Positions 1 through 56,135 of a stretch of 56,135 nt of DNA are shown here, one piece after another; position 1 is the stretch's first letter, and each line of letters opens with the position of its first letter. The DNA is from Lentilactobacillus dabitei. GTDB lineage: Bacteria; Bacillota; Bacilli; Lactobacillales; Lactobacillaceae. A program made the translations under genes and the position numbers. The notes under the pieces were generated by a model, which saw only the letters and a list, made by a program, of their open reading frames with translations, did no database searches and was not told the DNA's origin. The DNA lies in the NCBI RefSeq assembly GCF_019061365.1, contig NZ_JAHPPD010000005.1, forward strand, positions 1-56,135, given 5' to 3'.

Positions 1-3
1 GGT

Positions 4-43
4 CAAAACAAAAAGAGCCCTAATCACAAAGTGATTAGAACTC
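4..43 (-). terminator. Terminator of the opp operon
   Basis: On the minus strand, an 8-bp stem (CTAATCAC/GTGATTAG) extended by a GAG/CTC pair is followed by a T-rich tract. It lies just past the oppF stop codon, so it should end the oppABCDF transcript. Confidence 0.85.
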
Positions 44-121
44 GAATTTAGTTTCACCAACAACAGTTGACGAAGAGCCTTCAAATCCAGAATGACTGCG
101 CTATTTGTTTGCCTTATTAAA

Positions 122-1093
122 TTAATTCTCTATTTTCTTCGTTCGGCTCTTCTCTTGCAACCGTTTCTGATACATTGGCAATTCGTCTTCGCTGGCTCTA
201 ATCCAGTGATGGGGCGCAATTTCAACCAATTTACGTGGCTTACCATCAAATTCCTTACTTGCATCGTATGGAATCTGGACTCTTGCCCGCTCGTACTCTG
301 GATCAGGAACTGGCACAGCTGACAACAAACTTGCCGTGTAATCGTGCAGTGGGTGCGCATAGATCTCGTCGGAGCTGGCGATTTCAAGCATTCGGCCATA
401 ATGCATCACACCAATTCGATCACTGATGTACTTCACCATTGAAAGGTCATGGGCAATAAACAAATAGGTCAAGTTCCGATCCCGTTGCAGCTTCTTCAAC
501 AAGTTAACCACTTGGGCCTGAATCGACACATCCAAAGCAGAAATCGGTTCGTCAGCAATGATAAATTGTGGCTGAACCGCAAGCGCTCTGGCAATTCCGA
601 TTCGTTGTCGCTGACCACCAGAAAATTCGTGGGGATAACGACTGGAGTGATCCTTGTTCAAACCAACGGTCTCCAATAACTCTTCGACTTGGTTAGTCCG
701 ATCGGCATCATCCTTAGCTAAATGGTTGATGTCGATGCCTTCAGCTACGATATCCTTAACCTTCATCCGTGGATTCAATGACGCATATGGATCTTGGAAA
801 ATCATCTGCATTTCCCGGCGGAAGTGTTGCTTTTGCTGCTTCGTTTTTAATTTAGAAACATCTTGACCATCAAAAATGATCTTACCGGACGTCGGCTCAT
901 ACAAGTGAATGATCGCCCGGCCAACCGTGGTTTTACCTGAACCGGATTCACCAACCAGTCCAAACGTTTCACCCCGATAAACATCAAACGAAATGTCGTC
1001 AACGGCGCGAACTTCATTGGGCTTTCCCATGTTGAAATATTGTTTCAAATGTTCAACTTGTAATACTTTGTTTTCTTCGGAATAGTCAATCAC
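122..1093 (-). CDS. oppF: Oligopeptide ABC transporter ATP-binding protein OppF
   Basis: Cytoplasmic ATPase that powers oligopeptide import together with OppD. The 323-aa protein has a Walker A motif GESGSGKT near residues 48-55, the signature SGGQRQR, and Walker B leading into DEPISALD. The C-terminal part has the Opp/Dpp-type extension after the nucleotide-binding domain. It starts at a GTG that overlaps the oppD stop codon by 4 bases (GTGA), behind a GGAGGAG ribosome site, so it is translationally coupled to oppD. It is the last gene of the operon. Similarity is clearest to OppF rather than DppF, mainly because of the operon context. Confidence 0.93.
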   Translation of the reverse strand: MIDYSEENKVLQVEHLKQYFNMGKPNEVRAVDDISFDVYRGETFGLVGESGSGKTTVGRAIIHLYEPTSGKIIFDGQDVSKLKTKQQKQHFRREMQMIFQDPYASLNPRMKVKDIVAEGIDINHLAKDDADRTNQVEELLETVGLNKDHSSRYPHEFSGGQRQRIGIARALAVQPQFIIADEPISALDVSIQAQVVNLLKKLQRDRNLTYLFIAHDLSMVKYISDRIGVMHYGRMLEIASSDEIYAHPLHDYTASLLSAVPVPDPEYERARVQIPYDASKEFDGKPRKLVEIAPHHWIRASEDELPMYQKRLQEKSRTKKIEN

Positions 1094-2187
1094 AGCTGCT
1101 CCTCCTGTTCTTCGACATGTTTGTCTTTATGCTCATCAATTGCTTTATGAGTCAATTTAGCATAATGCTTCTGTCGTTCAATAATTTGTTCAGGAGGCGT
1201 CATCTTTGGCGCTCTTGGATCTAATAACCAAGTAGCGGCATAATGGGTGTCTGACACCTTGAAGAATGGTGGTTCCTGCTTGGTATCAATCTCCAATGCG
1301 TATTTGTTTCGGGCAGCAAAAGCGTCACCCTTGGGTGGATCCAGTAAATCTGGTGGCGTTCCTGGAATTGAAGGTAATTCAGTCCCAGTTGTGTCCATCG
1401 TCGGCATTGAATTCAATAAGCCCCAAGTATAAGGGTGCTTTGGATTGTAGAAAATTTCATCCACGGTACCATATTCGACAATTTTGCCAGCATACATAAC
1501 GGCAACCCGATCGGCCATCCCAGCAACAACTCCCAAATCATGGGTAATGAAAATAATTGACGTGTTGGTTTTAGCTTGCAATTCTTTCATTAAATCCAAA
1601 ATCTGAGCCTGAATGGTTACATCCAGCGCAGTGGTTGGTTCATCGGCGATCAATATTTCAGGATAGTTAACCAAAGCAATCGCAATCACGATCCGTTGGC
1701 GCATTCCACCTGAGAATTGGTGAGGATAGTTATTAATCCGCTGTTCGGCATTTTCGATTCCAACCAGCTTCATCATTTCCAGTGCTTGGGCATAAGCCTT
1801 TTCGCGTTTCATACCCTTGTGAATGATCAGTGGTTCAGCGATTTGCTTACCAATCTTCATAGTTGGGTCCAAAGAAGTCATTGGATCCTGAAAGATTTCA
1901 GCAATGTCGTTCCCACGAATGGCATCCATTTCTTTTCTGTTTTTCTTCAATAAATCTTGATTCTTGAACATAATCGTCCCACTGTCAATCACGGCATTAG
2001 GAGAATTCAATCCCATAATACTTCGCGTGGTAACGGTCTTACCAGAACCAGATTCCCCAACGATCGCTAAGGTTTCACCCTTACGAAGGTCGAAGCTAAC
2101 GTCTCGAATCGCTTTAACAGTACCCGCATAGGTATTGAAGTTGATCTTGAGATTTCTGACCTCTAACACATTGTTTTCGTTTTCCAT
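1090..2187 (-). CDS. oppD: Oligopeptide ABC transporter ATP-binding protein OppD
   Basis: Second ATPase of the oligopeptide importer, 365 aa. Walker A GESGSGKT, signature SGGMRQR and Walker B/D-loop DEPTTALD are all visible, followed by the Opp-type C-terminal region with a conserved proline-rich segment (IPGTPPDL). The open frame reaches further upstream to 2259, but that would overlap oppC by 60 bases. The ATG at 2187 follows an AGGTG ribosome site and gives the usual family N-terminus (MENENNVLEV), so I chose it. It lies 10 bases after oppC and overlaps oppF by 4 bases. Confidence 0.93.
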   Translation of the reverse strand: MENENNVLEVRNLKINFNTYAGTVKAIRDVSFDLRKGETLAIVGESGSGKTVTTRSIMGLNSPNAVIDSGTIMFKNQDLLKKNRKEMDAIRGNDIAEIFQDPMTSLDPTMKIGKQIAEPLIIHKGMKREKAYAQALEMMKLVGIENAEQRINNYPHQFSGGMRQRIVIAIALVNYPEILIADEPTTALDVTIQAQILDLMKELQAKTNTSIIFITHDLGVVAGMADRVAVMYAGKIVEYGTVDEIFYNPKHPYTWGLLNSMPTMDTTGTELPSIPGTPPDLLDPPKGDAFAARNKYALEIDTKQEPPFFKVSDTHYAATWLLDPRAPKMTPPEQIIERQKHYAKLTHKAIDEHKDKHVEEQEEQL

Positions 2188-2197
2188 CTCAAAGCAC

Positions 2198-3226
2198 CTA
2201 CTCTCTACCCTTGGGGTCAAATGAATCACGTAATCCATCACCCAAGATATTAAATGCAATCATTAAGACTGACAACACGATTGCTGGATACCACATTTGA
2301 TATGGTAAGAATTGGAAGTTCTTCTGCCCATCATTAATCAAAGTACCAAGTGATGCCTGTGGCGCACTGATACCAATTCCGATATATGACAGGAAGGCCT
2401 CGAAGAAGATCGCTGTTGGAATCGTGAACATCAAGTTAATGATGATGACACTACTCAAGTTTGGCAGCAAATGCTTGAAAGAAATCTTCCAGGAACTTTC
2501 CCCAAGCGCTCGAGCCGCTAGGATGAATTCTTGGTTCTTAAGCTCCAGCGTTTGCGCTCGAACCAGTCGGGCCATGTTAATCCAACTGGTAATCGCAATT
2601 GAATAGATGATCGCAGACATACCGGGCTTCAATACCAAAATCAAGAGAACCATGACAACCAAGTTAGGAATTGACAGCATGATTTCAATGATTCGTTGCA
2701 TGATGGTATCAACTCGACCACCCATCCAGCCTGAAACGATTCCGTAAACAACACCGAATGCCAAGTCAAAGAAACTGGCAATCAACGCAATTTCAAGGGA
2801 AATCCGAGTTCCATAAAGGATCCGTGAGAATAAGTCACGACCAAGGTAGTCGGTTCCTAAAATATAGTAGGCATTGCCGGCGTGGGCCTGAACATAAGCA
2901 TTCACTCGGGTACCTGATTGTTCAATCGTTCCATTAAACCCGTTAATGTCAATGCCAGGAATCTTGGGTGGCAAGTTCGCCAAGTTGGGATTCGTTGCAT
3001 TGGGGTTGTGGGTTTCAAAGAAACCAGACCCAAAAGCCAAGATGAACAATATAATCAAAATGACTAAACAAATCATCGCTGCTTTATTTTTACGTAACCG
3101 TCGCCACGAATCTTGTAAGAAGGTTAACGATGGCGCTGAAATTTTTTCGCTGTCTAATTTACCACGGTCAGCAGCCGAAACTGGTTTGAAGTCGCCGGCT
3201 GAGATTGGTTTTGCATTATCTACCAT
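2198..3226 (-). CDS. oppC: Oligopeptide ABC transporter permease OppC
   Basis: Inner-membrane permease, 342 aa, that forms the translocation channel with OppB. A cytoplasmic N-terminal segment of about 45 residues precedes the first membrane helix (roughly 48-70). The rest has the BPD-transporter fold with the EAA-type loop (ARALGESSWKI...HLLPN, near residues 235-255) that contacts the ATPases. A GGAGGGAG ribosome site supports the start. It sits between oppB and oppD in the standard gene order. Confidence 0.93.
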   Translation of the reverse strand: MVDNAKPISAGDFKPVSAADRGKLDSEKISAPSLTFLQDSWRRLRKNKAAMICLVILIILFILAFGSGFFETHNPNATNPNLANLPPKIPGIDINGFNGTIEQSGTRVNAYVQAHAGNAYYILGTDYLGRDLFSRILYGTRISLEIALIASFFDLAFGVVYGIVSGWMGGRVDTIMQRIIEIMLSIPNLVVMVLLILVLKPGMSAIIYSIAITSWINMARLVRAQTLELKNQEFILAARALGESSWKISFKHLLPNLSSVIIINLMFTIPTAIFFEAFLSYIGIGISAPQASLGTLINDGQKNFQFLPYQMWYPAIVLSVLMIAFNILGDGLRDSFDPKGRE

Positions 3227-3240
3227 TATTATTCTCCCTC

Positions 3241-4170
3241 CTAGTTATTGTTACCACTAAGTCTGATTCGTGGATCAATTAATCCATATAAAATATCAGT
3301 GATCAACAGCACAACACAAAGCATTGCACAGTAGACAATCGTCAATCCCATGATGGTTGGGTAATCGTTAGTCAGAACGGACTTAACAAATTGTTCACCA
3401 ATTCCTGGCACTGAGAAGATATTTTCAACAACCATTGAACCAGTCATGATGTTAACGGTCAATGGACCAATAATCGTGATAATTGGGATCAAACTGTTCC
3501 GGAGAGCATGGTGGTAAATGATACCAACCTTGCCAAGCCCCTTAGCTTTAGCGAGTTCAATGTAGTCTGAACTCAACACATCGACCATTTCCGTCCGCAT
3601 GAATCGGGCGGTCTCGGCTAATGGTGACGCCGCCAGTGCTAATGTTGGCAACACCGTGTACATGAAGCCACCCCAGTCAGCAATTGGGAACCATCTCAGC
3701 TTTAAGCCAAGGTAGTACTGTAACAATACCGCCAAAACAAATGATGGGATTGAAACGAACAGGATTGAGACAATTGTTGCAGTGGTATCGATCCAGGTGT
3801 TGGCTTTCACAGCACCCAGTGAACCGACAACCAATCCAACCAATACTCCTAAGACCATTCCTTGACCACCAATGATAAGAGATGGTCCCATCCGACTACC
3901 AATCAGGTAGGAAACGGCTTGGTTACTGAACTGGAATGAAATTCCGAAGTTGCCGTGAACCACACCAGCTAAATAGACCAAGTATTGCTGCCATACGGGC
4001 TTGTCCAAACCGTACTGCTTATAAATCTGGTGAATCTGCCCCGGTGTCAGCTTGGCTTGATTAGTCAACGGCGTCCCAGGCATGAACTTCATCAGAAAAA
4101 AGGTGATTGTACTGACGATAAACAAGGTTAAAACAATATAAAATATTCGTTTTCCCAAGTACTTTACCAT
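3241..4170 (-). CDS. oppB: Oligopeptide ABC transporter permease OppB
   Basis: Inner-membrane permease, 309 aa, partner of OppC. It has the typical N-terminal helix (residues about 9-29), the PGTP motif at the start of the periplasmic-side loop, and the EAA loop (AKAKGLGKVGII..HALRNSLIP) near residues 205-230. A GAGGAA ribosome site precedes the start. A hairpin in the 126-base gap after oppA may lower its expression relative to the binding protein. Confidence 0.93.
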   Translation of the reverse strand: MVKYLGKRIFYIVLTLFIVSTITFFLMKFMPGTPLTNQAKLTPGQIHQIYKQYGLDKPVWQQYLVYLAGVVHGNFGISFQFSNQAVSYLIGSRMGPSLIIGGQGMVLGVLVGLVVGSLGAVKANTWIDTTATIVSILFVSIPSFVLAVLLQYYLGLKLRWFPIADWGGFMYTVLPTLALAASPLAETARFMRTEMVDVLSSDYIELAKAKGLGKVGIIYHHALRNSLIPIITIIGPLTVNIMTGSMVVENIFSVPGIGEQFVKSVLTNDYPTIMGLTIVYCAMLCVVLLITDILYGLIDPRIRLSGNNN

Positions 4171-4234
4171 ATGAGTTCCTCACATTCTAATTAGGTTGTT
4201 ACTGTTTTCTCATAAAGTCCATAATAATGTAAAA

Positions 4235-4260
4235 GAGACTGGAATTCAATAACCAGCCTC
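4235..4260 (-). terminator. Hairpin between oppA and oppB (partial terminator)
   Basis: On the minus strand, GAGGCTGG and CCAGTCTC pair and are followed by TTTTAC. The hairpin is short and its U tract weak. This fits leaky termination that would give more binding protein than permease. The role is inferred from position. Confidence 0.6.
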
Positions 4261-4296
4261 AAATACTTTGAACTGTAAAATTAAATTGAAACGTTA

Positions 4297-5919
4297 TTAC
4301 TTAACAGAAGCCTTAGCCCAGTCATATTGTGGTGATGTGGTGAAAGCTTGGACTCCTTTGACAGAAGGTCTGAGCAATGCAGCTTGACCTTGTTGGTAAA
4401 GCGGAACGAGTCCTTGATCGTTCATCAAAATCTTTTCAGCTTGAACCATGTCGTTCCAACGTGCCGTTTCATTGTTAGCATCCGTAGATTCAGACTTCTT
4501 GATCAAAGCATCATACTGCTTGTTTGACCATTTACCATCATTATATGAATTGTTTGAAGTCATCAAGTCCAAGAAGTTACTTGGATCTGGATAATCGGCA
4601 ATCCATGCAGAAAGAACTAAGTCAAATTGTTGATTTTGTGCTCGAGTCAATTTTGACTTGAATGGAATATTTTGATTAGTGATCTTCAACCCAGGTAATT
4701 TAGTTAATTGACTTTGAACAAATTCGGTTGCCCGCTTTGAATCATCATCATCGGCTCCAAGTAATGTTAATGATAAGGACTTCTTACCGACTTGTTTCAT
4801 TCCTTTGGCAAACAATGCCTTGGCTTCTTTCAAGTTGTAATCAGTACCATCTTTTACATATGATTGGGTGGCAAAGTCTTTGCCGTTATGCTTAGCCATA
4901 CTTGCTGGAACAAATCCCTTAGGTGTAATATCTCCACCTTGCATAACCTTATTGACCATTTGCTTCTTGTCAATTGCTAATGCCATCGCTTTACGGATAT
5001 CAGTGTTTCGAAGAGCAGGAATCTTTTTAGTATTAAATTCCATATACGAAGTTGATGCTTGTGGGAACACCGTGTAATCTTTGTTCTTCTTGTTATTTGC
5101 AGCTAGAGTTCCACTTAAAGTTGTAAAGTCAAGTTTGTTACTATTGTAACTGTTCAAAGCGGTTGAAGGTGTCTTAACAGCTTGGAACTTAACTGTATTA
5201 ACTTTAACGCTCTTGGCATCCCAATACTTAGGGTTCTTTACAAGTTTCCAAGTATCGTTAGTTCCATTCCATCCCTTAAGAATAAATGGTCCATTGTAAC
5301 TGTTCTTTGTAGAGTTGCCACCATAATCACCACCATACTTAGCAACCGTCTTCGAATTCTGTGGGAAGAATTCTGGTTGGGTAACCATGTATTTGAAGTA
5401 GCTTTGTGGCTTTTCAAGGGTAACAACAAACTTGTAATTACCGTCAGCCTTAACTCCTAACTTAGAAGGAGCCATCTTTCCGGCACTAATCTTTGCTGCA
5501 TTCTTGACGTTGGCAAATATGTATGCATACTGTGAAGCGGTTTTTGGCTTAACAGTTCTTTGCCATGAGAATACAAAATCTTTAGCAGTAACTGGGGTCC
5601 CATTGTTCCACTTGGAGTGACGTAGATTAAAAGTCCATGTCTTACCATCTTTGGAAACTGTGTAGCTCTTGGCAACCCCTGGATCAACTTTGTTGTTCTT
5701 GGCCATTCGAAGAAGTCCTTCATTTGTACCATTGGCAATTTGAGCTGAATATAAGTCAACCATTTTAGATGTATCCATCGTTGCAATAGGAGATGGTGTC
5801 ATCCAACTGATTTCCTGTTTCTTGGAGCCTGATTGTGATGATTTACTACCACACCCAGCGAGAACAACTGCAGATAATAATGCGACCCCGCCAAGTTTTG
5901 CTAATGAATTTAATTTCAT
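4297..5919 (-). CDS. oppA: Oligopeptide-binding lipoprotein OppA (copy 1)
   Basis: Extracellular lipid-anchored receptor that captures peptides for OppBCDF. The 540-aa precursor has a lipoprotein signal with lipobox LAGC (Cys23), then a Ser/Gln-rich linker and an SBP_bac_5 domain. Typical segments are visible, such as the NPKYWDA motif and the C-terminal DYPDPSNFLD. It is the first gene of the opp operon, with an AGGAAGG ribosome site and a good sigma-A promoter upstream. A close paralogue lies at 7201-8826. Confidence 0.94.
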   Translation of the reverse strand: MKLNSLAKLGGVALLSAVVLAGCGSKSSQSGSKKQEISWMTPSPIATMDTSKMVDLYSAQIANGTNEGLLRMAKNNKVDPGVAKSYTVSKDGKTWTFNLRHSKWNNGTPVTAKDFVFSWQRTVKPKTASQYAYIFANVKNAAKISAGKMAPSKLGVKADGNYKFVVTLEKPQSYFKYMVTQPEFFPQNSKTVAKYGGDYGGNSTKNSYNGPFILKGWNGTNDTWKLVKNPKYWDAKSVKVNTVKFQAVKTPSTALNSYNSNKLDFTTLSGTLAANNKKNKDYTVFPQASTSYMEFNTKKIPALRNTDIRKAMALAIDKKQMVNKVMQGGDITPKGFVPASMAKHNGKDFATQSYVKDGTDYNLKEAKALFAKGMKQVGKKSLSLTLLGADDDDSKRATEFVQSQLTKLPGLKITNQNIPFKSKLTRAQNQQFDLVLSAWIADYPDPSNFLDLMTSNNSYNDGKWSNKQYDALIKKSESTDANNETARWNDMVQAEKILMNDQGLVPLYQQGQAALLRPSVKGVQAFTTSPQYDWAKASVK

Positions 5920-5969
5920 TTCGCAATACTTCCTTCCTCAAAATAATTACTAACCTTTGTGATGAACCT

Positions 5970-5998
5970 ATTCTAAATTAAAATTTGATTAAAAGCAA
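5970..5998 (-). promoter_or_regulatory. Promoter of the opp operon
   Basis: On the minus strand, TTGCTT (-35) and TAGAAT (-10) are separated by exactly 17 bases. The spacer is identical at 15 of 17 positions to that of the oppA copy 2 promoter. The remaining gap up to 6446 is AT-rich. I see only a weak AAACTAA/TTAGTTT hairpin near 6396-6423, and no gene. Confidence 0.75.
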
Positions 5999-6446
5999 TG
6001 TGTAGATTAACTTTTTTGAGATTTTAACCATCAAAAGGTCAAATGATAAGCACTATTTGATTACTTAATTTCAGTATTCACGGGAACGAGCTTACTTTTA
6101 TTCATTAGCAATTTAATTACAAAAATTGGCTATAAAATTTACATATTTTATCATAAATGAATTTAATATGAAATCAAACCCTATTTGTACGGAATTGGTT
6201 CACATATTGAACTAAGATAATAAGAGGTTGGCGTGGATTTGGCAAGTGTATAAAGATTACAATTTAACCTCAAGATTATCCAATCAAATAATTGATTAAA
6301 TGTTTCGGTGGATGTACTATCTGTACAACAAGTTTTAGAGAAGGAAAATCTATCACTTGCAATCCAAATATAGGAGATGAATGCTAGTAAATCCTAAACT
6401 AACATCAATTCGTATTTAGTTTTTTAATCGTTTGGAGGCAAGAATT

Positions 6447-6764
6447 ATGGAGAACAAAATTTCAATTAAGAATGTTATATTTGCAACTGTTCTTACATTT
6501 GGACTTTCACTTAGTTTTGCCACACTAAATTCCACACAAGCGAGTGCAGCCACAAATTACTCTCAATTTAGAAAAGCAATTCGTTCCACCTCTCATTTTA
6601 GTCCCACACTGTCGCAGATAGAAAACACCGGTGGCTCTGGTTACCGTTCACCAAAAAGCAAAAAATTTGCGGAAAATGTGTTTGAAGGCAATTATCCAGA
6701 TACATTCCCTGTTGATGGTGCTGGTGGCGGAGGTGGGGGCTTCAATGTCGCAAGTAAGCCTTAA
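6447..6764 (+). CDS. Small secreted protein of unknown function
   Basis: I do not recognise a family. The 105-aa product begins with a clear Sec signal peptide: Lys-rich start, hydrophobic core at about residues 10-27, and a likely cut after ASA near residue 36. This leaves a mature peptide of about 68 residues. The mature part is basic in the middle (RSPKSKK) and ends in a glycine run (GAGGGGGG) followed by FNVASKP. The ATG at 6447 lies 8 bases after GGAGG. An upstream TTG at 6432 is in frame but overlaps the ribosome site. The gene is alone on the plus strand between two oppA genes and ends in a strong terminator. It could be a peptide substrate or signal, or just a small surface protein. 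There is no evidence to decide. Confidence 0.7.
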   Translation: MENKISIKNVIFATVLTFGLSLSFATLNSTQASAATNYSQFRKAIRSTSHFSPTLSQIENTGGSGYRSPKSKKFAENVFEGNYPDTFPVDGAGGGGGGFNVASKP

Positions 6765-6893
6765 GTTTGATTAAAAGTTAGTATTTAAATTTAATTTGAA
6801 GTTGATTTAGAATCATTGTTAGCTAGAGTTTTTGTGCAAATCAACTTATAATTCAATTCTAGTACAAAATCAACCATAAAAGTTATAATTCAA

Positions 6894-6946
6894 AACAAAG
6901 GAGCAGAACAGCATTATCGTTGTTCTGCTCCTTTGTTCATTTTTTA
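6894..6946 (+). terminator. Terminator of the small secreted protein gene
   Basis: A perfect 17-bp stem (AACAAAGGAGCAGAACA and its complement) with a 10-base loop ends in TTGTTCATTTTTT. Between it and the repeat at 7085 I see nothing. Confidence 0.88.
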
Positions 6947-7084
6947 GCTTTAAATACATTCAGTGATTAACAGAGTTGGGCTCCCTCTACCACAACAATT
7001 AACAATATAAAAACATTCACCTATAAATCAAAGACGAGATGCGCGCCCATATTTCTCTGAATCTGGCTCATGAGCTACCCAAAT

Positions 7085-7200
7085 TAGGAATGCTCCGCCA
7101 AGCAATAACCTGCACATAAGCACTTGATCTGTAAATCCAGAATCGGGATTTACAGATCAAGACACTTATGCTTCGGTTATTCCCGCTTGGCTCCGCTCAC
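7085..7200 (-). repeat. Family A palindromic element, copy 1
   Basis: Divergent copy. Its outer stem uses GCCAAGC/GCTTGGC instead of the commoner AAAGC/GCTTT, and its inner stem is a long TTGATCTGTAAATCC hairpin. The AGTGAGCGGAG end begins directly after the first bases of the oppA copy 2 stop region (TAAGTGAGC). Confidence 0.75.
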
Positions 7201-8826
7201 TTATTTTCGCACACTAATCTTACTCCAATCCCACTGTGGTGCCGTTGGGAAGAATTGGACACCATGAATTTTTGGCTTCATCAGCGTTGAAATAGCCGGT
7301 TGATACAATGGCACAATTCCTTGATCATTCATCAGAATCTTTTCGGCTTGAACCATATCGTTCCAACGGGCATTTTCATTGGCTGCGTCTGCGCCTTCCG
7401 ACTTCTTAACCAATGCATCGTACTTTGCATTGCCCCATTTACCATTGTTGTATGAGTTCTTGGAGGTCAAGATATCCAAGAAGTTGCTTGGGTCTGGGTA
7501 ATCTGCATTCCATGCTGTGATAACCAGATCAAATTGGCCGCTTGCAGATCGTGACAATCTGGTCTTGTAAGGCACATTTTGATTGGTAATCTTAACGCCT
7601 GGCAACTTCGTCAACTCACTTTGAACAAACTCAGTCGTCCGTTTGGCAACGTCTGTATCGTCTGACAATAATGTCAGGTTAACTGATTTCTTACCAGTTT
7701 CTTTCAAACCTTTGGCCCAATACTTCTTTGCTTCAGGCAAATTATACTCGATGGCGCTCTTGACATAAGACTGATCAGCGAAGTCCTTGCCGTTATGTTC
7801 GGACATATCATCAGCGACAAATCCCTTTGGTGCCTGTGAGCCATCTGCCAACACTTTGTTAGCTAATTGGTTCTTGTCAATTGCCAGCGAGAAGGCCTTC
7901 CGCAAGTTCTTGTTCTTAAACATTGGGTACTTCTTCTCGTTCATTTCAAGGTAATAAATTGAAGCTTGTTTATAAAGATGATAGTTCTTATCCTTCTTAT
8001 ATTGCTTAACTTGGGTGCCACTCAAAGTTGTGAAGTCAAGCTTGCCACTTTGATAACCATTCAGTGCGGTGGCAGGATCCTTAACCGCCTGCATGTTCAA
8101 CGTGTTCAACTTAATCTTCTTGGCATCCCAATACTTCGGATTCTTAACCAGCTTCCAAGTATCGTTGGTTCCGTTCCAGCCCTTCAATACAAATGGGCCA
8201 TTGTAGCCAAGCTTCTTCGCGTCGGTTCCGTATGAAGAGCCATACTTCTTGACCATCGAAATTTCTTCTGGGAAGTAGTAGCTTTGAGAAACCATGTACT
8301 TGAAGTAGCTTTGCGGTTTGATCAAGTTAACGACCAGTTTGTAATCACCGTCAGCTTTAACCCCTAACTTTGATGGCGACATCTTGCCAGCAATAATCTT
8401 ATTGGCATTTTCCAAATTAGCAAAGATATATGAATATTGTGATGCTGTCTTTGGATTAACCGTCCGTTGCCATGAATACACAAAATCTTTAGCGGTGACT
8501 GGCTTGCCATCGTTCCATTTTGAATGACGCAAATTAAAAGTCCATGTCTTGCCATCTTTTGATACCGTGTAATTCTTTGCGACCCCAGGAACAACTGTGT
8601 TATTCTTAGCCATTCGCAAAAGTCCTTCATTAGTTCCGTTCAAATTTTGGCTGGAAATCAAATCGGTCATCTTGGAAGCATCCATTGTGTTGATGTTGGC
8701 TGCGACCATCCAGTTAGCCGGTTGTTTCTTAGTGCCAGATTGAGAAGAGCTGTTGCCACACCCTGCCAAAACAACTGCAGCGAGTAAGCCAACTCCGCCA
8801 ACCTTAATTAATGAACTTAATTTCAT
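7201..8826 (-). CDS. oppA: Oligopeptide-binding lipoprotein OppA (copy 2)
   Basis: Second peptide-binding lipoprotein, 541 aa, with lipobox LAGC (Cys23) and the same SBP_bac_5 architecture as copy 1. Long stretches match (for example NPKYWDA, DYPDPSNFLD, ARWNDMVQAEKILMNDQG), while ligand-pocket regions differ. It probably works with the same OppBCDF channel, widening peptide range. It has its own ribosome site (AAGGGACG) and promoter, and stands alone. Its stop codon is immediately followed by a family A element. Confidence 0.93.
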   Translation of the reverse strand: MKLSSLIKVGGVGLLAAVVLAGCGNSSSQSGTKKQPANWMVAANINTMDASKMTDLISSQNLNGTNEGLLRMAKNNTVVPGVAKNYTVSKDGKTWTFNLRHSKWNDGKPVTAKDFVYSWQRTVNPKTASQYSYIFANLENANKIIAGKMSPSKLGVKADGDYKLVVNLIKPQSYFKYMVSQSYYFPEEISMVKKYGSSYGTDAKKLGYNGPFVLKGWNGTNDTWKLVKNPKYWDAKKIKLNTLNMQAVKDPATALNGYQSGKLDFTTLSGTQVKQYKKDKNYHLYKQASIYYLEMNEKKYPMFKNKNLRKAFSLAIDKNQLANKVLADGSQAPKGFVADDMSEHNGKDFADQSYVKSAIEYNLPEAKKYWAKGLKETGKKSVNLTLLSDDTDVAKRTTEFVQSELTKLPGVKITNQNVPYKTRLSRSASGQFDLVITAWNADYPDPSNFLDILTSKNSYNNGKWGNAKYDALVKKSEGADAANENARWNDMVQAEKILMNDQGIVPLYQPAISTLMKPKIHGVQFFPTAPQWDWSKISVRK

Positions 8827-8880
8827 GTTCTGATTCGTCCCTTCAATATGTACTGTAGTTTGTAACCCGTCAATAAACTG

Positions 8881-8909
8881 ATTTTAGATTAAAATTTAAT
8901 TAAAATCAA
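8881..8909 (-). promoter_or_regulatory. Promoter of oppA copy 2
   Basis: On the minus strand, TTGATT and TAAAAT are separated by 17 bases. The spacer matches the opp operon promoter at 15 of 17 positions, so the promoter seems to have been copied along with the gene. Confidence 0.72.
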
Positions 8910-9037
8910 TAGCTATTTTTAATATTTTATTCATTTAGGGATTGTTCATCACAAACATGCATCATCACTTGAATAGCTGGATTGATTTCTAATTAAATTC
9001 TTTTTTTCTGTCCATCACTTGGACTTGAGTTAACGTC

Positions 9038-9070
9038 ACCCAGCTCCGCAGATTGGGTGCTTTTGTTTAT
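9038..9070 (+). terminator. Terminator-like hairpin without an obvious gene
   Basis: CACCCA and TGGGTG pair around a 10-base loop and are followed by CTTTTGTTT. No plus-strand gene lies before it. It may be a remnant, or it may end a short transcript from the oppA-2/hflX gap. Confidence 0.45.
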
Positions 9071-9088
9071 TATTTTTTTACACTTGTG

Positions 9089-9097
9089 TGTTATACT
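9089..9097 (+). promoter_or_regulatory. Extended -10 promoter of hflX
   Basis: TGTTATACT matches the extended -10 form (TGnTATAAT); the -35 is poor. If used, the mRNA leader of about 195 bases contains one partial and one full family A element. Confidence 0.5.
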
Positions 9098-9120
9098 TGA
9101 ACACGTGATTATTAGGACGG

Positions 9121-9154
9121 GTTCTCTGGCAGAAGCTTGGATCCGCTCACTTTT
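9121..9154 (-). repeat. Family A element, partial end
   Basis: Only the GGATCCGCTCACTTTT end with a piece of the outer stem remains, directly joined to full copy 2. Confidence 0.6.
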
Positions 9155-9156
9155 TC

Positions 9157-9280
9157 TAGGACAGCTGCGTAAAGCAGAAACTTCCATATAAGCACCTCGA
9201 ACAAAAATTCCCAAAAACCGGGAATTTCTGTTCGAGGAGACTTATATTCCAGTTTCAAAACCGCTTTACTCCGCTCACTT
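9157..9280 (-). repeat. Family A palindromic element, copy 2
   Basis: Full copy. The outer stem pairs GTAAAGCAGAAACT with AGTTTCAAAACCGCTTTAC, and the inner hairpin pairs CCTCGAACA with TGTTCGAGG. The GCTCAC end is 7 bases from the hflX ribosome site. Confidence 0.88.
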
Positions 9281-9299
9281 TTCTTTAGGAGGCACTTTA

Positions 9300-10577
9300 A
9301 TGGATTTAACTGATACACCTACTCCCGTTGTCACCATTGGGCTCAACCGCAATTCCAACAGTTTCGATTATTCCATGACCGAACTGAATAACTTAGTTGA
9401 AGCTAACAAAATGACGGTAGCTGAAACCTTGGTTCAGAAGCTCGATCGGCCAGACCCCGCAACCTACTTTGGTAAGGGTAAAATTGAAGAACTCAAACAA
9501 GTTGTGATTGATGACGGCGTGGACACCATCGTGGTCAACGATGAATTGTCCCCCAGCCAAATTCGAAACATCGAAAAAGCCACCAACGCCCGGATCATTG
9601 ACCGGACCGGCCTCATCCTCGAAATTTTTGCCAACCGGGCTCAATCTCGAGAAGCCAAACTTCAAGTGGAATTGGCCAAGTTAAAATACCAACTCCCTCG
9701 TTTGCACACCAGTGCTAGTCAACGGCTTGATCAGCAAACTGGGACAGCCAGCGGTGCCGGTGGTGCGACTAACCGTGGTGCCGGTGAATCACAATACGAA
9801 TTAAACCGGCGAACCCTTGAGAAACGCATCACTCACGTTAATCAAGAACTCAAGGAAGCCTCAAAAGCCGACCAAACCAAACGAAAACAACGTGACCGCA
9901 GTGACATTCCAACTGTTGCCTTAGTTGGTTACACCAACGCTGGTAAATCAACCGTCATGAATGGCTTGATCAAGTTACTTGGCGAGGATGAAGATAAACA
10001 GGTCTTGGTAAAGAACATGCTATTCGCCACTTTGGACACTTCAATCAGACGGTTAACCTTACCTGATCAAAAAACTTTCCTATTAAGTGACACCGTCGGA
10101 TTTGTCAGCCAACTGCCCCATCAATTGATTCAAGCATTTAAATCAACGTTGTCTGAAGCAGCTAACGCGGATTTGTTAATTCAGGTGGTCGATAATTCTG
10201 ACCCCCACCGGGAACTGATGATGAAGACGACCGAAGATACTTTGAACGAAATTGGCGTGTCCGGCATCCCCATGATCGTTGCGTTAAATAAAGCCGATAA
10301 GATGGCCGTCAATTACCCCGCCCGTGAAGGCGATAACCTCGTCATGTCAGCGATCGATGATGCTTCACTTCAAGAACTGGTCACAATGATCAAGGAAAAG
10401 GTCTTCAAGAATTACGAGACCGTGGAGTTGTTGATCCCGTTTGATAAGGGGGACGTTGTTTCCTATTTAAATGATAACAGCAATATTTTAAAAACGGATT
10501 ACAAGAGTGACGGCACGATGATCACCGCCGAGTTGAATGAAACAGAAGTGAAGCGGTTCGAGAAGTATCGCGTGTGA
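9300..10577 (+). CDS. hflX: Ribosome-associated GTPase HflX
   Basis: GTPase that binds and splits stalled 70S ribosomes, 425 aa. The N-terminal HflX domain contains the family signature around residues 55-110 (YFGKGKIEEL, NDELSPSQ, RIIDRT). It is followed by a coiled-coil region with a glycine-rich loop (GTASGAGG...RGAGE). The G domain starts with GYTNAGKS at residues 210-217 and has the DTVGF G3 motif and NKAD G4 motif. AGGAGG lies 7 bases before the ATG. The mRNA leader contains a large palindromic element. Confidence 0.95.
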   Translation: MDLTDTPTPVVTIGLNRNSNSFDYSMTELNNLVEANKMTVAETLVQKLDRPDPATYFGKGKIEELKQVVIDDGVDTIVVNDELSPSQIRNIEKATNARIIDRTGLILEIFANRAQSREAKLQVELAKLKYQLPRLHTSASQRLDQQTGTASGAGGATNRGAGESQYELNRRTLEKRITHVNQELKEASKADQTKRKQRDRSDIPTVALVGYTNAGKSTVMNGLIKLLGEDEDKQVLVKNMLFATLDTSIRRLTLPDQKTFLLSDTVGFVSQLPHQLIQAFKSTLSEAANADLLIQVVDNSDPHRELMMKTTEDTLNEIGVSGIPMIVALNKADKMAVNYPAREGDNLVMSAIDDASLQELVTMIKEKVFKNYETVELLIPFDKGDVVSYLNDNSNILKTDYKSDGTMITAELNETEVKRFEKYRV

Positions 10578-10654
10578 CGACCAGTAAATTTTGCTGGACG
10601 AGCCCCACTTTACTCGCCACCCTATTTTGAATGAGAAGAAGGAGAACTGGAAAC

Positions 10655-12016
10655 ATGAAACAACAAAAAGAAGTGTCACTTGACCGAGATCTCGGCCTCT
10701 GGTCGGCACTCGCGTTAGTTATTGGAACGATAATCGGTGCCGGCGTTTTCGTCCGTCAGTCAGCTGTCCTAGATGACGCCGGCTCAACCACGATGGGCCT
10801 ATTTGCCTGGTTTGCCGGGGGCCTTTTGACAATCACCGCTGGGCTGACAATTGCTGAAATTGCGTCGCAAATGCCCGAAACCGGTGGCCTCTATGTTTAT
10901 ATGGAACGAATTTACGGCAAGATGTGGGGCTTTTTATCCGGTTGGATGCAAATTATTTTTTATGGTCCAGCCATGATCGCCTCACTAGGCGCTTATCTCG
11001 CCATTTTATTATCAGATTTTTTTGGTTTCCCAAGTAAATATAACGTCTATCTCGCGATTGGAACCATCGTTGCAGTTGGCATTTTAAATTTATTCTCGAA
11101 CCGATATGGTGCTACTTTTGCTATTGTGACAACCATCTGCAAGTTGGTTCCCGTTGCCGCATTAATTATCTTTGGCCTCTTTTTTGGGAATCAAAGTGCC
11201 TTTGGCCAAAGCTTAGTCACTGTTCATCAGACGGCCGGCAACTTTGGTGTTGCGATCTTGGCAACCCTGTTCGCGTTTGACGGCTGGATTCTGGTCGCTA
11301 ATTTGGGTGGTGAAATTAAGAACCCTCGGAAGTTGTTACCTCAAGCGATCATGTTTGGAATCTTGGCCGTCATGGTCATTTACCTTTTGGTCTCTTATGG
11401 GGTCTATCGCTCCGTTCCCGCTGAACAAATTCACAAGTTAGGGACCAGTGCGATTCCTTACATTGCCAATAAAGCATTTGGTGACATTGGTGGAAAGATT
11501 CTCAGTATCGGGATTATCATTTCGATCGTTGGCTGTATGAATGGTAAAATTATGACCTTCCCCCGGATCATGTACGCAATGGCTAAAGGGGGCCAGCTGC
11601 CATTTTCAAAGACACTCTCATACTTGCATCCAAAGTCACATACACCAATCTTTTCAACGATCGCTGAATTGATCATCGTAACCATCATGATTATCTTCTC
11701 AAACGCTGATCGATTATCTGAATTATGTATTTTCACCGTCTACTGTTTCTACGTCATGGCTTTTGTGGGCGTGTTCCTGTTGAGAAAACGGAACCCAAGC
11801 CAAAAGCGGGTCTTCTCAACTCCGCTCTACCCCATCACCCCAATTTTAGCCATCTGCGGTTCGCTATTCGTGATCGTCAGTGAAATCATGTCAGACTTAC
11901 CAGGCGTGCTGACATCGTTCGTTTTGGTCGGTATCGGTATCCCAATCTTCTATTATGAATCCAAGAAGAATCGTGGTTCGATTGCGGATGATTCTGAAGT
12001 GAAGAATCAGGATTAG
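10655..12016 (+). CDS. APC-family amino acid permease, SteT-like
   Basis: Membrane amino acid exchanger with about 12 helices, 453 aa. The N-terminal signature IGTIIGAGVFV and the following FAWFAGGLLTI..GLTIAEI..MPETGGLYVY segment resemble the bacterial LAT-like serine/threonine exchanger SteT. The ATG at 10655 is preceded by AAGGAG; an in-frame ATG at 10631 lies ahead of that site and is less likely. It lies 77 bases after hflX and may be partly co-transcribed. The substrate cannot be fixed from sequence. Confidence 0.87.
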   Translation: MKQQKEVSLDRDLGLWSALALVIGTIIGAGVFVRQSAVLDDAGSTTMGLFAWFAGGLLTITAGLTIAEIASQMPETGGLYVYMERIYGKMWGFLSGWMQIIFYGPAMIASLGAYLAILLSDFFGFPSKYNVYLAIGTIVAVGILNLFSNRYGATFAIVTTICKLVPVAALIIFGLFFGNQSAFGQSLVTVHQTAGNFGVAILATLFAFDGWILVANLGGEIKNPRKLLPQAIMFGILAVMVIYLLVSYGVYRSVPAEQIHKLGTSAIPYIANKAFGDIGGKILSIGIIISIVGCMNGKIMTFPRIMYAMAKGGQLPFSKTLSYLHPKSHTPIFSTIAELIIVTIMIIFSNADRLSELCIFTVYCFYVMAFVGVFLLRKRNPSQKRVFSTPLYPITPILAICGSLFVIVSEIMSDLPGVLTSFVLVGIGIPIFYYESKKNRGSIADDSEVKNQD

Positions 12017-12060
12017 GTGGATGGCGTGAATTTATGAAATGTTAGATTAGTATAAATATA

Positions 12061-12101
12061 AGAGTTCTCATGACAGGTTTGTGTCGTGGGGACTCTTTTT
12101 A
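12061..12101 (+). terminator. Terminator of the SteT-like permease gene
   Basis: AGAGTTCTCATGACA pairs with TGTCGTGGGGACTCT (with G-T pairs) and is followed by TTTTTAT. Confidence 0.85.
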
Positions 12102-12200
12102 TGAACATGTTTTTTCCATTGGCGTCATCAACAAACCACTAAAATTAATGCCCTGATTTTTCAAACATTGGCTGAGACTACGGAAATAGAGTATAGAATC

Positions 12201-12249
12201 TTGTACATACACGCTATTTTTCAGTATGATATACATACAGAATACGTAT
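12201..12249 (+). promoter_or_regulatory. Promoter and operators of the RelB-type TA module
   Basis: TTGTAC and TATGAT are 18 bases apart. GTATG-N5-CATAC overlaps the -10, and a perfect ATACGTAT palindrome follows at 12242-12249. Antitoxin autorepression is known for this family; these dyads are the natural candidates for its binding sites. Confidence 0.62.
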
Positions 12250-12269
12250 AACATGATCGGGGTGCTCCT

Positions 12270-12560
12270 ATGCCAATTAAATCTGATAAAAAGAAACGGA
12301 TTCAAGTTATGATGGATCAACAATTAAGTGACGATGTAAATGACATCTTATCAGATCTGGGACTGAATCCATCCATTCTTATGAATGCTTTATACCGTCG
12401 CATCGAAGCAGAAGGGAAGATTCCTTTCGACTTTTCACTGACTGATGAAGAGCGGGCCACCCATCATTTAACAAGTACAATCAAATCTTTAGGCATCCCT
12501 ATCATCAAAAATAAACAAGAAGCCGAAAAATTCTTGTTTGGAGACGATGATGAAAAATAA
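12270..12560 (+). CDS. RelB/DinJ-family antitoxin
   Basis: Antitoxin of 96 aa that would bind both its partner toxin and its own promoter. The N-terminal ribbon-helix-helix region (RIQVMMDQQLSDDVNDILSD, followed by LGLNPSILMNALYRRI) has the RelB/DinJ pattern. The conserved GKIPFDF sequence follows, and the C-terminal tail is acidic (DDDEK). It overlaps the downstream toxin by 11 bases, the usual sign of coupled translation. Confidence 0.82.
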   Translation: MPIKSDKKKRIQVMMDQQLSDDVNDILSDLGLNPSILMNALYRRIEAEGKIPFDFSLTDEERATHHLTSTIKSLGIPIIKNKQEAEKFLFGDDDEK

Positions 12561-12888
12561 TACGATTGCGATTGCCTTCATAACATACTCAGATCAAGTG
12601 GGAAAAGGCAAGACCCAGCCTGTCTTGATTTATCAGCAAGACGAGGTTCATTATCAGTTATTCAGGATCACCACAAAATATGTCACTAAATCGGAGCATA
12701 TAAAAAAGTTCTACTATAAAATTCGAGAATGGCAGCAAGCTGGGCTTGACCATCCATCTTGGATTGATACTAGTACGCTAGTTGATTTCCACAAAGAGTG
12801 GCGGGTCATAAAAATTGGCAAGCTCCAACTTGTCGACATTAAAGGCCTTGATCAGTTCTTAGAATCTCATCTCAATGATTATCTGTAG
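12550..12888 (+). CDS. MazF/PemK-like toxin partner of the RelB antitoxin
   Basis: Probable toxin of 112 aa. It has the pattern of a MazF/PemK-type beta-barrel: an early GKGKTQPVLIYQ strand corresponding to the RPVLV motif, and later AGLDHPSWIDTSTLVDF and KIGKLQLVDIKGL. These correspond to the last strands and the C-terminal helix. It is not RelE-like, although its antitoxin is RelB-like. The first Arg of the usual motif is replaced by Gln, so nuclease activity is uncertain. ATG codons at 12547 and 12550 are both possible after GGAG; I chose the second for spacing. Confidence 0.65.
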   Translation: MKNNTIAIAFITYSDQVGKGKTQPVLIYQQDEVHYQLFRITTKYVTKSEHIKKFYYKIREWQQAGLDHPSWIDTSTLVDFHKEWRVIKIGKLQLVDIKGLDQFLESHLNDYL

Positions 12889-12948
12889 CATTTCACTTAC
12901 AAACTGCTTGAAATTCAACAGATTATTTCAAGTGTTTCAACGAGTATC

Positions 12949-13003
12949 AAAAAAGGGCTACCCCCACTGCAATTTCGCCAAATATAGTGGGGTAGCCTTT
13001 TTA
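12949..13003. terminator. Bidirectional terminator
   Basis: A 12- to 13-bp GC-rich stem (GGCTACCCCCACT paired with AGTGGGGTAGCC) has A residues before it and T residues after it. It can end both the TA module (plus) and the oxidoreductase gene (minus). Confidence 0.9.
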
Positions 13004-13034
13004 TTGTGAGCCCGATCCCTGCTTTTTGCTTTAC

Positions 13035-13991
13035 TCACTGCACCCGCACAATCACTTTCCCAAAGCTATAATGTCCATCCATAAACGCCTGGGCGTCAGC
13101 GGTGTGTTGCAGGTCAAACACTTTTCTTGGTGTCACATCAACGTGGTTCCTATCGATCAAGTCGAATAATTCATCAAAGGTGGCTTGATTTAGCGCGCCT
13201 GATTCAAAGCTAGTGAGGTAAGCGCCTTGCAATTCAGAGATTGGTTCAAAATCTTTAAGGGTCCACACGCCGCCCAATTCACCGGTCATACAGACAATGC
13301 CATCGGTTTTGGTTACCATCATCGAATTTTTCAAAGTGGTTGCGCCCACCAGCTCCAACACGCGGTCAAACTGCGAGCCATCCGTCTGCAATTTGTTATC
13401 CTCATCGCGGATCACGTCGTCAAAGCCATTTTCTTTCAATTCCTTGGCCTTTTCCATATGCCGAGTGGAACCAGTGATTTCAATTGTTGGCACCATTGCC
13501 CTGGCTAAGCGAGCAGCCGCAACCCCGACCCCACTGGTAGCACCCCGGATCAATAAACGATTACCAGAGGCCAATTTCAATTTTTTCAACGAGCCATAAG
13601 CTGTCCCACAAGTTTCCGGAACGGCTGCTAAATCGTCCCAATTCAGATCAGTGTAAACGGTATAAATGTGCTTATTGGGCAACAAGGTGTATTCCGCGTA
13701 ACTGCCATCAAATTCACGGCCCATGCCGCCCATAACCGAAATCACCCGTTGGCTGGGATGTAGTCGACTTGGATCAGTGGTTTTGACAACTTCACCAACG
13801 CACTCAATCCCTAAGATCCGCGGTAATTTGACAGTCGGTGACCACCCATTTCGGGTAAAGATTTCCGACCGGTTGACCCCGAATCCTTTGACCTTGACTA
13901 ACGTCCAACCTGCCTTCACTGTTGGCGTTGGCACATCTTCATACGACAATACATCCGGTTCCCCCGGTTTTCGCAATACAATTGCTTTCAT
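13035..13991 (-). CDS. Zinc-free MDR-family quinone oxidoreductase/alcohol dehydrogenase
   Basis: NAD(P)H-dependent medium-chain reductase, 318 aa. The N-terminal GroES-like domain lacks the catalytic zinc cysteines. The Rossmann domain has the glycine motif RGATSGVGVAAARLA near residues 135-150. The open frame extends upstream into the lacI-type gene. The ATG at 13991 follows AGGAAGGAG and gives the normal family start MKAIVLRKPGEPDVL, so the upstream part is spurious. A family A element lies 5 bases before its ribosome site. It may be read through from the LacI-type gene. Its substrate is unknown. Confidence 0.85.
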   Translation of the reverse strand: MKAIVLRKPGEPDVLSYEDVPTPTVKAGWTLVKVKGFGVNRSEIFTRNGWSPTVKLPRILGIECVGEVVKTTDPSRLHPSQRVISVMGGMGREFDGSYAEYTLLPNKHIYTVYTDLNWDDLAAVPETCGTAYGSLKKLKLASGNRLLIRGATSGVGVAAARLARAMVPTIEITGSTRHMEKAKELKENGFDDVIRDEDNKLQTDGSQFDRVLELVGATTLKNSMMVTKTDGIVCMTGELGGVWTLKDFEPISELQGAYLTSFESGALNQATFDELFDLIDRNHVDVTPRKVFDLQHTADAQAFMDGHYSFGKVIVRVQ

Positions 13992-14016
13992 TAGATGCCA
14001 CTCCTTCCTAAAAATA

Positions 14017-14136
14017 AGTGAGCAGATCCAGGCGATTAGTAACCGGAGCGTAAGTCGCCGCAAGGAGGAATTCCCGATTTTAGAATTTTTGCTTGTGGTG
14101 CTTACGTGCAGGTTGCTGCCTGGAGGAGCTGTCCTA
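14017..14136 (+). repeat. Family A palindromic element, copy 3
   Basis: Full copy in which the outer stem is CCAGGCGATTAG against TGCTGCCTGG. The AGTGAGC end faces the oxidoreductase start. The GTCCTA end supplies the TAG stop codon of the LacI-type gene on the other strand. Confidence 0.88.
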
Positions 14137-15120
14137 GACACTCTGCCTAGCAATAATTTTAAATGGGGTAAAAGCTGATTTGGCAGCCTTTGTCGGTTGA
14201 CTAATAATCTGCTGCATCCCCCGAACACCCATCTCGAAGAATTCCTGAGTGACACTGGTTAATTGCGGCCGCACGATGCTGCAAAGTTTCGTCCCATCAA
14301 CACTCATCACAGCTAAATCAGTTGGGATTTTCAATCCATAATCCTGCGCCTGATTCATCACGCCGATTGCGGCCAAATCACTGGATGCGATCACCGCGGT
14401 CACCTCCGGCTCACGGCCATATTGTTTCATCGCATTAACGCCGTCTTCATAAGCAAAGTCACCGCCGCAAACCCAGGCCGAATTCAATTGCAACCCATTA
14501 TCAGCCATGGCCTGATGATACCCATCCAATCGTAACTGACCAGTCACAGAGTCTAAATCCGCTGCCGCAAATCCAATTTTGGAGTGACCCTTATCAATCA
14601 AATACTTGGTAGCTTGATAGCCGATCTGAAAATCATCCGAGGTAATGAACGGTAATTTTCGATTTTTAAGGGTGATTGATAGGAACTGGTATGGAATATT
14701 GGCATTGACTAACAGGTTCTCATTAACCGAATTAAGGTTAACGGCGACCAACAAAATACCCATTACCGACCGTTCAATCACGGTTTCCAAAGCTTTTCGT
14801 TCCATCTGGGGATCTTTTTCGCCGGCATATAAAATAATCACATTCAAATCATGCTCACCGGCCTCTTGCTGAATCCCATCGATGATCTGGTCGGAAAAGT
14901 TCGTCTTGGTTGAGCTCACAATGACCGCAATCACCTTGCTACGGCGGGTAACCAATTCAACGGCAGCCGTATTTTTTTGATAGCCAAGTTTTTTGGCTGT
15001 TTTTTTTACCTTTTTTGCTGTCTTCTCTGAGTAAAATGCTGCCTGACCAGACAGCACTCTTGAAACAGTGGCAGGAGAGACCCCTGCTTGTTTAGCAATA
15101 TCTTTAATTGTGACCGCCAT
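14134..15120 (-). CDS. LacI-family sugar-responsive transcription regulator
   Basis: Repressor of 328 aa. Residues 1-55 form a LacI helix-turn-helix with hinge (TIKDIAKQAGVSPATVSRVLSG); the rest is a periplasmic-binding-protein-like effector domain. It lies divergent from the sugar permease and alpha-glucosidase genes, so it most likely senses an alpha-glucoside such as maltose or a derivative. Its stop codon TAG is formed by the terminal bases of a family A element, so the natural C-terminus may have been changed when the element arrived. Confidence 0.9.
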   Translation of the reverse strand: MAVTIKDIAKQAGVSPATVSRVLSGQAAFYSEKTAKKVKKTAKKLGYQKNTAAVELVTRRSKVIAVIVSSTKTNFSDQIIDGIQQEAGEHDLNVIILYAGEKDPQMERKALETVIERSVMGILLVAVNLNSVNENLLVNANIPYQFLSITLKNRKLPFITSDDFQIGYQATKYLIDKGHSKIGFAAADLDSVTGQLRLDGYHQAMADNGLQLNSAWVCGGDFAYEDGVNAMKQYGREPEVTAVIASSDLAAIGVMNQAQDYGLKIPTDLAVMSVDGTKLCSIVRPQLTSVTQEFFEMGVRGMQQIISQPTKAAKSAFTPFKIIARQSV

Positions 15121-15175
15121 GATTGCGCCACCTCTCTTTTATGTATATTGATAAGTTTCACTAGAATCATTAATG

Positions 15176-15187
15176 TTAAGCGCTTTA
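15176..15187. promoter_or_regulatory. LacI/CcpA-type dyad before the regulator gene
   Basis: TTAAGCGCTTTA contains the perfect AAGCGCTT palindrome typical of LacI-family operators. It is 56 bases upstream of the regulator start, which suggests autoregulation or CcpA control. Confidence 0.5.
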
Positions 15188-15239
15188 CGATGTTCACCTC
15201 ATTTTAACACAGTAAACGGCGCCTAAATTTTTAGTAAAA

Positions 15240-15319
15240 CACAAACGTTTGTGATGTTGATGCAAAAGGCTTGCAAACGTTTTCTTTCAGTGATATTATA
15301 ATCGCTGTAAACGTTTCCT
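15240..15319 (+). promoter_or_regulatory. Promoter with three LacI/CcpA operators for the sugar operon
   Basis: A perfect 14-bp palindrome CACAAACGTTTGTG is at 15240-15253. A sequence matching the full cre consensus (TTGCAAACGTTTTCT) is at 15271-15285 and overlaps a -35-like TTGCAA; TATTAT lies 17 bases downstream. A third site (CTGTAAACGTTTCCT) at 15305-15319 follows the -10. This layout fits dual control by the divergent LacI-type repressor and CcpA. Confidence 0.78.
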
Positions 15320-15358
15320 TGCAATATATTTATTGGCCAAGTTGCTGGGGCGTTCACG

Positions 15359-15480
15359 TAGGACGGCTGTGTAAAGCGAAATATCTATCTAAGCATCTTT
15401 TTCAAAAATTCCTGAAGTAGGAGCTTTCGAAAAAAGAGATTTAGATTCTGGTTTCTAAGTGCTTTACTCCGCTCACTTTT
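15359..15480 (-). repeat. Family A palindromic element, copy 4
   Basis: Full but diverged copy; its inner stem is TCTTTTTTC-like against GAAAAAAGAGA. It lies in the leader between the operators and the permease gene. Confidence 0.82.
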
Positions 15481-15483
15481 ATT

Positions 15484-15549
15484 AAAACAGCTCCGTAAAG
15501 CAGAAGGAGACTTAGGCTCCAGCTTCTAACTGCTTTACTCCGCTCACTT
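15484..15549 (-). repeat. Family A element, internal deletion form
   Basis: Both outer arms are present (ACAGCTCCGTAAAGCAGA and CTGCTTTACTCCGCTCAC), but the first inner arm and loop are missing. It directly follows copy 4 and its end is about 8 bases from the permease ribosome site. Confidence 0.8.
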
Positions 15550-15569
15550 ATTTTTTAGGAGGAATCATT

Positions 15570-16961
15570 ATGGACGCAAAAGCAAAAGCTGGTAATGGTG
15601 ACGTTAAAACTGAACCTAAAAGTTTTGCATCCCATTTGCCAAGTTTGAAAGTAAGTACGATTTTTGCAATGACGTTTGGCTTTTTCGGGGTTAACATGGC
15701 GTTCTCACTTCAACAATCACAAATGGGGCGAATTTTTCAAACCATTGGCGCCAACCCGAATAACTTAGGCTTTTTCTTCATCTTGCCACCGCTGGCCGGA
15801 ATGGTTATTCAGCCATTAATTGGTAAGTACTCTGACCGCACTTGGACCCGTTTTGGAAGACGTATGCCGTATTTATTTATTGGCGCACCCGTCGCAGCAA
15901 TCGTTCTGGTATTACTTCCTAACGCCGGTTCATTTGGATTTGGTTATGGTTCGGCGGCCGCTCTATGGTTTGCCGCCATTGCCACCTTGTTCATGGATCT
16001 CTCATCCAATGTTTGTATGCAACCATTCAAGATGGTCATCGGCGACATGGTCAACGAAGATCAAAAAGATATGGCTTGGTCTTGGCAGCAGTCCTTCTCC
16101 AACCTTGGTGGAGTGCTCGCCAGTCTGGTTCCATTCTTTCTCGCCTTCATCGGTCTTTCAAACGTCGCTCAAAAAGGTGAAGTGCCAATCACCGTTAAAT
16201 TAGCCTATTACCTGGCCGCAGCCGTTCTGTTGCTGACCTCGTTCTACACAATTGCCAAGGTTCACGAATACAATCCTGAAGAATATGCTTTATATCACAA
16301 CATTGACTTAACCAAGCGAAAGAAGCAGCCTAGTCTTTGGGAATTAACCAAGAAAGCCCCCCGGGTATTCTGGGAAATCTCCATTGTTCAATTCTTTACC
16401 TGGTTTGCCATTCTCTACTCTTGGACCTACGCTGCCGGTGCCATTTCCTTGAATGTTTGGCACACATCCAACCCATCATCAGCCGGTTATCAAGCCGCTG
16501 GTAATTGGTATGGGGTACTCACTTGTATTCAAGCTGTTGCTTCAGTTGTCTTTGGTTTGTTAGTGCAAGCACGGACTAAACCAGAACACCGAAAAGCATG
16601 GTACGTCTTTGGTTTACTTGCTGGTGCCCTTGGCTTCATTCTGATCTTCTTCATCCACAGCAAATGGTTGCTCGTTTTGCCATTCTGCCTGATCGGGATC
16701 ACTTATATCACCATGAACACCCAACCATTCTCACTCTTAACAGAGGCTTTGAACGGTGAAAATGAAGGGGCTTACCTGGGACTCTTCAACTGTGCAATCT
16801 GCTTGCCCCAAATTGCCGCATCCCTTTGCAGCTTCTTCATCTTCCCAATGGTTGGTCACTCAATGCCAGCAATGTTCTTGGTTGGCGGAGTTTCATTAGT
16901 ACTCGCCGCATTTTCAGTTCGCTTTATCCACTCAAGGCTCAGTGAACCAGTTAAACTATAA
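15570..16961 (+). CDS. Sugar:H+ symporter, MFS/SLC45 type (maltose or sucrose)
   Basis: Membrane transporter of 463 aa with about 12 helices. The SLC45/GPH-type features are the motif GKYSDRTWTRFGRRMPY after helix 2 (residues about 85-105) and the conserved FMDLSSNVCMQPFKMVIGDMV stretch near residue 145. Lactobacilli use such permeases to bring in maltose or sucrose before intracellular hydrolysis. It is followed by an alpha-glucosidase gene and preceded by cre/LacI operators. A maltose-type alpha-glucoside is therefore the best guess. AGGAGG precedes the ATG. Confidence 0.85.
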   Translation: MDAKAKAGNGDVKTEPKSFASHLPSLKVSTIFAMTFGFFGVNMAFSLQQSQMGRIFQTIGANPNNLGFFFILPPLAGMVIQPLIGKYSDRTWTRFGRRMPYLFIGAPVAAIVLVLLPNAGSFGFGYGSAAALWFAAIATLFMDLSSNVCMQPFKMVIGDMVNEDQKDMAWSWQQSFSNLGGVLASLVPFFLAFIGLSNVAQKGEVPITVKLAYYLAAAVLLLTSFYTIAKVHEYNPEEYALYHNIDLTKRKKQPSLWELTKKAPRVFWEISIVQFFTWFAILYSWTYAAGAISLNVWHTSNPSSAGYQAAGNWYGVLTCIQAVASVVFGLLVQARTKPEHRKAWYVFGLLAGALGFILIFFIHSKWLLVLPFCLIGITYITMNTQPFSLLTEALNGENEGAYLGLFNCAICLPQIAASLCSFFIFPMVGHSMPAMFLVGGVSLVLAAFSVRFIHSRLSEPVKL

Positions 16962-16964
16962 TAA

Positions 16965-17085
16965 CTAGGACAGCTACGTCAGGCAGAAACTTCCATATAA
17001 GCACCATGGGCAAAAATTCCAAGCCCACGAATTTCTGCCCATGGAGACTTATATTCCAGTTTCTAACCGCCTGACTCCGCTCACT
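16965..17085 (-). repeat. Family A palindromic element, copy 5
   Basis: Full copy between the permease and glucosidase genes. Its outer stem has changed on both sides together (GTCAGGC with GCCTGAC), and its inner stem is CCATGGGCA with TGCCCATGG. The end is 7 bases from the next ribosome site. Confidence 0.9.
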
Positions 17086-17106
17086 AAAAAAAGAGGAGAA
17101 TTCAAT

Positions 17107-18774
17107 ATGACCCACAAATGGTGGCAAAATGCCGTAATTTATCAGATTTATCCACAAAGTTTTCAGGACAGTAACAATGATGGGATTGGTGATCTTCATG
17201 GAATCATCAAGCGCCTGCCTTATTTAAAGAAGCTCGGAGTTGACGTCCTTTGGTTGAACCCAATTTATCAGTCCCCTCTCAAAGATAACGGCTACGATAT
17301 TGCCGATTACGAGAAGATCTTACCGGAATATGGCACGATGACCGATTTCGACGAATTATTGAAGGAGGTTCACGCCCACGGATTGAAGTTACTAATGGAC
17401 CTCGTGGTTAACCACACTTCCGATCAACACCGCTGGTTCCAAGAAAGCAAACAATCCAAGGATAACAAGTACGCCGACTACTACATGTGGCGCGATCCAG
17501 TTGATGGTCGTGAACCCAACAACTGGCACGCAGCATTTGGTGGCAGTGCCTGGACATACGTTCCGGAACGAGGCCAGTACTACCTACACTTGTTTGCCCC
17601 TGGTCAACCTGATTTGAATTGGGAAAACCCAGCCGTTCGGGAATCCGTTTGGAACATCATGCGATTCTGGTTGGATAAAGGGATTGATGGCTTTAGAATG
17701 GACGTCATCAACCTGATCTCCAAACCTGAAGGCCTTCCCGATGCACCTGAACCCGGCACCTACCCACTCACGGAAGGTCTGGTTGCCGATGGGCCTAAGT
17801 TAAACGACTACCTCCACGAAATGAACGACAAGGTGCTTTCCCACTACGATGTCATGACAGTTGGTGAAATGCCGAGTTCAAAGCCCGAAGATGCCATCAG
17901 CTACACTGGCCTCGACAGCCATGAACTGAACATGGTCTTCCAGTTCCAGCACGTTGCTTTGGAACCCAATCCAGACAAACGCTTGGGTAAGTGGAACGAT
18001 CAGCCGGTCAAGTTACCGGAGTTGAAGAACGCCCTCTCCCGTTGGCAAAAGGCCTTAGATGGCAAGGGTTGGAACAGTCTCTACTGGAACAACCATGATC
18101 AGCCTCGGGCAGTTTCCCGCTTCGCCAACGATGATCCGAATTACCGGGTTCGTGCCGCTAAAATGCTGGGTACTACCCTTCACATGATGCAAGGAACGCC
18201 ATTTGTCTTTGAAGGTGAAGAACTTGGCATGGCCAATGTGCACTACACCAGCATTGATCAGTACGAAGATCTCGAATCAATCAACGCCTACCGCGAGTTG
18301 GTCGAGGAAAAGAAGCTGGTGGATGGGCCAACCATGCTGAAGTATTTAGCCAACATTTCCCGGGATAATGCCCGCACCCCAATGCCATGGGACGACGGCA
18401 AGAACGCTGGTTTCTCGGACGTGAAGCCGTGGTTCGCCTTGAATCCAACTTATAAGGAAATCAATGCCAAAGCTGTGGTGGAAGATAAAGATTCCGTCTT
18501 TTGCCACTATCAGAAGTTAATCCAACTCCGGCATGATTCCGACTTGGTTAAGTTTGGAACCTATGATGAAATTGATCCTGACGATGCAGAAGTCTTCGCT
18601 TACCGGCGTCATTATCAAGGCAAGACGTTGCTGGTAATCAGTAACTTCACTGCCAACACGGTGACCCGTGATTATGATCAGGGGAAAGCTGACAAACTCG
18701 TCATCAGCAATTACGATGATGATCAAGGCACGGAATTACGCCCTTATGAAAGTAAGGTCTATGTATTTAACTAA
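17107..18774 (+). CDS. Alpha-glucosidase, GH13 (oligo-1,6-glucosidase type)
   Basis: Cytoplasmic hydrolase of 555 aa that releases glucose from alpha-glucosides. GH13 signatures are present: the N-terminal QIYPQSFQDSNNDGIGDL, DLVVNHTSD, and the nucleophile Asp199 in GFRMDV. Glu254 in VGEMPS is the acid/base, and Asp331 in NNHDQPR is the stabiliser. The Val after the nucleophile (MDVIN) points to alpha-1,6 or mixed specificity of the GH13_31 group. The ATG at 17107 follows GAGGAGAA. The longer frame runs back into the repeat and is rejected. It is co-directional with the permease, 145 bases apart, separated by a family A hairpin that could lower read-through. Confidence 0.92.
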   Translation: MTHKWWQNAVIYQIYPQSFQDSNNDGIGDLHGIIKRLPYLKKLGVDVLWLNPIYQSPLKDNGYDIADYEKILPEYGTMTDFDELLKEVHAHGLKLLMDLVVNHTSDQHRWFQESKQSKDNKYADYYMWRDPVDGREPNNWHAAFGGSAWTYVPERGQYYLHLFAPGQPDLNWENPAVRESVWNIMRFWLDKGIDGFRMDVINLISKPEGLPDAPEPGTYPLTEGLVADGPKLNDYLHEMNDKVLSHYDVMTVGEMPSSKPEDAISYTGLDSHELNMVFQFQHVALEPNPDKRLGKWNDQPVKLPELKNALSRWQKALDGKGWNSLYWNNHDQPRAVSRFANDDPNYRVRAAKMLGTTLHMMQGTPFVFEGEELGMANVHYTSIDQYEDLESINAYRELVEEKKLVDGPTMLKYLANISRDNARTPMPWDDGKNAGFSDVKPWFALNPTYKEINAKAVVEDKDSVFCHYQKLIQLRHDSDLVKFGTYDEIDPDDAEVFAYRRHYQGKTLLVISNFTANTVTRDYDQGKADKLVISNYDDDQGTELRPYESKVYVFN

Positions 18775-18796
18775 GATCATAATATATTCGGGCATA

Positions 18797-18832
18797 AAGA
18801 GTCTTCTCAACTGATGAGGAGGCTCTTTTTTG
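18797..18832 (+). terminator. Terminator of the permease/glucosidase operon
   Basis: GAGTCTTCTCA and TGAGGAGGCTC pair, followed by TTTTTT. Confidence 0.85.
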
Positions 18833-18940
18833 CTTTGTTTAACTGCGGCAATCCATTGATCTATCGGCATAATATTTTGGTTAGTGATTATTTCGATATA
18901 TAATGCAATTAGTTATATTATTTGAACGGAGGTGCTGCCA

Positions 18941-19627
18941 ATGGATTACTGGTTATATCAACTGGAATGGGTGCTGCGGCTGTTTGTGGCCGCTATTTGC
19001 GGTGGCGCGGTCGGTTATGAGCGTAAAGTCCGCTTGAAGACTGCCGGCATTCGGACCCACATGTTGGTTGCGGTCGGTGCTGCCCTCTTCATGATCATTT
19101 CAAAATATGGTTTCTTTGATTTAACCGGTCACGCCACTGACATCAGCTTGGACCCATCCCGAGTGGCTTCCCAGGTTGTCACTGGAATTGGATTCATCGG
19201 TGCCGGCGCAATCATGACCAGAAACCACAAAATTGACGGTTTAACCACGGCGGCTGGCTTGTGGGCAACGGCAGCAATTGGTTTGGCTATCGGGGCTGAC
19301 ATGTATGTCATCGGCATTGCGGGTACGCTGTGCATTTTGATCACCCAAACGATTGTCCGCAGAATCAAGGCACTGAAACGCTACCCAAACCGCACTCTGA
19401 TCCGCCTGCAAGTAACCTTCACTGGAAAGCTAAACGATATGGATGCCCTGCCCAAGCGATTGCAAATTATCGGCAGTACCAATGTCCGCATGCGAATCTT
19501 AGCGTATAAGCCAGATTCGTTCTCACTAGAAATGCAAATTAGATTAATAAGACGAACAGATCCTGATGATTTCATCATGAAGATGAGTAATTTAGCGGAT
19601 GTGAAGAAGATTGATGTGCTGGATTGA
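18941..19627 (+). CDS. MgtC/SapB-family membrane protein
   Basis: Membrane protein of 228 aa with about four to five N-terminal helices and a soluble C-terminal domain. The MgtC signature is clear: LFVAAICGGAVGYERK at the N-terminus, RTHMLVAVGAALFM, and TGIGFIGAGAIM near residue 85. The C-terminal ACT-like region is present. Relatives act in magnesium limitation and acid stress, but the molecular role is debated. GGAGG lies 8 bases before the ATG at 18941; the GTG at 18932 overlaps the ribosome site. Confidence 0.85.
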   Translation: MDYWLYQLEWVLRLFVAAICGGAVGYERKVRLKTAGIRTHMLVAVGAALFMIISKYGFFDLTGHATDISLDPSRVASQVVTGIGFIGAGAIMTRNHKIDGLTTAAGLWATAAIGLAIGADMYVIGIAGTLCILITQTIVRRIKALKRYPNRTLIRLQVTFTGKLNDMDALPKRLQIIGSTNVRMRILAYKPDSFSLEMQIRLIRRTDPDDFIMKMSNLADVKKIDVLD

Positions 19628-19765
19628 GGCCAGAGCGCGACGAGACCCGGTTTGACCCCGGAGCATAAGCAGAATCAGCCAATGATGAACGCGTTTTGTT
19701 CATTGTTGGTTGGTTTTGCTTATGCAGTAGGGGTCAGGGTCGTCAGAGCGCATTTCCACTATATA
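19627..19765. repeat. Long imperfect palindrome (family C)
   Basis: Arms of about 50 bases pair around GCGTTTT: GACGAGACCC/GGGTCGTC outside, GCATAAGC/GCTTATGC in the middle and AATGATGAAC/GTTCATTGTT inside. It starts at the mgtC-like stop codon and may serve as its terminator, although no T run follows. A piece with similar end sequence (GTCAGGG-TGTCGGAGTGCATTT) is at 38215-38260. Confidence 0.75.
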
Positions 19766-19877
19766 ATGGCGTACAAAGCCAAAGTATCTTAGAGACCCGT
19801 CAAAGATTTCTACCGTAGTGGCGTCCTATACACACTATCTATAAGTAAATTACTCTCCGATAACCCCACCCCAATCC

Positions 19878-19906
19878 TTGAAACCACCCCACAAATCATG
19901 TATCAT
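19878..19906 (+). promoter_or_regulatory. Promoter of a possible small RNA
   Basis: TTGAAA and TATCAT are separated by 17 bases, and no open frame follows downstream on this strand. Confidence 0.6.
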
Positions 19907-19912
19907 AACTAT

Positions 19913-20212
19913 ATGAAAAGTGACTGCCGGTGGACGAGACCGACAGCCACAAACGTGAGTATGGATGATTTGGGCGAAGCTAATCTAAATGATTAGCTTT
20001 TTTTATTAGGTAATCCGCTCGCGCAAACGTTAAGCTTGCTTGTGCGGTTACCCAAATCATCACGGCGACTTGCACCGGGACGGCCTCCTAATCTTTCCAA
20101 TTGGCATGGCACCTCACCTCCGTGGGTATTCTTACTGAGGGGTGGGCACCATCCGTAATTCACTAAGCCAAAGTTGATTAGGTGCTACCTAAGTCTCTTG
20201 ACCATCTTTTAA
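19913..20212 (+). ncRNA. Possible structured non-coding RNA, unassigned
   Basis: Downstream of the promoter at 19878 lies a string of hairpins without a reading frame. The first pairs GTG-CTG-CGGT with ACCG-CAG-CAC at 19919-19950. The second is an intrinsic terminator at 19977-20004. The third pairs GGTAATCCGC with GCGGTTACC at 20009-20052. In addition, GATGATTTGGG (19963-19973) is complementary to CCCAAATCATC (20051-20061), and CCGGTG (from about 19927) to CACCGG (about 20075). So two alternative folds compete, one of them with the terminator. It resembles neither SRP, 6S, tmRNA nor RNase P RNA that I can recognise. A 90-nt small RNA ending at 20004 is the simplest reading. Confidence 0.45.
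19977..20004 (+). terminator. Terminator within the possible RNA
   Basis: AAGCTAATC and GATTAGCTT form a perfect 9-bp stem with a 5-base loop, followed by five further T residues. Confidence 0.82.
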
Positions 20213-20364
20213 TTTTAACAAGTAATTATGTTGCAATACAATCATTTTTCACTGCTCTTTTTCTCAAGTGGCTTGTGATATACTACCTATTTAAATATAT
20301 GTCGTATGTCAAATTTACGATGCACTCCTAATGAATTTTTCAAAATCATTTAAAACCCGGTTCT

Positions 20365-20401
20365 ACATAAAAAAGCCTATCCGCAAGAAACTGATAGACT
20401 T
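20365..20401 (-). terminator. Terminator of the frameshifted surface protein gene
   Basis: On the minus strand, AGTCTATC and GATAGGCT pair and are followed by TTTTTT. Confidence 0.85.
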
Positions 20402-20412
20402 TTTTCGTAATC

Positions 20413-22982
20413 CTATTTAATTACCTTCACATACTTGCTATTAGCAGTTACATAACCACCAGCAACCGCATAACGTTTAGCACCAAAGGTCGTAGTTGAG
20501 TATGGTTGTGAGTATTCCCACTTCTTAACTTTCAACACGGTCCCCTTCTTAATGTGCTTCGTGCGTTTACTGAAGTTGGCGTTATTGTAACGATAAATGG
20601 CTTTCTTAACTTTGATTTGTTTCGGCTGCTTCTGGTTACCAGCAATCACAAGTTTGCGGTTTCCGGTAATGTAGTGACCATTACTCAAGAGGTAACGAGT
20701 CGTTAAGTTATGCTTAACAAAGCCCTTCACTTTGAGCTGCGTGCCTTGTTTGAAGTTCTTAACTTTGCCAGTCAAGTCCTTATTTGTATATTCATTGACA
20801 CCCCGCGGATTGATCACCGTCAGTGTCTTGTGAGAACTGTGATAATAAACTGGTCGAACAAAGGAATAATCAGCCGTAATATAACCTTTCTTACCTGCAG
20901 TTTTGCTATGATGGTTCACATCACGAACCACGTACCGCAAGTTGCCAGCTTTCGACTTCGCATAATCCGTTACCACAAACATTGGTCGATTAATTCGTGG
21001 CTTCTTGGCATAGTTGGCAACTCGTTCACTCTTCTTGAAGTCCTTATTACTGTACATGTAGATCTTCTTCAAAGCGTAAACGGCTTCACCCTTTTTGGCA
21101 ATGCCAGGGGTTGATGGCTGCGTTGTTACTGTCGGAGTTGATGGCGTTGGAGTTGGGTTAACTGGTGTTGGATTTGGCTCTGGCCCGGGGCCTGGGTTCG
21201 GATTGGGAGGGGTAACTTGTTTTTGATAATAGAGAATTACAGGTGCAGTATTCGCTACCAAAGTTCCGGATAAATTAGCTGGCATTTTCCCTCGAACTAG
21301 AATATAAAGTTGGCCGTTAATCGTTAAAGTATCCGGGTAATAATCATCGGTAACCGTATAAGGATCATTCACTGAACCGTGAATTAACTTTTGTTGAAGT
21401 AATTGATTATTATCATTGTCCAGATAGTTAACGTTTAGTGTAGTCTCATTGGCAAATGTCTTGGCATAGATCACATTAATGTTGCCTCCACTATCGGGAA
21501 TAATTACTTGATTATGCCCGGCATTATTTACAACTTTACTGTCATTAACAACGTAGCCGGGAATATCAGGAATATCTACTGCTTTCCCTGCAGCATCTTC
21601 ACCGCTAACATCATGACCCAATGAATTCCCATCCTTATCAACTGGGTGAATAGTGTAAGGAACCGTATTCTTATCATAAATAACTTTAATAATGGTAGTT
21701 TGGCTGCTATCACCGGCGGGTAAAGTAATTTGCCCATCTACAACCTTATTATCATTAACGGTGTACCCGGAAATAGTTGGTACACTTACCTTATCACCCT
21801 CTGTACCAGGAAATGATGTTGGCGTATAGCCACTAATGTTGTTACCATTTTTATCGACGGGTTGAATCTCATATTTAGATTCGGCCACATTGGTCTCATA
21901 TGGAATGTAAGCCGTAAAAGTTGGGTTTGTGTTTTGGCCTTGTCGATAATAAGCAATCATGTAGTTCTTATATGTGTTCTTTACAACTTTCATTTGATTA
22001 TTCCAAGGATTATCAGTCGTCGCCTCTGCTTGTGGGGCTAAGTCATTAAACAAAAGTGAATCACCACTAATTGTTGGCACGGCACCACCGTAAAAAATTT
22101 CAAGATAAGTATGTGGAAAATTTGGACCAGCCGGGTTGTCCTCTGGAGCATAATTTAAAACAACCCCTTGCCGGGCAGCAGAATAAACTTCCGTTGGCAA
22201 ATAGTTAACGTCCTTTGGTAACTTCCCCTCAAAAGGTGTTACCCAACTATAAGAATCACTCGGTAAGTTTTTGAATGGTAAAACATATGATTGCCCCTCA
22301 TACCAAAAGCCATCGGTATATTGTTTAGCATCTAATGACGATAAATCTGAAATGGAATTAAAATTGATGTTCAAATAAGTTACGTTTGGTAATTACTAAT
22401 TGGTGTAATATCCGTAATTCGTTCACGACTTAGATCAATTTTTTGAAGTTTAACTAAGCCACTTAAAGGTGAAACATCAACAATATCATTTCTGAATAGA
22501 TGATGGCCAAAATCAAAATTAGATTGTGAAAGTTCAAGATCGGTCAAATTTTTACAATATTCCAATCCTTTTAATGAATAATTCCCGGGATTTGGATTTG
22601 GTTGACCAATTGCCCCATTACCGCCATTCCAAGCATCCAGATTATTATAGTCATCTGACTTATCATCACCTGGCTGCCAAACCAGTTGAGTCATTTTACC
22701 CAGATCATCTTTAAAACTGGTTGGAGTAAATTGACTTAATGTGTATTCATCATCAACGATCCCTTGATCCTTCATGTTATACAAAACTAACTGTTGCAAT
22801 CGTTCGTTAGGCATTAATTCATCAAGTGCCGCGTTAGTATTAGTATCAGCAGCCAGAGTGCGCTGCTGTCCCCCTCCCATCAGATTAAACGATAGGCCAA
22901 ACAAGACTGTTGCCACGGCCACCATAATGGTCTTAAAAAGCCATCGCAGTTTTGCCTTTTGGTGATAATCAATATTATCCAT
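20413..22982 (-). pseudogene. Frameshifted cell-surface protein (LRR + MucBP-like + C-terminal SLAP-like repeats)
   Basis: Two adjacent frames are halves of one gene. The first (22982 to 22380) gives a signal peptide ending near LAAD, a conserved domain and leucine-rich repeats ending in ITDITPISN. The second (to 20413) continues in the next frame with LPNVTYLNINFNSISDL, two or three MucBP-like beta repeats, a Pro/Thr linker and C-terminal repeats (VYALKKIYMYSNKDF..., DUF5776-like). Adding one T in AATTACC near 22391-22394 restores a protein of about 856 aa that aligns end to end with the intact paralogue at 46641-48860. It is either a true pseudogene, a phase-variable allele or a sequencing error. 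There is no LPXTG anchor; wall binding is presumably by the repeats. Confidence 0.85.
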
Positions 22983-23064
22983 GACAAAATTCCCCCTCAA
23001 AATTTATATATAGTCTATACAAAAAATACATACGCTTATACCCCTTCAACAATTTCATTCTAAC

Positions 23065-23078
23065 ATAAAGCGCTTACA
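23065..23078 (-). promoter_or_regulatory. cre-like site before the surface protein gene
   Basis: TGTAAGCGCTTTAT matches the CcpA consensus at 12 of 14 positions. A TTGACC hexamer (-35-like) lies just upstream, so bound CcpA could block initiation. Confidence 0.55.
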
Positions 23079-23095
23079 AATTGGTCAACATATAA

Positions 23096-23136
23096 TAAAA
23101 ATCACATCTATCCTCTCCGGATGAATAGATGTGATT
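23096..23136 (-). terminator. Terminator of the amino-acid ABC operon
   Basis: A perfect 12-bp stem (AATCACATCTAT/ATAGATGTGATT) is followed by TTTTATTA on the minus strand. Confidence 0.88.
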
Positions 23137-23162
23137 CACTTAAATATCTATAAATAATTAAT

Positions 23163-23873
23163 TTATCTCTGCGCCTCCTGGGCCACAATCTCCGCCTCAT
23201 CGGCACCCTTCTTCTTGGATGAGCCAATTCGGTGTTCGAGATACTGTGACAACAGCGACAGTGAGTAGCAAACGATAAAGTACATAACCGCAAGTGCCAG
23301 GAACATGGGGATCGTGTAGTTGGTGTTTTGCCCGTAAATAATCTGAGCGTGGTTCATCAGATCCGGCAGGACAATGATCGTCGCCAATGATGTATCCTTA
23401 ACCAGCGAAATAAATTGGCTCACAATCGCTGGGATCATATTCTTAACCGCTTGTGGCAGGATAATGTATCGCAGTGCCTGCCAATAAGACATCCCAGTAG
23501 AACGGGCGCCTTCCATTTGGCCAACTGGAATTGAATTAATTCCGGCCCGGACAATTTCGGCCACCATTGCCGACTCAAAGACCGCCATGGCAATGACTGA
23601 CGCCCAAATTGGATCCGGCTTGAAACCAATGTTTGGTAGGCCAAAGTAGGTAAAGAAGATGATCAGGATCAATGGCAGGTTCCGAATGATATCAATCAAA
23701 AAACCGACGATTGCCGAAACATACTTGATCTGAACGTAGCGGATCACTCCTAGAATCAGCCCAAATATGTAACTCAGGATGATCGAGAGAACTGAAACCA
23801 GAATCGTGACCCAGGCCCCTTCAAGAAGGAACCGAATGTTAATCCATGAATATGCACCTAAGATCGTTAACAT
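23163..23873 (-). CDS. Polar amino acid ABC transporter permease (second)
   Basis: HisM/GlnP-type permease of 236 aa with about five helices. The EAA loop is clear: EIVRAGINSIPVGQMEGARSTGMSYWQALRYIILPQA, residues about 125-160. The tail is charged (KKKGADEAE). It is the last gene of a four-gene operon (ATPase, binding protein, two permeases), 15 bases after the first permease with a GGGAGG site. The substrate is probably glutamine, glutamate or aspartate, but this is not provable from sequence. Confidence 0.9.
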   Translation of the reverse strand: MLTILGAYSWINIRFLLEGAWVTILVSVLSIILSYIFGLILGVIRYVQIKYVSAIVGFLIDIIRNLPLILIIFFTYFGLPNIGFKPDPIWASVIAMAVFESAMVAEIVRAGINSIPVGQMEGARSTGMSYWQALRYIILPQAVKNMIPAIVSQFISLVKDTSLATIIVLPDLMNHAQIIYGQNTNYTIPMFLALAVMYFIVCYSLSLLSQYLEHRIGSSKKKGADEAEIVAQEAQR

Positions 23874-23888
23874 ATGATCATTCCTCCC

Positions 23889-24527
23889 TTAAGCCAATTT
23901 CTTTTCAAGATAACGCATGTAATAACTCAACGGCAAGGTCAAAATCAAGTACAATATCCCAACGCAGAGGTAAGTGCTCATACTTTGCAGTGAGTCGGAC
24001 GCAATTACGTTACCTTGGTACATCAAATCAAAGCCGGCAACAAAGGCCAGGACTGATGAATTTTTAACCAAGTTAATAAACTGGTTGCCCAATGGGGGAA
24101 TCACGTACCTAAACGCCTGTGGCAACACAATGTATCTCATTGATTGCCAGAAGGACAAGCCAGTTGAGCGAGCCCCTTCCATTTGACCAGGATCAACGGA
24201 TTGGATTCCAGAACGAACCGTTTCAGCGATAAAGGCCGATGAGTAAAGGATCAAACCAATTGTTCCGGAAACGAAGCCGCTAATTTCAACAATATACATC
24301 GGAATGACCACGTAGAAGAACATGGTAATAACCAATAATGGAATGTTTCGAAAAACTTCGATGTAAATTTTAGCAATTACTCTAAAAAACTTGTTTGGCA
24401 CAACTTCTAGGATGGCAAACCCTGAGCCGATGATTAACGCAAATACCAAGGCGATAATACTGCACAGGAGCGTTTGCCCTAATCCATATAGGAGCGCACC
24501 ACCATAATTTTGAAATATACTAATCAT
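23889..24527 (-). CDS. Polar amino acid ABC transporter permease (first)
   Basis: HisM/GlnP-type permease of 212 aa. The EAA loop is TVRSGIQSVDPGQMEGARSTGLSFWQSMRYIVLPQA near residues 110-145. The start overlaps the binding-protein stop by 4 bases (ATGA), so translation is coupled. It pairs with the 236-aa permease as a heterodimeric channel, as in GltJK-type systems. Confidence 0.9.
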   Translation of the reverse strand: MISIFQNYGGALLYGLGQTLLCSIIALVFALIIGSGFAILEVVPNKFFRVIAKIYIEVFRNIPLLVITMFFYVVIPMYIVEISGFVSGTIGLILYSSAFIAETVRSGIQSVDPGQMEGARSTGLSFWQSMRYIVLPQAFRYVIPPLGNQFINLVKNSSVLAFVAGFDLMYQGNVIASDSLQSMSTYLCVGILYLILTLPLSYYMRYLEKKLA

Positions 24528-25354
24528 CGTTCTGCCCCCTTGAAGTCAAAGCCTTTAACTTTATGGAACCACTTATAAAGAAGCTTGTTGTATTGGCCAG
24601 AATTTTCGACCTTGGTCAAAGCACTGTTCATGGCATTCCTAAGCGGTGCCTGACCTTTATCAACCGCAATCCCATATGGTTCATTGGTGAATGTTCCACC
24701 AACAACGGAATAACCGGGGTTTTCAATCGACATCCCGTAAAGGATCCCGTTATCAGTGGTTAAGGCATCCCCCTGCCCAGACTTCAGAGCAGTTAAAGCT
24801 TGCGAATAATCTGACAACTGAAGCACCTTAGCTTTGGGCGCAAACTTGCCGATGTTTTGAACGGAGTTGGAACCCACAACGCCAAGGACAACGGCGCCCT
24901 TCTTATTCAAATCACGGACATTCTTAATTGGGCTGCCATTCTTAACCAGAATTGCTTGCCCAGCGTCAAAGTATGACCGGGAAAAATCAACTTGCTTGGC
25001 TCGTTCCGGCGTAATGGTCATCGTCGCCATAATTGCATCAATATTACCATTTCTAAGTAACGGCATCCGTGTTTGGCTGGTAACTTGAATGAACCGCGCC
25101 TTGCCATCTTTACCAAGGATCTGCTTGGTCATGGCCTTGGCGAGATCGATTTCAAATCCCTTAATCTGATTATCCCGAACATCCATCAAGCCAAATAGCT
25201 TGGTGTCGGCTTTAACACCCCAGGTAATGGTCTTCGTCTGTTGGTCGTCTTTAAGCACATTCTTCTTGGAAGCCGAACTGCTGCACGCTCCCAATGACAC
25301 GACCATCACAGTTAGGGCAACTAATAACCCTATCTTTGAAAAAAGCTTTTTCAT
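24524..25354 (-). CDS. Polar amino acid-binding lipoprotein
   Basis: Extracellular receptor of 276 aa with a lipoprotein signal (lipobox LGAC near residue 22-25) and a type 2 periplasmic-binding fold (SBP_bac_3). Typical segments are GFEIDLAKAM, TITPERAKQVDFS and EPYGIAVDKG. The Asp of VDFSRSYFD and Arg residues suit an acidic or amide amino acid. The ATG at 25354 follows GGAGGG; the upstream frame start is not supported. It is the second gene of the operon. Confidence 0.9.
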   Translation of the reverse strand: MKKLFSKIGLLVALTVMVVSLGACSSSASKKNVLKDDQQTKTITWGVKADTKLFGLMDVRDNQIKGFEIDLAKAMTKQILGKDGKARFIQVTSQTRMPLLRNGNIDAIMATMTITPERAKQVDFSRSYFDAGQAILVKNGSPIKNVRDLNKKGAVVLGVVGSNSVQNIGKFAPKAKVLQLSDYSQALTALKSGQGDALTTDNGILYGMSIENPGYSVVGGTFTNEPYGIAVDKGQAPLRNAMNSALTKVENSGQYNKLLYKWFHKVKGFDFKGAER

Positions 25355-25377
25355 GATGTGACCCTCCAATACCAATT

Positions 25378-26118
25378 TTAGTGGGTAATAATCTTACCAA
25401 GAAATTGTCGTGCCCGTTCATTGGTAGGCTCACCATTAAAGAATTTCTCGCTGCTATCATCTTCCAAAATGCGGCCGTCATCCATAAAGACAACCCGGTT
25501 GGCAACTTCACGAGCAAATCCCATTTCGTGGGTAACCACCAGCATGGTCATATCTGAGTCGTTCGCAATCTCTTTCATAACATTTAAAACATCGTCAATC
25601 ATTTCAGGATCAAGGGCACTGGTTGGTTCATCAAATAAGAGGCACTTAGGCTTCATTGCCAGTGAACGGGCGATCGCAATTCGTTGTTGCTGACCACCTG
25701 ATAATTGAGCTGGCAGCTTGTTAGCCTGGCTTCGTAACCCAACTTGATCCAATAACTGCAATGCGACCTTTTTGTTCTCATCTTCCGGTCGGTGCAATAC
25801 GATCCGAGGTGCCAGCATGATGTTCTCCAAAACCGTCTTATTTGCATACAAATTAAAATGTTGGAAAACCATCCCGACGTTTTTCCGAATTCTGTTCATA
25901 TCCGTCTTACGGTCGGCCAAATCCTGGCCATTCACAATTAATTTACCTTCTTGAATCCGTTCAAGACCATTAACCGTCCGAATTAGGGTTGACTTTCCAG
26001 AACCTGAAGGGCCGATCAGAACAACGGTTTCGCCTGCTTCAATTTTTAAATTAATGTCCTTGAGGGCGTGAAAGTCGCCATAGTACTTTTGGACATCTTG
26101 AAATTCGATCATTGCCAT
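25378..26118 (-). CDS. glnQ: Amino acid ABC transporter ATP-binding protein, GlnQ type
   Basis: ATPase of 246 aa for the polar amino acid importer. Walker A is GPSGSGKS, the signature is LSGGQQQR, and Walker B leads into DEPTSALDPE. The switch His is in VTHEMGFA, with the MGFA motif typical of the polar amino acid subfamily. It is the first gene of the operon. The ATG at 26118 (MAMIEFQDV) follows GGAGGAG with proper spacing, so the longer frame from 26148 is rejected. Confidence 0.92.
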   Translation of the reverse strand: MAMIEFQDVQKYYGDFHALKDINLKIEAGETVVLIGPSGSGKSTLIRTVNGLERIQEGKLIVNGQDLADRKTDMNRIRKNVGMVFQHFNLYANKTVLENIMLAPRIVLHRPEDENKKVALQLLDQVGLRSQANKLPAQLSGGQQQRIAIARSLAMKPKCLLFDEPTSALDPEMIDDVLNVMKEIANDSDMTMLVVTHEMGFAREVANRVVFMDDGRILEDDSSEKFFNGEPTNERARQFLGKIITH

Positions 26119-26177
26119 GTCTTTCTCCTCCAATATATTAGGCTTCATTAAAGTCGCCTAAGAATGATACTAATTCC

Positions 26178-26206
26178 ATATTATGTTAAAAATCCTCATT
26201 GGTCAA
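26178..26206 (-). promoter_or_regulatory. Promoter of the amino-acid ABC operon
   Basis: TTGACC and TAATAT are separated by 17 bases on the minus strand, about 60 bases upstream of the glnQ start. The rest of the gap to 26390 is AT-rich with no visible gene. Confidence 0.75.
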
Positions 26207-26390
26207 AAAATTGTTACAAAAGTTTTACTTGATTGTTATCATTCCGTAGCACAGCCAAAAAAGCAAACCTTCAGATTAATAAATTCGGGTATCGATTGAA
26301 TAATTATATCGAACATTTTATGAAAATACAAATCGGCACTGATAACGGTACTGTTTATAAGTATAAGTGTATAATTATACCTCTTTAAGC

Positions 26391-26437
26391 AAAAACGACC
26401 ATGCGTTCCAGAAACAGAATGCATGACCGTTTTCATT
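26391..26437 (-). terminator. Terminator after the DUF6681-like gene
   Basis: On the minus strand an imperfect 16-bp stem (AAAACGGTCATGCATTC side) closes into GTCGTTTTT. Confidence 0.8.
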
Positions 26438-26498
26438 CGAAATTTGGGATCAAATCCATTTTAGTCCCAAAATTAGTATTCCAAACACGATATTAAAT

Positions 26499-27335
26499 TC
26501 ACGATCGTTTCTTATACGCAACTGACGCCCGAACCGTGTACTCCTGGGGGGCTTCAATCACGCCGGAGCGACCGATCTGCTTGTAGGGGCCGCCCACCAG
26601 AGTGACGGATGCGAGGTACAGTTTCACTTCCGATAAATCAAGGGAGCGAACCGATTGCAGTCCCACCCGCTTAATTTCGCCGACTGGATAAATCTCAGAT
26701 TGATTCATGCCGCAGTAGACGATCATTGACAATCCCTGCTTCCGCATTTCAAAGTAAGGCATTAACACGTCTTTGCCGATTGCGTAGATTGGCTTACCAT
26801 CGTTGACCTTGAGCAACTCGTAAATCTTGCGGTCACTCATGCCATCGTAATCGGTGGTAAATAAGCCCTCCTGTTCCATTTGAGCAGCTAATCGATTGAT
26901 GTTTTGCTGCTCTGAGGCAGTGACTTCAATCTTAGCCGGTAATAGATGAGAGTCATCAAACAACCCATTGGCGGCAATGTTACTTCGCCTCGTTTCCGGC
27001 ACCACTGTCGACCCCATCCGTGAATTCACCTGAGTCTCTTGAGGATGTTCTTGAATGTGCAGCCACTTAGCCAATTTGGGCGAAATGTCAAACCACGGCT
27101 GCTTGGTTGTAAAATAATAGAAGAAATTACAAAGGGTGAAGTACAGCAAAATGATCGCAACCGCCAAGATCAGCGAGCCTTGCTTCAAGTAGCTATTTTT
27201 CAAGAACCGGAAACTAATGTAAAACAAATAAAGGTCACCAAAGGCTCCCAGGATTGTGTAGATGCGGCTCTTTAATTTGACGTTAATATTAAAATAACCG
27301 AGGTAATGATTGACCATGTCTAAAAAGCTAAACAT
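26499..27335 (-). CDS. DUF6681-like membrane protein
   Basis: Protein of 278 aa with two membrane segments near the N-terminus (about residues 27-45 and 52-75) and a soluble C-terminal domain of about 150 residues. The N-terminal sequence resembles a family common in lactobacilli with no known function (I recall it as DUF6681). Its start overlaps the stop of the preceding envelope-protein gene (TAATG), so the two are made together and may interact. Confidence 0.65.
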   Translation of the reverse strand: MFSFLDMVNHYLGYFNINVKLKSRIYTILGAFGDLYLFYISFRFLKNSYLKQGSLILAVAIILLYFTLCNFFYYFTTKQPWFDISPKLAKWLHIQEHPQETQVNSRMGSTVVPETRRSNIAANGLFDDSHLLPAKIEVTASEQQNINRLAAQMEQEGLFTTDYDGMSDRKIYELLKVNDGKPIYAIGKDVLMPYFEMRKQGLSMIVYCGMNQSEIYPVGEIKRVGLQSVRSLDLSEVKLYLASVTLVGGPYKQIGRSGVIEAPQEYTVRASVAYKKRS

Positions 27336-27943
27336 TATTGATTACCCCCTTCACCATCCTGCGTGGTGGTTGTATTTCCCGCAGTTGTTGTGCCAGTATT
27401 GCCACCGGTGTTGCCCGTGGTTGTACTGCCAGTTGTGGTGTTGGCATTATTATCCGTTGTGCCTGTCTGAGTGTTGTCATCATTATTCGTCTGAGTATCA
27501 CTCTTATTAGTGGTGCCACCGGTTGTTGTTGATTTATTGGTATTACTCTTGCTACCAGTAGTACCAGTTGTCGATTTTTTGGTGCCAGTCGTTTGATTGG
27601 TATCGGTATCGTCAGTCGTTGTGTCGGTATTATTTGATTCTTCTTTTGCTGAAGAAGCCTTCTTGGATTCCTCGGCTGCTTTCTTTTCAGAGGATTCCTT
27701 AGCAGCTTTTTCAGACGATTCCTTAGCCTTCGCTTTTTCCTTCTCGGCGTCAGAATCCGACTTCTTTTTAGGTGTACCAAATATTTTATTTGACGTATTT
27801 TTTTGATTGGTCGTCTGAGTGGTAGTAGGCGTTCCTTCATTAGTGGACGTTACCTTATTAACCACGACGTTTGTAGCTCCGAGTGCGAGCGAAATTGACA
27901 GAATCGCAAACGGTGTTATTAATGGCGGAATTCTATTATCCAT
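27335..27943 (-). CDS. Membrane-anchored Thr/Ser-rich protein of unknown function
   Basis: 202 aa. One hydrophobic segment (residues about 8-30) anchors a long low-complexity tail. A Lys/Glu/Ser-rich stretch (about 60-105) may form a charged helix, and the rest is Thr/Asn/Gly repeats ending in GEGGNQ. No family recognised. The composition suits an exposed wall-spanning stalk. It is translationally coupled to the DUF6681-like gene. The repetitive codons make it prone to length variation. Confidence 0.6.
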   Translation of the reverse strand: MDNRIPPLITPFAILSISLALGATNVVVNKVTSTNEGTPTTTQTTNQKNTSNKIFGTPKKKSDSDAEKEKAKAKESSEKAAKESSEKKAAEESKKASSAKEESNNTDTTTDDTDTNQTTGTKKSTTGTTGSKSNTNKSTTTGGTTNKSDTQTNNDDNTQTGTTDNNANTTTGSTTTGNTGGNTGTTTAGNTTTTQDGEGGNQ

Positions 27944-28021
27944 TCACAAAAACTTCCTTATTCAGATTTGGTAGACCAATTATCGCACATTAATTTGAAC
28001 GATTGGTAAATTTTTATTTAA

Positions 28022-28462
28022 TTATTCGTTAAGTTGAGCGCATTCAGGACACAGGCCATAAATCTGGAAAAGGTGGCCGGTCACTTGGCAACCCTGCAAT
28101 TGGTTAACGATTTCCTCGCTTAGTGGGCAGTCTTTTAGCTCAATCACCTTGCCGCAATTGCTACAAATAAAGTGATGATGATGTTCATGTTCAAAATCAC
28201 ATTGAAATTTAACTGAGGCTCGGTCACCCTGGACTTGGCGCTCAACGATTCCCAGATCCGCAAACTCAGAAATATTGCGATAAATTGTGTTGTGGCTCAT
28301 ATTGGGGAACGTCTGGCGCATGAAGTCATCGATGCTGGTGACTTCAACGTACTTCTTTTTGGCCGTGTTAAATAGAAATTCAAGCATGGCTGTCCGTTGT
28401 TTCGTGATTTTTAAATGATTACTTTTTAATACGTTCGTTGCTTCTTTGACTGTTGAAGGCAT
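28022..28462 (-). CDS. Fur-family metal-dependent repressor (Zur/PerR-like)
   Basis: Regulator of 146 aa. The N-terminal winged helix (ITKQRTAMLEFL...HNTIYRNISEFADLGIVER) is followed by a dimerisation domain. This domain has a His-rich metal site (EHEHHHHFIC) and two structural-zinc CxxC motifs (CSNC and CPEC). Whether it senses Zn, Fe or peroxide cannot be decided from this alone. The ATG at 28462 has GAGGTG 6 bases upstream. A Fur-type inverted repeat lies in its own promoter region. Confidence 0.85.
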   Translation of the reverse strand: MPSTVKEATNVLKSNHLKITKQRTAMLEFLFNTAKKKYVEVTSIDDFMRQTFPNMSHNTIYRNISEFADLGIVERQVQGDRASVKFQCDFEHEHHHHFICSNCGKVIELKDCPLSEEIVNQLQGCQVTGHLFQIYGLCPECAQLNE

Positions 28463-28552
28463 TCTATTCACCTCATGATATTGTTGGGTGGGATTCACTT
28501 GTTTGAGTTGATTTGGACTGGGTTACTCAAAACTTGAATCGGCACTTTCGCT

Positions 28553-28569
28553 ATAGTAACAATTACTAT
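28553..28569. promoter_or_regulatory. Fur-family operator candidate
   Basis: ATAGTAA-CAA-TTACTAT is an inverted repeat with the spacing and AT bias of Fur/PerR/Zur boxes, 91 bases upstream of the Fur-family gene. Autoregulation is likely. Confidence 0.58.
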
Positions 28570-28606
28570 TTAAGTGCATACTATCACATTTAGCTCCTTG
28601 CAACAA

Positions 28607-29176
28607 CTATCCCATTGGTTCAATTAAATATTGAGTGACAATCTTGTCAACTTTACGCTGAGTTTTGCCAAGATCCCAGTTCACGATTTCATAGGCCTTA
28701 CCTTCCAGTTCTTCAGGCATTTCCAAGTCGCGAAGATATTCCTTACTATGGATACGTTTGGCCACCATCGCCGAATTGTCGCCGCGGCAAGCCATGCGTT
28801 TTTTCAGCTCTGTCGTGTCACCGACCTTGAGATAGATAATCACCGCTTGATCGCCGAGCTTTTGCTTATATGTAATCGCTCCCGCCGTATCCAGGACGAT
28901 GCAGGCAAACGGTGACGTCTTCCAAGCGTTCTCCAGGCCTTCATAAGACGAGCCATAGCGATTGCCGGCGTAGACAACCGACTCCAGGTAGTGATTCTTC
29001 GGGAATGATTCCTTGGTTTCAAAATAGTAATCGACGCCATTCTTTTCGCCATCCCTTGGTTTTCGAGTGGTATGGGTGATCACTTTGGTCATATGAAATT
29101 TATCGTGTAAATAATTCCGCACGGTGGTTTTGCCACTGCCCGCCGCACCGGTAATTACGAAAACTCGATTTGTCAT
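28607..29176 (-). CDS. Guanylate kinase-like P-loop kinase
   Basis: Nucleotide kinase fold, 189 aa. The P-loop is GAAGSGKTT at residues 10-18, followed by the GMK-like THTTRKPRDGEKNGVDYYF segment (compare TTRxPRxGE...YxF in guanylate kinase), and a lid Arg region (RMACRGD). It is shorter and more diverged than housekeeping Gmk, so it is probably a paralogue with unknown substrate. It starts 3 bases after the Nudix gene and is co-expressed with it. Confidence 0.8.
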   Translation of the reverse strand: MTNRVFVITGAAGSGKTTVRNYLHDKFHMTKVITHTTRKPRDGEKNGVDYYFETKESFPKNHYLESVVYAGNRYGSSYEGLENAWKTSPFACIVLDTAGAITYKQKLGDQAVIIYLKVGDTTELKKRMACRGDNSAMVAKRIHSKEYLRDLEMPEELEGKAYEIVNWDLGKTQRKVDKIVTQYLIEPMG

Positions 29177-29179
29177 CCA

Positions 29180-29608
29180 CTATTCTCCGATATTTTCTTT
29201 ATTATAAATATAGTCGTTTGCCCGTTTCAATAACTGCTTCAAGTTGTCATAGGATAATGTGTCATAGGCCTCTTGGAAATTAAACCAGCCGTATTGGTTA
29301 ATCTCTTCATCCTGCTTGGTCACCTTCACATCGGGGTGAACCTTGCTGACAAACAAGGTTACGTCCTTGTGGTGACCATTTTTCATATCGTATTCCAACT
29401 TTTCTTTGAAATTGGTGTCAATAATCGTCTTCAAATTCGTTTCTTCCCGAATTTCGCGGACGGCCGTTTGAATGAGATTCTCATTCTTTTCCACGTGCCC
29501 TTTGGGAAATCCCCAAAAATCATCAGTCGCACTTCGCAACAATAGATAGCGGATACTGCCATCTTTGACCTCATAAACAACTGCGCCACTTGCATATTCT
29601 GTAACCAT
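29180..29608 (-). CDS. Nudix hydrolase, Ap4A-type
   Basis: Hydrolase of 142 aa. The Nudix box GHVEKNENLIQTAVREIREE (residues about 42-61) is complete. The FWGFPKGH lead-in and overall length match asymmetrical Ap4A hydrolases, which clear dinucleoside polyphosphates. The ATG at 29608 lies 8 bases after AGGAG; the GTG 9 bases upstream overlaps that site. It forms an operon with the kinase-like gene. A family A element sits about 10 bases before its ribosome site. Confidence 0.85.
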   Translation of the reverse strand: MVTEYASGAVVYEVKDGSIRYLLLRSATDDFWGFPKGHVEKNENLIQTAVREIREETNLKTIIDTNFKEKLEYDMKNGHHKDVTLFVSKVHPDVKVTKQDEEINQYGWFNFQEAYDTLSYDNLKQLLKRANDYIYNKENIGE

Positions 29609-29629
29609 CAAAGACACTCCTTTTATAAT

Positions 29630-29745
29630 AGTGTGCGGAACAAAGCGATTAGAAGCCGGAACCTAAGTTACTTTCACCATAAATCCGGGTTTTGGATTTT
29701 TGGGGGAAGTGACTTAGGTGCAGACTTCTGCTTTGTGCAGCACGA
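29630..29745 (+). repeat. Family A palindromic element, copy 6 (GTGTGC subtype)
   Basis: The ends read AGTGTGCGGAACAAAGC and GCTTTGTGCAGCAC. This subtype is shared with copy 14, and its ends also resemble the element at 38083. It lies between the antiporter and Nudix genes. Confidence 0.82.
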
Positions 29746-29753
29746 TTCAAACA

Positions 29754-30893
29754 TCAGACTTTCAACGTTCGTTTCAACAACAATGGTGCCACGATCGTCG
29801 ACAACACGATCACAATAATAATTTCTGAATATAAATTTTTGGCCATTAAATTGGCAGATAGACCAATCTGGGCAATGATCAACGCCATTTCACCCCGAGA
29901 AACCATCCCGGATCCCACGACAAAGGCACTCCGCCAGTTCATCTTGGTGATGGCTGCACCAAGCGCCCCACCGAATAGCTTCGTGGCGATTGCCAACAAC
30001 GTCATGATGACAATGAAGCCTAAATTCTTGAGGACGCCACCAAATTCCATATCCAGCCCGATGCTTACGAAGAAAATCGGGATAAAAAATGTGTAACCAA
30101 CCGAACTAACACTGCTAGAAACTTCATCTTGGAACTTCGTCTGGGAAACGGCCACTCCGGCGAAGAAGGCGCCAACGACTGAGCTCAAGCCAATCACATC
30201 AGCGAGCCAAGCCATTGATAAACATAATACCAACGAGATAATGGCTACCGAGCCGTGAACTGGAATCCGCTCGGCGAACCGTAACCCAATCGGTGCCACG
30301 TATTTGACCAACAAGATCACACCTAAAAAATATAACAATTGAAGCATGGTTGCAACCACCAAATTGGGGGCATTATCGTCTGCCACGCCAAATGAGCTGA
30401 CAAAAATACTCAATAGGATGACGGCAATAATATCGTCAACCACCGCGGCTCCAAGGATTGTCGCCCCTTCCTTGGTGTTCAATTTCTTGAATTCACGGAG
30501 AACTTCGACGCTAATCGATACAGAAGTTGCCGCGAAAATAACCCCCCAAAAAATCGACCGTTCAAACCCTTGTCCCATCAACTCACCATAACCATAGAAC
30601 GCAATCATTGGAAAGAGGACACCAATCGCGGCAACGCTAATCGCTGGCTTGAAATATTTCTTAAGCAGATCTAAATCACTCTCAATCCCAGCAATAAACA
30701 TCAAAATGATGACACCAATTTCAGAACCAGCGTGCATCAGGTGGGTATTTTGCAGGACACCAAACACCCCCGGCCCCAAAATGACCCCAACAACCAGTTG
30801 CCCAATGACTGCGGGCATCCCCAATCGTTGACTAATGGCTGCCGCAAGCAGTGTCGCTATCAAAATCAGTGCTATTTGTCCAATAAACCCCAT
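29754..30893 (-). CDS. Cation:proton antiporter, CPA2/NapA type
   Basis: Membrane antiporter of 379 aa with about 12 helices. The ion-binding double Asp is seen as AAVVDDIIAV near residues 150-160, as in electrogenic NapA/NhaA-like carriers. The N-terminal SQRLGMPAVIGQLVVGVILGP motif is typical of CPA2. No C-terminal TrkA-N domain is present, so it is the short form. It would export Na+ (or exchange K+) for pH and salt balance. GGAAG precedes the ATG. Confidence 0.88.
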   Translation of the reverse strand: MGFIGQIALILIATLLAAAISQRLGMPAVIGQLVVGVILGPGVFGVLQNTHLMHAGSEIGVIILMFIAGIESDLDLLKKYFKPAISVAAIGVLFPMIAFYGYGELMGQGFERSIFWGVIFAATSVSISVEVLREFKKLNTKEGATILGAAVVDDIIAVILLSIFVSSFGVADDNAPNLVVATMLQLLYFLGVILLVKYVAPIGLRFAERIPVHGSVAIISLVLCLSMAWLADVIGLSSVVGAFFAGVAVSQTKFQDEVSSSVSSVGYTFFIPIFFVSIGLDMEFGGVLKNLGFIVIMTLLAIATKLFGGALGAAITKMNWRSAFVVGSGMVSRGEMALIIAQIGLSANLMAKNLYSEIIIVIVLSTIVAPLLLKRTLKV

Positions 30894-30966
30894 TCAATAT
30901 CTTCCAATCTGTCTTGTCCGGTTCGTAACTTATTAATTGTAATAAGTTTACCATATTGAAGAGAAC

Positions 30967-31086
30967 AGTGAGCGGAGTATAGCGATTAGAAACTGGAGCC
31001 TAAGTCTCCTATTGCTGAAATTCCTGGTTTTGGAATTTTTGCAATGGGTGCTTAGGTGCAAGTCACTGCTTTGAGAAGCTGTCCTA
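30967..31086 (+). repeat. Family A palindromic element, copy 7
   Basis: Full copy. The inner stem is CCTATTGC with GCAATGGG. Its AGTGAGC end faces the antiporter start 74 bases away. Confidence 0.88.
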
Positions 31087-31091
31087 AGAAC

Positions 31092-31133
31092 AGTGAGTGG
31101 ATCCAGGCGGTTAGCAATCAGAGCGTAAGTCTC
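31092..31133 (+). repeat. Family A element, half copy
   Basis: Only the AGTGAGTGGATCCAGGCGGTTAG arm and the next bases up to AAGTCTCC are present; the sequence then passes into the uidA terminator. Confidence 0.75.
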
Positions 31134-31136
31134 CAA

Positions 31137-31178
31137 AGAAAAAGAGATCCCCGCCATTGTTTTCGCAGGTGATCTCTC
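31137..31178 (-). terminator. Terminator of the beta-glucuronidase gene
   Basis: AGAGATCACC and GGGGATCTCT pair across a 14-base loop on the minus strand, followed by TTTTTC. Confidence 0.82.
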
Positions 31179-31206
31179 AAAATCTTCATATTATATTGGT
31201 AAGTGA

Positions 31207-33021
31207 TTACTTTGTTTTATAACCAAAGTCAGGAATATTTGTCCAACGATCTTTCAGATATCGGACGACCATCTTTGGCTCACGGGCTCTGGTGAAGATG
31301 CCCTTCTTGTTCCCCTGAACGCGTTGGATGCCAAATTTGGTCTGGAAGTCCGCAAAGTTCCAAAGCTGTTCGCCAACAAAGTTTGGAAGTTCATCGAAGA
31401 CTTTGCTGGACATCCGGTAATAATCTTCTTGGAATTCTTCAGAGAATGGCTCGCCGTACTTACTGTGAAGGCCAGCAACTGTGTCGGCACCGTATTCCGT
31501 GTACATGATTGGTTTATCAGGGAATTTTGCTTGATATTCCTTCAGCTCATCGCGAGTAGCCGTTTCAGCCGTCTTCAAATCTCCGTTGCCAATGTACCAG
31601 CCATAGTACCGGTTCAGTGCGATCACATCAACCAGATCTATACATTCATCCGTCTTTGGATTAGCCATCATAATACTGGTGTAAGTGCATGGGCGTTTTT
31701 GCGGATCTAATTCTCTGGCTTCATCGAACAATGGTTTGAAATAGTCATGCGCGCCCTTGGAGAAAGTTGCGGCTTCATTGGCAATCGACCACATCACCAC
31801 AGATGCATGGTTCTTGTCACGATCGATCAGCTCACGAATGACTTGTTGATGGGCTTCGGCAGTCTTCAATTCTTTCCAAGTATCATCTTCGTAATCGTCA
31901 CTTTCCAGCATTGAAACGTCGAAGCCAAATGTGACCATCAGCCCAACCGCAGTGGTTTCGTCAATCACAACGATTCCTTCGCGGTCACATAGACGCATCA
32001 TTTCTTCTGAGTATGGATAGTGAGACGTCCTAAATGAGTTGGCCCCCATGTCCTTCATGAGGTTAATGTCCAAGACGTTGACGGGTTCATTGAAGCCACG
32101 ACCGTGAACGTAAGTATCCTCGTGCTTACCAAATCCTTTGAAGTAGAATGGCTCGCCATTGATCAAGAATTGACCGTTTTGAACGGCGATCTTTCGAACA
32201 CCAAATGGTTCCGAGTAAGTATCCTCAACGTCACCATTTTTGATAAGGTCAACTTTGGCTGTGTATAGGTAGGCGTTCAGTGGCTGCCATAAGTTGACAT
32301 TAGAAATGGTTAAGACTTCGTCGGTGCCCTTGCCACTCGCAACTTCTTCACCGGCGTGATCGAGAATTGTCACTTTGACCTCATCAAAATCACCAGCTGC
32401 TTTAATCGTTGTGTGAACATTGGCTGATTTTGCTGCTAAATCAACATCGGGGACAACCGTGATATCATCGATGTGGGCTTGTGGCGTTGAATAAATTTTA
32501 ACGGGGCGTTGGAGGCCAGCGTAGTTGAAGAAGTCAAAATTTTCGTCAACTTTGCGGACCAGATGACCATTTTCGTCCTTGGATTCACTGTAATGACCAA
32601 CTGGCAACGTCGAATAATCAAGTAAGTTGATCAATTTAACGGTCAAGCGGTTATTGCTATCTTGAAGATAATCATTAATTTCAACTTCAAACGGGGTGAA
32701 GCCACCCTTATGATGAGTAATTTCTTGACCATTTAAATAAACCCAAGCCTCATGAGTAGCGGAGCCAAACCGCAAAACCAGTCGCTGTGAACGGAGGGGC
32801 TTGGCGATATCAAAGTTGGTCTCGTACCAAAAGTAACCGGAATGATCACGAATTTTTTGAGAAGCCGTCTGGTCATTAAATGAAGCGGGAACAGCCAGCA
32901 CTTCATCAGTTGGTAGCGGCTTGGTGACATCGATTGGGGTCACTTCTTCATCGATCATGAATTTCCAAAGGCCTGATAAATCAAGTAAGGCGCGGGTAGG
33001 TGTTGCAGTTGGGTATAACAT
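31207..33021 (-). CDS. uidA: Beta-glucuronidase, GH2
   Basis: Hydrolase of 604 aa that removes glucuronic acid from glycosides. The three GH2 domains are in order: jelly-roll (about 1-185), Ig-like (190-280) and TIM barrel (285-600). The acid/base is Glu416 in SIANEA and the nucleophile Glu509 in MYTEYGAD. Asn571-Lys-Lys573 (GNKKGIF) is the NxK motif that recognises the glucuronate carboxyl, which separates it from beta-galactosidases. There is no signal peptide, so it acts inside the cell. It has a GGAGG site and is divergent from an AraC-type regulator. No transporter is adjacent. Confidence 0.95.
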   Translation of the reverse strand: MLYPTATPTRALLDLSGLWKFMIDEEVTPIDVTKPLPTDEVLAVPASFNDQTASQKIRDHSGYFWYETNFDIAKPLRSQRLVLRFGSATHEAWVYLNGQEITHHKGGFTPFEVEINDYLQDSNNRLTVKLINLLDYSTLPVGHYSESKDENGHLVRKVDENFDFFNYAGLQRPVKIYSTPQAHIDDITVVPDVDLAAKSANVHTTIKAAGDFDEVKVTILDHAGEEVASGKGTDEVLTISNVNLWQPLNAYLYTAKVDLIKNGDVEDTYSEPFGVRKIAVQNGQFLINGEPFYFKGFGKHEDTYVHGRGFNEPVNVLDINLMKDMGANSFRTSHYPYSEEMMRLCDREGIVVIDETTAVGLMVTFGFDVSMLESDDYEDDTWKELKTAEAHQQVIRELIDRDKNHASVVMWSIANEAATFSKGAHDYFKPLFDEARELDPQKRPCTYTSIMMANPKTDECIDLVDVIALNRYYGWYIGNGDLKTAETATRDELKEYQAKFPDKPIMYTEYGADTVAGLHSKYGEPFSEEFQEDYYRMSSKVFDELPNFVGEQLWNFADFQTKFGIQRVQGNKKGIFTRAREPKMVVRYLKDRWTNIPDFGYKTK

Positions 33022-33057
33022 AAATGAATTCCTCCGTTCAATTTGAATTGTGTCGTT

Positions 33058-33072
33058 GGTTAAAGATTAACC
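33058..33072. promoter_or_regulatory. Dyad between uidA and the AraC-type gene
   Basis: GGTTAA-AGA-TTAACC is a perfect inverted repeat in the 144-base divergent gap. A TATAAT at 33117-33122 faces the regulator gene. It is a candidate operator for either promoter. Confidence 0.45.
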
Positions 33073-33165
33073 GAATTAGCCAACATATTCTTCTACTATT
33101 TTTACATAAATTGATCTATAATGACTTTTATGGAACCGCTAACATTTTTTTAAGGAGTGACCCTT

Positions 33166-34386
33166 TTGCCTTCACCAGATTATCAACAATCAGCCAAGCT
33201 ATTTCATTCGGCGACCCAACTTAATATCGCTATTTATAGTCATACCGGTGACCAACTATTAGACCTAACCGATAGTGACGCCATTCAAGCCTTTCATAGC
33301 CACACCGAATTTCACCAAATCGTGATCCAAGTGGCCGCTCAACCCGCTAATCGTTACCTGCATTTTGTAACAGCCACTAAGCTCGAATACCTGATTGTGG
33401 GTTTAATCAAGCAGCCTCAATCGGTGGGAATGGTCGTTGTCGGCCCCTTTATCACGAATACCTTCAACCGCGAGGCCGTCAATGACATCTTAATCGACAA
33501 TTCATATACCGTCAGTGAACGGCGGCGTTTGGAACAATTGTACCAAGGGCTGCTAATTCTATCGTCGACGAGAATCGCAGATATTGGCGCGCTCTTGGTC
33601 AACTTATTTAATCACGCACTGATTCAGCCCAAACCAGTCAAGCTTATTGATAAACGGGTCCGCCCTCACCAACCGACCTTGATAGACGTCAGTGCTGAAT
33701 CTCAGGTCCAAATTGAAAAGCGGTATCTGGAAGAACAGGAACTCATAGATGCAATTGCGGCGGGGAACAAACAGGGCGTTGAACAACAGCAACATTCGAT
33801 TGCGCGGATTACCGAGCTGTTTTCCAACCGAATTCCCCACCAGCCGCTCCGCTCAACCAAGAATATTTCGTTTGTCTACAATACCCTTTGCCGAATTGCC
33901 GCTCACCGTGGCGGGGTTCAACCAGTTTACCTGAACGATATCTCCGAAAAGTATGCCCTACTGATCGAGCGGCAGAACACCGTTTCCGGATTGAAATCAT
34001 TGACAGCTGCAATGGCACTGGAATATTGCGCACTCGTCGATTCAGTCTCAACCAATCAGTACAGCCCCATGATCAAACGAGCGGCAGACTACATTTTGCT
34101 CAACCTGGGCCATCATATTTCACTGGCACAAATTGCCACTGAAATCGGCACGAATCCTTCTTATCTGTCGCGAAAGTTCAAGGCAGAGGTTGGCTTGACC
34201 ATCACCGATTATCTGAATGAAAAGCGTATTTCAGAAGCTAGGAAATATCTCGAACGACCCACGCCGTCCGTCACTGGCATCGCTTTGATGACCGGTTTTA
34301 ACAACGTCACCTACTTCATAAAGGTGTTCAAACGGGTTGTTGGGCAAACGCCATTAGACTATCGGAATTCGGTTGGGCGAAGATAA
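33166..34386 (+). CDS. AraC-family regulator (YesN-like)
   Basis: Regulator of 406 aa. The N-terminal 280 residues contain a ligand or dimerisation domain. The last 100 residues are a double helix-turn-helix of the AraC type (ISLAQIATEIGTNPSYLSRKFKAEVG and SVTGIALMTGFNNVTYFIKVFK). The start is taken as TTG at 33166, 8 bases after AAGGAG; the GTG at 33157 lies within the ribosome site. Its divergent position suggests that it controls uidA. Confidence 0.85.
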   Translation: MPSPDYQQSAKLFHSATQLNIAIYSHTGDQLLDLTDSDAIQAFHSHTEFHQIVIQVAAQPANRYLHFVTATKLEYLIVGLIKQPQSVGMVVVGPFITNTFNREAVNDILIDNSYTVSERRRLEQLYQGLLILSSTRIADIGALLVNLFNHALIQPKPVKLIDKRVRPHQPTLIDVSAESQVQIEKRYLEEQELIDAIAAGNKQGVEQQQHSIARITELFSNRIPHQPLRSTKNISFVYNTLCRIAAHRGGVQPVYLNDISEKYALLIERQNTVSGLKSLTAAMALEYCALVDSVSTNQYSPMIKRAADYILLNLGHHISLAQIATEIGTNPSYLSRKFKAEVGLTITDYLNEKRISEARKYLERPTPSVTGIALMTGFNNVTYFIKVFKRVVGQTPLDYRNSVGRR

Positions 34387-34424
34387 CTGTCATCGTTTGG
34401 TTATCCCCTTTATGAATATCTGTA

Positions 34425-34442
34425 AGAAGGTTAGCACCTTCT
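34425..34442 (+). terminator. Weak hairpin after the AraC-type gene
   Basis: AGAAGGT and ACCTTCT pair around TAGC, but the T run comes 9 bases later. It may be a weak terminator. A TATAAT at 34493-34498 further on is the likely -10 for pepX, without a good -35. Confidence 0.4.
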
Positions 34443-34554
34443 GAGATAAATTTTTGTGAAAATCAATGGCAATCATGGCTGGAAAAGTAATGTATAATGG
34501 CTTTAACAATTGTTTTGGGGTGCTGTTTTGGGCGGTATCCTGGATCTGCGTTTT

Positions 34555-34678
34555 TAGGACAGCTGCGCAAAGCAGGAGTCTGCACGTAAGCACCTCCAAC
34601 AAAAATCCCTAAAAACCAGGGATTTCTGTTGAAGGAGACTTATATTCCAGTTCCTAATCGCTTTGCTACGCTCACTTT
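34555..34678 (-). repeat. Family A palindromic element, copy 8
   Basis: Full copy in the pepX leader. The inner stem is CCTCCAACA with TGTTGAAGG. Its GCTCACTTTT end directly touches GGAGG, the pepX ribosome site. Confidence 0.9.
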
Positions 34679-34691
34679 TGGAGGTATTCAC

Positions 34692-37103
34692 ATGAAAATC
34701 AATCAGTTTGCATATGTACCCACTAGTCATGACCAAATCATCAAGGAATTGGCCGACGTTCGTTTTTTAACATCCCGGACTTCCAAGATTTCTGATCCCG
34801 TCATGCTGTTCCGCCAATTTTTGCTCAAGTTTTACCTTGAAAAGCAAGGACTTTCCACCCGAGTTCAAAAAGTTGCTAATCTCATGGCTACCAGTGATCT
34901 GAATGCCTACGACTACACTGCCAATGAAGGTACCCTGACAAAAGATGCCTTCTATAATGTTGCCTTGCAGTTACTGGGCTTTGAGGTTGGCTTGGACTTC
35001 AGCCTGAACGATCCCTTTACTACAATGAAAAAATTGAAGCTACCGACTGCCAATGTCAGTGATCAGCTCAGCCGCGACGACGTAATAGATGCCTGGTACA
35101 AATTACTGAACACCCGCACCAAGTATGGTCAGACGTTAATCGACTATCTGGCCGGCCAGGGCTATTATCATCAATTTGCCGATGATGGCTTAAAACGGCC
35201 ACTAATCTTTAATGGCAAATCGCAAGCCGTATTCGATACCAGCAAACTCATTCACGAAGTCGTTTACGTGGAGGCGCCACTCGATACCGACCACGATGGC
35301 AAACGCGACCTGCTAAAAGCCGAAATCATCCGCCCGGCAGAAACTGAAGCTGGTTTGAAAGTGCCAATTGTCTTCACCGAAAGCCCCTACGATCAAGGAA
35401 CCAATGACAAGCAAGCCGACGATTTGACCCACAAAGTTAATCTACCGCTCGAACGCAAGAAACCAAACACCCTTACATACGATGACATCAAAGTGACCTA
35501 TGACAATTCTAATCTCCCAGCACCGCGTGCCGCCAAGGAAACAACGAAAGTGGCCGAAGAAACCTTCGTTAAGACTTGGACCTACTCACTGAATGATTAT
35601 TTCTTGGCACGCGGCTTTGCAGTTGTCTACTCTTCCGGTGTAGGCACCAAAGATTCCGACGGTGTACGAACAACCGGGACTCCCGATGAAACGATCAGTG
35701 CCACTTCAATTATTGAGTGGCTTCATGGTGATCGCCAAGCCTTTACCAACCACCACGATCAAGTTGCTATCACCGCCTGGTGGAGTAACGGCAACGTTGC
35801 AATGACGGGTCGCTCTTATCTTGCTACGCTTGCAACGGCTGCCGCAATGACCGGAGTTAGTGGTCTCAAAACCGCCGTCGTTGAAGCCGGCATTTCCAAC
35901 TATTACGATTATTATCGTGAAAACGGCTTAGTGGTTGCCCCCGGTGGTTTCCAAGGAGAAGATACCGATGTTCTTGGTGAATTTACGTTTAGTCGGGAAC
36001 AAACGGCCGCTGATTATCTTAAGATCAAGGATACTTGGCTGGCTCAGTTAAAAAAGTTAACTAGCGGTCAGGATCGAAAAACCGGCAGCTATAATTCCTT
36101 CTGGGACAACCGAAATTTACTAAAGAACGTCAATGTCAAGGCGGATATGTTGCTGGTTCACGGACTGAATGACTGGAATGTTAAATTATCACACGTTTAT
36201 CATCTCCGGAACCGATTAAAGAAGGAAGCAATCACTCAAAAATTAGTCCTCCATCAGGGGCAACACGAGTATTTAAACAATTTCCGGTCAATTGATTTCA
36301 CCGATATCGTTAACTTATGGCTTACCAACAAATTACTCGATGTCGATAACCAAGCCAACGACATCGTTCCAGACGTGCTGGTGCAGGATAATGCCGAACC
36401 AGAAACCTGGACGCCATATCAAGATTGGGGCGGAGATGCCAAAGTTGAGAAAATTTCATTGGCTGATAAACGTTTCACCGATCTCAATGAGAACACCAGC
36501 TTCACAGACAGACTAGACGATGACCTGTTCAAACACTATATTTCAGACACCAAGAAGTGGCAGCGGGCCCTCTTCACCAAAGAACACTCCAAGATGGACA
36601 AACATTGCATCAAGCTGGTTTCCGAACCTTTGAGCGAAGATCTGATTGTCGATGGTCAAGCCACGATTTCGCTGCGTGGATCAACCAGTGCCAACGTTGG
36701 GCTATTAAGCGTTACCTTGGTAGATTATGGCAAGGCCAAGCGCTTAAAGCCAGTGCCCCAAGTTTTGGCCGCTCAACAAATTCTCACTGGCTACCATTGG
36801 CGCAAGGATGATTTGAAAGAATTTCTGCCAGAAAAAAAGGCCACCGCTTACAAGAAATTTACGGACGCTCATATGAACATGCAAAATCGAACTAATAATT
36901 ATCGATCAGATGAGCTGCTGCCAAAGCAACTTTATACATTTGAGATGGCCTTCCAACCAACCTTCTGGCGCTTGCTGGCCGGCCACCAACTTGGACTGAT
37001 CATTTATGCAACCGACATGAATTACACCATTCGTGGCAATCAAGATATTACTTACACAATTGATTTAGCGGCTTCAAACATTGAGCTACCCTACTTACGG
37101 TAG
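34692..37103 (+). CDS. pepX: X-prolyl dipeptidyl aminopeptidase PepX
   Basis: Cytoplasmic serine peptidase of 803 aa (family S15) that removes X-Pro dipeptides from peptides taken up by Opp. The N-terminal LAB-specific helical domain, the alpha/beta hydrolase core and the C-terminal jelly-roll are all present. The nucleophile is Ser375 in GNVAMTGRSYLAT, and VVEAGISNYYDYYRENG follows as in lactococcal PepX. Family length is about 760-800 aa. The ATG at 34692 is 7 bases after GGAGG; the longer frame runs into the repeat. Confidence 0.96.
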   Translation: MKINQFAYVPTSHDQIIKELADVRFLTSRTSKISDPVMLFRQFLLKFYLEKQGLSTRVQKVANLMATSDLNAYDYTANEGTLTKDAFYNVALQLLGFEVGLDFSLNDPFTTMKKLKLPTANVSDQLSRDDVIDAWYKLLNTRTKYGQTLIDYLAGQGYYHQFADDGLKRPLIFNGKSQAVFDTSKLIHEVVYVEAPLDTDHDGKRDLLKAEIIRPAETEAGLKVPIVFTESPYDQGTNDKQADDLTHKVNLPLERKKPNTLTYDDIKVTYDNSNLPAPRAAKETTKVAEETFVKTWTYSLNDYFLARGFAVVYSSGVGTKDSDGVRTTGTPDETISATSIIEWLHGDRQAFTNHHDQVAITAWWSNGNVAMTGRSYLATLATAAAMTGVSGLKTAVVEAGISNYYDYYRENGLVVAPGGFQGEDTDVLGEFTFSREQTAADYLKIKDTWLAQLKKLTSGQDRKTGSYNSFWDNRNLLKNVNVKADMLLVHGLNDWNVKLSHVYHLRNRLKKEAITQKLVLHQGQHEYLNNFRSIDFTDIVNLWLTNKLLDVDNQANDIVPDVLVQDNAEPETWTPYQDWGGDAKVEKISLADKRFTDLNENTSFTDRLDDDLFKHYISDTKKWQRALFTKEHSKMDKHCIKLVSEPLSEDLIVDGQATISLRGSTSANVGLLSVTLVDYGKAKRLKPVPQVLAAQQILTGYHWRKDDLKEFLPEKKATAYKKFTDAHMNMQNRTNNYRSDELLPKQLYTFEMAFQPTFWRLLAGHQLGLIIYATDMNYTIRGNQDITYTIDLAASNIELPYLR

Positions 37104-37165
37104 TTGAAACGGTTTCTTTCAAGCAGTATTATGATTACAAATACGAATTAAGGATTGGTGATTAC

Positions 37166-38077
37166 ATGCGAACAGGAACAAAGATCATTACCCTGGATAA
37201 CGGTTATCATTTATGGACCAACACGCAAGGCACTGGCGACATTCATTTGCTGGCACTGCATGGTGGCCCTGGCGGTGAACATGAATATTGGGAAGATGCT
37301 GCCAAACAATTGGCTAAGCAAGGCCTTAACGTCCAAGTAACCATGTACGATCAATTGGGTTCATGGTATTCAGACAGCCCTGACTTTAGCGATCCCCAAG
37401 TGCGTAAGGATATTTTGAACTACGATTACTTTTTGGATGAAGTTGACGAAGTTCGTGACAAATTAGGCTTGGATGATTTCTATTTGATTGGTCAATCATG
37501 GGGCGGCTTATTAGTTCAAGAATATGCAGCTAAATATGGCAAACACTTGAAGGGAGCCATTGTTTCCTCAATGGTCGACCGGATCGATGATTACACCGAA
37601 AACTTGGAAAAGGTTCGAGAAACTGCCTTGACCCCTGACCAAGTGGCCTACATGAAGAAGTGCGAAGCCGCCAACGATTATGACAATGACAAGTATCAGT
37701 CATACGTTGATATTTTGAATAAGGGCTACATTGATCGGAAACAACCTTCTAAGTTGTCGCATTTGATTGATGTCACCAACACCGATATCTATGGTGCTTT
37801 CCAAGGTGATAACGAGTTTGTTATCACCGGGAAATTGGCAGAATGGAACTTCACCGACCACTTGAAGGATATCAAGGTCCCAACGCTGGTCACATTTGGT
37901 GAACATGAAACCATGCCAGTGGCAACTGGAAAACGAATGGCAGAAATGATTCCAAATGCTAAGTTCGTATCAACCCCAGAAGGTGGCCACCACCACATGA
38001 TTGACAACCCAGATGTCTATTACGACCATCTGGCAACGTTTATCCGCGAGGTTGAGGCGGGAACGTTTAACAAGTAA
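37166..38077 (+). CDS. pepI: Proline iminopeptidase PepI
   Basis: Alpha/beta hydrolase of 303 aa (family S33) that cleaves N-terminal proline. HGGPGG forms the oxyanion-hole motif near residues 31-36. GQSWGG near residue 110 holds the catalytic Ser, and the His is in EGGHHHM near the end. It follows pepX by 62 bases on the same strand, so the two proline peptidases likely work together on casein- or plant-type peptides. The ribosome site is weak (AGGATTGG). Confidence 0.92.
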   Translation: MRTGTKIITLDNGYHLWTNTQGTGDIHLLALHGGPGGEHEYWEDAAKQLAKQGLNVQVTMYDQLGSWYSDSPDFSDPQVRKDILNYDYFLDEVDEVRDKLGLDDFYLIGQSWGGLLVQEYAAKYGKHLKGAIVSSMVDRIDDYTENLEKVRETALTPDQVAYMKKCEAANDYDNDKYQSYVDILNKGYIDRKQPSKLSHLIDVTNTDIYGAFQGDNEFVITGKLAEWNFTDHLKDIKVPTLVTFGEHETMPVATGKRMAEMIPNAKFVSTPEGGHHHMIDNPDVYYDHLATFIREVEAGTFNK

Positions 38078-38082
38078 GCGTG

Positions 38083-38195
38083 CGGAGAAAAACGCTTTGA
38101 CGCGTCTATATAAAGCCTTTCAACTTCAATCCCGGTTTTGGGGATTTGAGTTGGAAGGTTTTATATAGTTAAGCGTCAGTTTTTTGGAGCACTAC
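38083..38195. repeat. Palindromic element, family B
   Basis: Arms TATATAAA-GCCTTTCAACTTCAATCCC and their complement surround GGTTTT; the outer parts are GCGTGCGGAG-AAAAACGC and GCGTCAGTTTTTTGGAGCAC. The ends resemble the GTGTGC subtype of family A. It starts 5 bases after pepI and may act as its terminator. Confidence 0.7.
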
Positions 38196-38199
38196 TAAT

Positions 38200-38335
38200 C
38201 TATGTAATGGAGAAAGCAGGCGTCAGGGCTGTCGGAGTGCATTTACTCAATATAACGGAGAAATTCCCGAAAGTAGAACTGGTTTTAGTTCAGGAGCTCT
38301 TATGTATCTAACACCGGTTTTTCAGAGCACTACTC
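38200..38335. repeat. Degenerate palindrome piece related to family C
   Basis: GGCGTCAGGGCTGTCGGAGTGCATTT is similar to the right end of the 19627 palindrome, including the following ATATAA-GG. It ends with CAGAGCACTACTCAC. It is a fragment joined to family B. No gene is visible between 38078 and 38475. Confidence 0.5.
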
Positions 38336-38425
38336 ACCATTTACAAATAGAATACCAACCAACATAAAATCTTCTCGTAGTATTTACGTATTTGTATTTA
38401 TATAAAGTAAGTGTCCCCATTTCGC

Positions 38426-38454
38426 TTGCTTTCATACGTATCGATACGTATAAT
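38426..38454 (+). promoter_or_regulatory. hicAB promoter with an 18-bp palindromic operator
   Basis: TTGCTT and TATAAT are 17 bases apart. The perfect palindrome ATACGTATC-GATACGTAT (38434-38451) fills the spacer. This is an ideal place for HicB to repress its own operon. Confidence 0.8.
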
Positions 38455-38475
38455 ACAGATAGTTGGAGGAGAAGA

Positions 38476-38667
38476 ATGAAAGTTACAGTTAAACAGGTTC
38501 TTGAGATGTTGTCTGCTCAAGGATTTGTTGAAGATAGAATAAAAGGCGATCATCATCGTTTTGTTGATCAATATGGACATAAGGTAACAGTCCCGTACTC
38601 ACGCTTGAAGCAAGAAGTCAGCCTTTCCACGTACCACTACATCAAACGTCAGGCAGGTATTAAGTAA
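38476..38667 (+). CDS. hicA: HicA-family mRNA interferase toxin
   Basis: Toxin of 63 aa with the double-stranded RNA-binding-like fold. The catalytic His motif is in the GDHHRF segment (residues about 24-29), followed by VTVPYSR and a basic C-terminal helix (YHYIKRQAGIK). GGAGGAG supports the ATG at 38476. It is followed after 29 bases by hicB, the standard toxin-first order. Confidence 0.9.
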   Translation: MKVTVKQVLEMLSAQGFVEDRIKGDHHRFVDQYGHKVTVPYSRLKQEVSLSTYHYIKRQAGIK

Positions 38668-38696
38668 TTATGAAAATCATTACAGGAGGTTTCTCC

Positions 38697-39086
38697 ATGA
38701 AAAAACGAATTGTTGCTTACCCAGCAGAACTCATCCCTGATAAAGGAACGTATACAGTCATCTTTCCCGATGTCCCCGGCGCAATTTCTCAAGGAAATGG
38801 CATTGCTGAGGCCATTTCAAACGGTAGTGAAGCCTTAGGATTGATATTATACGACGAAAAAGAGTTACCAAAGCCCAGCGATCTCGAATCCATTAAACCA
38901 GATGAACCTGGAACAATTATTAATTGGATTGCGACTGACTTAGATGAAATTAAACGAACCGTTCGTGAACCAACGGTCAAAAAGAACACCACCATCCCTG
39001 GTGACCTCGCTCGAATGGCCGAACAGAAAAACATTAATTTTAGTGCGTTACTTACAGACGCACTGAAAGCAAAACTGAATCAGTGA
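38697..39086 (+). CDS. hicB: HicB-family antitoxin
   Basis: Antitoxin of 129 aa. The N-terminal partial RNase H-like fold is seen in YPAELIPDKGTYTVIFPDVPG..SQGN. The C-terminus has a DNA-binding segment, probably ribbon-helix-helix or arc-like (IPGDLARMAEQKNINFSALLTDALK). It binds HicA and should bind the palindrome in the promoter. The ATG at 38697 is 7 bases after AGGAGG, so the longer frame is rejected. Confidence 0.9.
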   Translation: MKKRIVAYPAELIPDKGTYTVIFPDVPGAISQGNGIAEAISNGSEALGLILYDEKELPKPSDLESIKPDEPGTIINWIATDLDEIKRTVREPTVKKNTTIPGDLARMAEQKNINFSALLTDALKAKLNQ

Positions 39087-39093
39087 TGTAAAG

Positions 39094-39136
39094 AAGGAGC
39101 ACCTGACTTGATGAAGACAGCCAGATGCTCCTTTTG
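39094..39136 (+). terminator. Terminator of hicAB
   Basis: GGAGCACCTG pairs with CAGATGCTCC, followed by TTTTG. Confidence 0.8.
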
Positions 39137-39272
39137 CATTCAAAATACCTGATCATTTCTCACTCATTAAGTATTTTTGATAAATACTTCTGGATCCCTT
39201 ACCCTAGCCATCTCAATATCGATATGTTCGAGAAATTGTAGCGATTTTTGTTGGCTTAAATCGAACCTTTAG

Positions 39273-39309
39273 TAAAACAAAAGCGAAGCCCCTCGACTCC
39301 TCTTTTCGC
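39273..39309 (-). terminator. Terminator of the YjeM-like gene
   Basis: GCGAA and TTCGC close a 17-base loop on the minus strand and are followed by TTTTGTTTT. Confidence 0.62.
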
Positions 39310-39329
39310 ACTTTTTGAATTTATCAAAC

Positions 39330-40862
39330 TCACTTCGTCAACCCTTCTGGCACATCCGGGTTCTGCGACAACAGTTGACTTCTTCGCTCGTACAATCTGA
39401 ACAAGACATAACCGACCATTCCGAAGAAGAACGGTCCGATCAATTCAAGCGTCAAATCCCAATACTGCCCTTCAGAAATTGCGGAAATGGCCGTTGAGAA
39501 CACACCGATCATCAACAGGAGATCCACCACAACGGTCACCGTCATGTAGACCCATTTGCGTTTGTAAATCACAAACGGTTTTTCCAATGACAGATTGGCC
39601 TTGAAGAATGGAAATGCGGTAACCAAGAATAGATATGGTAACGTCGATGATAAGTTATCCATCAGCGTCAAAACATTATAGAAATCAACGGCGGATTTGC
39701 CACCAAATGAGGTCATCGCGATCAAGGCACTGACCACGCCGGCCTGCATCCACATTGCGTTAGCAGGCATCCCGTATGCATTTAACTTTGGTAATGCCTT
39801 TGGCCACAACTGCTTTGGCGTTCCTAAAATGAATGACTTAATCGGCATATAAACGATCACGAAGAATGATCCCAGATAACTGATCAGCATGGTGAACGAT
39901 CCAAACCGGGAGAACCAGAAACTCAGGGTTTGCGATCCAGCGGTACCAAGCGAGAACTGCTGACCTAAACTATAGCCCAAGTTGCTCATTAAAACATAAG
40001 TCGTATTTCCTAAATTAACTCCTGAGCCATCGAACACTTTTGACCAATTGGCGGAAGCGCCCCACAGAAAGATAAATAGTGCATAAATCATGGTGATTAA
40101 AAACGCACCCAATGCCATGGCCAATGGGAAGTTCCGTTTGGCATTTTTCATCTTATCGGACACACCGCCCATGGCTTCAATCCCGGCGTAGGCATAAATT
40201 GCAAATACCAGGAACGACACGATTGAGCTCAATGATTGGTAACTTGATCTTGGTGACTTTAACAAACTAGTTGGCAAGTTCATCGGTTCTGCGAGTTGAA
40301 ACCCGTTCATGCTCAACAATATCAGACTGGCGATACAGAAGAAGATTGTCAAGACAACGGCGGCAATTCCACCAACGGCTGCTAATTTAGCGACTTTGGT
40401 GAGCCCCTTAGTGGCGACAAAGGTCACGATGCAGAAAAACGCGATGCTCAAGATGCCGATTGTTTCGGTGGAATCCAGCCCGCCGAAGCGCCACTGGCCA
40501 GTTTGATCTGAGCCACTAATCGTGGTAGACAGCATGATCCAAATTTTAGAAACGGTCGACACAATCAAGATGATCCATGAGGCAATCCAAACGAAGCCAC
40601 CAACAAACGCCCATTTAGTCCCCAGCGAATTGGATAACCAGGAGAACACGCCACCGGCTTCGTTCCGCAAAGATGCCCCGTATTCTGAAAACATCAGTGA
40701 TGAGGGCACGAAGAACAACAATGCAGCCAAGACATACCAGATAATGCCGGCGTAACCCATTGTGTAATAAGCGATCGACGTATTATCAAAGGCAAAGGTT
40801 GAGGTAAAGATCATCAACATGACGCTCATCAAAGTTAATTTATTTGTTGCAATTTTCTTCAT
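39330..40862 (-). CDS. yjeM: APC-family transporter, YjeM-like (glutamate/GABA antiporter family)
   Basis: Membrane amino acid transporter of 510 aa, about 12-14 helices. It matches the YjeM group: N-terminal LTLMSVMLMIFTSTFAF, YYTMGYAGIIWYVLAALLFFVPSSLMFSEYG, and RNEAGGVFSWL, which replaces the TGG motif of common APC permeases. The substrate is unknown in this group. The ATG at 40862 is 8 bases after AGGAG. It lies downstream of hisD, separated by three family A elements, so histidine-related transport is possible but unproven. Confidence 0.85.
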   Translation of the reverse strand: MKKIATNKLTLMSVMLMIFTSTFAFDNTSIAYYTMGYAGIIWYVLAALLFFVPSSLMFSEYGASLRNEAGGVFSWLSNSLGTKWAFVGGFVWIASWIILIVSTVSKIWIMLSTTISGSDQTGQWRFGGLDSTETIGILSIAFFCIVTFVATKGLTKVAKLAAVGGIAAVVLTIFFCIASLILLSMNGFQLAEPMNLPTSLLKSPRSSYQSLSSIVSFLVFAIYAYAGIEAMGGVSDKMKNAKRNFPLAMALGAFLITMIYALFIFLWGASANWSKVFDGSGVNLGNTTYVLMSNLGYSLGQQFSLGTAGSQTLSFWFSRFGSFTMLISYLGSFFVIVYMPIKSFILGTPKQLWPKALPKLNAYGMPANAMWMQAGVVSALIAMTSFGGKSAVDFYNVLTLMDNLSSTLPYLFLVTAFPFFKANLSLEKPFVIYKRKWVYMTVTVVVDLLLMIGVFSTAISAISEGQYWDLTLELIGPFFFGMVGYVLFRLYERRSQLLSQNPDVPEGLTK

Positions 40863-40920
40863 AAGCAATGCTCCTTGTTTCGGTTATCATTTGTTGTGTG
40901 GAATGGATTGTTTTTGTGAT

Positions 40921-41043
40921 TAGGACGGCTCCGTAAAGCAGAAGTCTGCATGTAAGCACCACCGAGAAAAATTCCAGAATTGGGAATTCCTCTCACTAGA
41001 GGCTTACACTCCGACTTCTAACCGCTTTAGTTCGCTCACTTTC
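40921..41043 (-). repeat. Family A palindromic element, copy 9
   Basis: Full copy with AGGACGGCTCCGTAAAGCAGAAG against CTTCTAACCGCTTTAG. The inner stem has lost some pairs. Its TCCTA end faces the yjeM start, opposite to most copies. Confidence 0.85.
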
Positions 41044-41044
41044 T

Positions 41045-41087
41045 TAAGACAGCTCCTCCAGGCAACAACCTGGATCCGCTCACTTTT
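41045..41087 (-). repeat. Family A minimal element (43 bases)
   Basis: Only the outer stem is left (CCTCCAGG/CCTGGATCC with an ACAA-type loop) between AAGACAGCT and GCTCACTTTT. This is the simplest deletion form and lies between copies 9 and 10. Confidence 0.8.
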
Positions 41088-41089
41088 CT

Positions 41090-41210
41090 TAGGACAGCTC
41101 CTCAAAGCAGAAAGCTACATGTAAGGACCTCGGAGAAAAATTTCAAAACCGGAAATTTCTCTCCGAGGACACTTACACTCCGCTTTCTAACCGCTTTGAT
41201 CCGCTCACTT
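41090..41210 (-). repeat. Family A palindromic element, copy 10
   Basis: Full copy; inner stem CCTCGGAGAAAAATTTC with GAAATTTCTCTCCGAGG is nearly perfect. Its AGTGAGCGGA end provides the TGA stop of hisD. Confidence 0.9.
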
Positions 41211-42488
41211 TTCTTCAAAACGACTTTCAATCGCTCTAGCGTGGGCTTCCAAGCCCTCAACCCTTGCCAGCGTTGTAATAGCATCCTTTTCCTTTGCCAA
41301 GGCTTCTCTTGTATAGGAAACAAACTGTGTCCGTTTCACGAAATCTTGGACACCCAATGGTGAGAAGAATCGTGCCGTACCACCCGTTGGCAAAATGTGG
41401 TTAGGACCGGCAAGATAGTCACCAAGTGGTTCTGAAGCTGAGAAGCCTAGGAAGACTGATCCGGCGTTCTTAATTTGATTTAGATATTCGATGGCATCTG
41501 GGAGTTGAACTTCCAAATGTTCTGGCGCAACAGCGTTCATCAGGGTGAAGGCATCATCAATATCATCAACGACTGCGATAAAGCCTTCATTATCCATGGC
41601 AGCCTGGGCAATTTCTTGGCGAGGCAATAACGCAACTTGGCGCGCCAATTCTTTGTTGACGGCGTCGGCTAACTGCCGATCATCCGTAATCAACATTGGC
41701 CGAGCCAACTTATCATGTTCAGCTTGTGACAGCAGGTCTGCCGCTACTTGGCTGGGTACTGACTGGGAACTGGCAATCACGCCAATTTCAGATGGACCAG
41801 CGATCATATCGATATCGACTTGACCGAAGACCTTCTTTTTCGCAGTTGCCACAAAGACATTGCCAGGACCGGTAATTTTATCAACCCGGGGAACTGTTTC
41901 GGTACCATAGGCCAATGCAGCAATCGCTTGAGCGCCACCAACCGTATAAATTTCATCAACGCCGGCAATCTTGGCAGCGGCTAAAACGGCTTTGCTCAAA
42001 CCATCCTTTTGAGGTGGCGTCACCATCACAATCCGGCCAACTCCAGCAATTTTGGCGGGAATCACGTTCATCAGAATGGATGAAGGATAAGCAGCCGTCC
42101 CACCGGGAACGTACAAGCCAACGGCAGCCAGCGGTTGAATCTTTTCCCCACGAATGACGCCTTTCTTCTTGGCGTCAATAAAGCTTTCTTCAACCTCCAT
42201 TTGTTGGAATGAAGTGATGTTAGCCTTAGCCAGCTTCAACGCATCAATCACCTTTTGATCAGTTTGGGCATAGGCATCATCAATTTCTTGTTGACTGACG
42301 CGCAGGTTTTTGAGGTCAATACCGTCAAATTTCTTCTCGTAATCCTTCAGCGCTTGATCACCATTTTCAATGACGTTGGCAATAATATCGTCAACTGCTT
42401 TTTCAACCTCAGCTCGGTTGGCTACCTTGTTAGTTCGAATCGCTACCTGTTTCAATAAGTTGTCTAATGAATCTTCAATAATTTGCAT
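41205..42488 (-). CDS. hisD: Histidinol dehydrogenase
   Basis: Catalyses the last two oxidation steps of histidine synthesis (histidinol to histidine, NAD+-dependent). The 427-aa length matches the family (about 430). Conserved segments include KKGVIRGEKIQPLAAVGLYVPGGTAAYPSS, GPGNVFVATAKKKVFGQVDIDMIAGPSEI, SQAEHD and GPNHILPTGGTARF. No other his gene is nearby. It is preceded by a T-box leader and ends at a TGA formed by a family A element. The ATG at 42488 was preferred over the GTG at 42497 because of its distance from GGAG. Confidence 0.93.
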   Translation of the reverse strand: MQIIEDSLDNLLKQVAIRTNKVANRAEVEKAVDDIIANVIENGDQALKDYEKKFDGIDLKNLRVSQQEIDDAYAQTDQKVIDALKLAKANITSFQQMEVEESFIDAKKKGVIRGEKIQPLAAVGLYVPGGTAAYPSSILMNVIPAKIAGVGRIVMVTPPQKDGLSKAVLAAAKIAGVDEIYTVGGAQAIAALAYGTETVPRVDKITGPGNVFVATAKKKVFGQVDIDMIAGPSEIGVIASSQSVPSQVAADLLSQAEHDKLARPMLITDDRQLADAVNKELARQVALLPRQEIAQAAMDNEGFIAVVDDIDDAFTLMNAVAPEHLEVQLPDAIEYLNQIKNAGSVFLGFSASEPLGDYLAGPNHILPTGGTARFFSPLGVQDFVKRTQFVSYTREALAKEKDAITTLARVEGLEAHARAIESRFEEK

Positions 42489-42539
42489 GTGTGCCACTCT
42501 CCATTTCTGTAAATATGCTGGTTATAATTAGAATTTAAT

Positions 42540-42655
42540 TAGGACAGCTCCTTGCAACTGATGTTAACATCTAAGGAACTTCAGACTAAAACCCAAGCCC
42601 GGGCTTTCAGCCTAAAGCACCTTAGATACCGCATCACCCGTTGCAATCCGCTCAC
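42540..42655 (-). repeat. Family A palindromic element, copy 11
   Basis: Diverged full copy with outer stem CTTGCAACTGATG/CATCACCCGTTGCAA and inner GCTTTAGG-like stem. It lies between the T-box terminator and hisD, so it is in the hisD leader. Confidence 0.82.
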
Positions 42656-42656
42656 T

Positions 42657-42895
42657 CAATAAAAAAATCCCCAGACATTACGTATAGTAATATCTGAGGA
42701 CGATCTGTCGCGGTTCCACCTCATCTTTGTCGCCACCTCACGATGAAACGACCTTACGCTGCTCATAACTAGTCGTCCATTAAAATGGAGAACAGTCACA
42801 GTAGCCGTGGTAACGCTGACTAGCGGAGTAACCTACTTAATTCAATCACTCAGTTCATAGATGTGTTTTCATCATTCACCACAACCCCTTCTCAT
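42657..42895 (-). promoter_or_regulatory. T-box riboswitch leader of hisD
   Basis: On the minus strand the T-box core GAGGTGGAACCGCG (around 42708-42722) is followed by a terminator stem (CCTCAGATATTAC against GTAATGTCTGGGG, then seven T residues). About 170 bases of stem I-III sequence precede it, including an AAGTAGG segment. Such leaders sense uncharged tRNA and allow transcription when the amino acid is scarce. Histidine is expected from hisD, but I could not place the specifier codon with certainty. Confidence 0.85.
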
Positions 42896-42900
42896 CAAAT

Positions 42901-43019
42901 AGTGAGCGGAGCAAAGCGGTTAGAAGCTGGCGCCTAAGTTGTCTTGACCGGAAATCCTGGTTTTGGATTTTTGGTCGAGACGGCTTAGGTGCAAGCTTCT
43001 GCTTTGCACAGCTGTCCTA
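42901..43019 (+). repeat. Family A palindromic element, copy 12
   Basis: Full copy directly upstream of the T-box leader. Outer stem GCAAAGC/GCTTTGC; inner stem GTCTTGACC/GGTCGAGAC. Confidence 0.9.
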
Positions 43020-43023
43020 ACAT

Positions 43024-43143
43024 AGTGAGCGGAGCCAGGCGGTTAGAAACCGGAAGATAAGTCTCCTCAAGCGGAAATTCCCGGACTTGGAATTTTTGAT
43101 TGAGGTGCTTATGTGTAGGTTTCTGCCTGGCACAGCTGTCCTA
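43024..43143 (+). repeat. Family A palindromic element, copy 13
   Basis: Tandem neighbour of copy 12 in the same orientation. The outer stem has switched on both arms to GCCAGGC/GCCTGGC. The inner stem is CTCAAGC with a diverged partner. Confidence 0.9.
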
Positions 43144-43230
43144 ACAGGGCTCTCTTTATGTGAAATGAACAATTACTTTTCTAATCATAACTTCATATTT
43201 ATTATTATTTTTTAATTTGTTGATGCTGCA

Positions 43231-43258
43231 AGGATACCACCTCGAAATAATATGTCAA
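43231..43258 (-). promoter_or_regulatory. Promoter upstream of the T-box/hisD region
   Basis: On the minus strand TTGACA and TATCCT are 16 bases apart. If this is the hisD promoter, copies 13 and 12 lie in the transcribed leader ahead of the T-box. I see no nearer good promoter. Confidence 0.55.
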
Positions 43259-43293
43259 GCCACTTTTTGAGGCTTGAATCATCATTTGCACGT

Positions 43294-43328
43294 AAAAAAG
43301 CCCAGCATCCCAAGAATGCCAAGCTTTG
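43294..43328 (-). terminator. Terminator of the ABC-F gene
   Basis: AGCTTGGCAT pairs with ATGCTGGGCT on the minus strand, followed by TTTTTT. Confidence 0.85.
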
Positions 43329-43344
43329 AAATCAAAATTTACTT

Positions 43345-44913
43345 TTAAGGTTCTTCTCTAATCACTGGTTGTTCCTTTAAACTCAGCTTCTCAACGTTAA
43401 GCACCTTATCAACCAAGCCATCATAAAAACTATCCTCATGACTCACGATGATTAAGTTACCCGGAAAACGATCCAATGCGCGCTTCAAGGCTTCCTTAGT
43501 CTCTTCATCCAAATGGTTGGTTGGCTCATCCATAATGAGGAAGTTAGACGGTGTAAATTCCATCATCGCCAATTTAACCTTGGTCTGTTCACCACCAGAA
43601 AGTTGGCCGATTGGCTTCATTGCATTAGCGGAATCGAGGCCACACTTCGCAAGCTTGGTCCGAATTGTTTTTTGATTGAGTTTGGTGAACTTGTTTGAAA
43701 TAATTTGCATCGGCGTCATCCGGTTATTGTCCCAGGAAAGCTCCTGGCTGAAGTAGCCAATCTTTGATGATGGTGAAAATTTCGCCGTTCCACCTTTTGC
43801 GGTTAATTGGCCGAGAATCGTCTTAATCAAGGTTGACTTACCAACCCCGTTAAACCCAGCAAAGCCGAACTTTTCACCCATTGAAATTGTGAAAGTCACC
43901 GGCTTCAAAAGCGGCTTATTATACCCAACGGAAAGGTGATCAACCGTCAAAGCTTCGTGAGAGCCGGTTTCCTCATAAGGAAAGTTGAAACTTGCCTTAA
44001 TGTTCGTTGAAGGCGGATCAATTTTATCCATATGCGCTAGCTTTTTCTCACGTGATTTCGCCATCGTTGCCTTAGAGCCAGCCTTGTTTTTCCGAATAAA
44101 GCGTTCAGCCTTATCAATTTCAACCTGTTGCTTATCGTACTCCCGCTGTTGAAATTCTTCTCTCTCTGCTCGCTGCCGCATGGCCTGTTTGAAGCTCCCG
44201 CGGTACTTCGTGATCTTTCCGAAAGCAACGTTAATGATACAATTGGTAATTTTCTCTAAGAAATCATAATCATGAGAAACCACCAGGGCTGATCCGGAAA
44301 AACCGTTTAGATAGTCAATCAACCAATCAATTTGAGCTGTATCCAAATAGTTAGTGGGCTCATCGAGCAAAATAACATCTGGATCAGCTAACAACATTTT
44401 GGCCAAAATGATCTTAGAACGCTGACCACCAGACATCTTACCAACCAAGTGATCCCGGCCAATGTTATCAAGCCCCAAGCCAGTAATTGTTTGATCAATT
44501 CTGGTATCAATTTCATAAAAATTACTGGAGTCTAATTCATCTTGCAGCTGACCGGCACGTTCCATTAACTTATCGTTGCCGTTGTCAGCGTAATCAGCGT
44601 ATAATTTATTTAATTGCTCACTCTTTTTATAGAGATCAGCGAATGCGGTCCGCAAGAATTGAGTAAGTGTTAAATCACCTTCAACGTCAGCGTACTGATC
44701 CAAATACCCAATCTTGATATTTTTCTGCCACTTAATATTTCCAGATAGTGGTAATTCGCTTCCCGTGATGATCTTAATGAGCGTTGACTTACCGACCCCA
44801 TTTTGGCCGACAACTCCCATGTGTTCACCCTTTTCAAGCGTGAATTCAGCGTCTTTGTACAGATCTTTTTCCGCAAAACTCATTGAAAGGTCCGAAACAG
44901 ATAGTAATGGCAA
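43345..44913 (-). CDS. ABC-F family ATPase (ribosome-associated)
   Basis: Soluble protein of 522 aa with two ABC domains and no membrane part. Walker A motifs are GQNGVGKS (about residue 36) and GFNGVGKS (about 355). Signatures are MSGGQRSK and LSGGEQTK, and Walker B motifs are LLDEPTNYLD and IMDEPTNHLD. The linker between them is long, charged and helical (residues about 235-310), as in proteins that act at the ribosomal E site. It resembles the YbiT/YkpA branch more than known antibiotic-resistance ABC-Fs, but this is a guess. The start is taken as TTG at 44913, 8 bases after AGGAG; the GTG at 44922 overlaps the ribosome site. Confidence 0.88.
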   Translation of the reverse strand: MPLLSVSDLSMSFAEKDLYKDAEFTLEKGEHMGVVGQNGVGKSTLIKIITGSELPLSGNIKWQKNIKIGYLDQYADVEGDLTLTQFLRTAFADLYKKSEQLNKLYADYADNGNDKLMERAGQLQDELDSSNFYEIDTRIDQTITGLGLDNIGRDHLVGKMSGGQRSKIILAKMLLADPDVILLDEPTNYLDTAQIDWLIDYLNGFSGSALVVSHDYDFLEKITNCIINVAFGKITKYRGSFKQAMRQRAEREEFQQREYDKQQVEIDKAERFIRKNKAGSKATMAKSREKKLAHMDKIDPPSTNIKASFNFPYEETGSHEALTVDHLSVGYNKPLLKPVTFTISMGEKFGFAGFNGVGKSTLIKTILGQLTAKGGTAKFSPSSKIGYFSQELSWDNNRMTPMQIISNKFTKLNQKTIRTKLAKCGLDSANAMKPIGQLSGGEQTKVKLAMMEFTPSNFLIMDEPTNHLDEETKEALKRALDRFPGNLIIVSHEDSFYDGLVDKVLNVEKLSLKEQPVIREEP

Positions 44914-44933
44914 AAGATTCACTCCTTTTTAAT

Positions 44934-45050
44934 AGTGTGCGTAACAAAGCGATTAGGAATCGGAACATAAGTCTCCTTGGCCGGAAATTCCCGGTTTTGG
45001 AATTTTTGGCCAAGGTGCTTATGTGGAAGTTTCTGCTTTGCGGAGCACCA
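44934..45050 (+). repeat. Family A palindromic element, copy 14 (GTGTGC subtype)
   Basis: Ends AGTGTGCGTAACAAAGCGATTAG and CTGCTTTGCGGAGCACC; inner stem CTCCTTGGCC with GGCCAAGGTG is perfect. Its end is about 8 bases from the ABC-F ribosome site. Confidence 0.88.
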
Positions 45051-45279
45051 TTCGACTAGGTAGTTTAGACCAAACCAGTGCGTCAGTAAAACCAAGCGCC
45101 ATCAAAACGCATCGTTAACGTAATCGAAGTGATTCGGATACCACTGCAACTGTCAGCACACTATTCAACTAAAATACCTAAGAATACATACAAATTATTA
45201 CGTTACTCTTAATTAAAGTCATGGTCAAGTCATGCAACCGCTCGTGAATACAAGTAATGGTATATAATATATTCATTGG

Positions 45280-45324
45280 TTTGGGACAGATTCTAATCAC
45301 TTTGTTCCGATCACTTATTTTTTA
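45280..45324 (-). repeat. Family A element, short remnant
   Basis: GGGACAGATTCTAATC joined to ACTTTGTTCCGATCACTTA is like both ends with the middle lost. The rest of 45051-45406 holds a TATAAT-like sequence near 45260 and no gene. Confidence 0.6.
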
Positions 45325-45368
45325 AGGATGTTAAAAAATCAAGAAAGTAGGTGCGAGGCAATTCCTCT

Positions 45369-45394
45369 CCCGATTAAAATCGGCGGTTTTTTTG
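45369..45394 (+). terminator. Terminator-like hairpin just before the VOC gene
   Basis: CCGAT-TAAA-ATCGG is followed by CGG and seven T residues. An outer GAGGCAA/TTGCCTC pair encloses it. It ends only 12 bases before the ATG, so it may attenuate the gene. Confidence 0.6.
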
Positions 45395-45406
45395 CCTCAA
45401 TTTTAA

Positions 45407-45760
45407 ATGAATATTAGAGAAATTGAATATATCACAATTCCAGTATCAAACTTAGAGGTTAGTCTACGATTTTATCATGAGGTATTTGACATGCAGATCG
45501 TTGATTTGCCCAATGGGGATAAGGGTGCTGATCTGCGAAAGATGTTCTTAGACTTTCGACAAGTCGACAATGTTAGCAACCCCATTTCGTTTGGCTTAAT
45601 CGCCAAGGATTCCATGGAAGCTATCAAGGCGCACTTAATCAATTATTTTGTCGATATCGTCGACGAACCATCTACCAAAACTGAAGTGAGGAGAAAAGTT
45701 AACTCAATCACCATTTTAGACCCAGATAAGAATCGGATTGAGGTTAACGAATTTAAATAG
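45407..45760 (+). CDS. VOC-superfamily protein (glyoxalase-like)
   Basis: Protein of 117 aa with the paired beta-alpha-beta-beta-beta fold of the VOC superfamily: MNIREIEYITIPVSNLEVSLRFYHEVFDM at the start and SITILDPDKNRIEV at the end. The second metal-ligand Glu position is present (RIEV). The first ligand His is not obvious, so a binding rather than enzymatic role is possible. No Shine-Dalgarno site is visible; a terminator-like hairpin lies where it should be. The next gene starts directly at its stop codon. Confidence 0.7.
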   Translation: MNIREIEYITIPVSNLEVSLRFYHEVFDMQIVDLPNGDKGADLRKMFLDFRQVDNVSNPISFGLIAKDSMEAIKAHLINYFVDIVDEPSTKTEVRRKVNSITILDPDKNRIEVNEFK

Positions 45761-46454
45761 ATGAAACTGACGCAATTGATTCATTACAGCACCACTAAGT
45801 CCCTGCAAATTATCAAGTGGATTGGCTTTTTGTTTATCTATTTACTTGCCTCAGGCAGCCTTGATATTGCTAGTAGCTATACCGCCCTCGTTCAGTTACG
45901 AAAGGTGCTGGGTATCTCGTTACTATTAATTGCTAATTGCGGTAATCCTTGGCTTTATCGGCTGGCGGTACGGTAAACAGCTCACAATCGCTAATCCACG
46001 GCATTTTGGTCGATCAAAGGCAACTTTTAGTCACATTAGTCAACTGATCATCATTTTTGCGGTTATTCTTATCGTTCAGTCCGTTTGGGGCTGGCTGGTT
46101 GTCCATCATGTTCTAGATTTACCAACAAACCAAAAAGTCATTAATGAAACGGTTACCCATTTACCACTTTGGAATAATTTGTTTGCAATTTTTCTGGCAC
46201 CTATCTTTGAGGAACTTATTTGCCGGGGGATTTTTATGAATTACTTTTTTAACAAGGATAACCGACTTAATAATATTTTAGCTATCCTTGCTAGCGGCAT
46301 GGTATTCGGCTTTCTCCACGACATGAGCTTCGACGTTAATTGGCTTTTGTACTCGGCCTTAGGATGTTTGTTGGCATACACCTACATCCATTTCAGAGAT
46401 ATCAGGTACAGTATCGCACTGCATGTCATGAATAATTTGTTATCAATACTATAA
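45761..46454 (+). pseudogene. Frameshifted CPBP (CAAX/Abi) intramembrane protease
   Basis: The first frame (from 45761) runs through two membrane segments to LGISLLLIA and then goes out of frame. The second continues with VILGFIGWRYGKQL to 46454. Removing one A in TTAATTG near 45928 restores about 230 aa. CPBP motifs are intact in the second part: EE-xxx-R (PIFEELICRG), FxxxH (FGFLHD) and HxxxN (HVMNN). Lactobacilli use many such proteases for bacteriocin self-immunity or membrane protein processing. It follows the VOC gene without a gap (TAGATG). The break may be real or a sequencing error. Confidence 0.82.
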
Positions 46455-46482
46455 GACTAAAACATTGACGTTTATCCCAGCG

Positions 46483-46546
46483 TTTAGCGGCGAAGGGCCA
46501 TCATTCCTGATCATTCGGAATGGTGGCCCTTCGCCGTTAAATAACA
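46483..46546. terminator. Strong bidirectional hairpin between convergent genes
   Basis: A 19-bp stem with one G-T pair (GGCGAAGGGCCATCATTCC with its complement, loop of 9) lies between the CPBP pseudogene and the surface protein gene. There is no long T run on either side, so it is an atypical terminator or a REP-like palindrome. Confidence 0.6.
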
Positions 46547-46640
46547 CGGATTTATCATTTTCCCCAATTTTTTAATAGGCTTTTGGTTGTGATTCCAAGT
46601 GAAGAATAACGACCATCTCAGCCCACCGACTACCTATAAA

Positions 46641-48860
46641 TTACTTGTAGTAGGCTCTAACCAATTTAGGATTAGTGGAAATGAAACCACCTTTGACTTC
46701 GAATCGTTTAGTTCCGCCCTGCTTAATTGAATCTTGATGGCTAAACGTGAATCGTTTAACAGCAATCTTGTCACCCTTAGCAAAGTGACCGTTTTTCTTA
46801 GTGAAATCAGCGTCACGATAGCGATTGAGCCCTTGTTTTAGAACCACTTGCTTCGGTTGCTTATGTCGCCCCATTTTAACCAACTTTCGATTTCCAGTGA
46901 CGTAATGACCGTTGGTTAATTGATAACGGGTCGTGAGATTATGAGTGACAAATTTCTTAACCCGCAATACCGTTCCCTGTTTAAAGTTTCGGACTTTATT
47001 GGTCAAATTCTTATTGGTATATTCATTGACCCCCTTGGGATTAATCGCAGTTAACGTCTTATGACTGCTGTGGTAATAAACTGGGCGAACATAGGCAAAC
47101 TGCGTCGTAATATAGCCCTGCCAGCCATCGGTCTTGCTTTGATGATTGACATCCCGAACATGATAGCGCAGTCTGCCGTCTTTGGAATGGGCGTAACCAT
47201 CAACGACGAACATCGGCCGAAATACCCGTGGCTTCTGGACATAGCCAGCTTTTCGCTCAGATGATTTAAAGGTTGGATTCTGGTATAAATAGATTTTCTT
47301 CAGTGAATAAACCGCCTCATGAATTTTAGCGACGTTCTCCGGTGCAGCAACTTGGGTTTGCCTTTCCGACGTTGGCTCTGTCATCACAGGTTGGTCTGGA
47401 ACACTTGGCGTCTTCGGCTTATCTGGTGTAGTAGGCGGATCTATCGACTCATTCTTCGGGGCAACGGGTACATCTGGTGCCGTGTTTTTTGTATAAACTA
47501 ATTTCACCGTTTGCGCCTGTCCCGTTAGCTCGCCGGTCTGGATTGGATCATACGCCTTAAACGTATAGCCAGGTATTTCCAATTGATAGTCGGTCTTCGA
47601 TAGATCAAATGAATCACCCAATTTACCAGTAATCGTCTGAACTCCATGAATCGCGGTCCCCTTCTCATCCTCGTATTTAACGGTAACTGGCTGCACCTGA
47701 ACCTTATCGATGACGTAAGGCAAATGATAACTCATCACGGCAGTCGAATAGCCTGCCCGCTCCGGTTCAGCGCGATATTTCACCATCATATAGTATGTGT
47801 GTTCATTAGCAAGCAAGGTCCCGTTAATATGGGCAGCCTCTCTTGACGGGGCAACGACCCCACCATTTCCTGATTCGGGAACGAGACCACCTTGTTGGGC
47901 AAGTGATATTCCTTCACCTGGTGACACCTGTTCTGCCAAATCAGCAAAGTGAACATCATCCCCATCTAGCGTCATATTTTGAGTGGCGGGCTTAAAAACT
48001 TGAATGAAATCTGTCTCATCTTCTTCGCCAGCATAACCACCCAAGTCATTATAGTTAGAACTCTTTACCATATGAATATTTTGGGACGTGTATGGTTCCC
48101 AATGATTGGTCGGATCGGCAACGTGCTTTGGCAACGCATCTTTGAATGGTGCTTTCCACGTGTAGGCATTTTCGGTTAGATGCTGAACCGGAAAAACAAC
48201 GTGTTGGCCGAGATACTGGAATTCATCATAATTATCCCGATCCAAAACATTCAAATTCTTAATCGAATTTGAAATCAATATCAGTTTCTTAACCGACCGC
48301 ATTCCAGCAATCGGCGAGATGTCCTCAATTCGATTACCTTCCAAGTTGAGATTAGCCAATTGAGTTAGGCCACTTAGCGGCGTCACGTCTTTAACGTCAT
48401 CAAAGTAATACCGACCATAGTCAAGATCATGCGCCAAATCCAATTCAGTTAAATTAGTGGCATTTTCTAAACCCTTAAGAGAATAATTTCCAGGATTAAC
48501 GCTAGCTGGCCCAATTGTCCCATTACCACCATCAATTGGTTCATAATCAGCTCGTTGATACTCGGGAATTGTCCGCCAATTAATACTGGTTAACTTACTA
48601 AGCGCTATCTTAAATGACCCAGCATCAAATTGGCTGAGATCAGAATCACTTTTCACAATATTTTGTCGCTTCATTTCATACAATACTAACTTTTGTAATT
48701 GCTGATTCGGCATGACATCATTGATTGACTCTTCATTGGCGACGGTTGCCGCTTGAACATTTGGCATCGGCTGATCGCCTATCCCAGTATTCTGCATACT
48801 AAATAAAATCACTGACCCCAGTAGCAAAGTCGTCGTTAATAATAATTTGTGAACCTTCAT
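46641..48860 (-). CDS. Cell-surface protein with LRR, MucBP-like and C-terminal SLAP-like repeats
   Basis: Secreted protein of 739 aa. Order: signal peptide (cut near VQAA, about residue 38); a conserved region (NDVMPNQQLQKLVLYEM); leucine-rich repeats (about 130-200) with LTELDLA and LANLNLEGNRIEDISPIAG; a beta-rich part; and one MucBP-like repeat (VTVKYEDEKGTAIHG, about 385-450). A Pro/Thr linker and four C-terminal repeats (VYSLKKIYLYQNPTFKSSERKAGY...) of the DUF5776 type follow. It is the intact paralogue of the frameshifted gene at 20413-22982. No sortase motif is present. Binding of host glycans or the cell wall is likely. The ATG at 48860 follows GAGGTG. Confidence 0.88.
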   Translation of the reverse strand: MKVHKLLLTTTLLLGSVILFSMQNTGIGDQPMPNVQAATVANEESINDVMPNQQLQKLVLYEMKRQNIVKSDSDLSQFDAGSFKIALSKLTSINWRTIPEYQRADYEPIDGGNGTIGPASVNPGNYSLKGLENATNLTELDLAHDLDYGRYYFDDVKDVTPLSGLTQLANLNLEGNRIEDISPIAGMRSVKKLILISNSIKNLNVLDRDNYDEFQYLGQHVVFPVQHLTENAYTWKAPFKDALPKHVADPTNHWEPYTSQNIHMVKSSNYNDLGGYAGEEDETDFIQVFKPATQNMTLDGDDVHFADLAEQVSPGEGISLAQQGGLVPESGNGGVVAPSREAAHINGTLLANEHTYYMMVKYRAEPERAGYSTAVMSYHLPYVIDKVQVQPVTVKYEDEKGTAIHGVQTITGKLGDSFDLSKTDYQLEIPGYTFKAYDPIQTGELTGQAQTVKLVYTKNTAPDVPVAPKNESIDPPTTPDKPKTPSVPDQPVMTEPTSERQTQVAAPENVAKIHEAVYSLKKIYLYQNPTFKSSERKAGYVQKPRVFRPMFVVDGYAHSKDGRLRYHVRDVNHQSKTDGWQGYITTQFAYVRPVYYHSSHKTLTAINPKGVNEYTNKNLTNKVRNFKQGTVLRVKKFVTHNLTTRYQLTNGHYVTGNRKLVKMGRHKQPKQVVLKQGLNRYRDADFTKKNGHFAKGDKIAVKRFTFSHQDSIKQGGTKRFEVKGGFISTNPKLVRAYYK

Positions 48861-49050
48861 AACTATCACCTCAAAGAATATCCCTTCTATTTCGATTACA
48901 TCATACAAGAAAGAATACGCTGGTGTATATTATTTTGACTGCAAAGTTATGTCATCAATAACAAATAAGTTAATTACATAGACAGATTATGATCATTTTT
49001 AATAGATCACCCCAATAACCCATTACCGATTCAAAATCGCCTATCAAGTC

Positions 49051-49080
49051 AAAAAAGCTGGCCCTACGTTCAGGCCAGCC
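49051..49080 (-). terminator. Terminator of the YxeA-family gene
   Basis: GGCTGGCC and GGCCAGC pair on the minus strand, followed by TTTTTT. Confidence 0.86.
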
Positions 49081-49101
49081 ATTGAGTGATTAAATAAGTC
49101 A

Positions 49102-49449
49102 TTATTCTAAATGTTGTAATGCTTTCTTGGGAATTTCATTTCTCTGAACCTGTTCGTAAGTTGCCACCTTTTGGGCTCTTGACCAGCCCACCTTAATGTA
49201 GCGGCCCTTCACGAATCGGTGACCACCAACGGAACCGACTTCCATTCGTTTATGTTGGCCATCCTTATTCCAGCCATCGATCAGATAATAATACGTGGTT
49301 GGATTGCCATCTGGTTGTTTTTCATATCGTTCAATACCGCCAACTTGCCCATAATACCAAGTCTTTCCGTAAGCATGATGATACCAGGTACCACCTGCAG
49401 CCGCCAGCACAACAATCACGAGTAACGTTATCATCGTTCCCTTTTTCAT
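49102..49449 (-). CDS. YxeA-family (DUF1093) secreted or membrane-anchored protein
   Basis: Protein of 115 aa with one N-terminal hydrophobic segment (about residues 5-22) and a small OB-like domain. WYYGQVGG..., YYYLIDGWNKDGQHKRMEV and RYIKVGWSRAQKVATYEQVQRNEIP are typical of the family. Function unknown; relatives are often induced by cell-envelope stress. It has a strong promoter with a palindromic operator. Confidence 0.8.
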   Translation of the reverse strand: MKKGTMITLLVIVVLAAAGGTWYHHAYGKTWYYGQVGGIERYEKQPDGNPTTYYYLIDGWNKDGQHKRMEVGSVGGHRFVKGRYIKVGWSRAQKVATYEQVQRNEIPKKALQHLE

Positions 49450-49473
49450 GACTTAGCCCCCTGTTATTTGGTT

Positions 49474-49519
49474 AGTTACTTATGTAAGTAACTATATCTC
49501 GTAGTCGATAATAAGTCAA
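49474..49519 (-). promoter_or_regulatory. yxeA promoter with a 10-2-10 palindrome
   Basis: TTGACT and TATAGT are 17 bases apart on the minus strand; the -35 overlaps the stop codon of the DUF2075 gene. The perfect inverted repeat TAGTTACTTA-TG-TAAGTAACTA begins within the -10 and covers the start of transcription. It looks like an operator of a dimeric repressor (TetR, MarR or PadR size). Confidence 0.78.
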
Positions 49520-50715
49520 TGATTTAGCCGATCTTGGTTGATCATTCGTTCGAGATAAGCCTCTAACTTCGGATCATGAGCGTGCAGATACATACCTTTG
49601 ATTCCGCGGCGCAACAACACATTTAGCGAGTTACGCAATAGGGTTTCTTTACTTTGCTCGAAAACTTGGTTATCCATATCCGGCCGCCGCTTAAATATTT
49701 CAACGTCAGTTACCTTACTGGGATCGACTCCTAATCGATTATCCGCAGTCAAATAAAACGGCGGTCCAATAATAATCCCAATATAATTGAGGTCAAATCC
49801 CTGCACGGTATAAATACTACCAACTTCATTGATCGTCTGGGGTTGTTCAGCCCACGGCGTGCTGGTGAAATTGTACTGATCCCACGGTAAGTGAAAGTTA
49901 CCCTCATTGACCAAATGCTTGCCACCATCCAGTGTCGATGGGTAGCCACTGGTCGACGTCATTCGGGCAAGCCCAGAACGGTTATTCTTTTTGATGATTA
50001 GTTGAAACATCTGCTGAGCATCGGCAAACGCCCTAAAGTCATAATCCCCAACATCCGCGGGAACTGAGCGGATGACATCGCCATCAATAAAATGATCCAG
50101 CCAGTCCATTAATCGGGGGCTAGCCTGCATTCGGAACTGCTGCTTTAGATGAACAATCTGGTGGGGATGCGGCGCAACTAAATTTAATAACCGTTCCTTA
50201 TTCCAAAAACTCTTGGTGCGCAGAACCTGGTGGGGATCAAACACGACAATGGTTACGTTACTAAGCGCCATAATATCTTCAAGTTGGTTATTGCCATAAT
50301 AGTTGTTGTAGTGATCCGGTTTGCTTAACAACAAGTGAGCCTCGTCGATAACCGTTAAATTGACCCGTTTACCAAGTTTGTGCAACTTATTAATGAAACT
50401 AGTCGGTCGCTGATAATATTTTTTTAGCATATGGGGTGTCTGACCAGCCAACTCCCGGTATACTTTGAGTAATTCAGGATGATTCACTAAAAAATATGCG
50501 TCAGTAATGTTTTGAGCCAAATTAGTAAATAGTTGATTAAGAATGAGACTTTTGCCAGTCCCAGCATCCCCCATCAGGACAAACACAGCGTGATCATCCT
50601 TCTCTAGGTGGTCGCGAGTAAAAGCTTCAATGGTATGGAGAACCTGATCCTGTTTTTGCGTCAGCTGAACGTTTCTTGAAAACGCGTTTAGGGTATGGGA
50701 TTCTAGTGATTGCAT
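49516..50715 (-). CDS. DUF2075-type P-loop ATPase/helicase-like protein
   Basis: Protein of 399 aa resembling superfamily 1 helicases in reduced form. Walker A is GDAGTGKS (about residues 49-56), and Walker B with DEAH is VIDEAH (about 120-125). A motif III-like FDPHQVL, a motif IV-like LKQQFR and a motif V/VI-like SIYTVQGFDLNYIGIIIG follow. Family members occur in defence-related and DNA/RNA-processing contexts, sometimes fused to a GIY-YIG nuclease; this one has no nuclease domain. The ATG at 50715 is 6 bases after GGAGG. Confidence 0.78.
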   Translation of the reverse strand: MQSLESHTLNAFSRNVQLTQKQDQVLHTIEAFTRDHLEKDDHAVFVLMGDAGTGKSLILNQLFTNLAQNITDAYFLVNHPELLKVYRELAGQTPHMLKKYYQRPTSFINKLHKLGKRVNLTVIDEAHLLLSKPDHYNNYYGNNQLEDIMALSNVTIVVFDPHQVLRTKSFWNKERLLNLVAPHPHQIVHLKQQFRMQASPRLMDWLDHFIDGDVIRSVPADVGDYDFRAFADAQQMFQLIIKKNNRSGLARMTSTSGYPSTLDGGKHLVNEGNFHLPWDQYNFTSTPWAEQPQTINEVGSIYTVQGFDLNYIGIIIGPPFYLTADNRLGVDPSKVTDVEIFKRRPDMDNQVFEQSKETLLRNSLNVLLRRGIKGMYLHAHDPKLEAYLERMINQDRLNH

Positions 50716-50835
50716 CGTCAACCTCCATTTCAAAAAGTCGTACTTTCATCATAACGCTTTGCCACCATGACTAAAAGTTGCTTCTACGCTCGCCATCAGC
50801 TACTATTTAATCAAAAGTTCAAAGGAGCCACGTTT

Positions 50836-52407
50836 ATGCCAACATTTATCAACGCCAATATCTTTCTAGGACTGGATACCTCAAGCTTTGCGACAGCCAT
50901 GACGGTCACTAATGGTCAAATTACGTGGATTGGCAATACCAACACGGTTAGTGATCCAACCGCCATCGATTTACGCGGGCAAACAGTTCTCCCTGGCTTA
51001 ATCGACGTCCATACACATCCCAAATACATTGCCGATGCCCTTCACGGCGTGGCTTGTACCCCACCCAATGTTAATAGTATTGCGGAAATGAAAACGGCTT
51101 TGCGGCAGTCACCCCAATTCGGCAAGGGCGAAAAAGTTTGGATTGAAGGCTGGGGCTTTGACGAAACTAAATTAGCCGAGCACCGCACACCAACGATTAA
51201 CGATTTGGATGACGTCTCAACGACCCAGCCGATTTTCATTTATCGCTCGGATTGTCACTCCTCAGTTGGCAATTCCAAAGCACTTGAATTAGCTGGTATT
51301 AGTCGAGACACGTCTGATCCGAAAGGTGGCTTTATTGGTCATTTTGCAGATGGTCGGCCAAACGGTTACATGAAAGAAGTCGCTGCCAGCCAATTATTAA
51401 TCCGTGCCAAGTCTGTCCAAAGCTTTGCTGGTGACGTTGAAAACATGGTCGCCAGTTCCGATCATTATTTGGCCAATGGGATCGTCGCTATCGGTGAAAT
51501 GATGGGCCGAAAGAAGCCAACTGATTCGCTCGAACTCTATCAAGCCGCCGTTGAAGCCGGCTTTAAACCTAAAACCGCCATCTACTACGTTTACGATGAA
51601 GTCGCCGAAGACAAAGCCTTACAGCCGACTAGCGAAGAGCAGCTGCGGATTGCCGGCATCAAAGTTTTCATGGACGGCAGTATTTCTGGTGAAACGGCGG
51701 ATAATCAAGTTCCTTATCTAAATGGTCAAACTGGAGTCGCCATCACAAACGCTGCTAAACTTCACCAGGCGGTTGATTACGCCCGCCAGCATCATCTTCA
51801 AGTCGCAGTTCACGCTATGGGGGACGCGGCCATTCAACTTGTCTTGGATGTCACCCGCGAATTAACGCCCTGGTTGGCAGACCGGCCATCCATTCGAATT
51901 GAACATGCTTCCATTTTAAGTGACCAAATGCTTCACCAAATTAATGAGGCCACCATGACCTATGCATTGGTCACCCAGCCGATTTTCTTTTTTGCTGAAG
52001 ACGAATCCTATCGCCAGTATTTATCACCCGCGCAATTTAAGTTGATTTATCGAGACAGATCAATGTTAGCATCTAAAGCAGCTTTCGCGCTAAGCTCGGA
52101 CGCGCCATGTACTCCGTGGGCCGAGCCTGACAGTCCATTTGTTAACATTTACGCGGCAGTCACCAGGAAAGCCGCTAACGGCGACCTGGTGAACCCAGCT
52201 GAGTCGATTAGCGTCCCGGAAGCAGTCTTAGCTTACACAAACTGGCCGGCAAAGATTGGCGGCTTTAAACACAATGGTACCCTCCAGCCGGGGATGGCAG
52301 CTGATTTTATTATTTTGGATAGAAATATCTTTTCGATTCCTGCAGAAGAACTCAAAGACGTCAGGGTCAAGGAGACGTGGCTAAATGGCCGGAAAGTTTT
52401 TGGGTAA
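50836..52407 (+). CDS. YtcJ-type metal-dependent amidohydrolase
   Basis: Enzyme of 523 aa (amidohydrolase 3 family). The metal-binding His59-x-His61 is in LIDVHTHP, and further ligands are suggested by VAVHAMGD and RIEHASI. A late Asp is in ALSSDAPC, and the C-terminal GMAADFIILD is typical. Relatives deformylate N-substituted formamides or act on other amides; the substrate here is unknown. AAAGGAG supports the ATG at 50836. It is divergent from the DUF2075 gene. Confidence 0.85.
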   Translation: MPTFINANIFLGLDTSSFATAMTVTNGQITWIGNTNTVSDPTAIDLRGQTVLPGLIDVHTHPKYIADALHGVACTPPNVNSIAEMKTALRQSPQFGKGEKVWIEGWGFDETKLAEHRTPTINDLDDVSTTQPIFIYRSDCHSSVGNSKALELAGISRDTSDPKGGFIGHFADGRPNGYMKEVAASQLLIRAKSVQSFAGDVENMVASSDHYLANGIVAIGEMMGRKKPTDSLELYQAAVEAGFKPKTAIYYVYDEVAEDKALQPTSEEQLRIAGIKVFMDGSISGETADNQVPYLNGQTGVAITNAAKLHQAVDYARQHHLQVAVHAMGDAAIQLVLDVTRELTPWLADRPSIRIEHASILSDQMLHQINEATMTYALVTQPIFFFAEDESYRQYLSPAQFKLIYRDRSMLASKAAFALSSDAPCTPWAEPDSPFVNIYAAVTRKAANGDLVNPAESISVPEAVLAYTNWPAKIGGFKHNGTLQPGMAADFIILDRNIFSIPAEELKDVRVKETWLNGRKVFG

Positions 52408-52433
52408 GGATTATTTTTGAATATAGGACAGCT

Positions 52434-52543
52434 GCGCAGAGCAGGGATCTGCGCGTAAGCACCACCACCAAAAATCCCAGAATCATGGATTTCTGGTGGC
52501 GGAGACTTACACTCCGATCCCTAATCGCTTTGCTCCGCTCACT
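52434..52543 (-). repeat. Family A palindromic element, copy 15
   Basis: Full copy after the amidohydrolase gene. The inner stem CACCACCA with TGGTGGCG and the outer GCGCAGAGCAGGGATC with GATCCCTAATCGCTTTGC have changed together. It sits between convergent genes. Confidence 0.88.
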
Positions 52544-52553
52544 CTTGATGGTC

Positions 52554-52593
52554 ACAAAAGGCCGACATGCAAAATCGCATGTCGGCCTCTCTA
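52554..52593. terminator. Bidirectional terminator
   Basis: A perfect stem GGCCGACATGC/GCATGTCGGCC lies between convergent genes; the TTTTGTG on the minus side makes it best for the surface sialidase-fold gene. Confidence 0.86.
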
Positions 52594-52621
52594 GTTAAGT
52601 CAATTAAGTTTCTTCACTTAA

Positions 52622-54628
52622 CTATGGTTGAGCAATAATTAATTTCTTATTAGCTGTTAAATAGTGACCGTTAGTCAAAACAAATTTGCTTAATGATCCT
52701 TGTTTAACAAGTTTCTTCACTTTAACAATTGTTCCTTTTTTAAGGTGAGTCGAACGATTAGCTTTACTAAAGGTTGGTTTGGTATACTCATATGTTCCAG
52801 CTTTTGCCAAAACAGTTACTTTCTTAGGCGCTGTTTGATAGTAAAGGTTAGCAACATACTTACTGTTAGCTGTGATATAACCTGCAGCTGTCTTGTATCT
52901 TAAAGCGCCATTCTTAGAATAGGCTTTACCAGTTACTATAAACGTTTTGGCATTTGTCCGTGAATGTTTGGCGTATGATTTAACGACATGTTTGAAGTCA
53001 ACACCTTTGTACACACGAATTCCTGTCTTGGCGTATACTTTGAACTGTTTAAACTTTTTAGTCGCAGCAGGTTGAGACGTTGTGGTTGGTTGCGTCGTAC
53101 TTGGTTTAATCGTTGTTGCTTGGCTACTTGAACTTGGTGTGGTGATTGTTCCTGTCGTACCCGTATTCGTTGAGTTGTTATTATCGGGTGTTGGTGCAGC
53201 TTGACCAGTAATGCTGACTTTGAAGTTAGCACTAAATGACGCATCATCCTTCTTCGTTGCAGTGACGGTCACATCTTTTTGGCCAACAAAGTTTGAATTG
53301 ACTTTTAACTGATAGCTACCATCTGCCTGCTTTTCAACCGTAACATCTTGGGCATCGTCAGTTGTGATATCAAAGTCAGCCGCACTGCTGTCAGATAATT
53401 TGACGGTGAAATTAGCCGTTTTGCCCGCAGCTAATGACGTTGGCTGGTTTGCAAATTGAACAGTTGCTCGATGATATTGAGCAGGGAGATCGTAAACCAT
53501 GGAAGTAAGAATATTGTCTTCTGTCGAATCAGGCGCTTTTAATCTACCACCACTAACTAGCAAAACTTGATTATTTGGCAAAGCTGTCAATGATCGAGAG
53601 TATGCGTCATCCATAGGCATCTTAACATCTTCCCAGGTACCAGTACCATTATTTTTATTTACAAATAAGTCACCTTGCCCAGCCGTATTAGCAACAAGTG
53701 TCCCATCTGGTAACACTGTAATATATGGTGAACCACCGTAAGCCAATCTTGTACCCTCACTAGATGAATCCCAATTAAGACCGTCATCGGATATTTTAAA
53801 GTTGGTCCGCCATTCCCCAGAGTTAACGACCTCATACGTCATAATGTATTTTCCATTTGGCATTTGAGCCACTGTAACCATACCAGGGCGCGCAGCAGAA
53901 TTATTGAAATCAACATCATCAACAACACTTCCCCAGTTCACACCATCGTTTGACACTTGATGAACCAATTTCTGAGCGTAATGAGTTTGATCCCGTTCGT
54001 CAGAGTAATAACATACCAATTTATGATCAATTACTTTCACAAATGGTTCCCAAATAGGGCCGGGGGTACTCCCCATAACTGCTTTGCCGCCATTTGCAAC
54101 CGTACTTAAATACGACCAACTACGGCCATGATCGGTACTCTTATATAAAACAATCGAAGAACTTGAGAGATCGCCAGGAATGGCATTACCCGCGCAAATC
54201 AGGGTTCCTTCATCCATATTGCCAACCTTTTCAGGTAATTCGTATAGGAAGGGTTGATAGCGATTTCCAACTCCCTTGTTAAGATCTTTAACCTCACCTA
54301 CCACTTTCCATGTGCCACCGTGATCAGTACTCTCCGAAATAACAAACGAGGGTGTACCAGTGACATAGTGTTCAGATGTTGCATACAATCGACCATTATA
54401 TGCAGGATCACTTTGATGTTCAGTCACCATTCCCCGACCGTACAAGAAATCTGGGGATTTAGTTCCTGGTAATTGATCTTTAGTTGCTACCGTGATAACC
54501 GAATTATCACTACTTGCACCACCATCCGTTGCATAGGCCGGTTGGCTAACTACTCCGCTCAAACCAATGACGCCAAGGCCAACGGTTCCAATGATAACTT
54601 TGGTCAATTTCTTAACTAATGAATACAT
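52622..54628 (-). CDS. Secreted sialidase-fold glycosidase-like protein (GH93-like) with wall-binding repeats
   Basis: Protein of 668 aa. Order: signal peptide (residues 1-33, AYA cut); a six-bladed propeller (about 45-400) with Asp-box motifs STDHGGTW, STDHGRSW, SNDGVNW and SDDGLNW; an Ig-like domain (400-480); a Ser/Thr-rich linker; and C-terminal SLAP-like repeats. The sequence around PIWEPFVKVIDHKLVCYYSDERD..QKLVHQ and ARPGMVTVAQMPNGKYIMTYE resembles GH93 exo-arabinanases more than true sialidases, which would carry an FRIP motif that I do not see. It probably trims a plant polymer or host glycan at the cell surface. A cre-like site lies before the start. AGGAGG supports the ATG. Confidence 0.82.
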   Translation of the reverse strand: MYSLVKKLTKVIIGTVGLGVIGLSGVVSQPAYATDGGASSDNSVITVATKDQLPGTKSPDFLYGRGMVTEHQSDPAYNGRLYATSEHYVTGTPSFVISESTDHGGTWKVVGEVKDLNKGVGNRYQPFLYELPEKVGNMDEGTLICAGNAIPGDLSSSSIVLYKSTDHGRSWSYLSTVANGGKAVMGSTPGPIWEPFVKVIDHKLVCYYSDERDQTHYAQKLVHQVSNDGVNWGSVVDDVDFNNSAARPGMVTVAQMPNGKYIMTYEVVNSGEWRTNFKISDDGLNWDSSSEGTRLAYGGSPYITVLPDGTLVANTAGQGDLFVNKNNGTGTWEDVKMPMDDAYSRSLTALPNNQVLLVSGGRLKAPDSTEDNILTSMVYDLPAQYHRATVQFANQPTSLAAGKTANFTVKLSDSSAADFDITTDDAQDVTVEKQADGSYQLKVNSNFVGQKDVTVTATKKDDASFSANFKVSITGQAAPTPDNNNSTNTGTTGTITTPSSSSQATTIKPSTTQPTTTSQPAATKKFKQFKVYAKTGIRVYKGVDFKHVVKSYAKHSRTNAKTFIVTGKAYSKNGALRYKTAAGYITANSKYVANLYYQTAPKKVTVLAKAGTYEYTKPTFSKANRSTHLKKGTIVKVKKLVKQGSLSKFVLTNGHYLTANKKLIIAQP

Positions 54629-54648
54629 CTAATTCCTCCTCAATGACT

Positions 54649-54662
54649 ATCAAGCGCTTACA
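54649..54662 (-). promoter_or_regulatory. cre-like site before the sialidase-fold gene
   Basis: TGTAAGCGCTTGAT agrees with the CcpA consensus at 12 of 14 positions and is nearly the same as the site at 23065-23078. Confidence 0.58.
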
Positions 54663-54672
54663 TTTTCCTCAC

Positions 54673-54712
54673 AATAAAAGGGACTACGATCCCATTACGT
54701 GACCGTATCCCC
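54673..54712 (-). terminator. Terminator between the transporter and the sialidase-fold gene
   Basis: GGGATACG and CGTAGTCCC pair across a loop on the minus strand, followed by TTTTATT. The downstream gene may thus have its own promoter, or get partial read-through. Confidence 0.7.
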
Positions 54713-54754
54713 CCCTATTTAATTGTTATTGAACTGAAATAAGTTCTAAATTAC

Positions 54755-56026
54755 TTATGACTTAGCATTACCCTGCTCGTCAACTTCACCAGCTTGTAGC
54801 TTATTTTCCTTCTTAAGAACAAAGGCTGCAAAGAGTGTTACAACAGCAACGATTGCACCAAGAATTAAGTATGTGTGGTGGAAACCAATGGCGTCATACA
54901 TATTACCAGCAACAGCTGAGAAGATGAAGACTGATATTTGTTTAGCAAAGTTTGACGCTAACGCATAAACGGTGGCGTAAACTCGAACATCGAAGGCGCC
55001 GGCAATGTATTTCATAATTGAAACCAGTACCAAAGGCATTTCGAATCCGGCTAACAGACGTAGGAAGATAACCCAAATCAAACTTGGTGATAATGCTGAT
55101 CCGATGATCCGAATTGCCAGGATAACACCATAAGCAATCAAACCATTTCGTGAACCAATCCGGTTAATAATCCATGGCATTGGGAACATCAGTAAGAATT
55201 CCAAGCCAATTTGAGCAGTTGTCATATAACTGTATGCCTGCGTTCCGGCAGCAGCTGAATTGAAGAATGACTTGAAGAAGATGATAAATTGTTGATCAAA
55301 AACATCATAAATAGCTGAAGTACCAATGTAGAAAATTGAGAGATACCAGAAGTTCTTTAATTTGAAGATTTTACCAATCATGCTTAAGTCGAGTGAATTA
55401 GAAGTATCACCAGCGGCAGAAGCGTTGTCCATATCAACTTTATCACTAAATAAAAGTAATCCAGTCAAAATGGTGGCTGAGATTGTACATGCCCAAAAGA
55501 TTGAATTTGGATGCCACAAGAAGATTTGACCACCAACAAATGAAGCAACCATTCCGGCTAATGATCCACCCATTCGTGAGTGACCATATTCAAAACCGTT
55601 AGCTAAGCTGGCCCGTTGAACATATTGTTCAATAACTGAAACCCCACCATTAAAGATGAAGCAAAGATAGATTCCAGTTACAATGGCAACTAACATTGAA
55701 TTAATGTGCATCAATGGCATAAATCCCCACTGGAAGTACGGCCCAATTAGCATTGCGGCAATTGCAATTGTAAATAACAGGTTCTTCTTGAATAAGAGCT
55801 TATCTGAAATAACACCGAATGCTGGTTGGAATAAAAGTGATAATCCGGCCATAGCTGAAAACACAACTCCAGCTTCGGCACCATTCATATGCCCGACTTG
55901 TTCCATCCAAAGAGTTAAATAACCAAAGATAATTTGCCACATGAAGAAGTAAGTAAAGTGGGTAAACGGGAATCCCCAGAAATGCTTACTCTCCTTTTTT
56001 TGTGGTGTTTTTGCACTGTTTTCCAT
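54755..56026 (-). CDS. Oligosaccharide:H+ symporter (LacY-like MFS)
   Basis: MFS transporter of 423 aa with 12 helices. It follows the OHS pattern: FPFTHFTYFFMWQIIFGYLTLW at helix 1, the cytoplasmic motif QPAFGVISDKLLFKK after helix 2 and FEYGHSRMGGSLAGMVASF near helix 5 (compare FEYGxARxxGS in LacY). It would import a short oligosaccharide, perhaps released by the neighbouring secreted glycosidase. AGGAGG precedes the ATG. The promoter lies beyond or at the edge of the window. Confidence 0.87.
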   Translation of the reverse strand: MENSAKTPQKKESKHFWGFPFTHFTYFFMWQIIFGYLTLWMEQVGHMNGAEAGVVFSAMAGLSLLFQPAFGVISDKLLFKKNLLFTIAIAAMLIGPYFQWGFMPLMHINSMLVAIVTGIYLCFIFNGGVSVIEQYVQRASLANGFEYGHSRMGGSLAGMVASFVGGQIFLWHPNSIFWACTISATILTGLLLFSDKVDMDNASAAGDTSNSLDLSMIGKIFKLKNFWYLSIFYIGTSAIYDVFDQQFIIFFKSFFNSAAAGTQAYSYMTTAQIGLEFLLMFPMPWIINRIGSRNGLIAYGVILAIRIIGSALSPSLIWVIFLRLLAGFEMPLVLVSIMKYIAGAFDVRVYATVYALASNFAKQISVFIFSAVAGNMYDAIGFHHTYLILGAIVAVVTLFAAFVLKKENKLQAGEVDEQGNAKS

Positions 56027-56135
56027 TACGAGTGCCTCCTATTAAATTTTTTAATCTTGAATTGTCAAATTAAGTGCAACACTACATTAAAGAATATTTC
56101 ATAAGGCGTTTTCCATCCGAGACATTTACGGGGAC

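What the first reader, a model, noticed from the sequence alone, without database searches (positions are those of the whole stretch)
19878..20212. Possible new structured RNA with mutually exclusive folds
A 785-base gap without a gene has a good promoter, several hairpins and an intrinsic terminator. Distant complementary segments (GATGATTTGGG/CCCAAATCATC and CCGGTG/CACCGG) would enclose and compete with the terminator, as in riboswitches and attenuators, but no gene follows on this strand.
Basis: partly seen in the sequence, partly recalled or inferred. Interest (0 to 1): 0.6.

Follow-up and report, generated by a model that had tools for sequence, protein, structure and literature searches.

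The report
Hidden toxin–antisense RNA pair
The "empty" gap holds two overlapping, opposite RNAs: one looks like the message for a tiny membrane toxin, the other like the antisense RNA that silences it, and the pair belongs to a family found in many lactobacilli that the RNA and protein family libraries searched here do not list.

Summary
Window 19878-20241 is a compact type I toxin-antitoxin-like module in a Lentilactobacillus genome. The minus strand encodes a ~290-nt mRNA: a 5' hairpin, a hairpin hiding a Shine-Dalgarno (SD) sequence, a 15-codon leader ORF overlapping a ~26-residue hydrophobic peptide (...LIKKANHLD), and a terminator.

A toxin profile matched 85 of 397 Lactobacillaceae genomes (49 at E<=1e-3). 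A covariance model built without Lentilactobacillus sequences found the window as best hit in 24 Lentilactobacillus genomes (E 1.6e-9). Antisense promoter, SD hairpin, start-3'UTR pairing and an SD-loop/3'UTR direct repeat recur above controls. No Rfam and no credible Pfam or NCBIfam match.

It works like par/Fst and aapA systems but is not Fst by its peptide. Expression and toxicity are untested; this copy's peptide is among the least hydrophobic, with D at a nearly invariant Y.

The parts
20212..20241 (-). Putative toxin-mRNA promoter, TTGTAT (20236-20241) - 18 - TAAAAT (20212-20217); TSS about 20205
   Evidence: Sequence; TAAAAT lines up near TATAAT of relatives; weak: the scorer preferred another site
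19913..20205 (-). Toxin mRNA, about 290 nt (both ends inferred)
   Evidence: Fold z -5.96 for 19900-20240 minus; homologues in L. rapi, L. kisonensis and other Lactobacillaceae
20101..20207 (-). Conserved 5' domain: hairpin TTAGGTAGCACCTAA (20178-20192), CTTAGTGA motif, SD-sequestering hairpin
   Evidence: Hit by covariance model R1, built from 18 sequences of other genera: 51.2 bits, E 1.6e-9 per genome, best hit in 24 Lentilactobacillus genomes; covariation
20115..20144 (-). SD1 GGAGGTG (20115-20121) paired with 20139-20144 (part of CCCACCCC); loop side carries ATACCCACG (20121-20129)
20060..20107 (-). Leader ORF MPIGKIRRPSRCKSP*, 7 nt after SD1; its TGA overlaps the toxin start (GTGATG)
   Evidence: the same GTGA overlap in C155/C55 and, by reading, in Loigolactobacillus L095/L117
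20083..20099 (-). Toxin SD stretch with SD2 AGGAGG (20084-20089); pairs with the 3'UTR segment in the predicted best fold
19980..20060 (-). Toxin-like peptide ORF from ATG at 20060: MIWVTAQASLTFARADYLIKKANHLD* (frame also open upstream to a GTG at 20075)
   Evidence: Matched by profile A3, which includes it (G000:C170:19983-20072); codon-position signal across the family; 1 of 128 bases differs from L. rapi over leader+toxin ORFs
20051..20061 (-). GATGATTTGGG at the toxin start: alternative 5' partner of the 3'UTR segment (11 bp)
   Evidence: best of 35 linkers for this start; suboptimal by 3.1 kcal/mol
19962..19975 (-). 3'UTR segment with CCCAAATCATC (19964-19974): 3' partner of either long-range contact
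19954..19962 (-). ATACTCACG, 3'UTR copy of the direct repeat (8 of 9 to the SD-loop copy 20121-20129)
19914..19950 (-). Intrinsic terminator of the toxin mRNA, 12-pair stem (19920-19950) and TTTTC
   Evidence: hairpin with changed stem in relatives
19878..19906 (+). Antisense RNA promoter TTGAAA-17-TATCAT
   Evidence: a promoter-like site at the same place in 35 of 44 members, window included
19913..20006 (+). Antisense RNA (putative antitoxin), about 94 nt: 5' hairpin, linker, terminator (both ends inferred)
19976..20006 (+). Antisense RNA terminator; its T tract and stem arm are the toxin codons for KKAN

Best explanation
The locus is a type I toxin-antitoxin-like module. A ~290-nt mRNA on the minus strand carries a short leader ORF translationally coupled to a ~26-residue hydrophobic peptide ending in KKANHLD. 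A ~94-nt antisense RNA, transcribed convergently from the plus-strand promoter, is fully complementary to the mRNA 3' part and, through a direct repeat, partly complementary to the SD-hairpin loop, so it would bind both and stop translation or trigger decay. Shown: conservation of structure, peptide frame, antisense promoter, repeat and start-3'UTR pairing in the family. Inferred: transcription, binding, coupling, toxicity.
For: Homologues with the same order of parts. Toxin profile: 85 of 397 Lactobacillaceae genomes at E<=0.05, 49 at E<=1e-3. Hold-out RNA model: window best hit in 24 Lentilactobacillus genomes, E 1.6e-9. Covariation on 18 sequences: 19 cells changed on both sides vs 6.3 in shuffles, 0/500; slid controls at most 8. 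Codon-position differences 0.46/0.38/0.66. Antisense promoter at KKA+85..+101 in 35 of 44 members. Direct repeat: own 16.0 vs permuted 12.49, sd 0.46, 0/20000; toxin start x 3'UTR pairing: own 22.4 vs 19.01, sd 0.58, 0/20000; controls 1254 to 5831 of 20000. The RNA model, which knows nothing of the peptide, led to a KKA reading frame at 200-230 nt in 24 of 30 hit loci, some of them training loci.
Against: No expression data. This copy's peptide ranks third lowest of 43 in hydrophobicity (0.82) and has D where Y is nearly invariant. Sense promoters are weak: mean z 0.73 over 44 members, and the window's is poor. Only 25 of 35 loci individually exceed their mean cross-locus repeat score, and L083 and L084 rank 28th of 35 for the start-3'UTR pairing. 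9 of 44 members lack a recognised SD and were dropped; SD patterns and test windows were chosen after viewing sequences. Covariation: the number of pairs with double changes (6) is not unusual, 66/500. Toxicity of any family member is unknown.
Confidence: 0.82

Rival explanations
1. The window copy is a decaying ('ghost') module: the family is a toxin-antitoxin family, but here the peptide is no longer active while antisense RNA and hairpins persist.
For: Lowered hydrophobicity and the Y-to-D change; the L. kisonensis orthologue has 16 bases fewer at the toxin start and lacks the 3' hairpin; no regulator-like gene downstream, which 8 of 44 members have.
Against: Between this genome and L. rapi only 1 of 128 positions differs in the leader and toxin ORFs, against 19 of 200 (gap positions counted) in the rest of the module; frame, antisense promoter, long-range pairing and 5' domain are intact.
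Confidence: 0.3
2. The peptide is a regulated small membrane protein without toxic role (stress signal or partner of a membrane protein), controlled by the same antisense RNA.
For: No toxicity data; small single-pass peptides need not be toxins.
Against: SD hairpin, convergent antisense RNA and direct repeats are the features read for par loci (passages of PMC7472228); several copies per genome in some genomes.
Confidence: 0.15
3. A plus-strand riboswitch or attenuator, as first proposed.
Against: The only plus-strand ORF of 60 codons or more after it and before 22526 is 20710-21114, which lies inside the opposite surface-protein gene; no Rfam match and, to E 10, only five miRNA/lncRNA models outside the module; the strong fold and the conserved covarying domain are on the minus strand.
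Confidence: 0.02
4. Only the two converging terminators of the neighbouring genes plus chance complementarity.
For: Convergent neighbours; one 11-base pair occurs in 113 of 2000 shuffles.
Against: Homologues in many genera with the same internal order.
Confidence: 0.01

Closest known systems
[quoted passage not shown] Lpt of L. rhamnosus)
   Same: Convergent promoters; toxin mRNA with 5' helix and a stem-loop sequestering the SD; direct repeats giving a second contact between the RNAs at the translation start; ~30-residue hydrophobic peptide (passages of PMC7472228 and PMC5608710).
   Different: The window peptide and 33 of 36 family peptides lack a P/D/S/TXXXG stretch, the other three have one near the N-end; no credible Pfam match; two separate terminators instead of one shared bidirectional one; antisense terminator inside the toxin's last codons; leader ORF; start-3'UTR pairing.
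aapA/IsoA of Helicobacter
   Same: SD-hiding hairpin plus a 5'-3' long-distance interaction making the full-length mRNA inert, with alternative structures (passages of PMC6733600).
   Different: Unrelated host group; peptides not compared here; the Lactobacillaceae mRNA adds a leader ORF and direct repeats.
Bacillus txpA/RatA, bsrG/SR4, bsrE/SR5, yonT/SR6
   Different: Peptides not compared directly, only by the absence of a credible Pfam match; here direct repeats add a second contact at the SD hairpin; found only in the window's family among 395 genomes of the order.

Membership tests
Type I toxin-antitoxin systems (as a kind) | Small hydrophobic peptide ORF on a structured mRNA | tested here: met
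   43 of 44 non-redundant members open over the last 24 codons (selected partly for this); third codon positions vary most; maximal 17-residue hydropathy 0.13-2.08, window 0.82
Type I toxin-antitoxin systems (as a kind) | Antisense RNA encoded on the opposite strand | tested here: met
   As sequence only: promoter-like site at a fixed place in 35 of 44 members, followed by a terminator-like hairpin. Expression not tested
Type I toxin-antitoxin systems (as a kind) | Peptide is toxic and antisense RNA neutralises it | not testable with these tools
   Needs bench work
par/Fst family | Toxin with the Fst signature / Pfam Fst match | tested here: not met
   36 of the 43 peptides scanned: no Pfam match at E<=0.01 except one member at 0.0092 to PF00893; the window peptide none at E<=10 in Pfam or NCBIfam; loose P/D/S/TXXXG in 3 of 36, not in the window. 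That Pfam and NCBIfam contain Fst models is recalled
par/Fst family | Direct repeats shared by SD region and the part covered by the antisense RNA | tested here: met
   0 of 20000 permutations reach the within-locus mean over 35 loci, 25 of 35 above their own cross-locus mean; window copy 8 of 9 bases, rank 3 of 35
par/Fst family | Shared bidirectional terminator | tested here: not met
   Window: mRNA terminator 19914-19950 and antisense terminator 19976-20006 are separate
par/Fst family | 5' stem-loop sequestering the SD | tested here: met
Any Rfam family | Match to a covariance model at gathering score | tested here: not met
   None in the window; in 20 loci of relatives only tRNA and tmRNA

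The most novel reading that the evidence does not exclude
A previously undescribed, widespread family of type I toxin-antitoxin loci of Lactobacillaceae, in which the antitoxin RNA's terminator is embedded in the toxin gene and imposes the KKAN tail of the peptide, and translation is held by stacked RNA devices (SD hairpin, leader-ORF coupling, switchable fold-back of the toxin SD or start on the 3'UTR) with locus-specific repeats setting which antitoxin matches which toxin; some loci add a small CcdA-like regulator gene.
Probability: 0.55. Interest if true: 0.65.

Novelty: new variant of a known kind. Interest (0 to 1): 0.55.

Why it matters
Lactobacillaceae are food and probiotic organisms, and the type I systems from them met in the literature searches here are the plasmid-borne Lpt and Lpt-like peptides. 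This family puts unannotated, highly structured toxin-antisense pairs in many of their genomes, sometimes several per genome, and supplies natural sets of matching repeat/antisense pairs for testing how type I specificity evolves. It is also a candidate case of a peptide motif imposed by the terminator of an RNA on the other strand, and it explains a gap that no gene fills.

Tried and rejected
Riboswitch/attenuator: no Rfam hit, no convincing downstream gene, wrong strand. tRNA: none. Plasmid or phage element: no DNA match of the window element in PLSDB or INPHARED records, nor of the C155 copy in PLSDB. Known toxin family: no credible match in Pfam, NCBIfam, PHROGs or the PDB (weak ones listed: PF00893 at E 0.0092 and 0.017, DUF4781 0.097, OB_RRP5 0.1, phrog_12304 0.087). 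Plasmid tblastn with the Pediococcus peptide gave only three hits at E 6, phages none. First alignment A1 had L. kisonensis in the wrong orientation and was replaced by A2. An early idea that the 16 bases around GATGATTTGG were an insertion in the window was dropped: the window frame is the family frame, so L. kisonensis more likely lost them. RNAalifold on the long MAFFT alignment found no consensus; shorter anchored alignments were used. The outer 5' helix and outer part of the SD hairpin look compensated by eye but were not counted, because MAFFT shifts them by a column. Rows dropped: 16 of 60 as near-duplicates and one tandem remnant before that count, 9 of 44 for want of a recognised SD, L100 for a stop, 7 of 43 peptides from A6, and four profile hits (L091, L098, L105, L107) because they lack KKA-N/K/R/S/H/D; these carry KETN, KKAT or KEAN instead, so the KKA invariance is partly by selection. 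Literature: Fozo 2010 and the T1TAdb paper are not held, so an entry in T1TAdb cannot be excluded; searches for the peptide strings and for type I systems in Lactobacillaceae found no report of this family (listings only, except the passages named in the report).

Full report
Observation. The gap between the mgtC-like gene (18932-19627, plus) and the convergent surface-protein gene (20413-22374, minus) is 785 bases, as stated. By themselves they are weak: promoter-like and terminator-like counts are near shuffled values, and an 11-base inverted pair occurs in 113 of 2000 shuffles. The fold is much stronger on the other strand: z -5.96 on minus (19900-20240) against -2.58 on plus (19910-20215).

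Relatives. A DNA search of 60 related genomes found a copy at 92% in G016 and one at 74% in G004, plus a diverged copy in the same genome on contig C155. In L. kisonensis the element lies between the same two neighbours. The C155 copy and its relatives in L. rapi and L. kisonensis, aligned with the window in the minus orientation, showed an ordered RNA: 5' hairpin, SD hairpin, short ORF, A tract with hairpin, 3' hairpin with TTTTC. The L. kisonensis orthologue of the window copy lacks the last hairpin.

The peptide. Reading these copies in three frames showed a common hydrophobic peptide ending in IKKAN. Pediococcus acidilactici carries MAWALAFYVVCRGILLLAKAYEIIKKANHIK. A profile of five such peptides, the window's among them, matched 85 of 397 Lactobacillaceae genomes at E<=0.05 and 49 at E<=1e-3, in 24 of 40 genera at the looser limit (about 20 genomes would be expected by chance at 0.05). 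I extracted 60 copies that hold a KKA motif and kept 44 after removing near-duplicates (the window is one of the 44). 43 of 44 are open over the last 24 codons (the sample was chosen partly for that); differences at codon positions 1, 2, 3 are 0.46, 0.38, 0.66 over all pairs, and 0.57, 0.44, 0.72 for the window against the rest. In 36 of the 43 peptides A20 is invariant and Y21, I24 and N28 nearly so; K25, K26 and A27 are invariant too, but that is partly by selection, since four profile hits with KETN, KKAT or KEAN were left out. The peptides match no Pfam family except single weak hits (best E 0.0092 to PF00893), nothing in NCBIfam and no PDB chain.

The RNA. A covariance model R1 (107 positions) was built from 18 sequences, none from Lentilactobacillus, though the loci had been found with the peptide profile. 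In 24 Lentilactobacillus genomes its best hit was the window copy (20101-20207 minus, 51.2 bits, E 1.6e-9); 12 of 24 had a hit at E<=1. On the alignment behind the model 87.8% of cells pair; 19 cells changed on both sides against 6.3 in shuffles (0 of 500) and at most 8 in slid versions, while the number of pairs with such changes (6) is not unusual (66 of 500). Mean fold z-scores of 35 members with a recognised SD are -2.4 (5' region; 29 of 35 below -1), -2.0 (SD hairpin; 27) and -4.2 (3' part; 34). In 395 genomes of the order, with stricter filters, R1 hit 17 at E<=0.01, all in the window's family. In 24 of the 30 hit loci looked at (of 34 matches), a KKA reading frame lies 200-230 nt after the start of the hit, one of them (L158) with a stop just before it; one more is doubtful and five have none. 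Several of these loci are training loci or known copies.

The antisense RNA. In 35 of 44 members the best promoter-like site on the opposite strand predicts a start 85-101 nt beyond the KKA codons, at the outer end of the mRNA terminator, usually with a 17-base spacer (mean z 1.86 over shuffled regions, 31 of 44 above 1). The sense promoters score less (mean z 0.73, 17 of 44 above 1). The antisense terminator's T tract and stem arm are the codons of KKAN, so the peptide's tail coincides with a terminator on the other strand; that the terminator imposes the tail is inference.

Contacts. (a) A direct repeat links the SD-hairpin loop and the 3'UTR covered by the antisense RNA: within-locus mean 16.0, permuted 12.49 (sd 0.46), 0 of 20000; controls 2122 and 1254 of 20000. 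25 of 35 loci exceed their own cross-locus mean. The repeat differs between loci; in the window it is ATACCCACG/ATACTCACG (rank 3 of 35). (b) The toxin SD/start region pairs with the 3'UTR: own 22.4, permuted 19.01 (sd 0.58), 0 of 20000; control 5831 of 20000 (a first version with shorter windows, agreed but cut off the window's own pair). Test windows and SD patterns were set after looking at the sequences, so the controls matter more than the exact numbers. In the predicted best fold of the window mRNA the same 3'UTR segment pairs instead with the toxin SD stretch 20083-20099; enforcing the 11-bp pairing costs 3.1 kcal/mol, and its probability is 0.01-0.08. Both folds keep the SD1 hairpin, the antisense-terminator hairpin and the mRNA terminator.

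Mechanism. By analogy with par (passages of PMC7472228; PMC5608710), aapA (passages of PMC6733600) and the Bacillus systems with 3' overlap (passages of PMC6562991): the mRNA is made inert by the SD hairpin and the fold-back; the antisense RNA binds the 3' part and, through the repeat, the SD loop. The leader ORF's stop codon overlaps the toxin start (TGA in GTGATG in the window; GTGA in C155 and Loigolactobacillus), which suggests translational coupling. The in-frame GTG at 20075 is GCG in L. rapi (position 20074), so the start is more likely the GTG/ATG at 20063-20058.

State of this copy. Leader and toxin ORFs differ from L. rapi at 1 of 128 positions, the rest of the module (5' leader, 3'UTR linker, mRNA terminator, antisense promoter) at 19 of 200, gap positions counted, which argues for constraint. 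Against it, the window peptide is third lowest of 43 in hydropathy and has D at the nearly invariant Y, the sense promoter is weak, and the L. kisonensis orthologue is damaged. Eight of 44 members have a small regulator-like gene directly downstream (phrog_2277; weak CcdA similarity), none upstream; the window has none.

Verdict. The finding is real; its reading as a plus-strand riboswitch-like RNA is wrong, but the call for a conserved structured RNA without an Rfam family, and for a meaningful long-range pairing with alternatives, is right. It works like a type I toxin-antitoxin locus of the par sort; it is not a member of the Fst family by the features tested (toxin signature and shared terminator not met). 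No description of the family was found in the searches named, but T1TAdb and Fozo 2010 could not be read.

Noticed in passing
window 19632-19770: Dispersed intergenic repeat with a 28-base imperfect inverted repeat (arms 19663-19690 and 19698-19725, 82% complementary); 11 of 24 Lentilactobacillus genomes carry it at E<=1e-5, up to 34 matches per genome.
   Followed up: partly
L037 1623-1808 and loci L046-L075: A 62-residue regulator-like protein family (phrog_2277, weak CcdA similarity) in 42 of 295 genomes of the order; several copies outside this RNA family lie downstream of other tiny ORFs that look hydrophobic, so more unannotated modules of this kind may exist (the last part by eye).
   Followed up: partly
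L132 (G555:C1:549400-551600) and L138 (G385:C1:2121600-2123150): Modules occur in arrays: both orientations in one genome, tandem copies in another.
   Followed up: no
window 20413-22374 and 22380-23000, minus: Two ORFs in different frames that together look like one leucine-rich-repeat surface protein split by a frameshift near 22374-22380 (by eye).
   Followed up: no
L078 1273-1380, minus: In Pediococcus acidilactici a second small membrane-peptide-like ORF (MPGIITGALIFLGLSYLVFFGAQVYFKVKTGHWNR) follows the module, where some other genomes have the regulator gene.
   Followed up: no
L043 and L044: Partial copies of the 3' part of the module only, in L. rapi and in the window's own genome, with a degraded reading frame.
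   Followed up: partly
L091, L098, L105, L107: Toxin-profile hits whose tail is KETN, KKAT or KEAN instead of KKAN; whether their antisense terminator is changed too was not examined.
   Followed up: no
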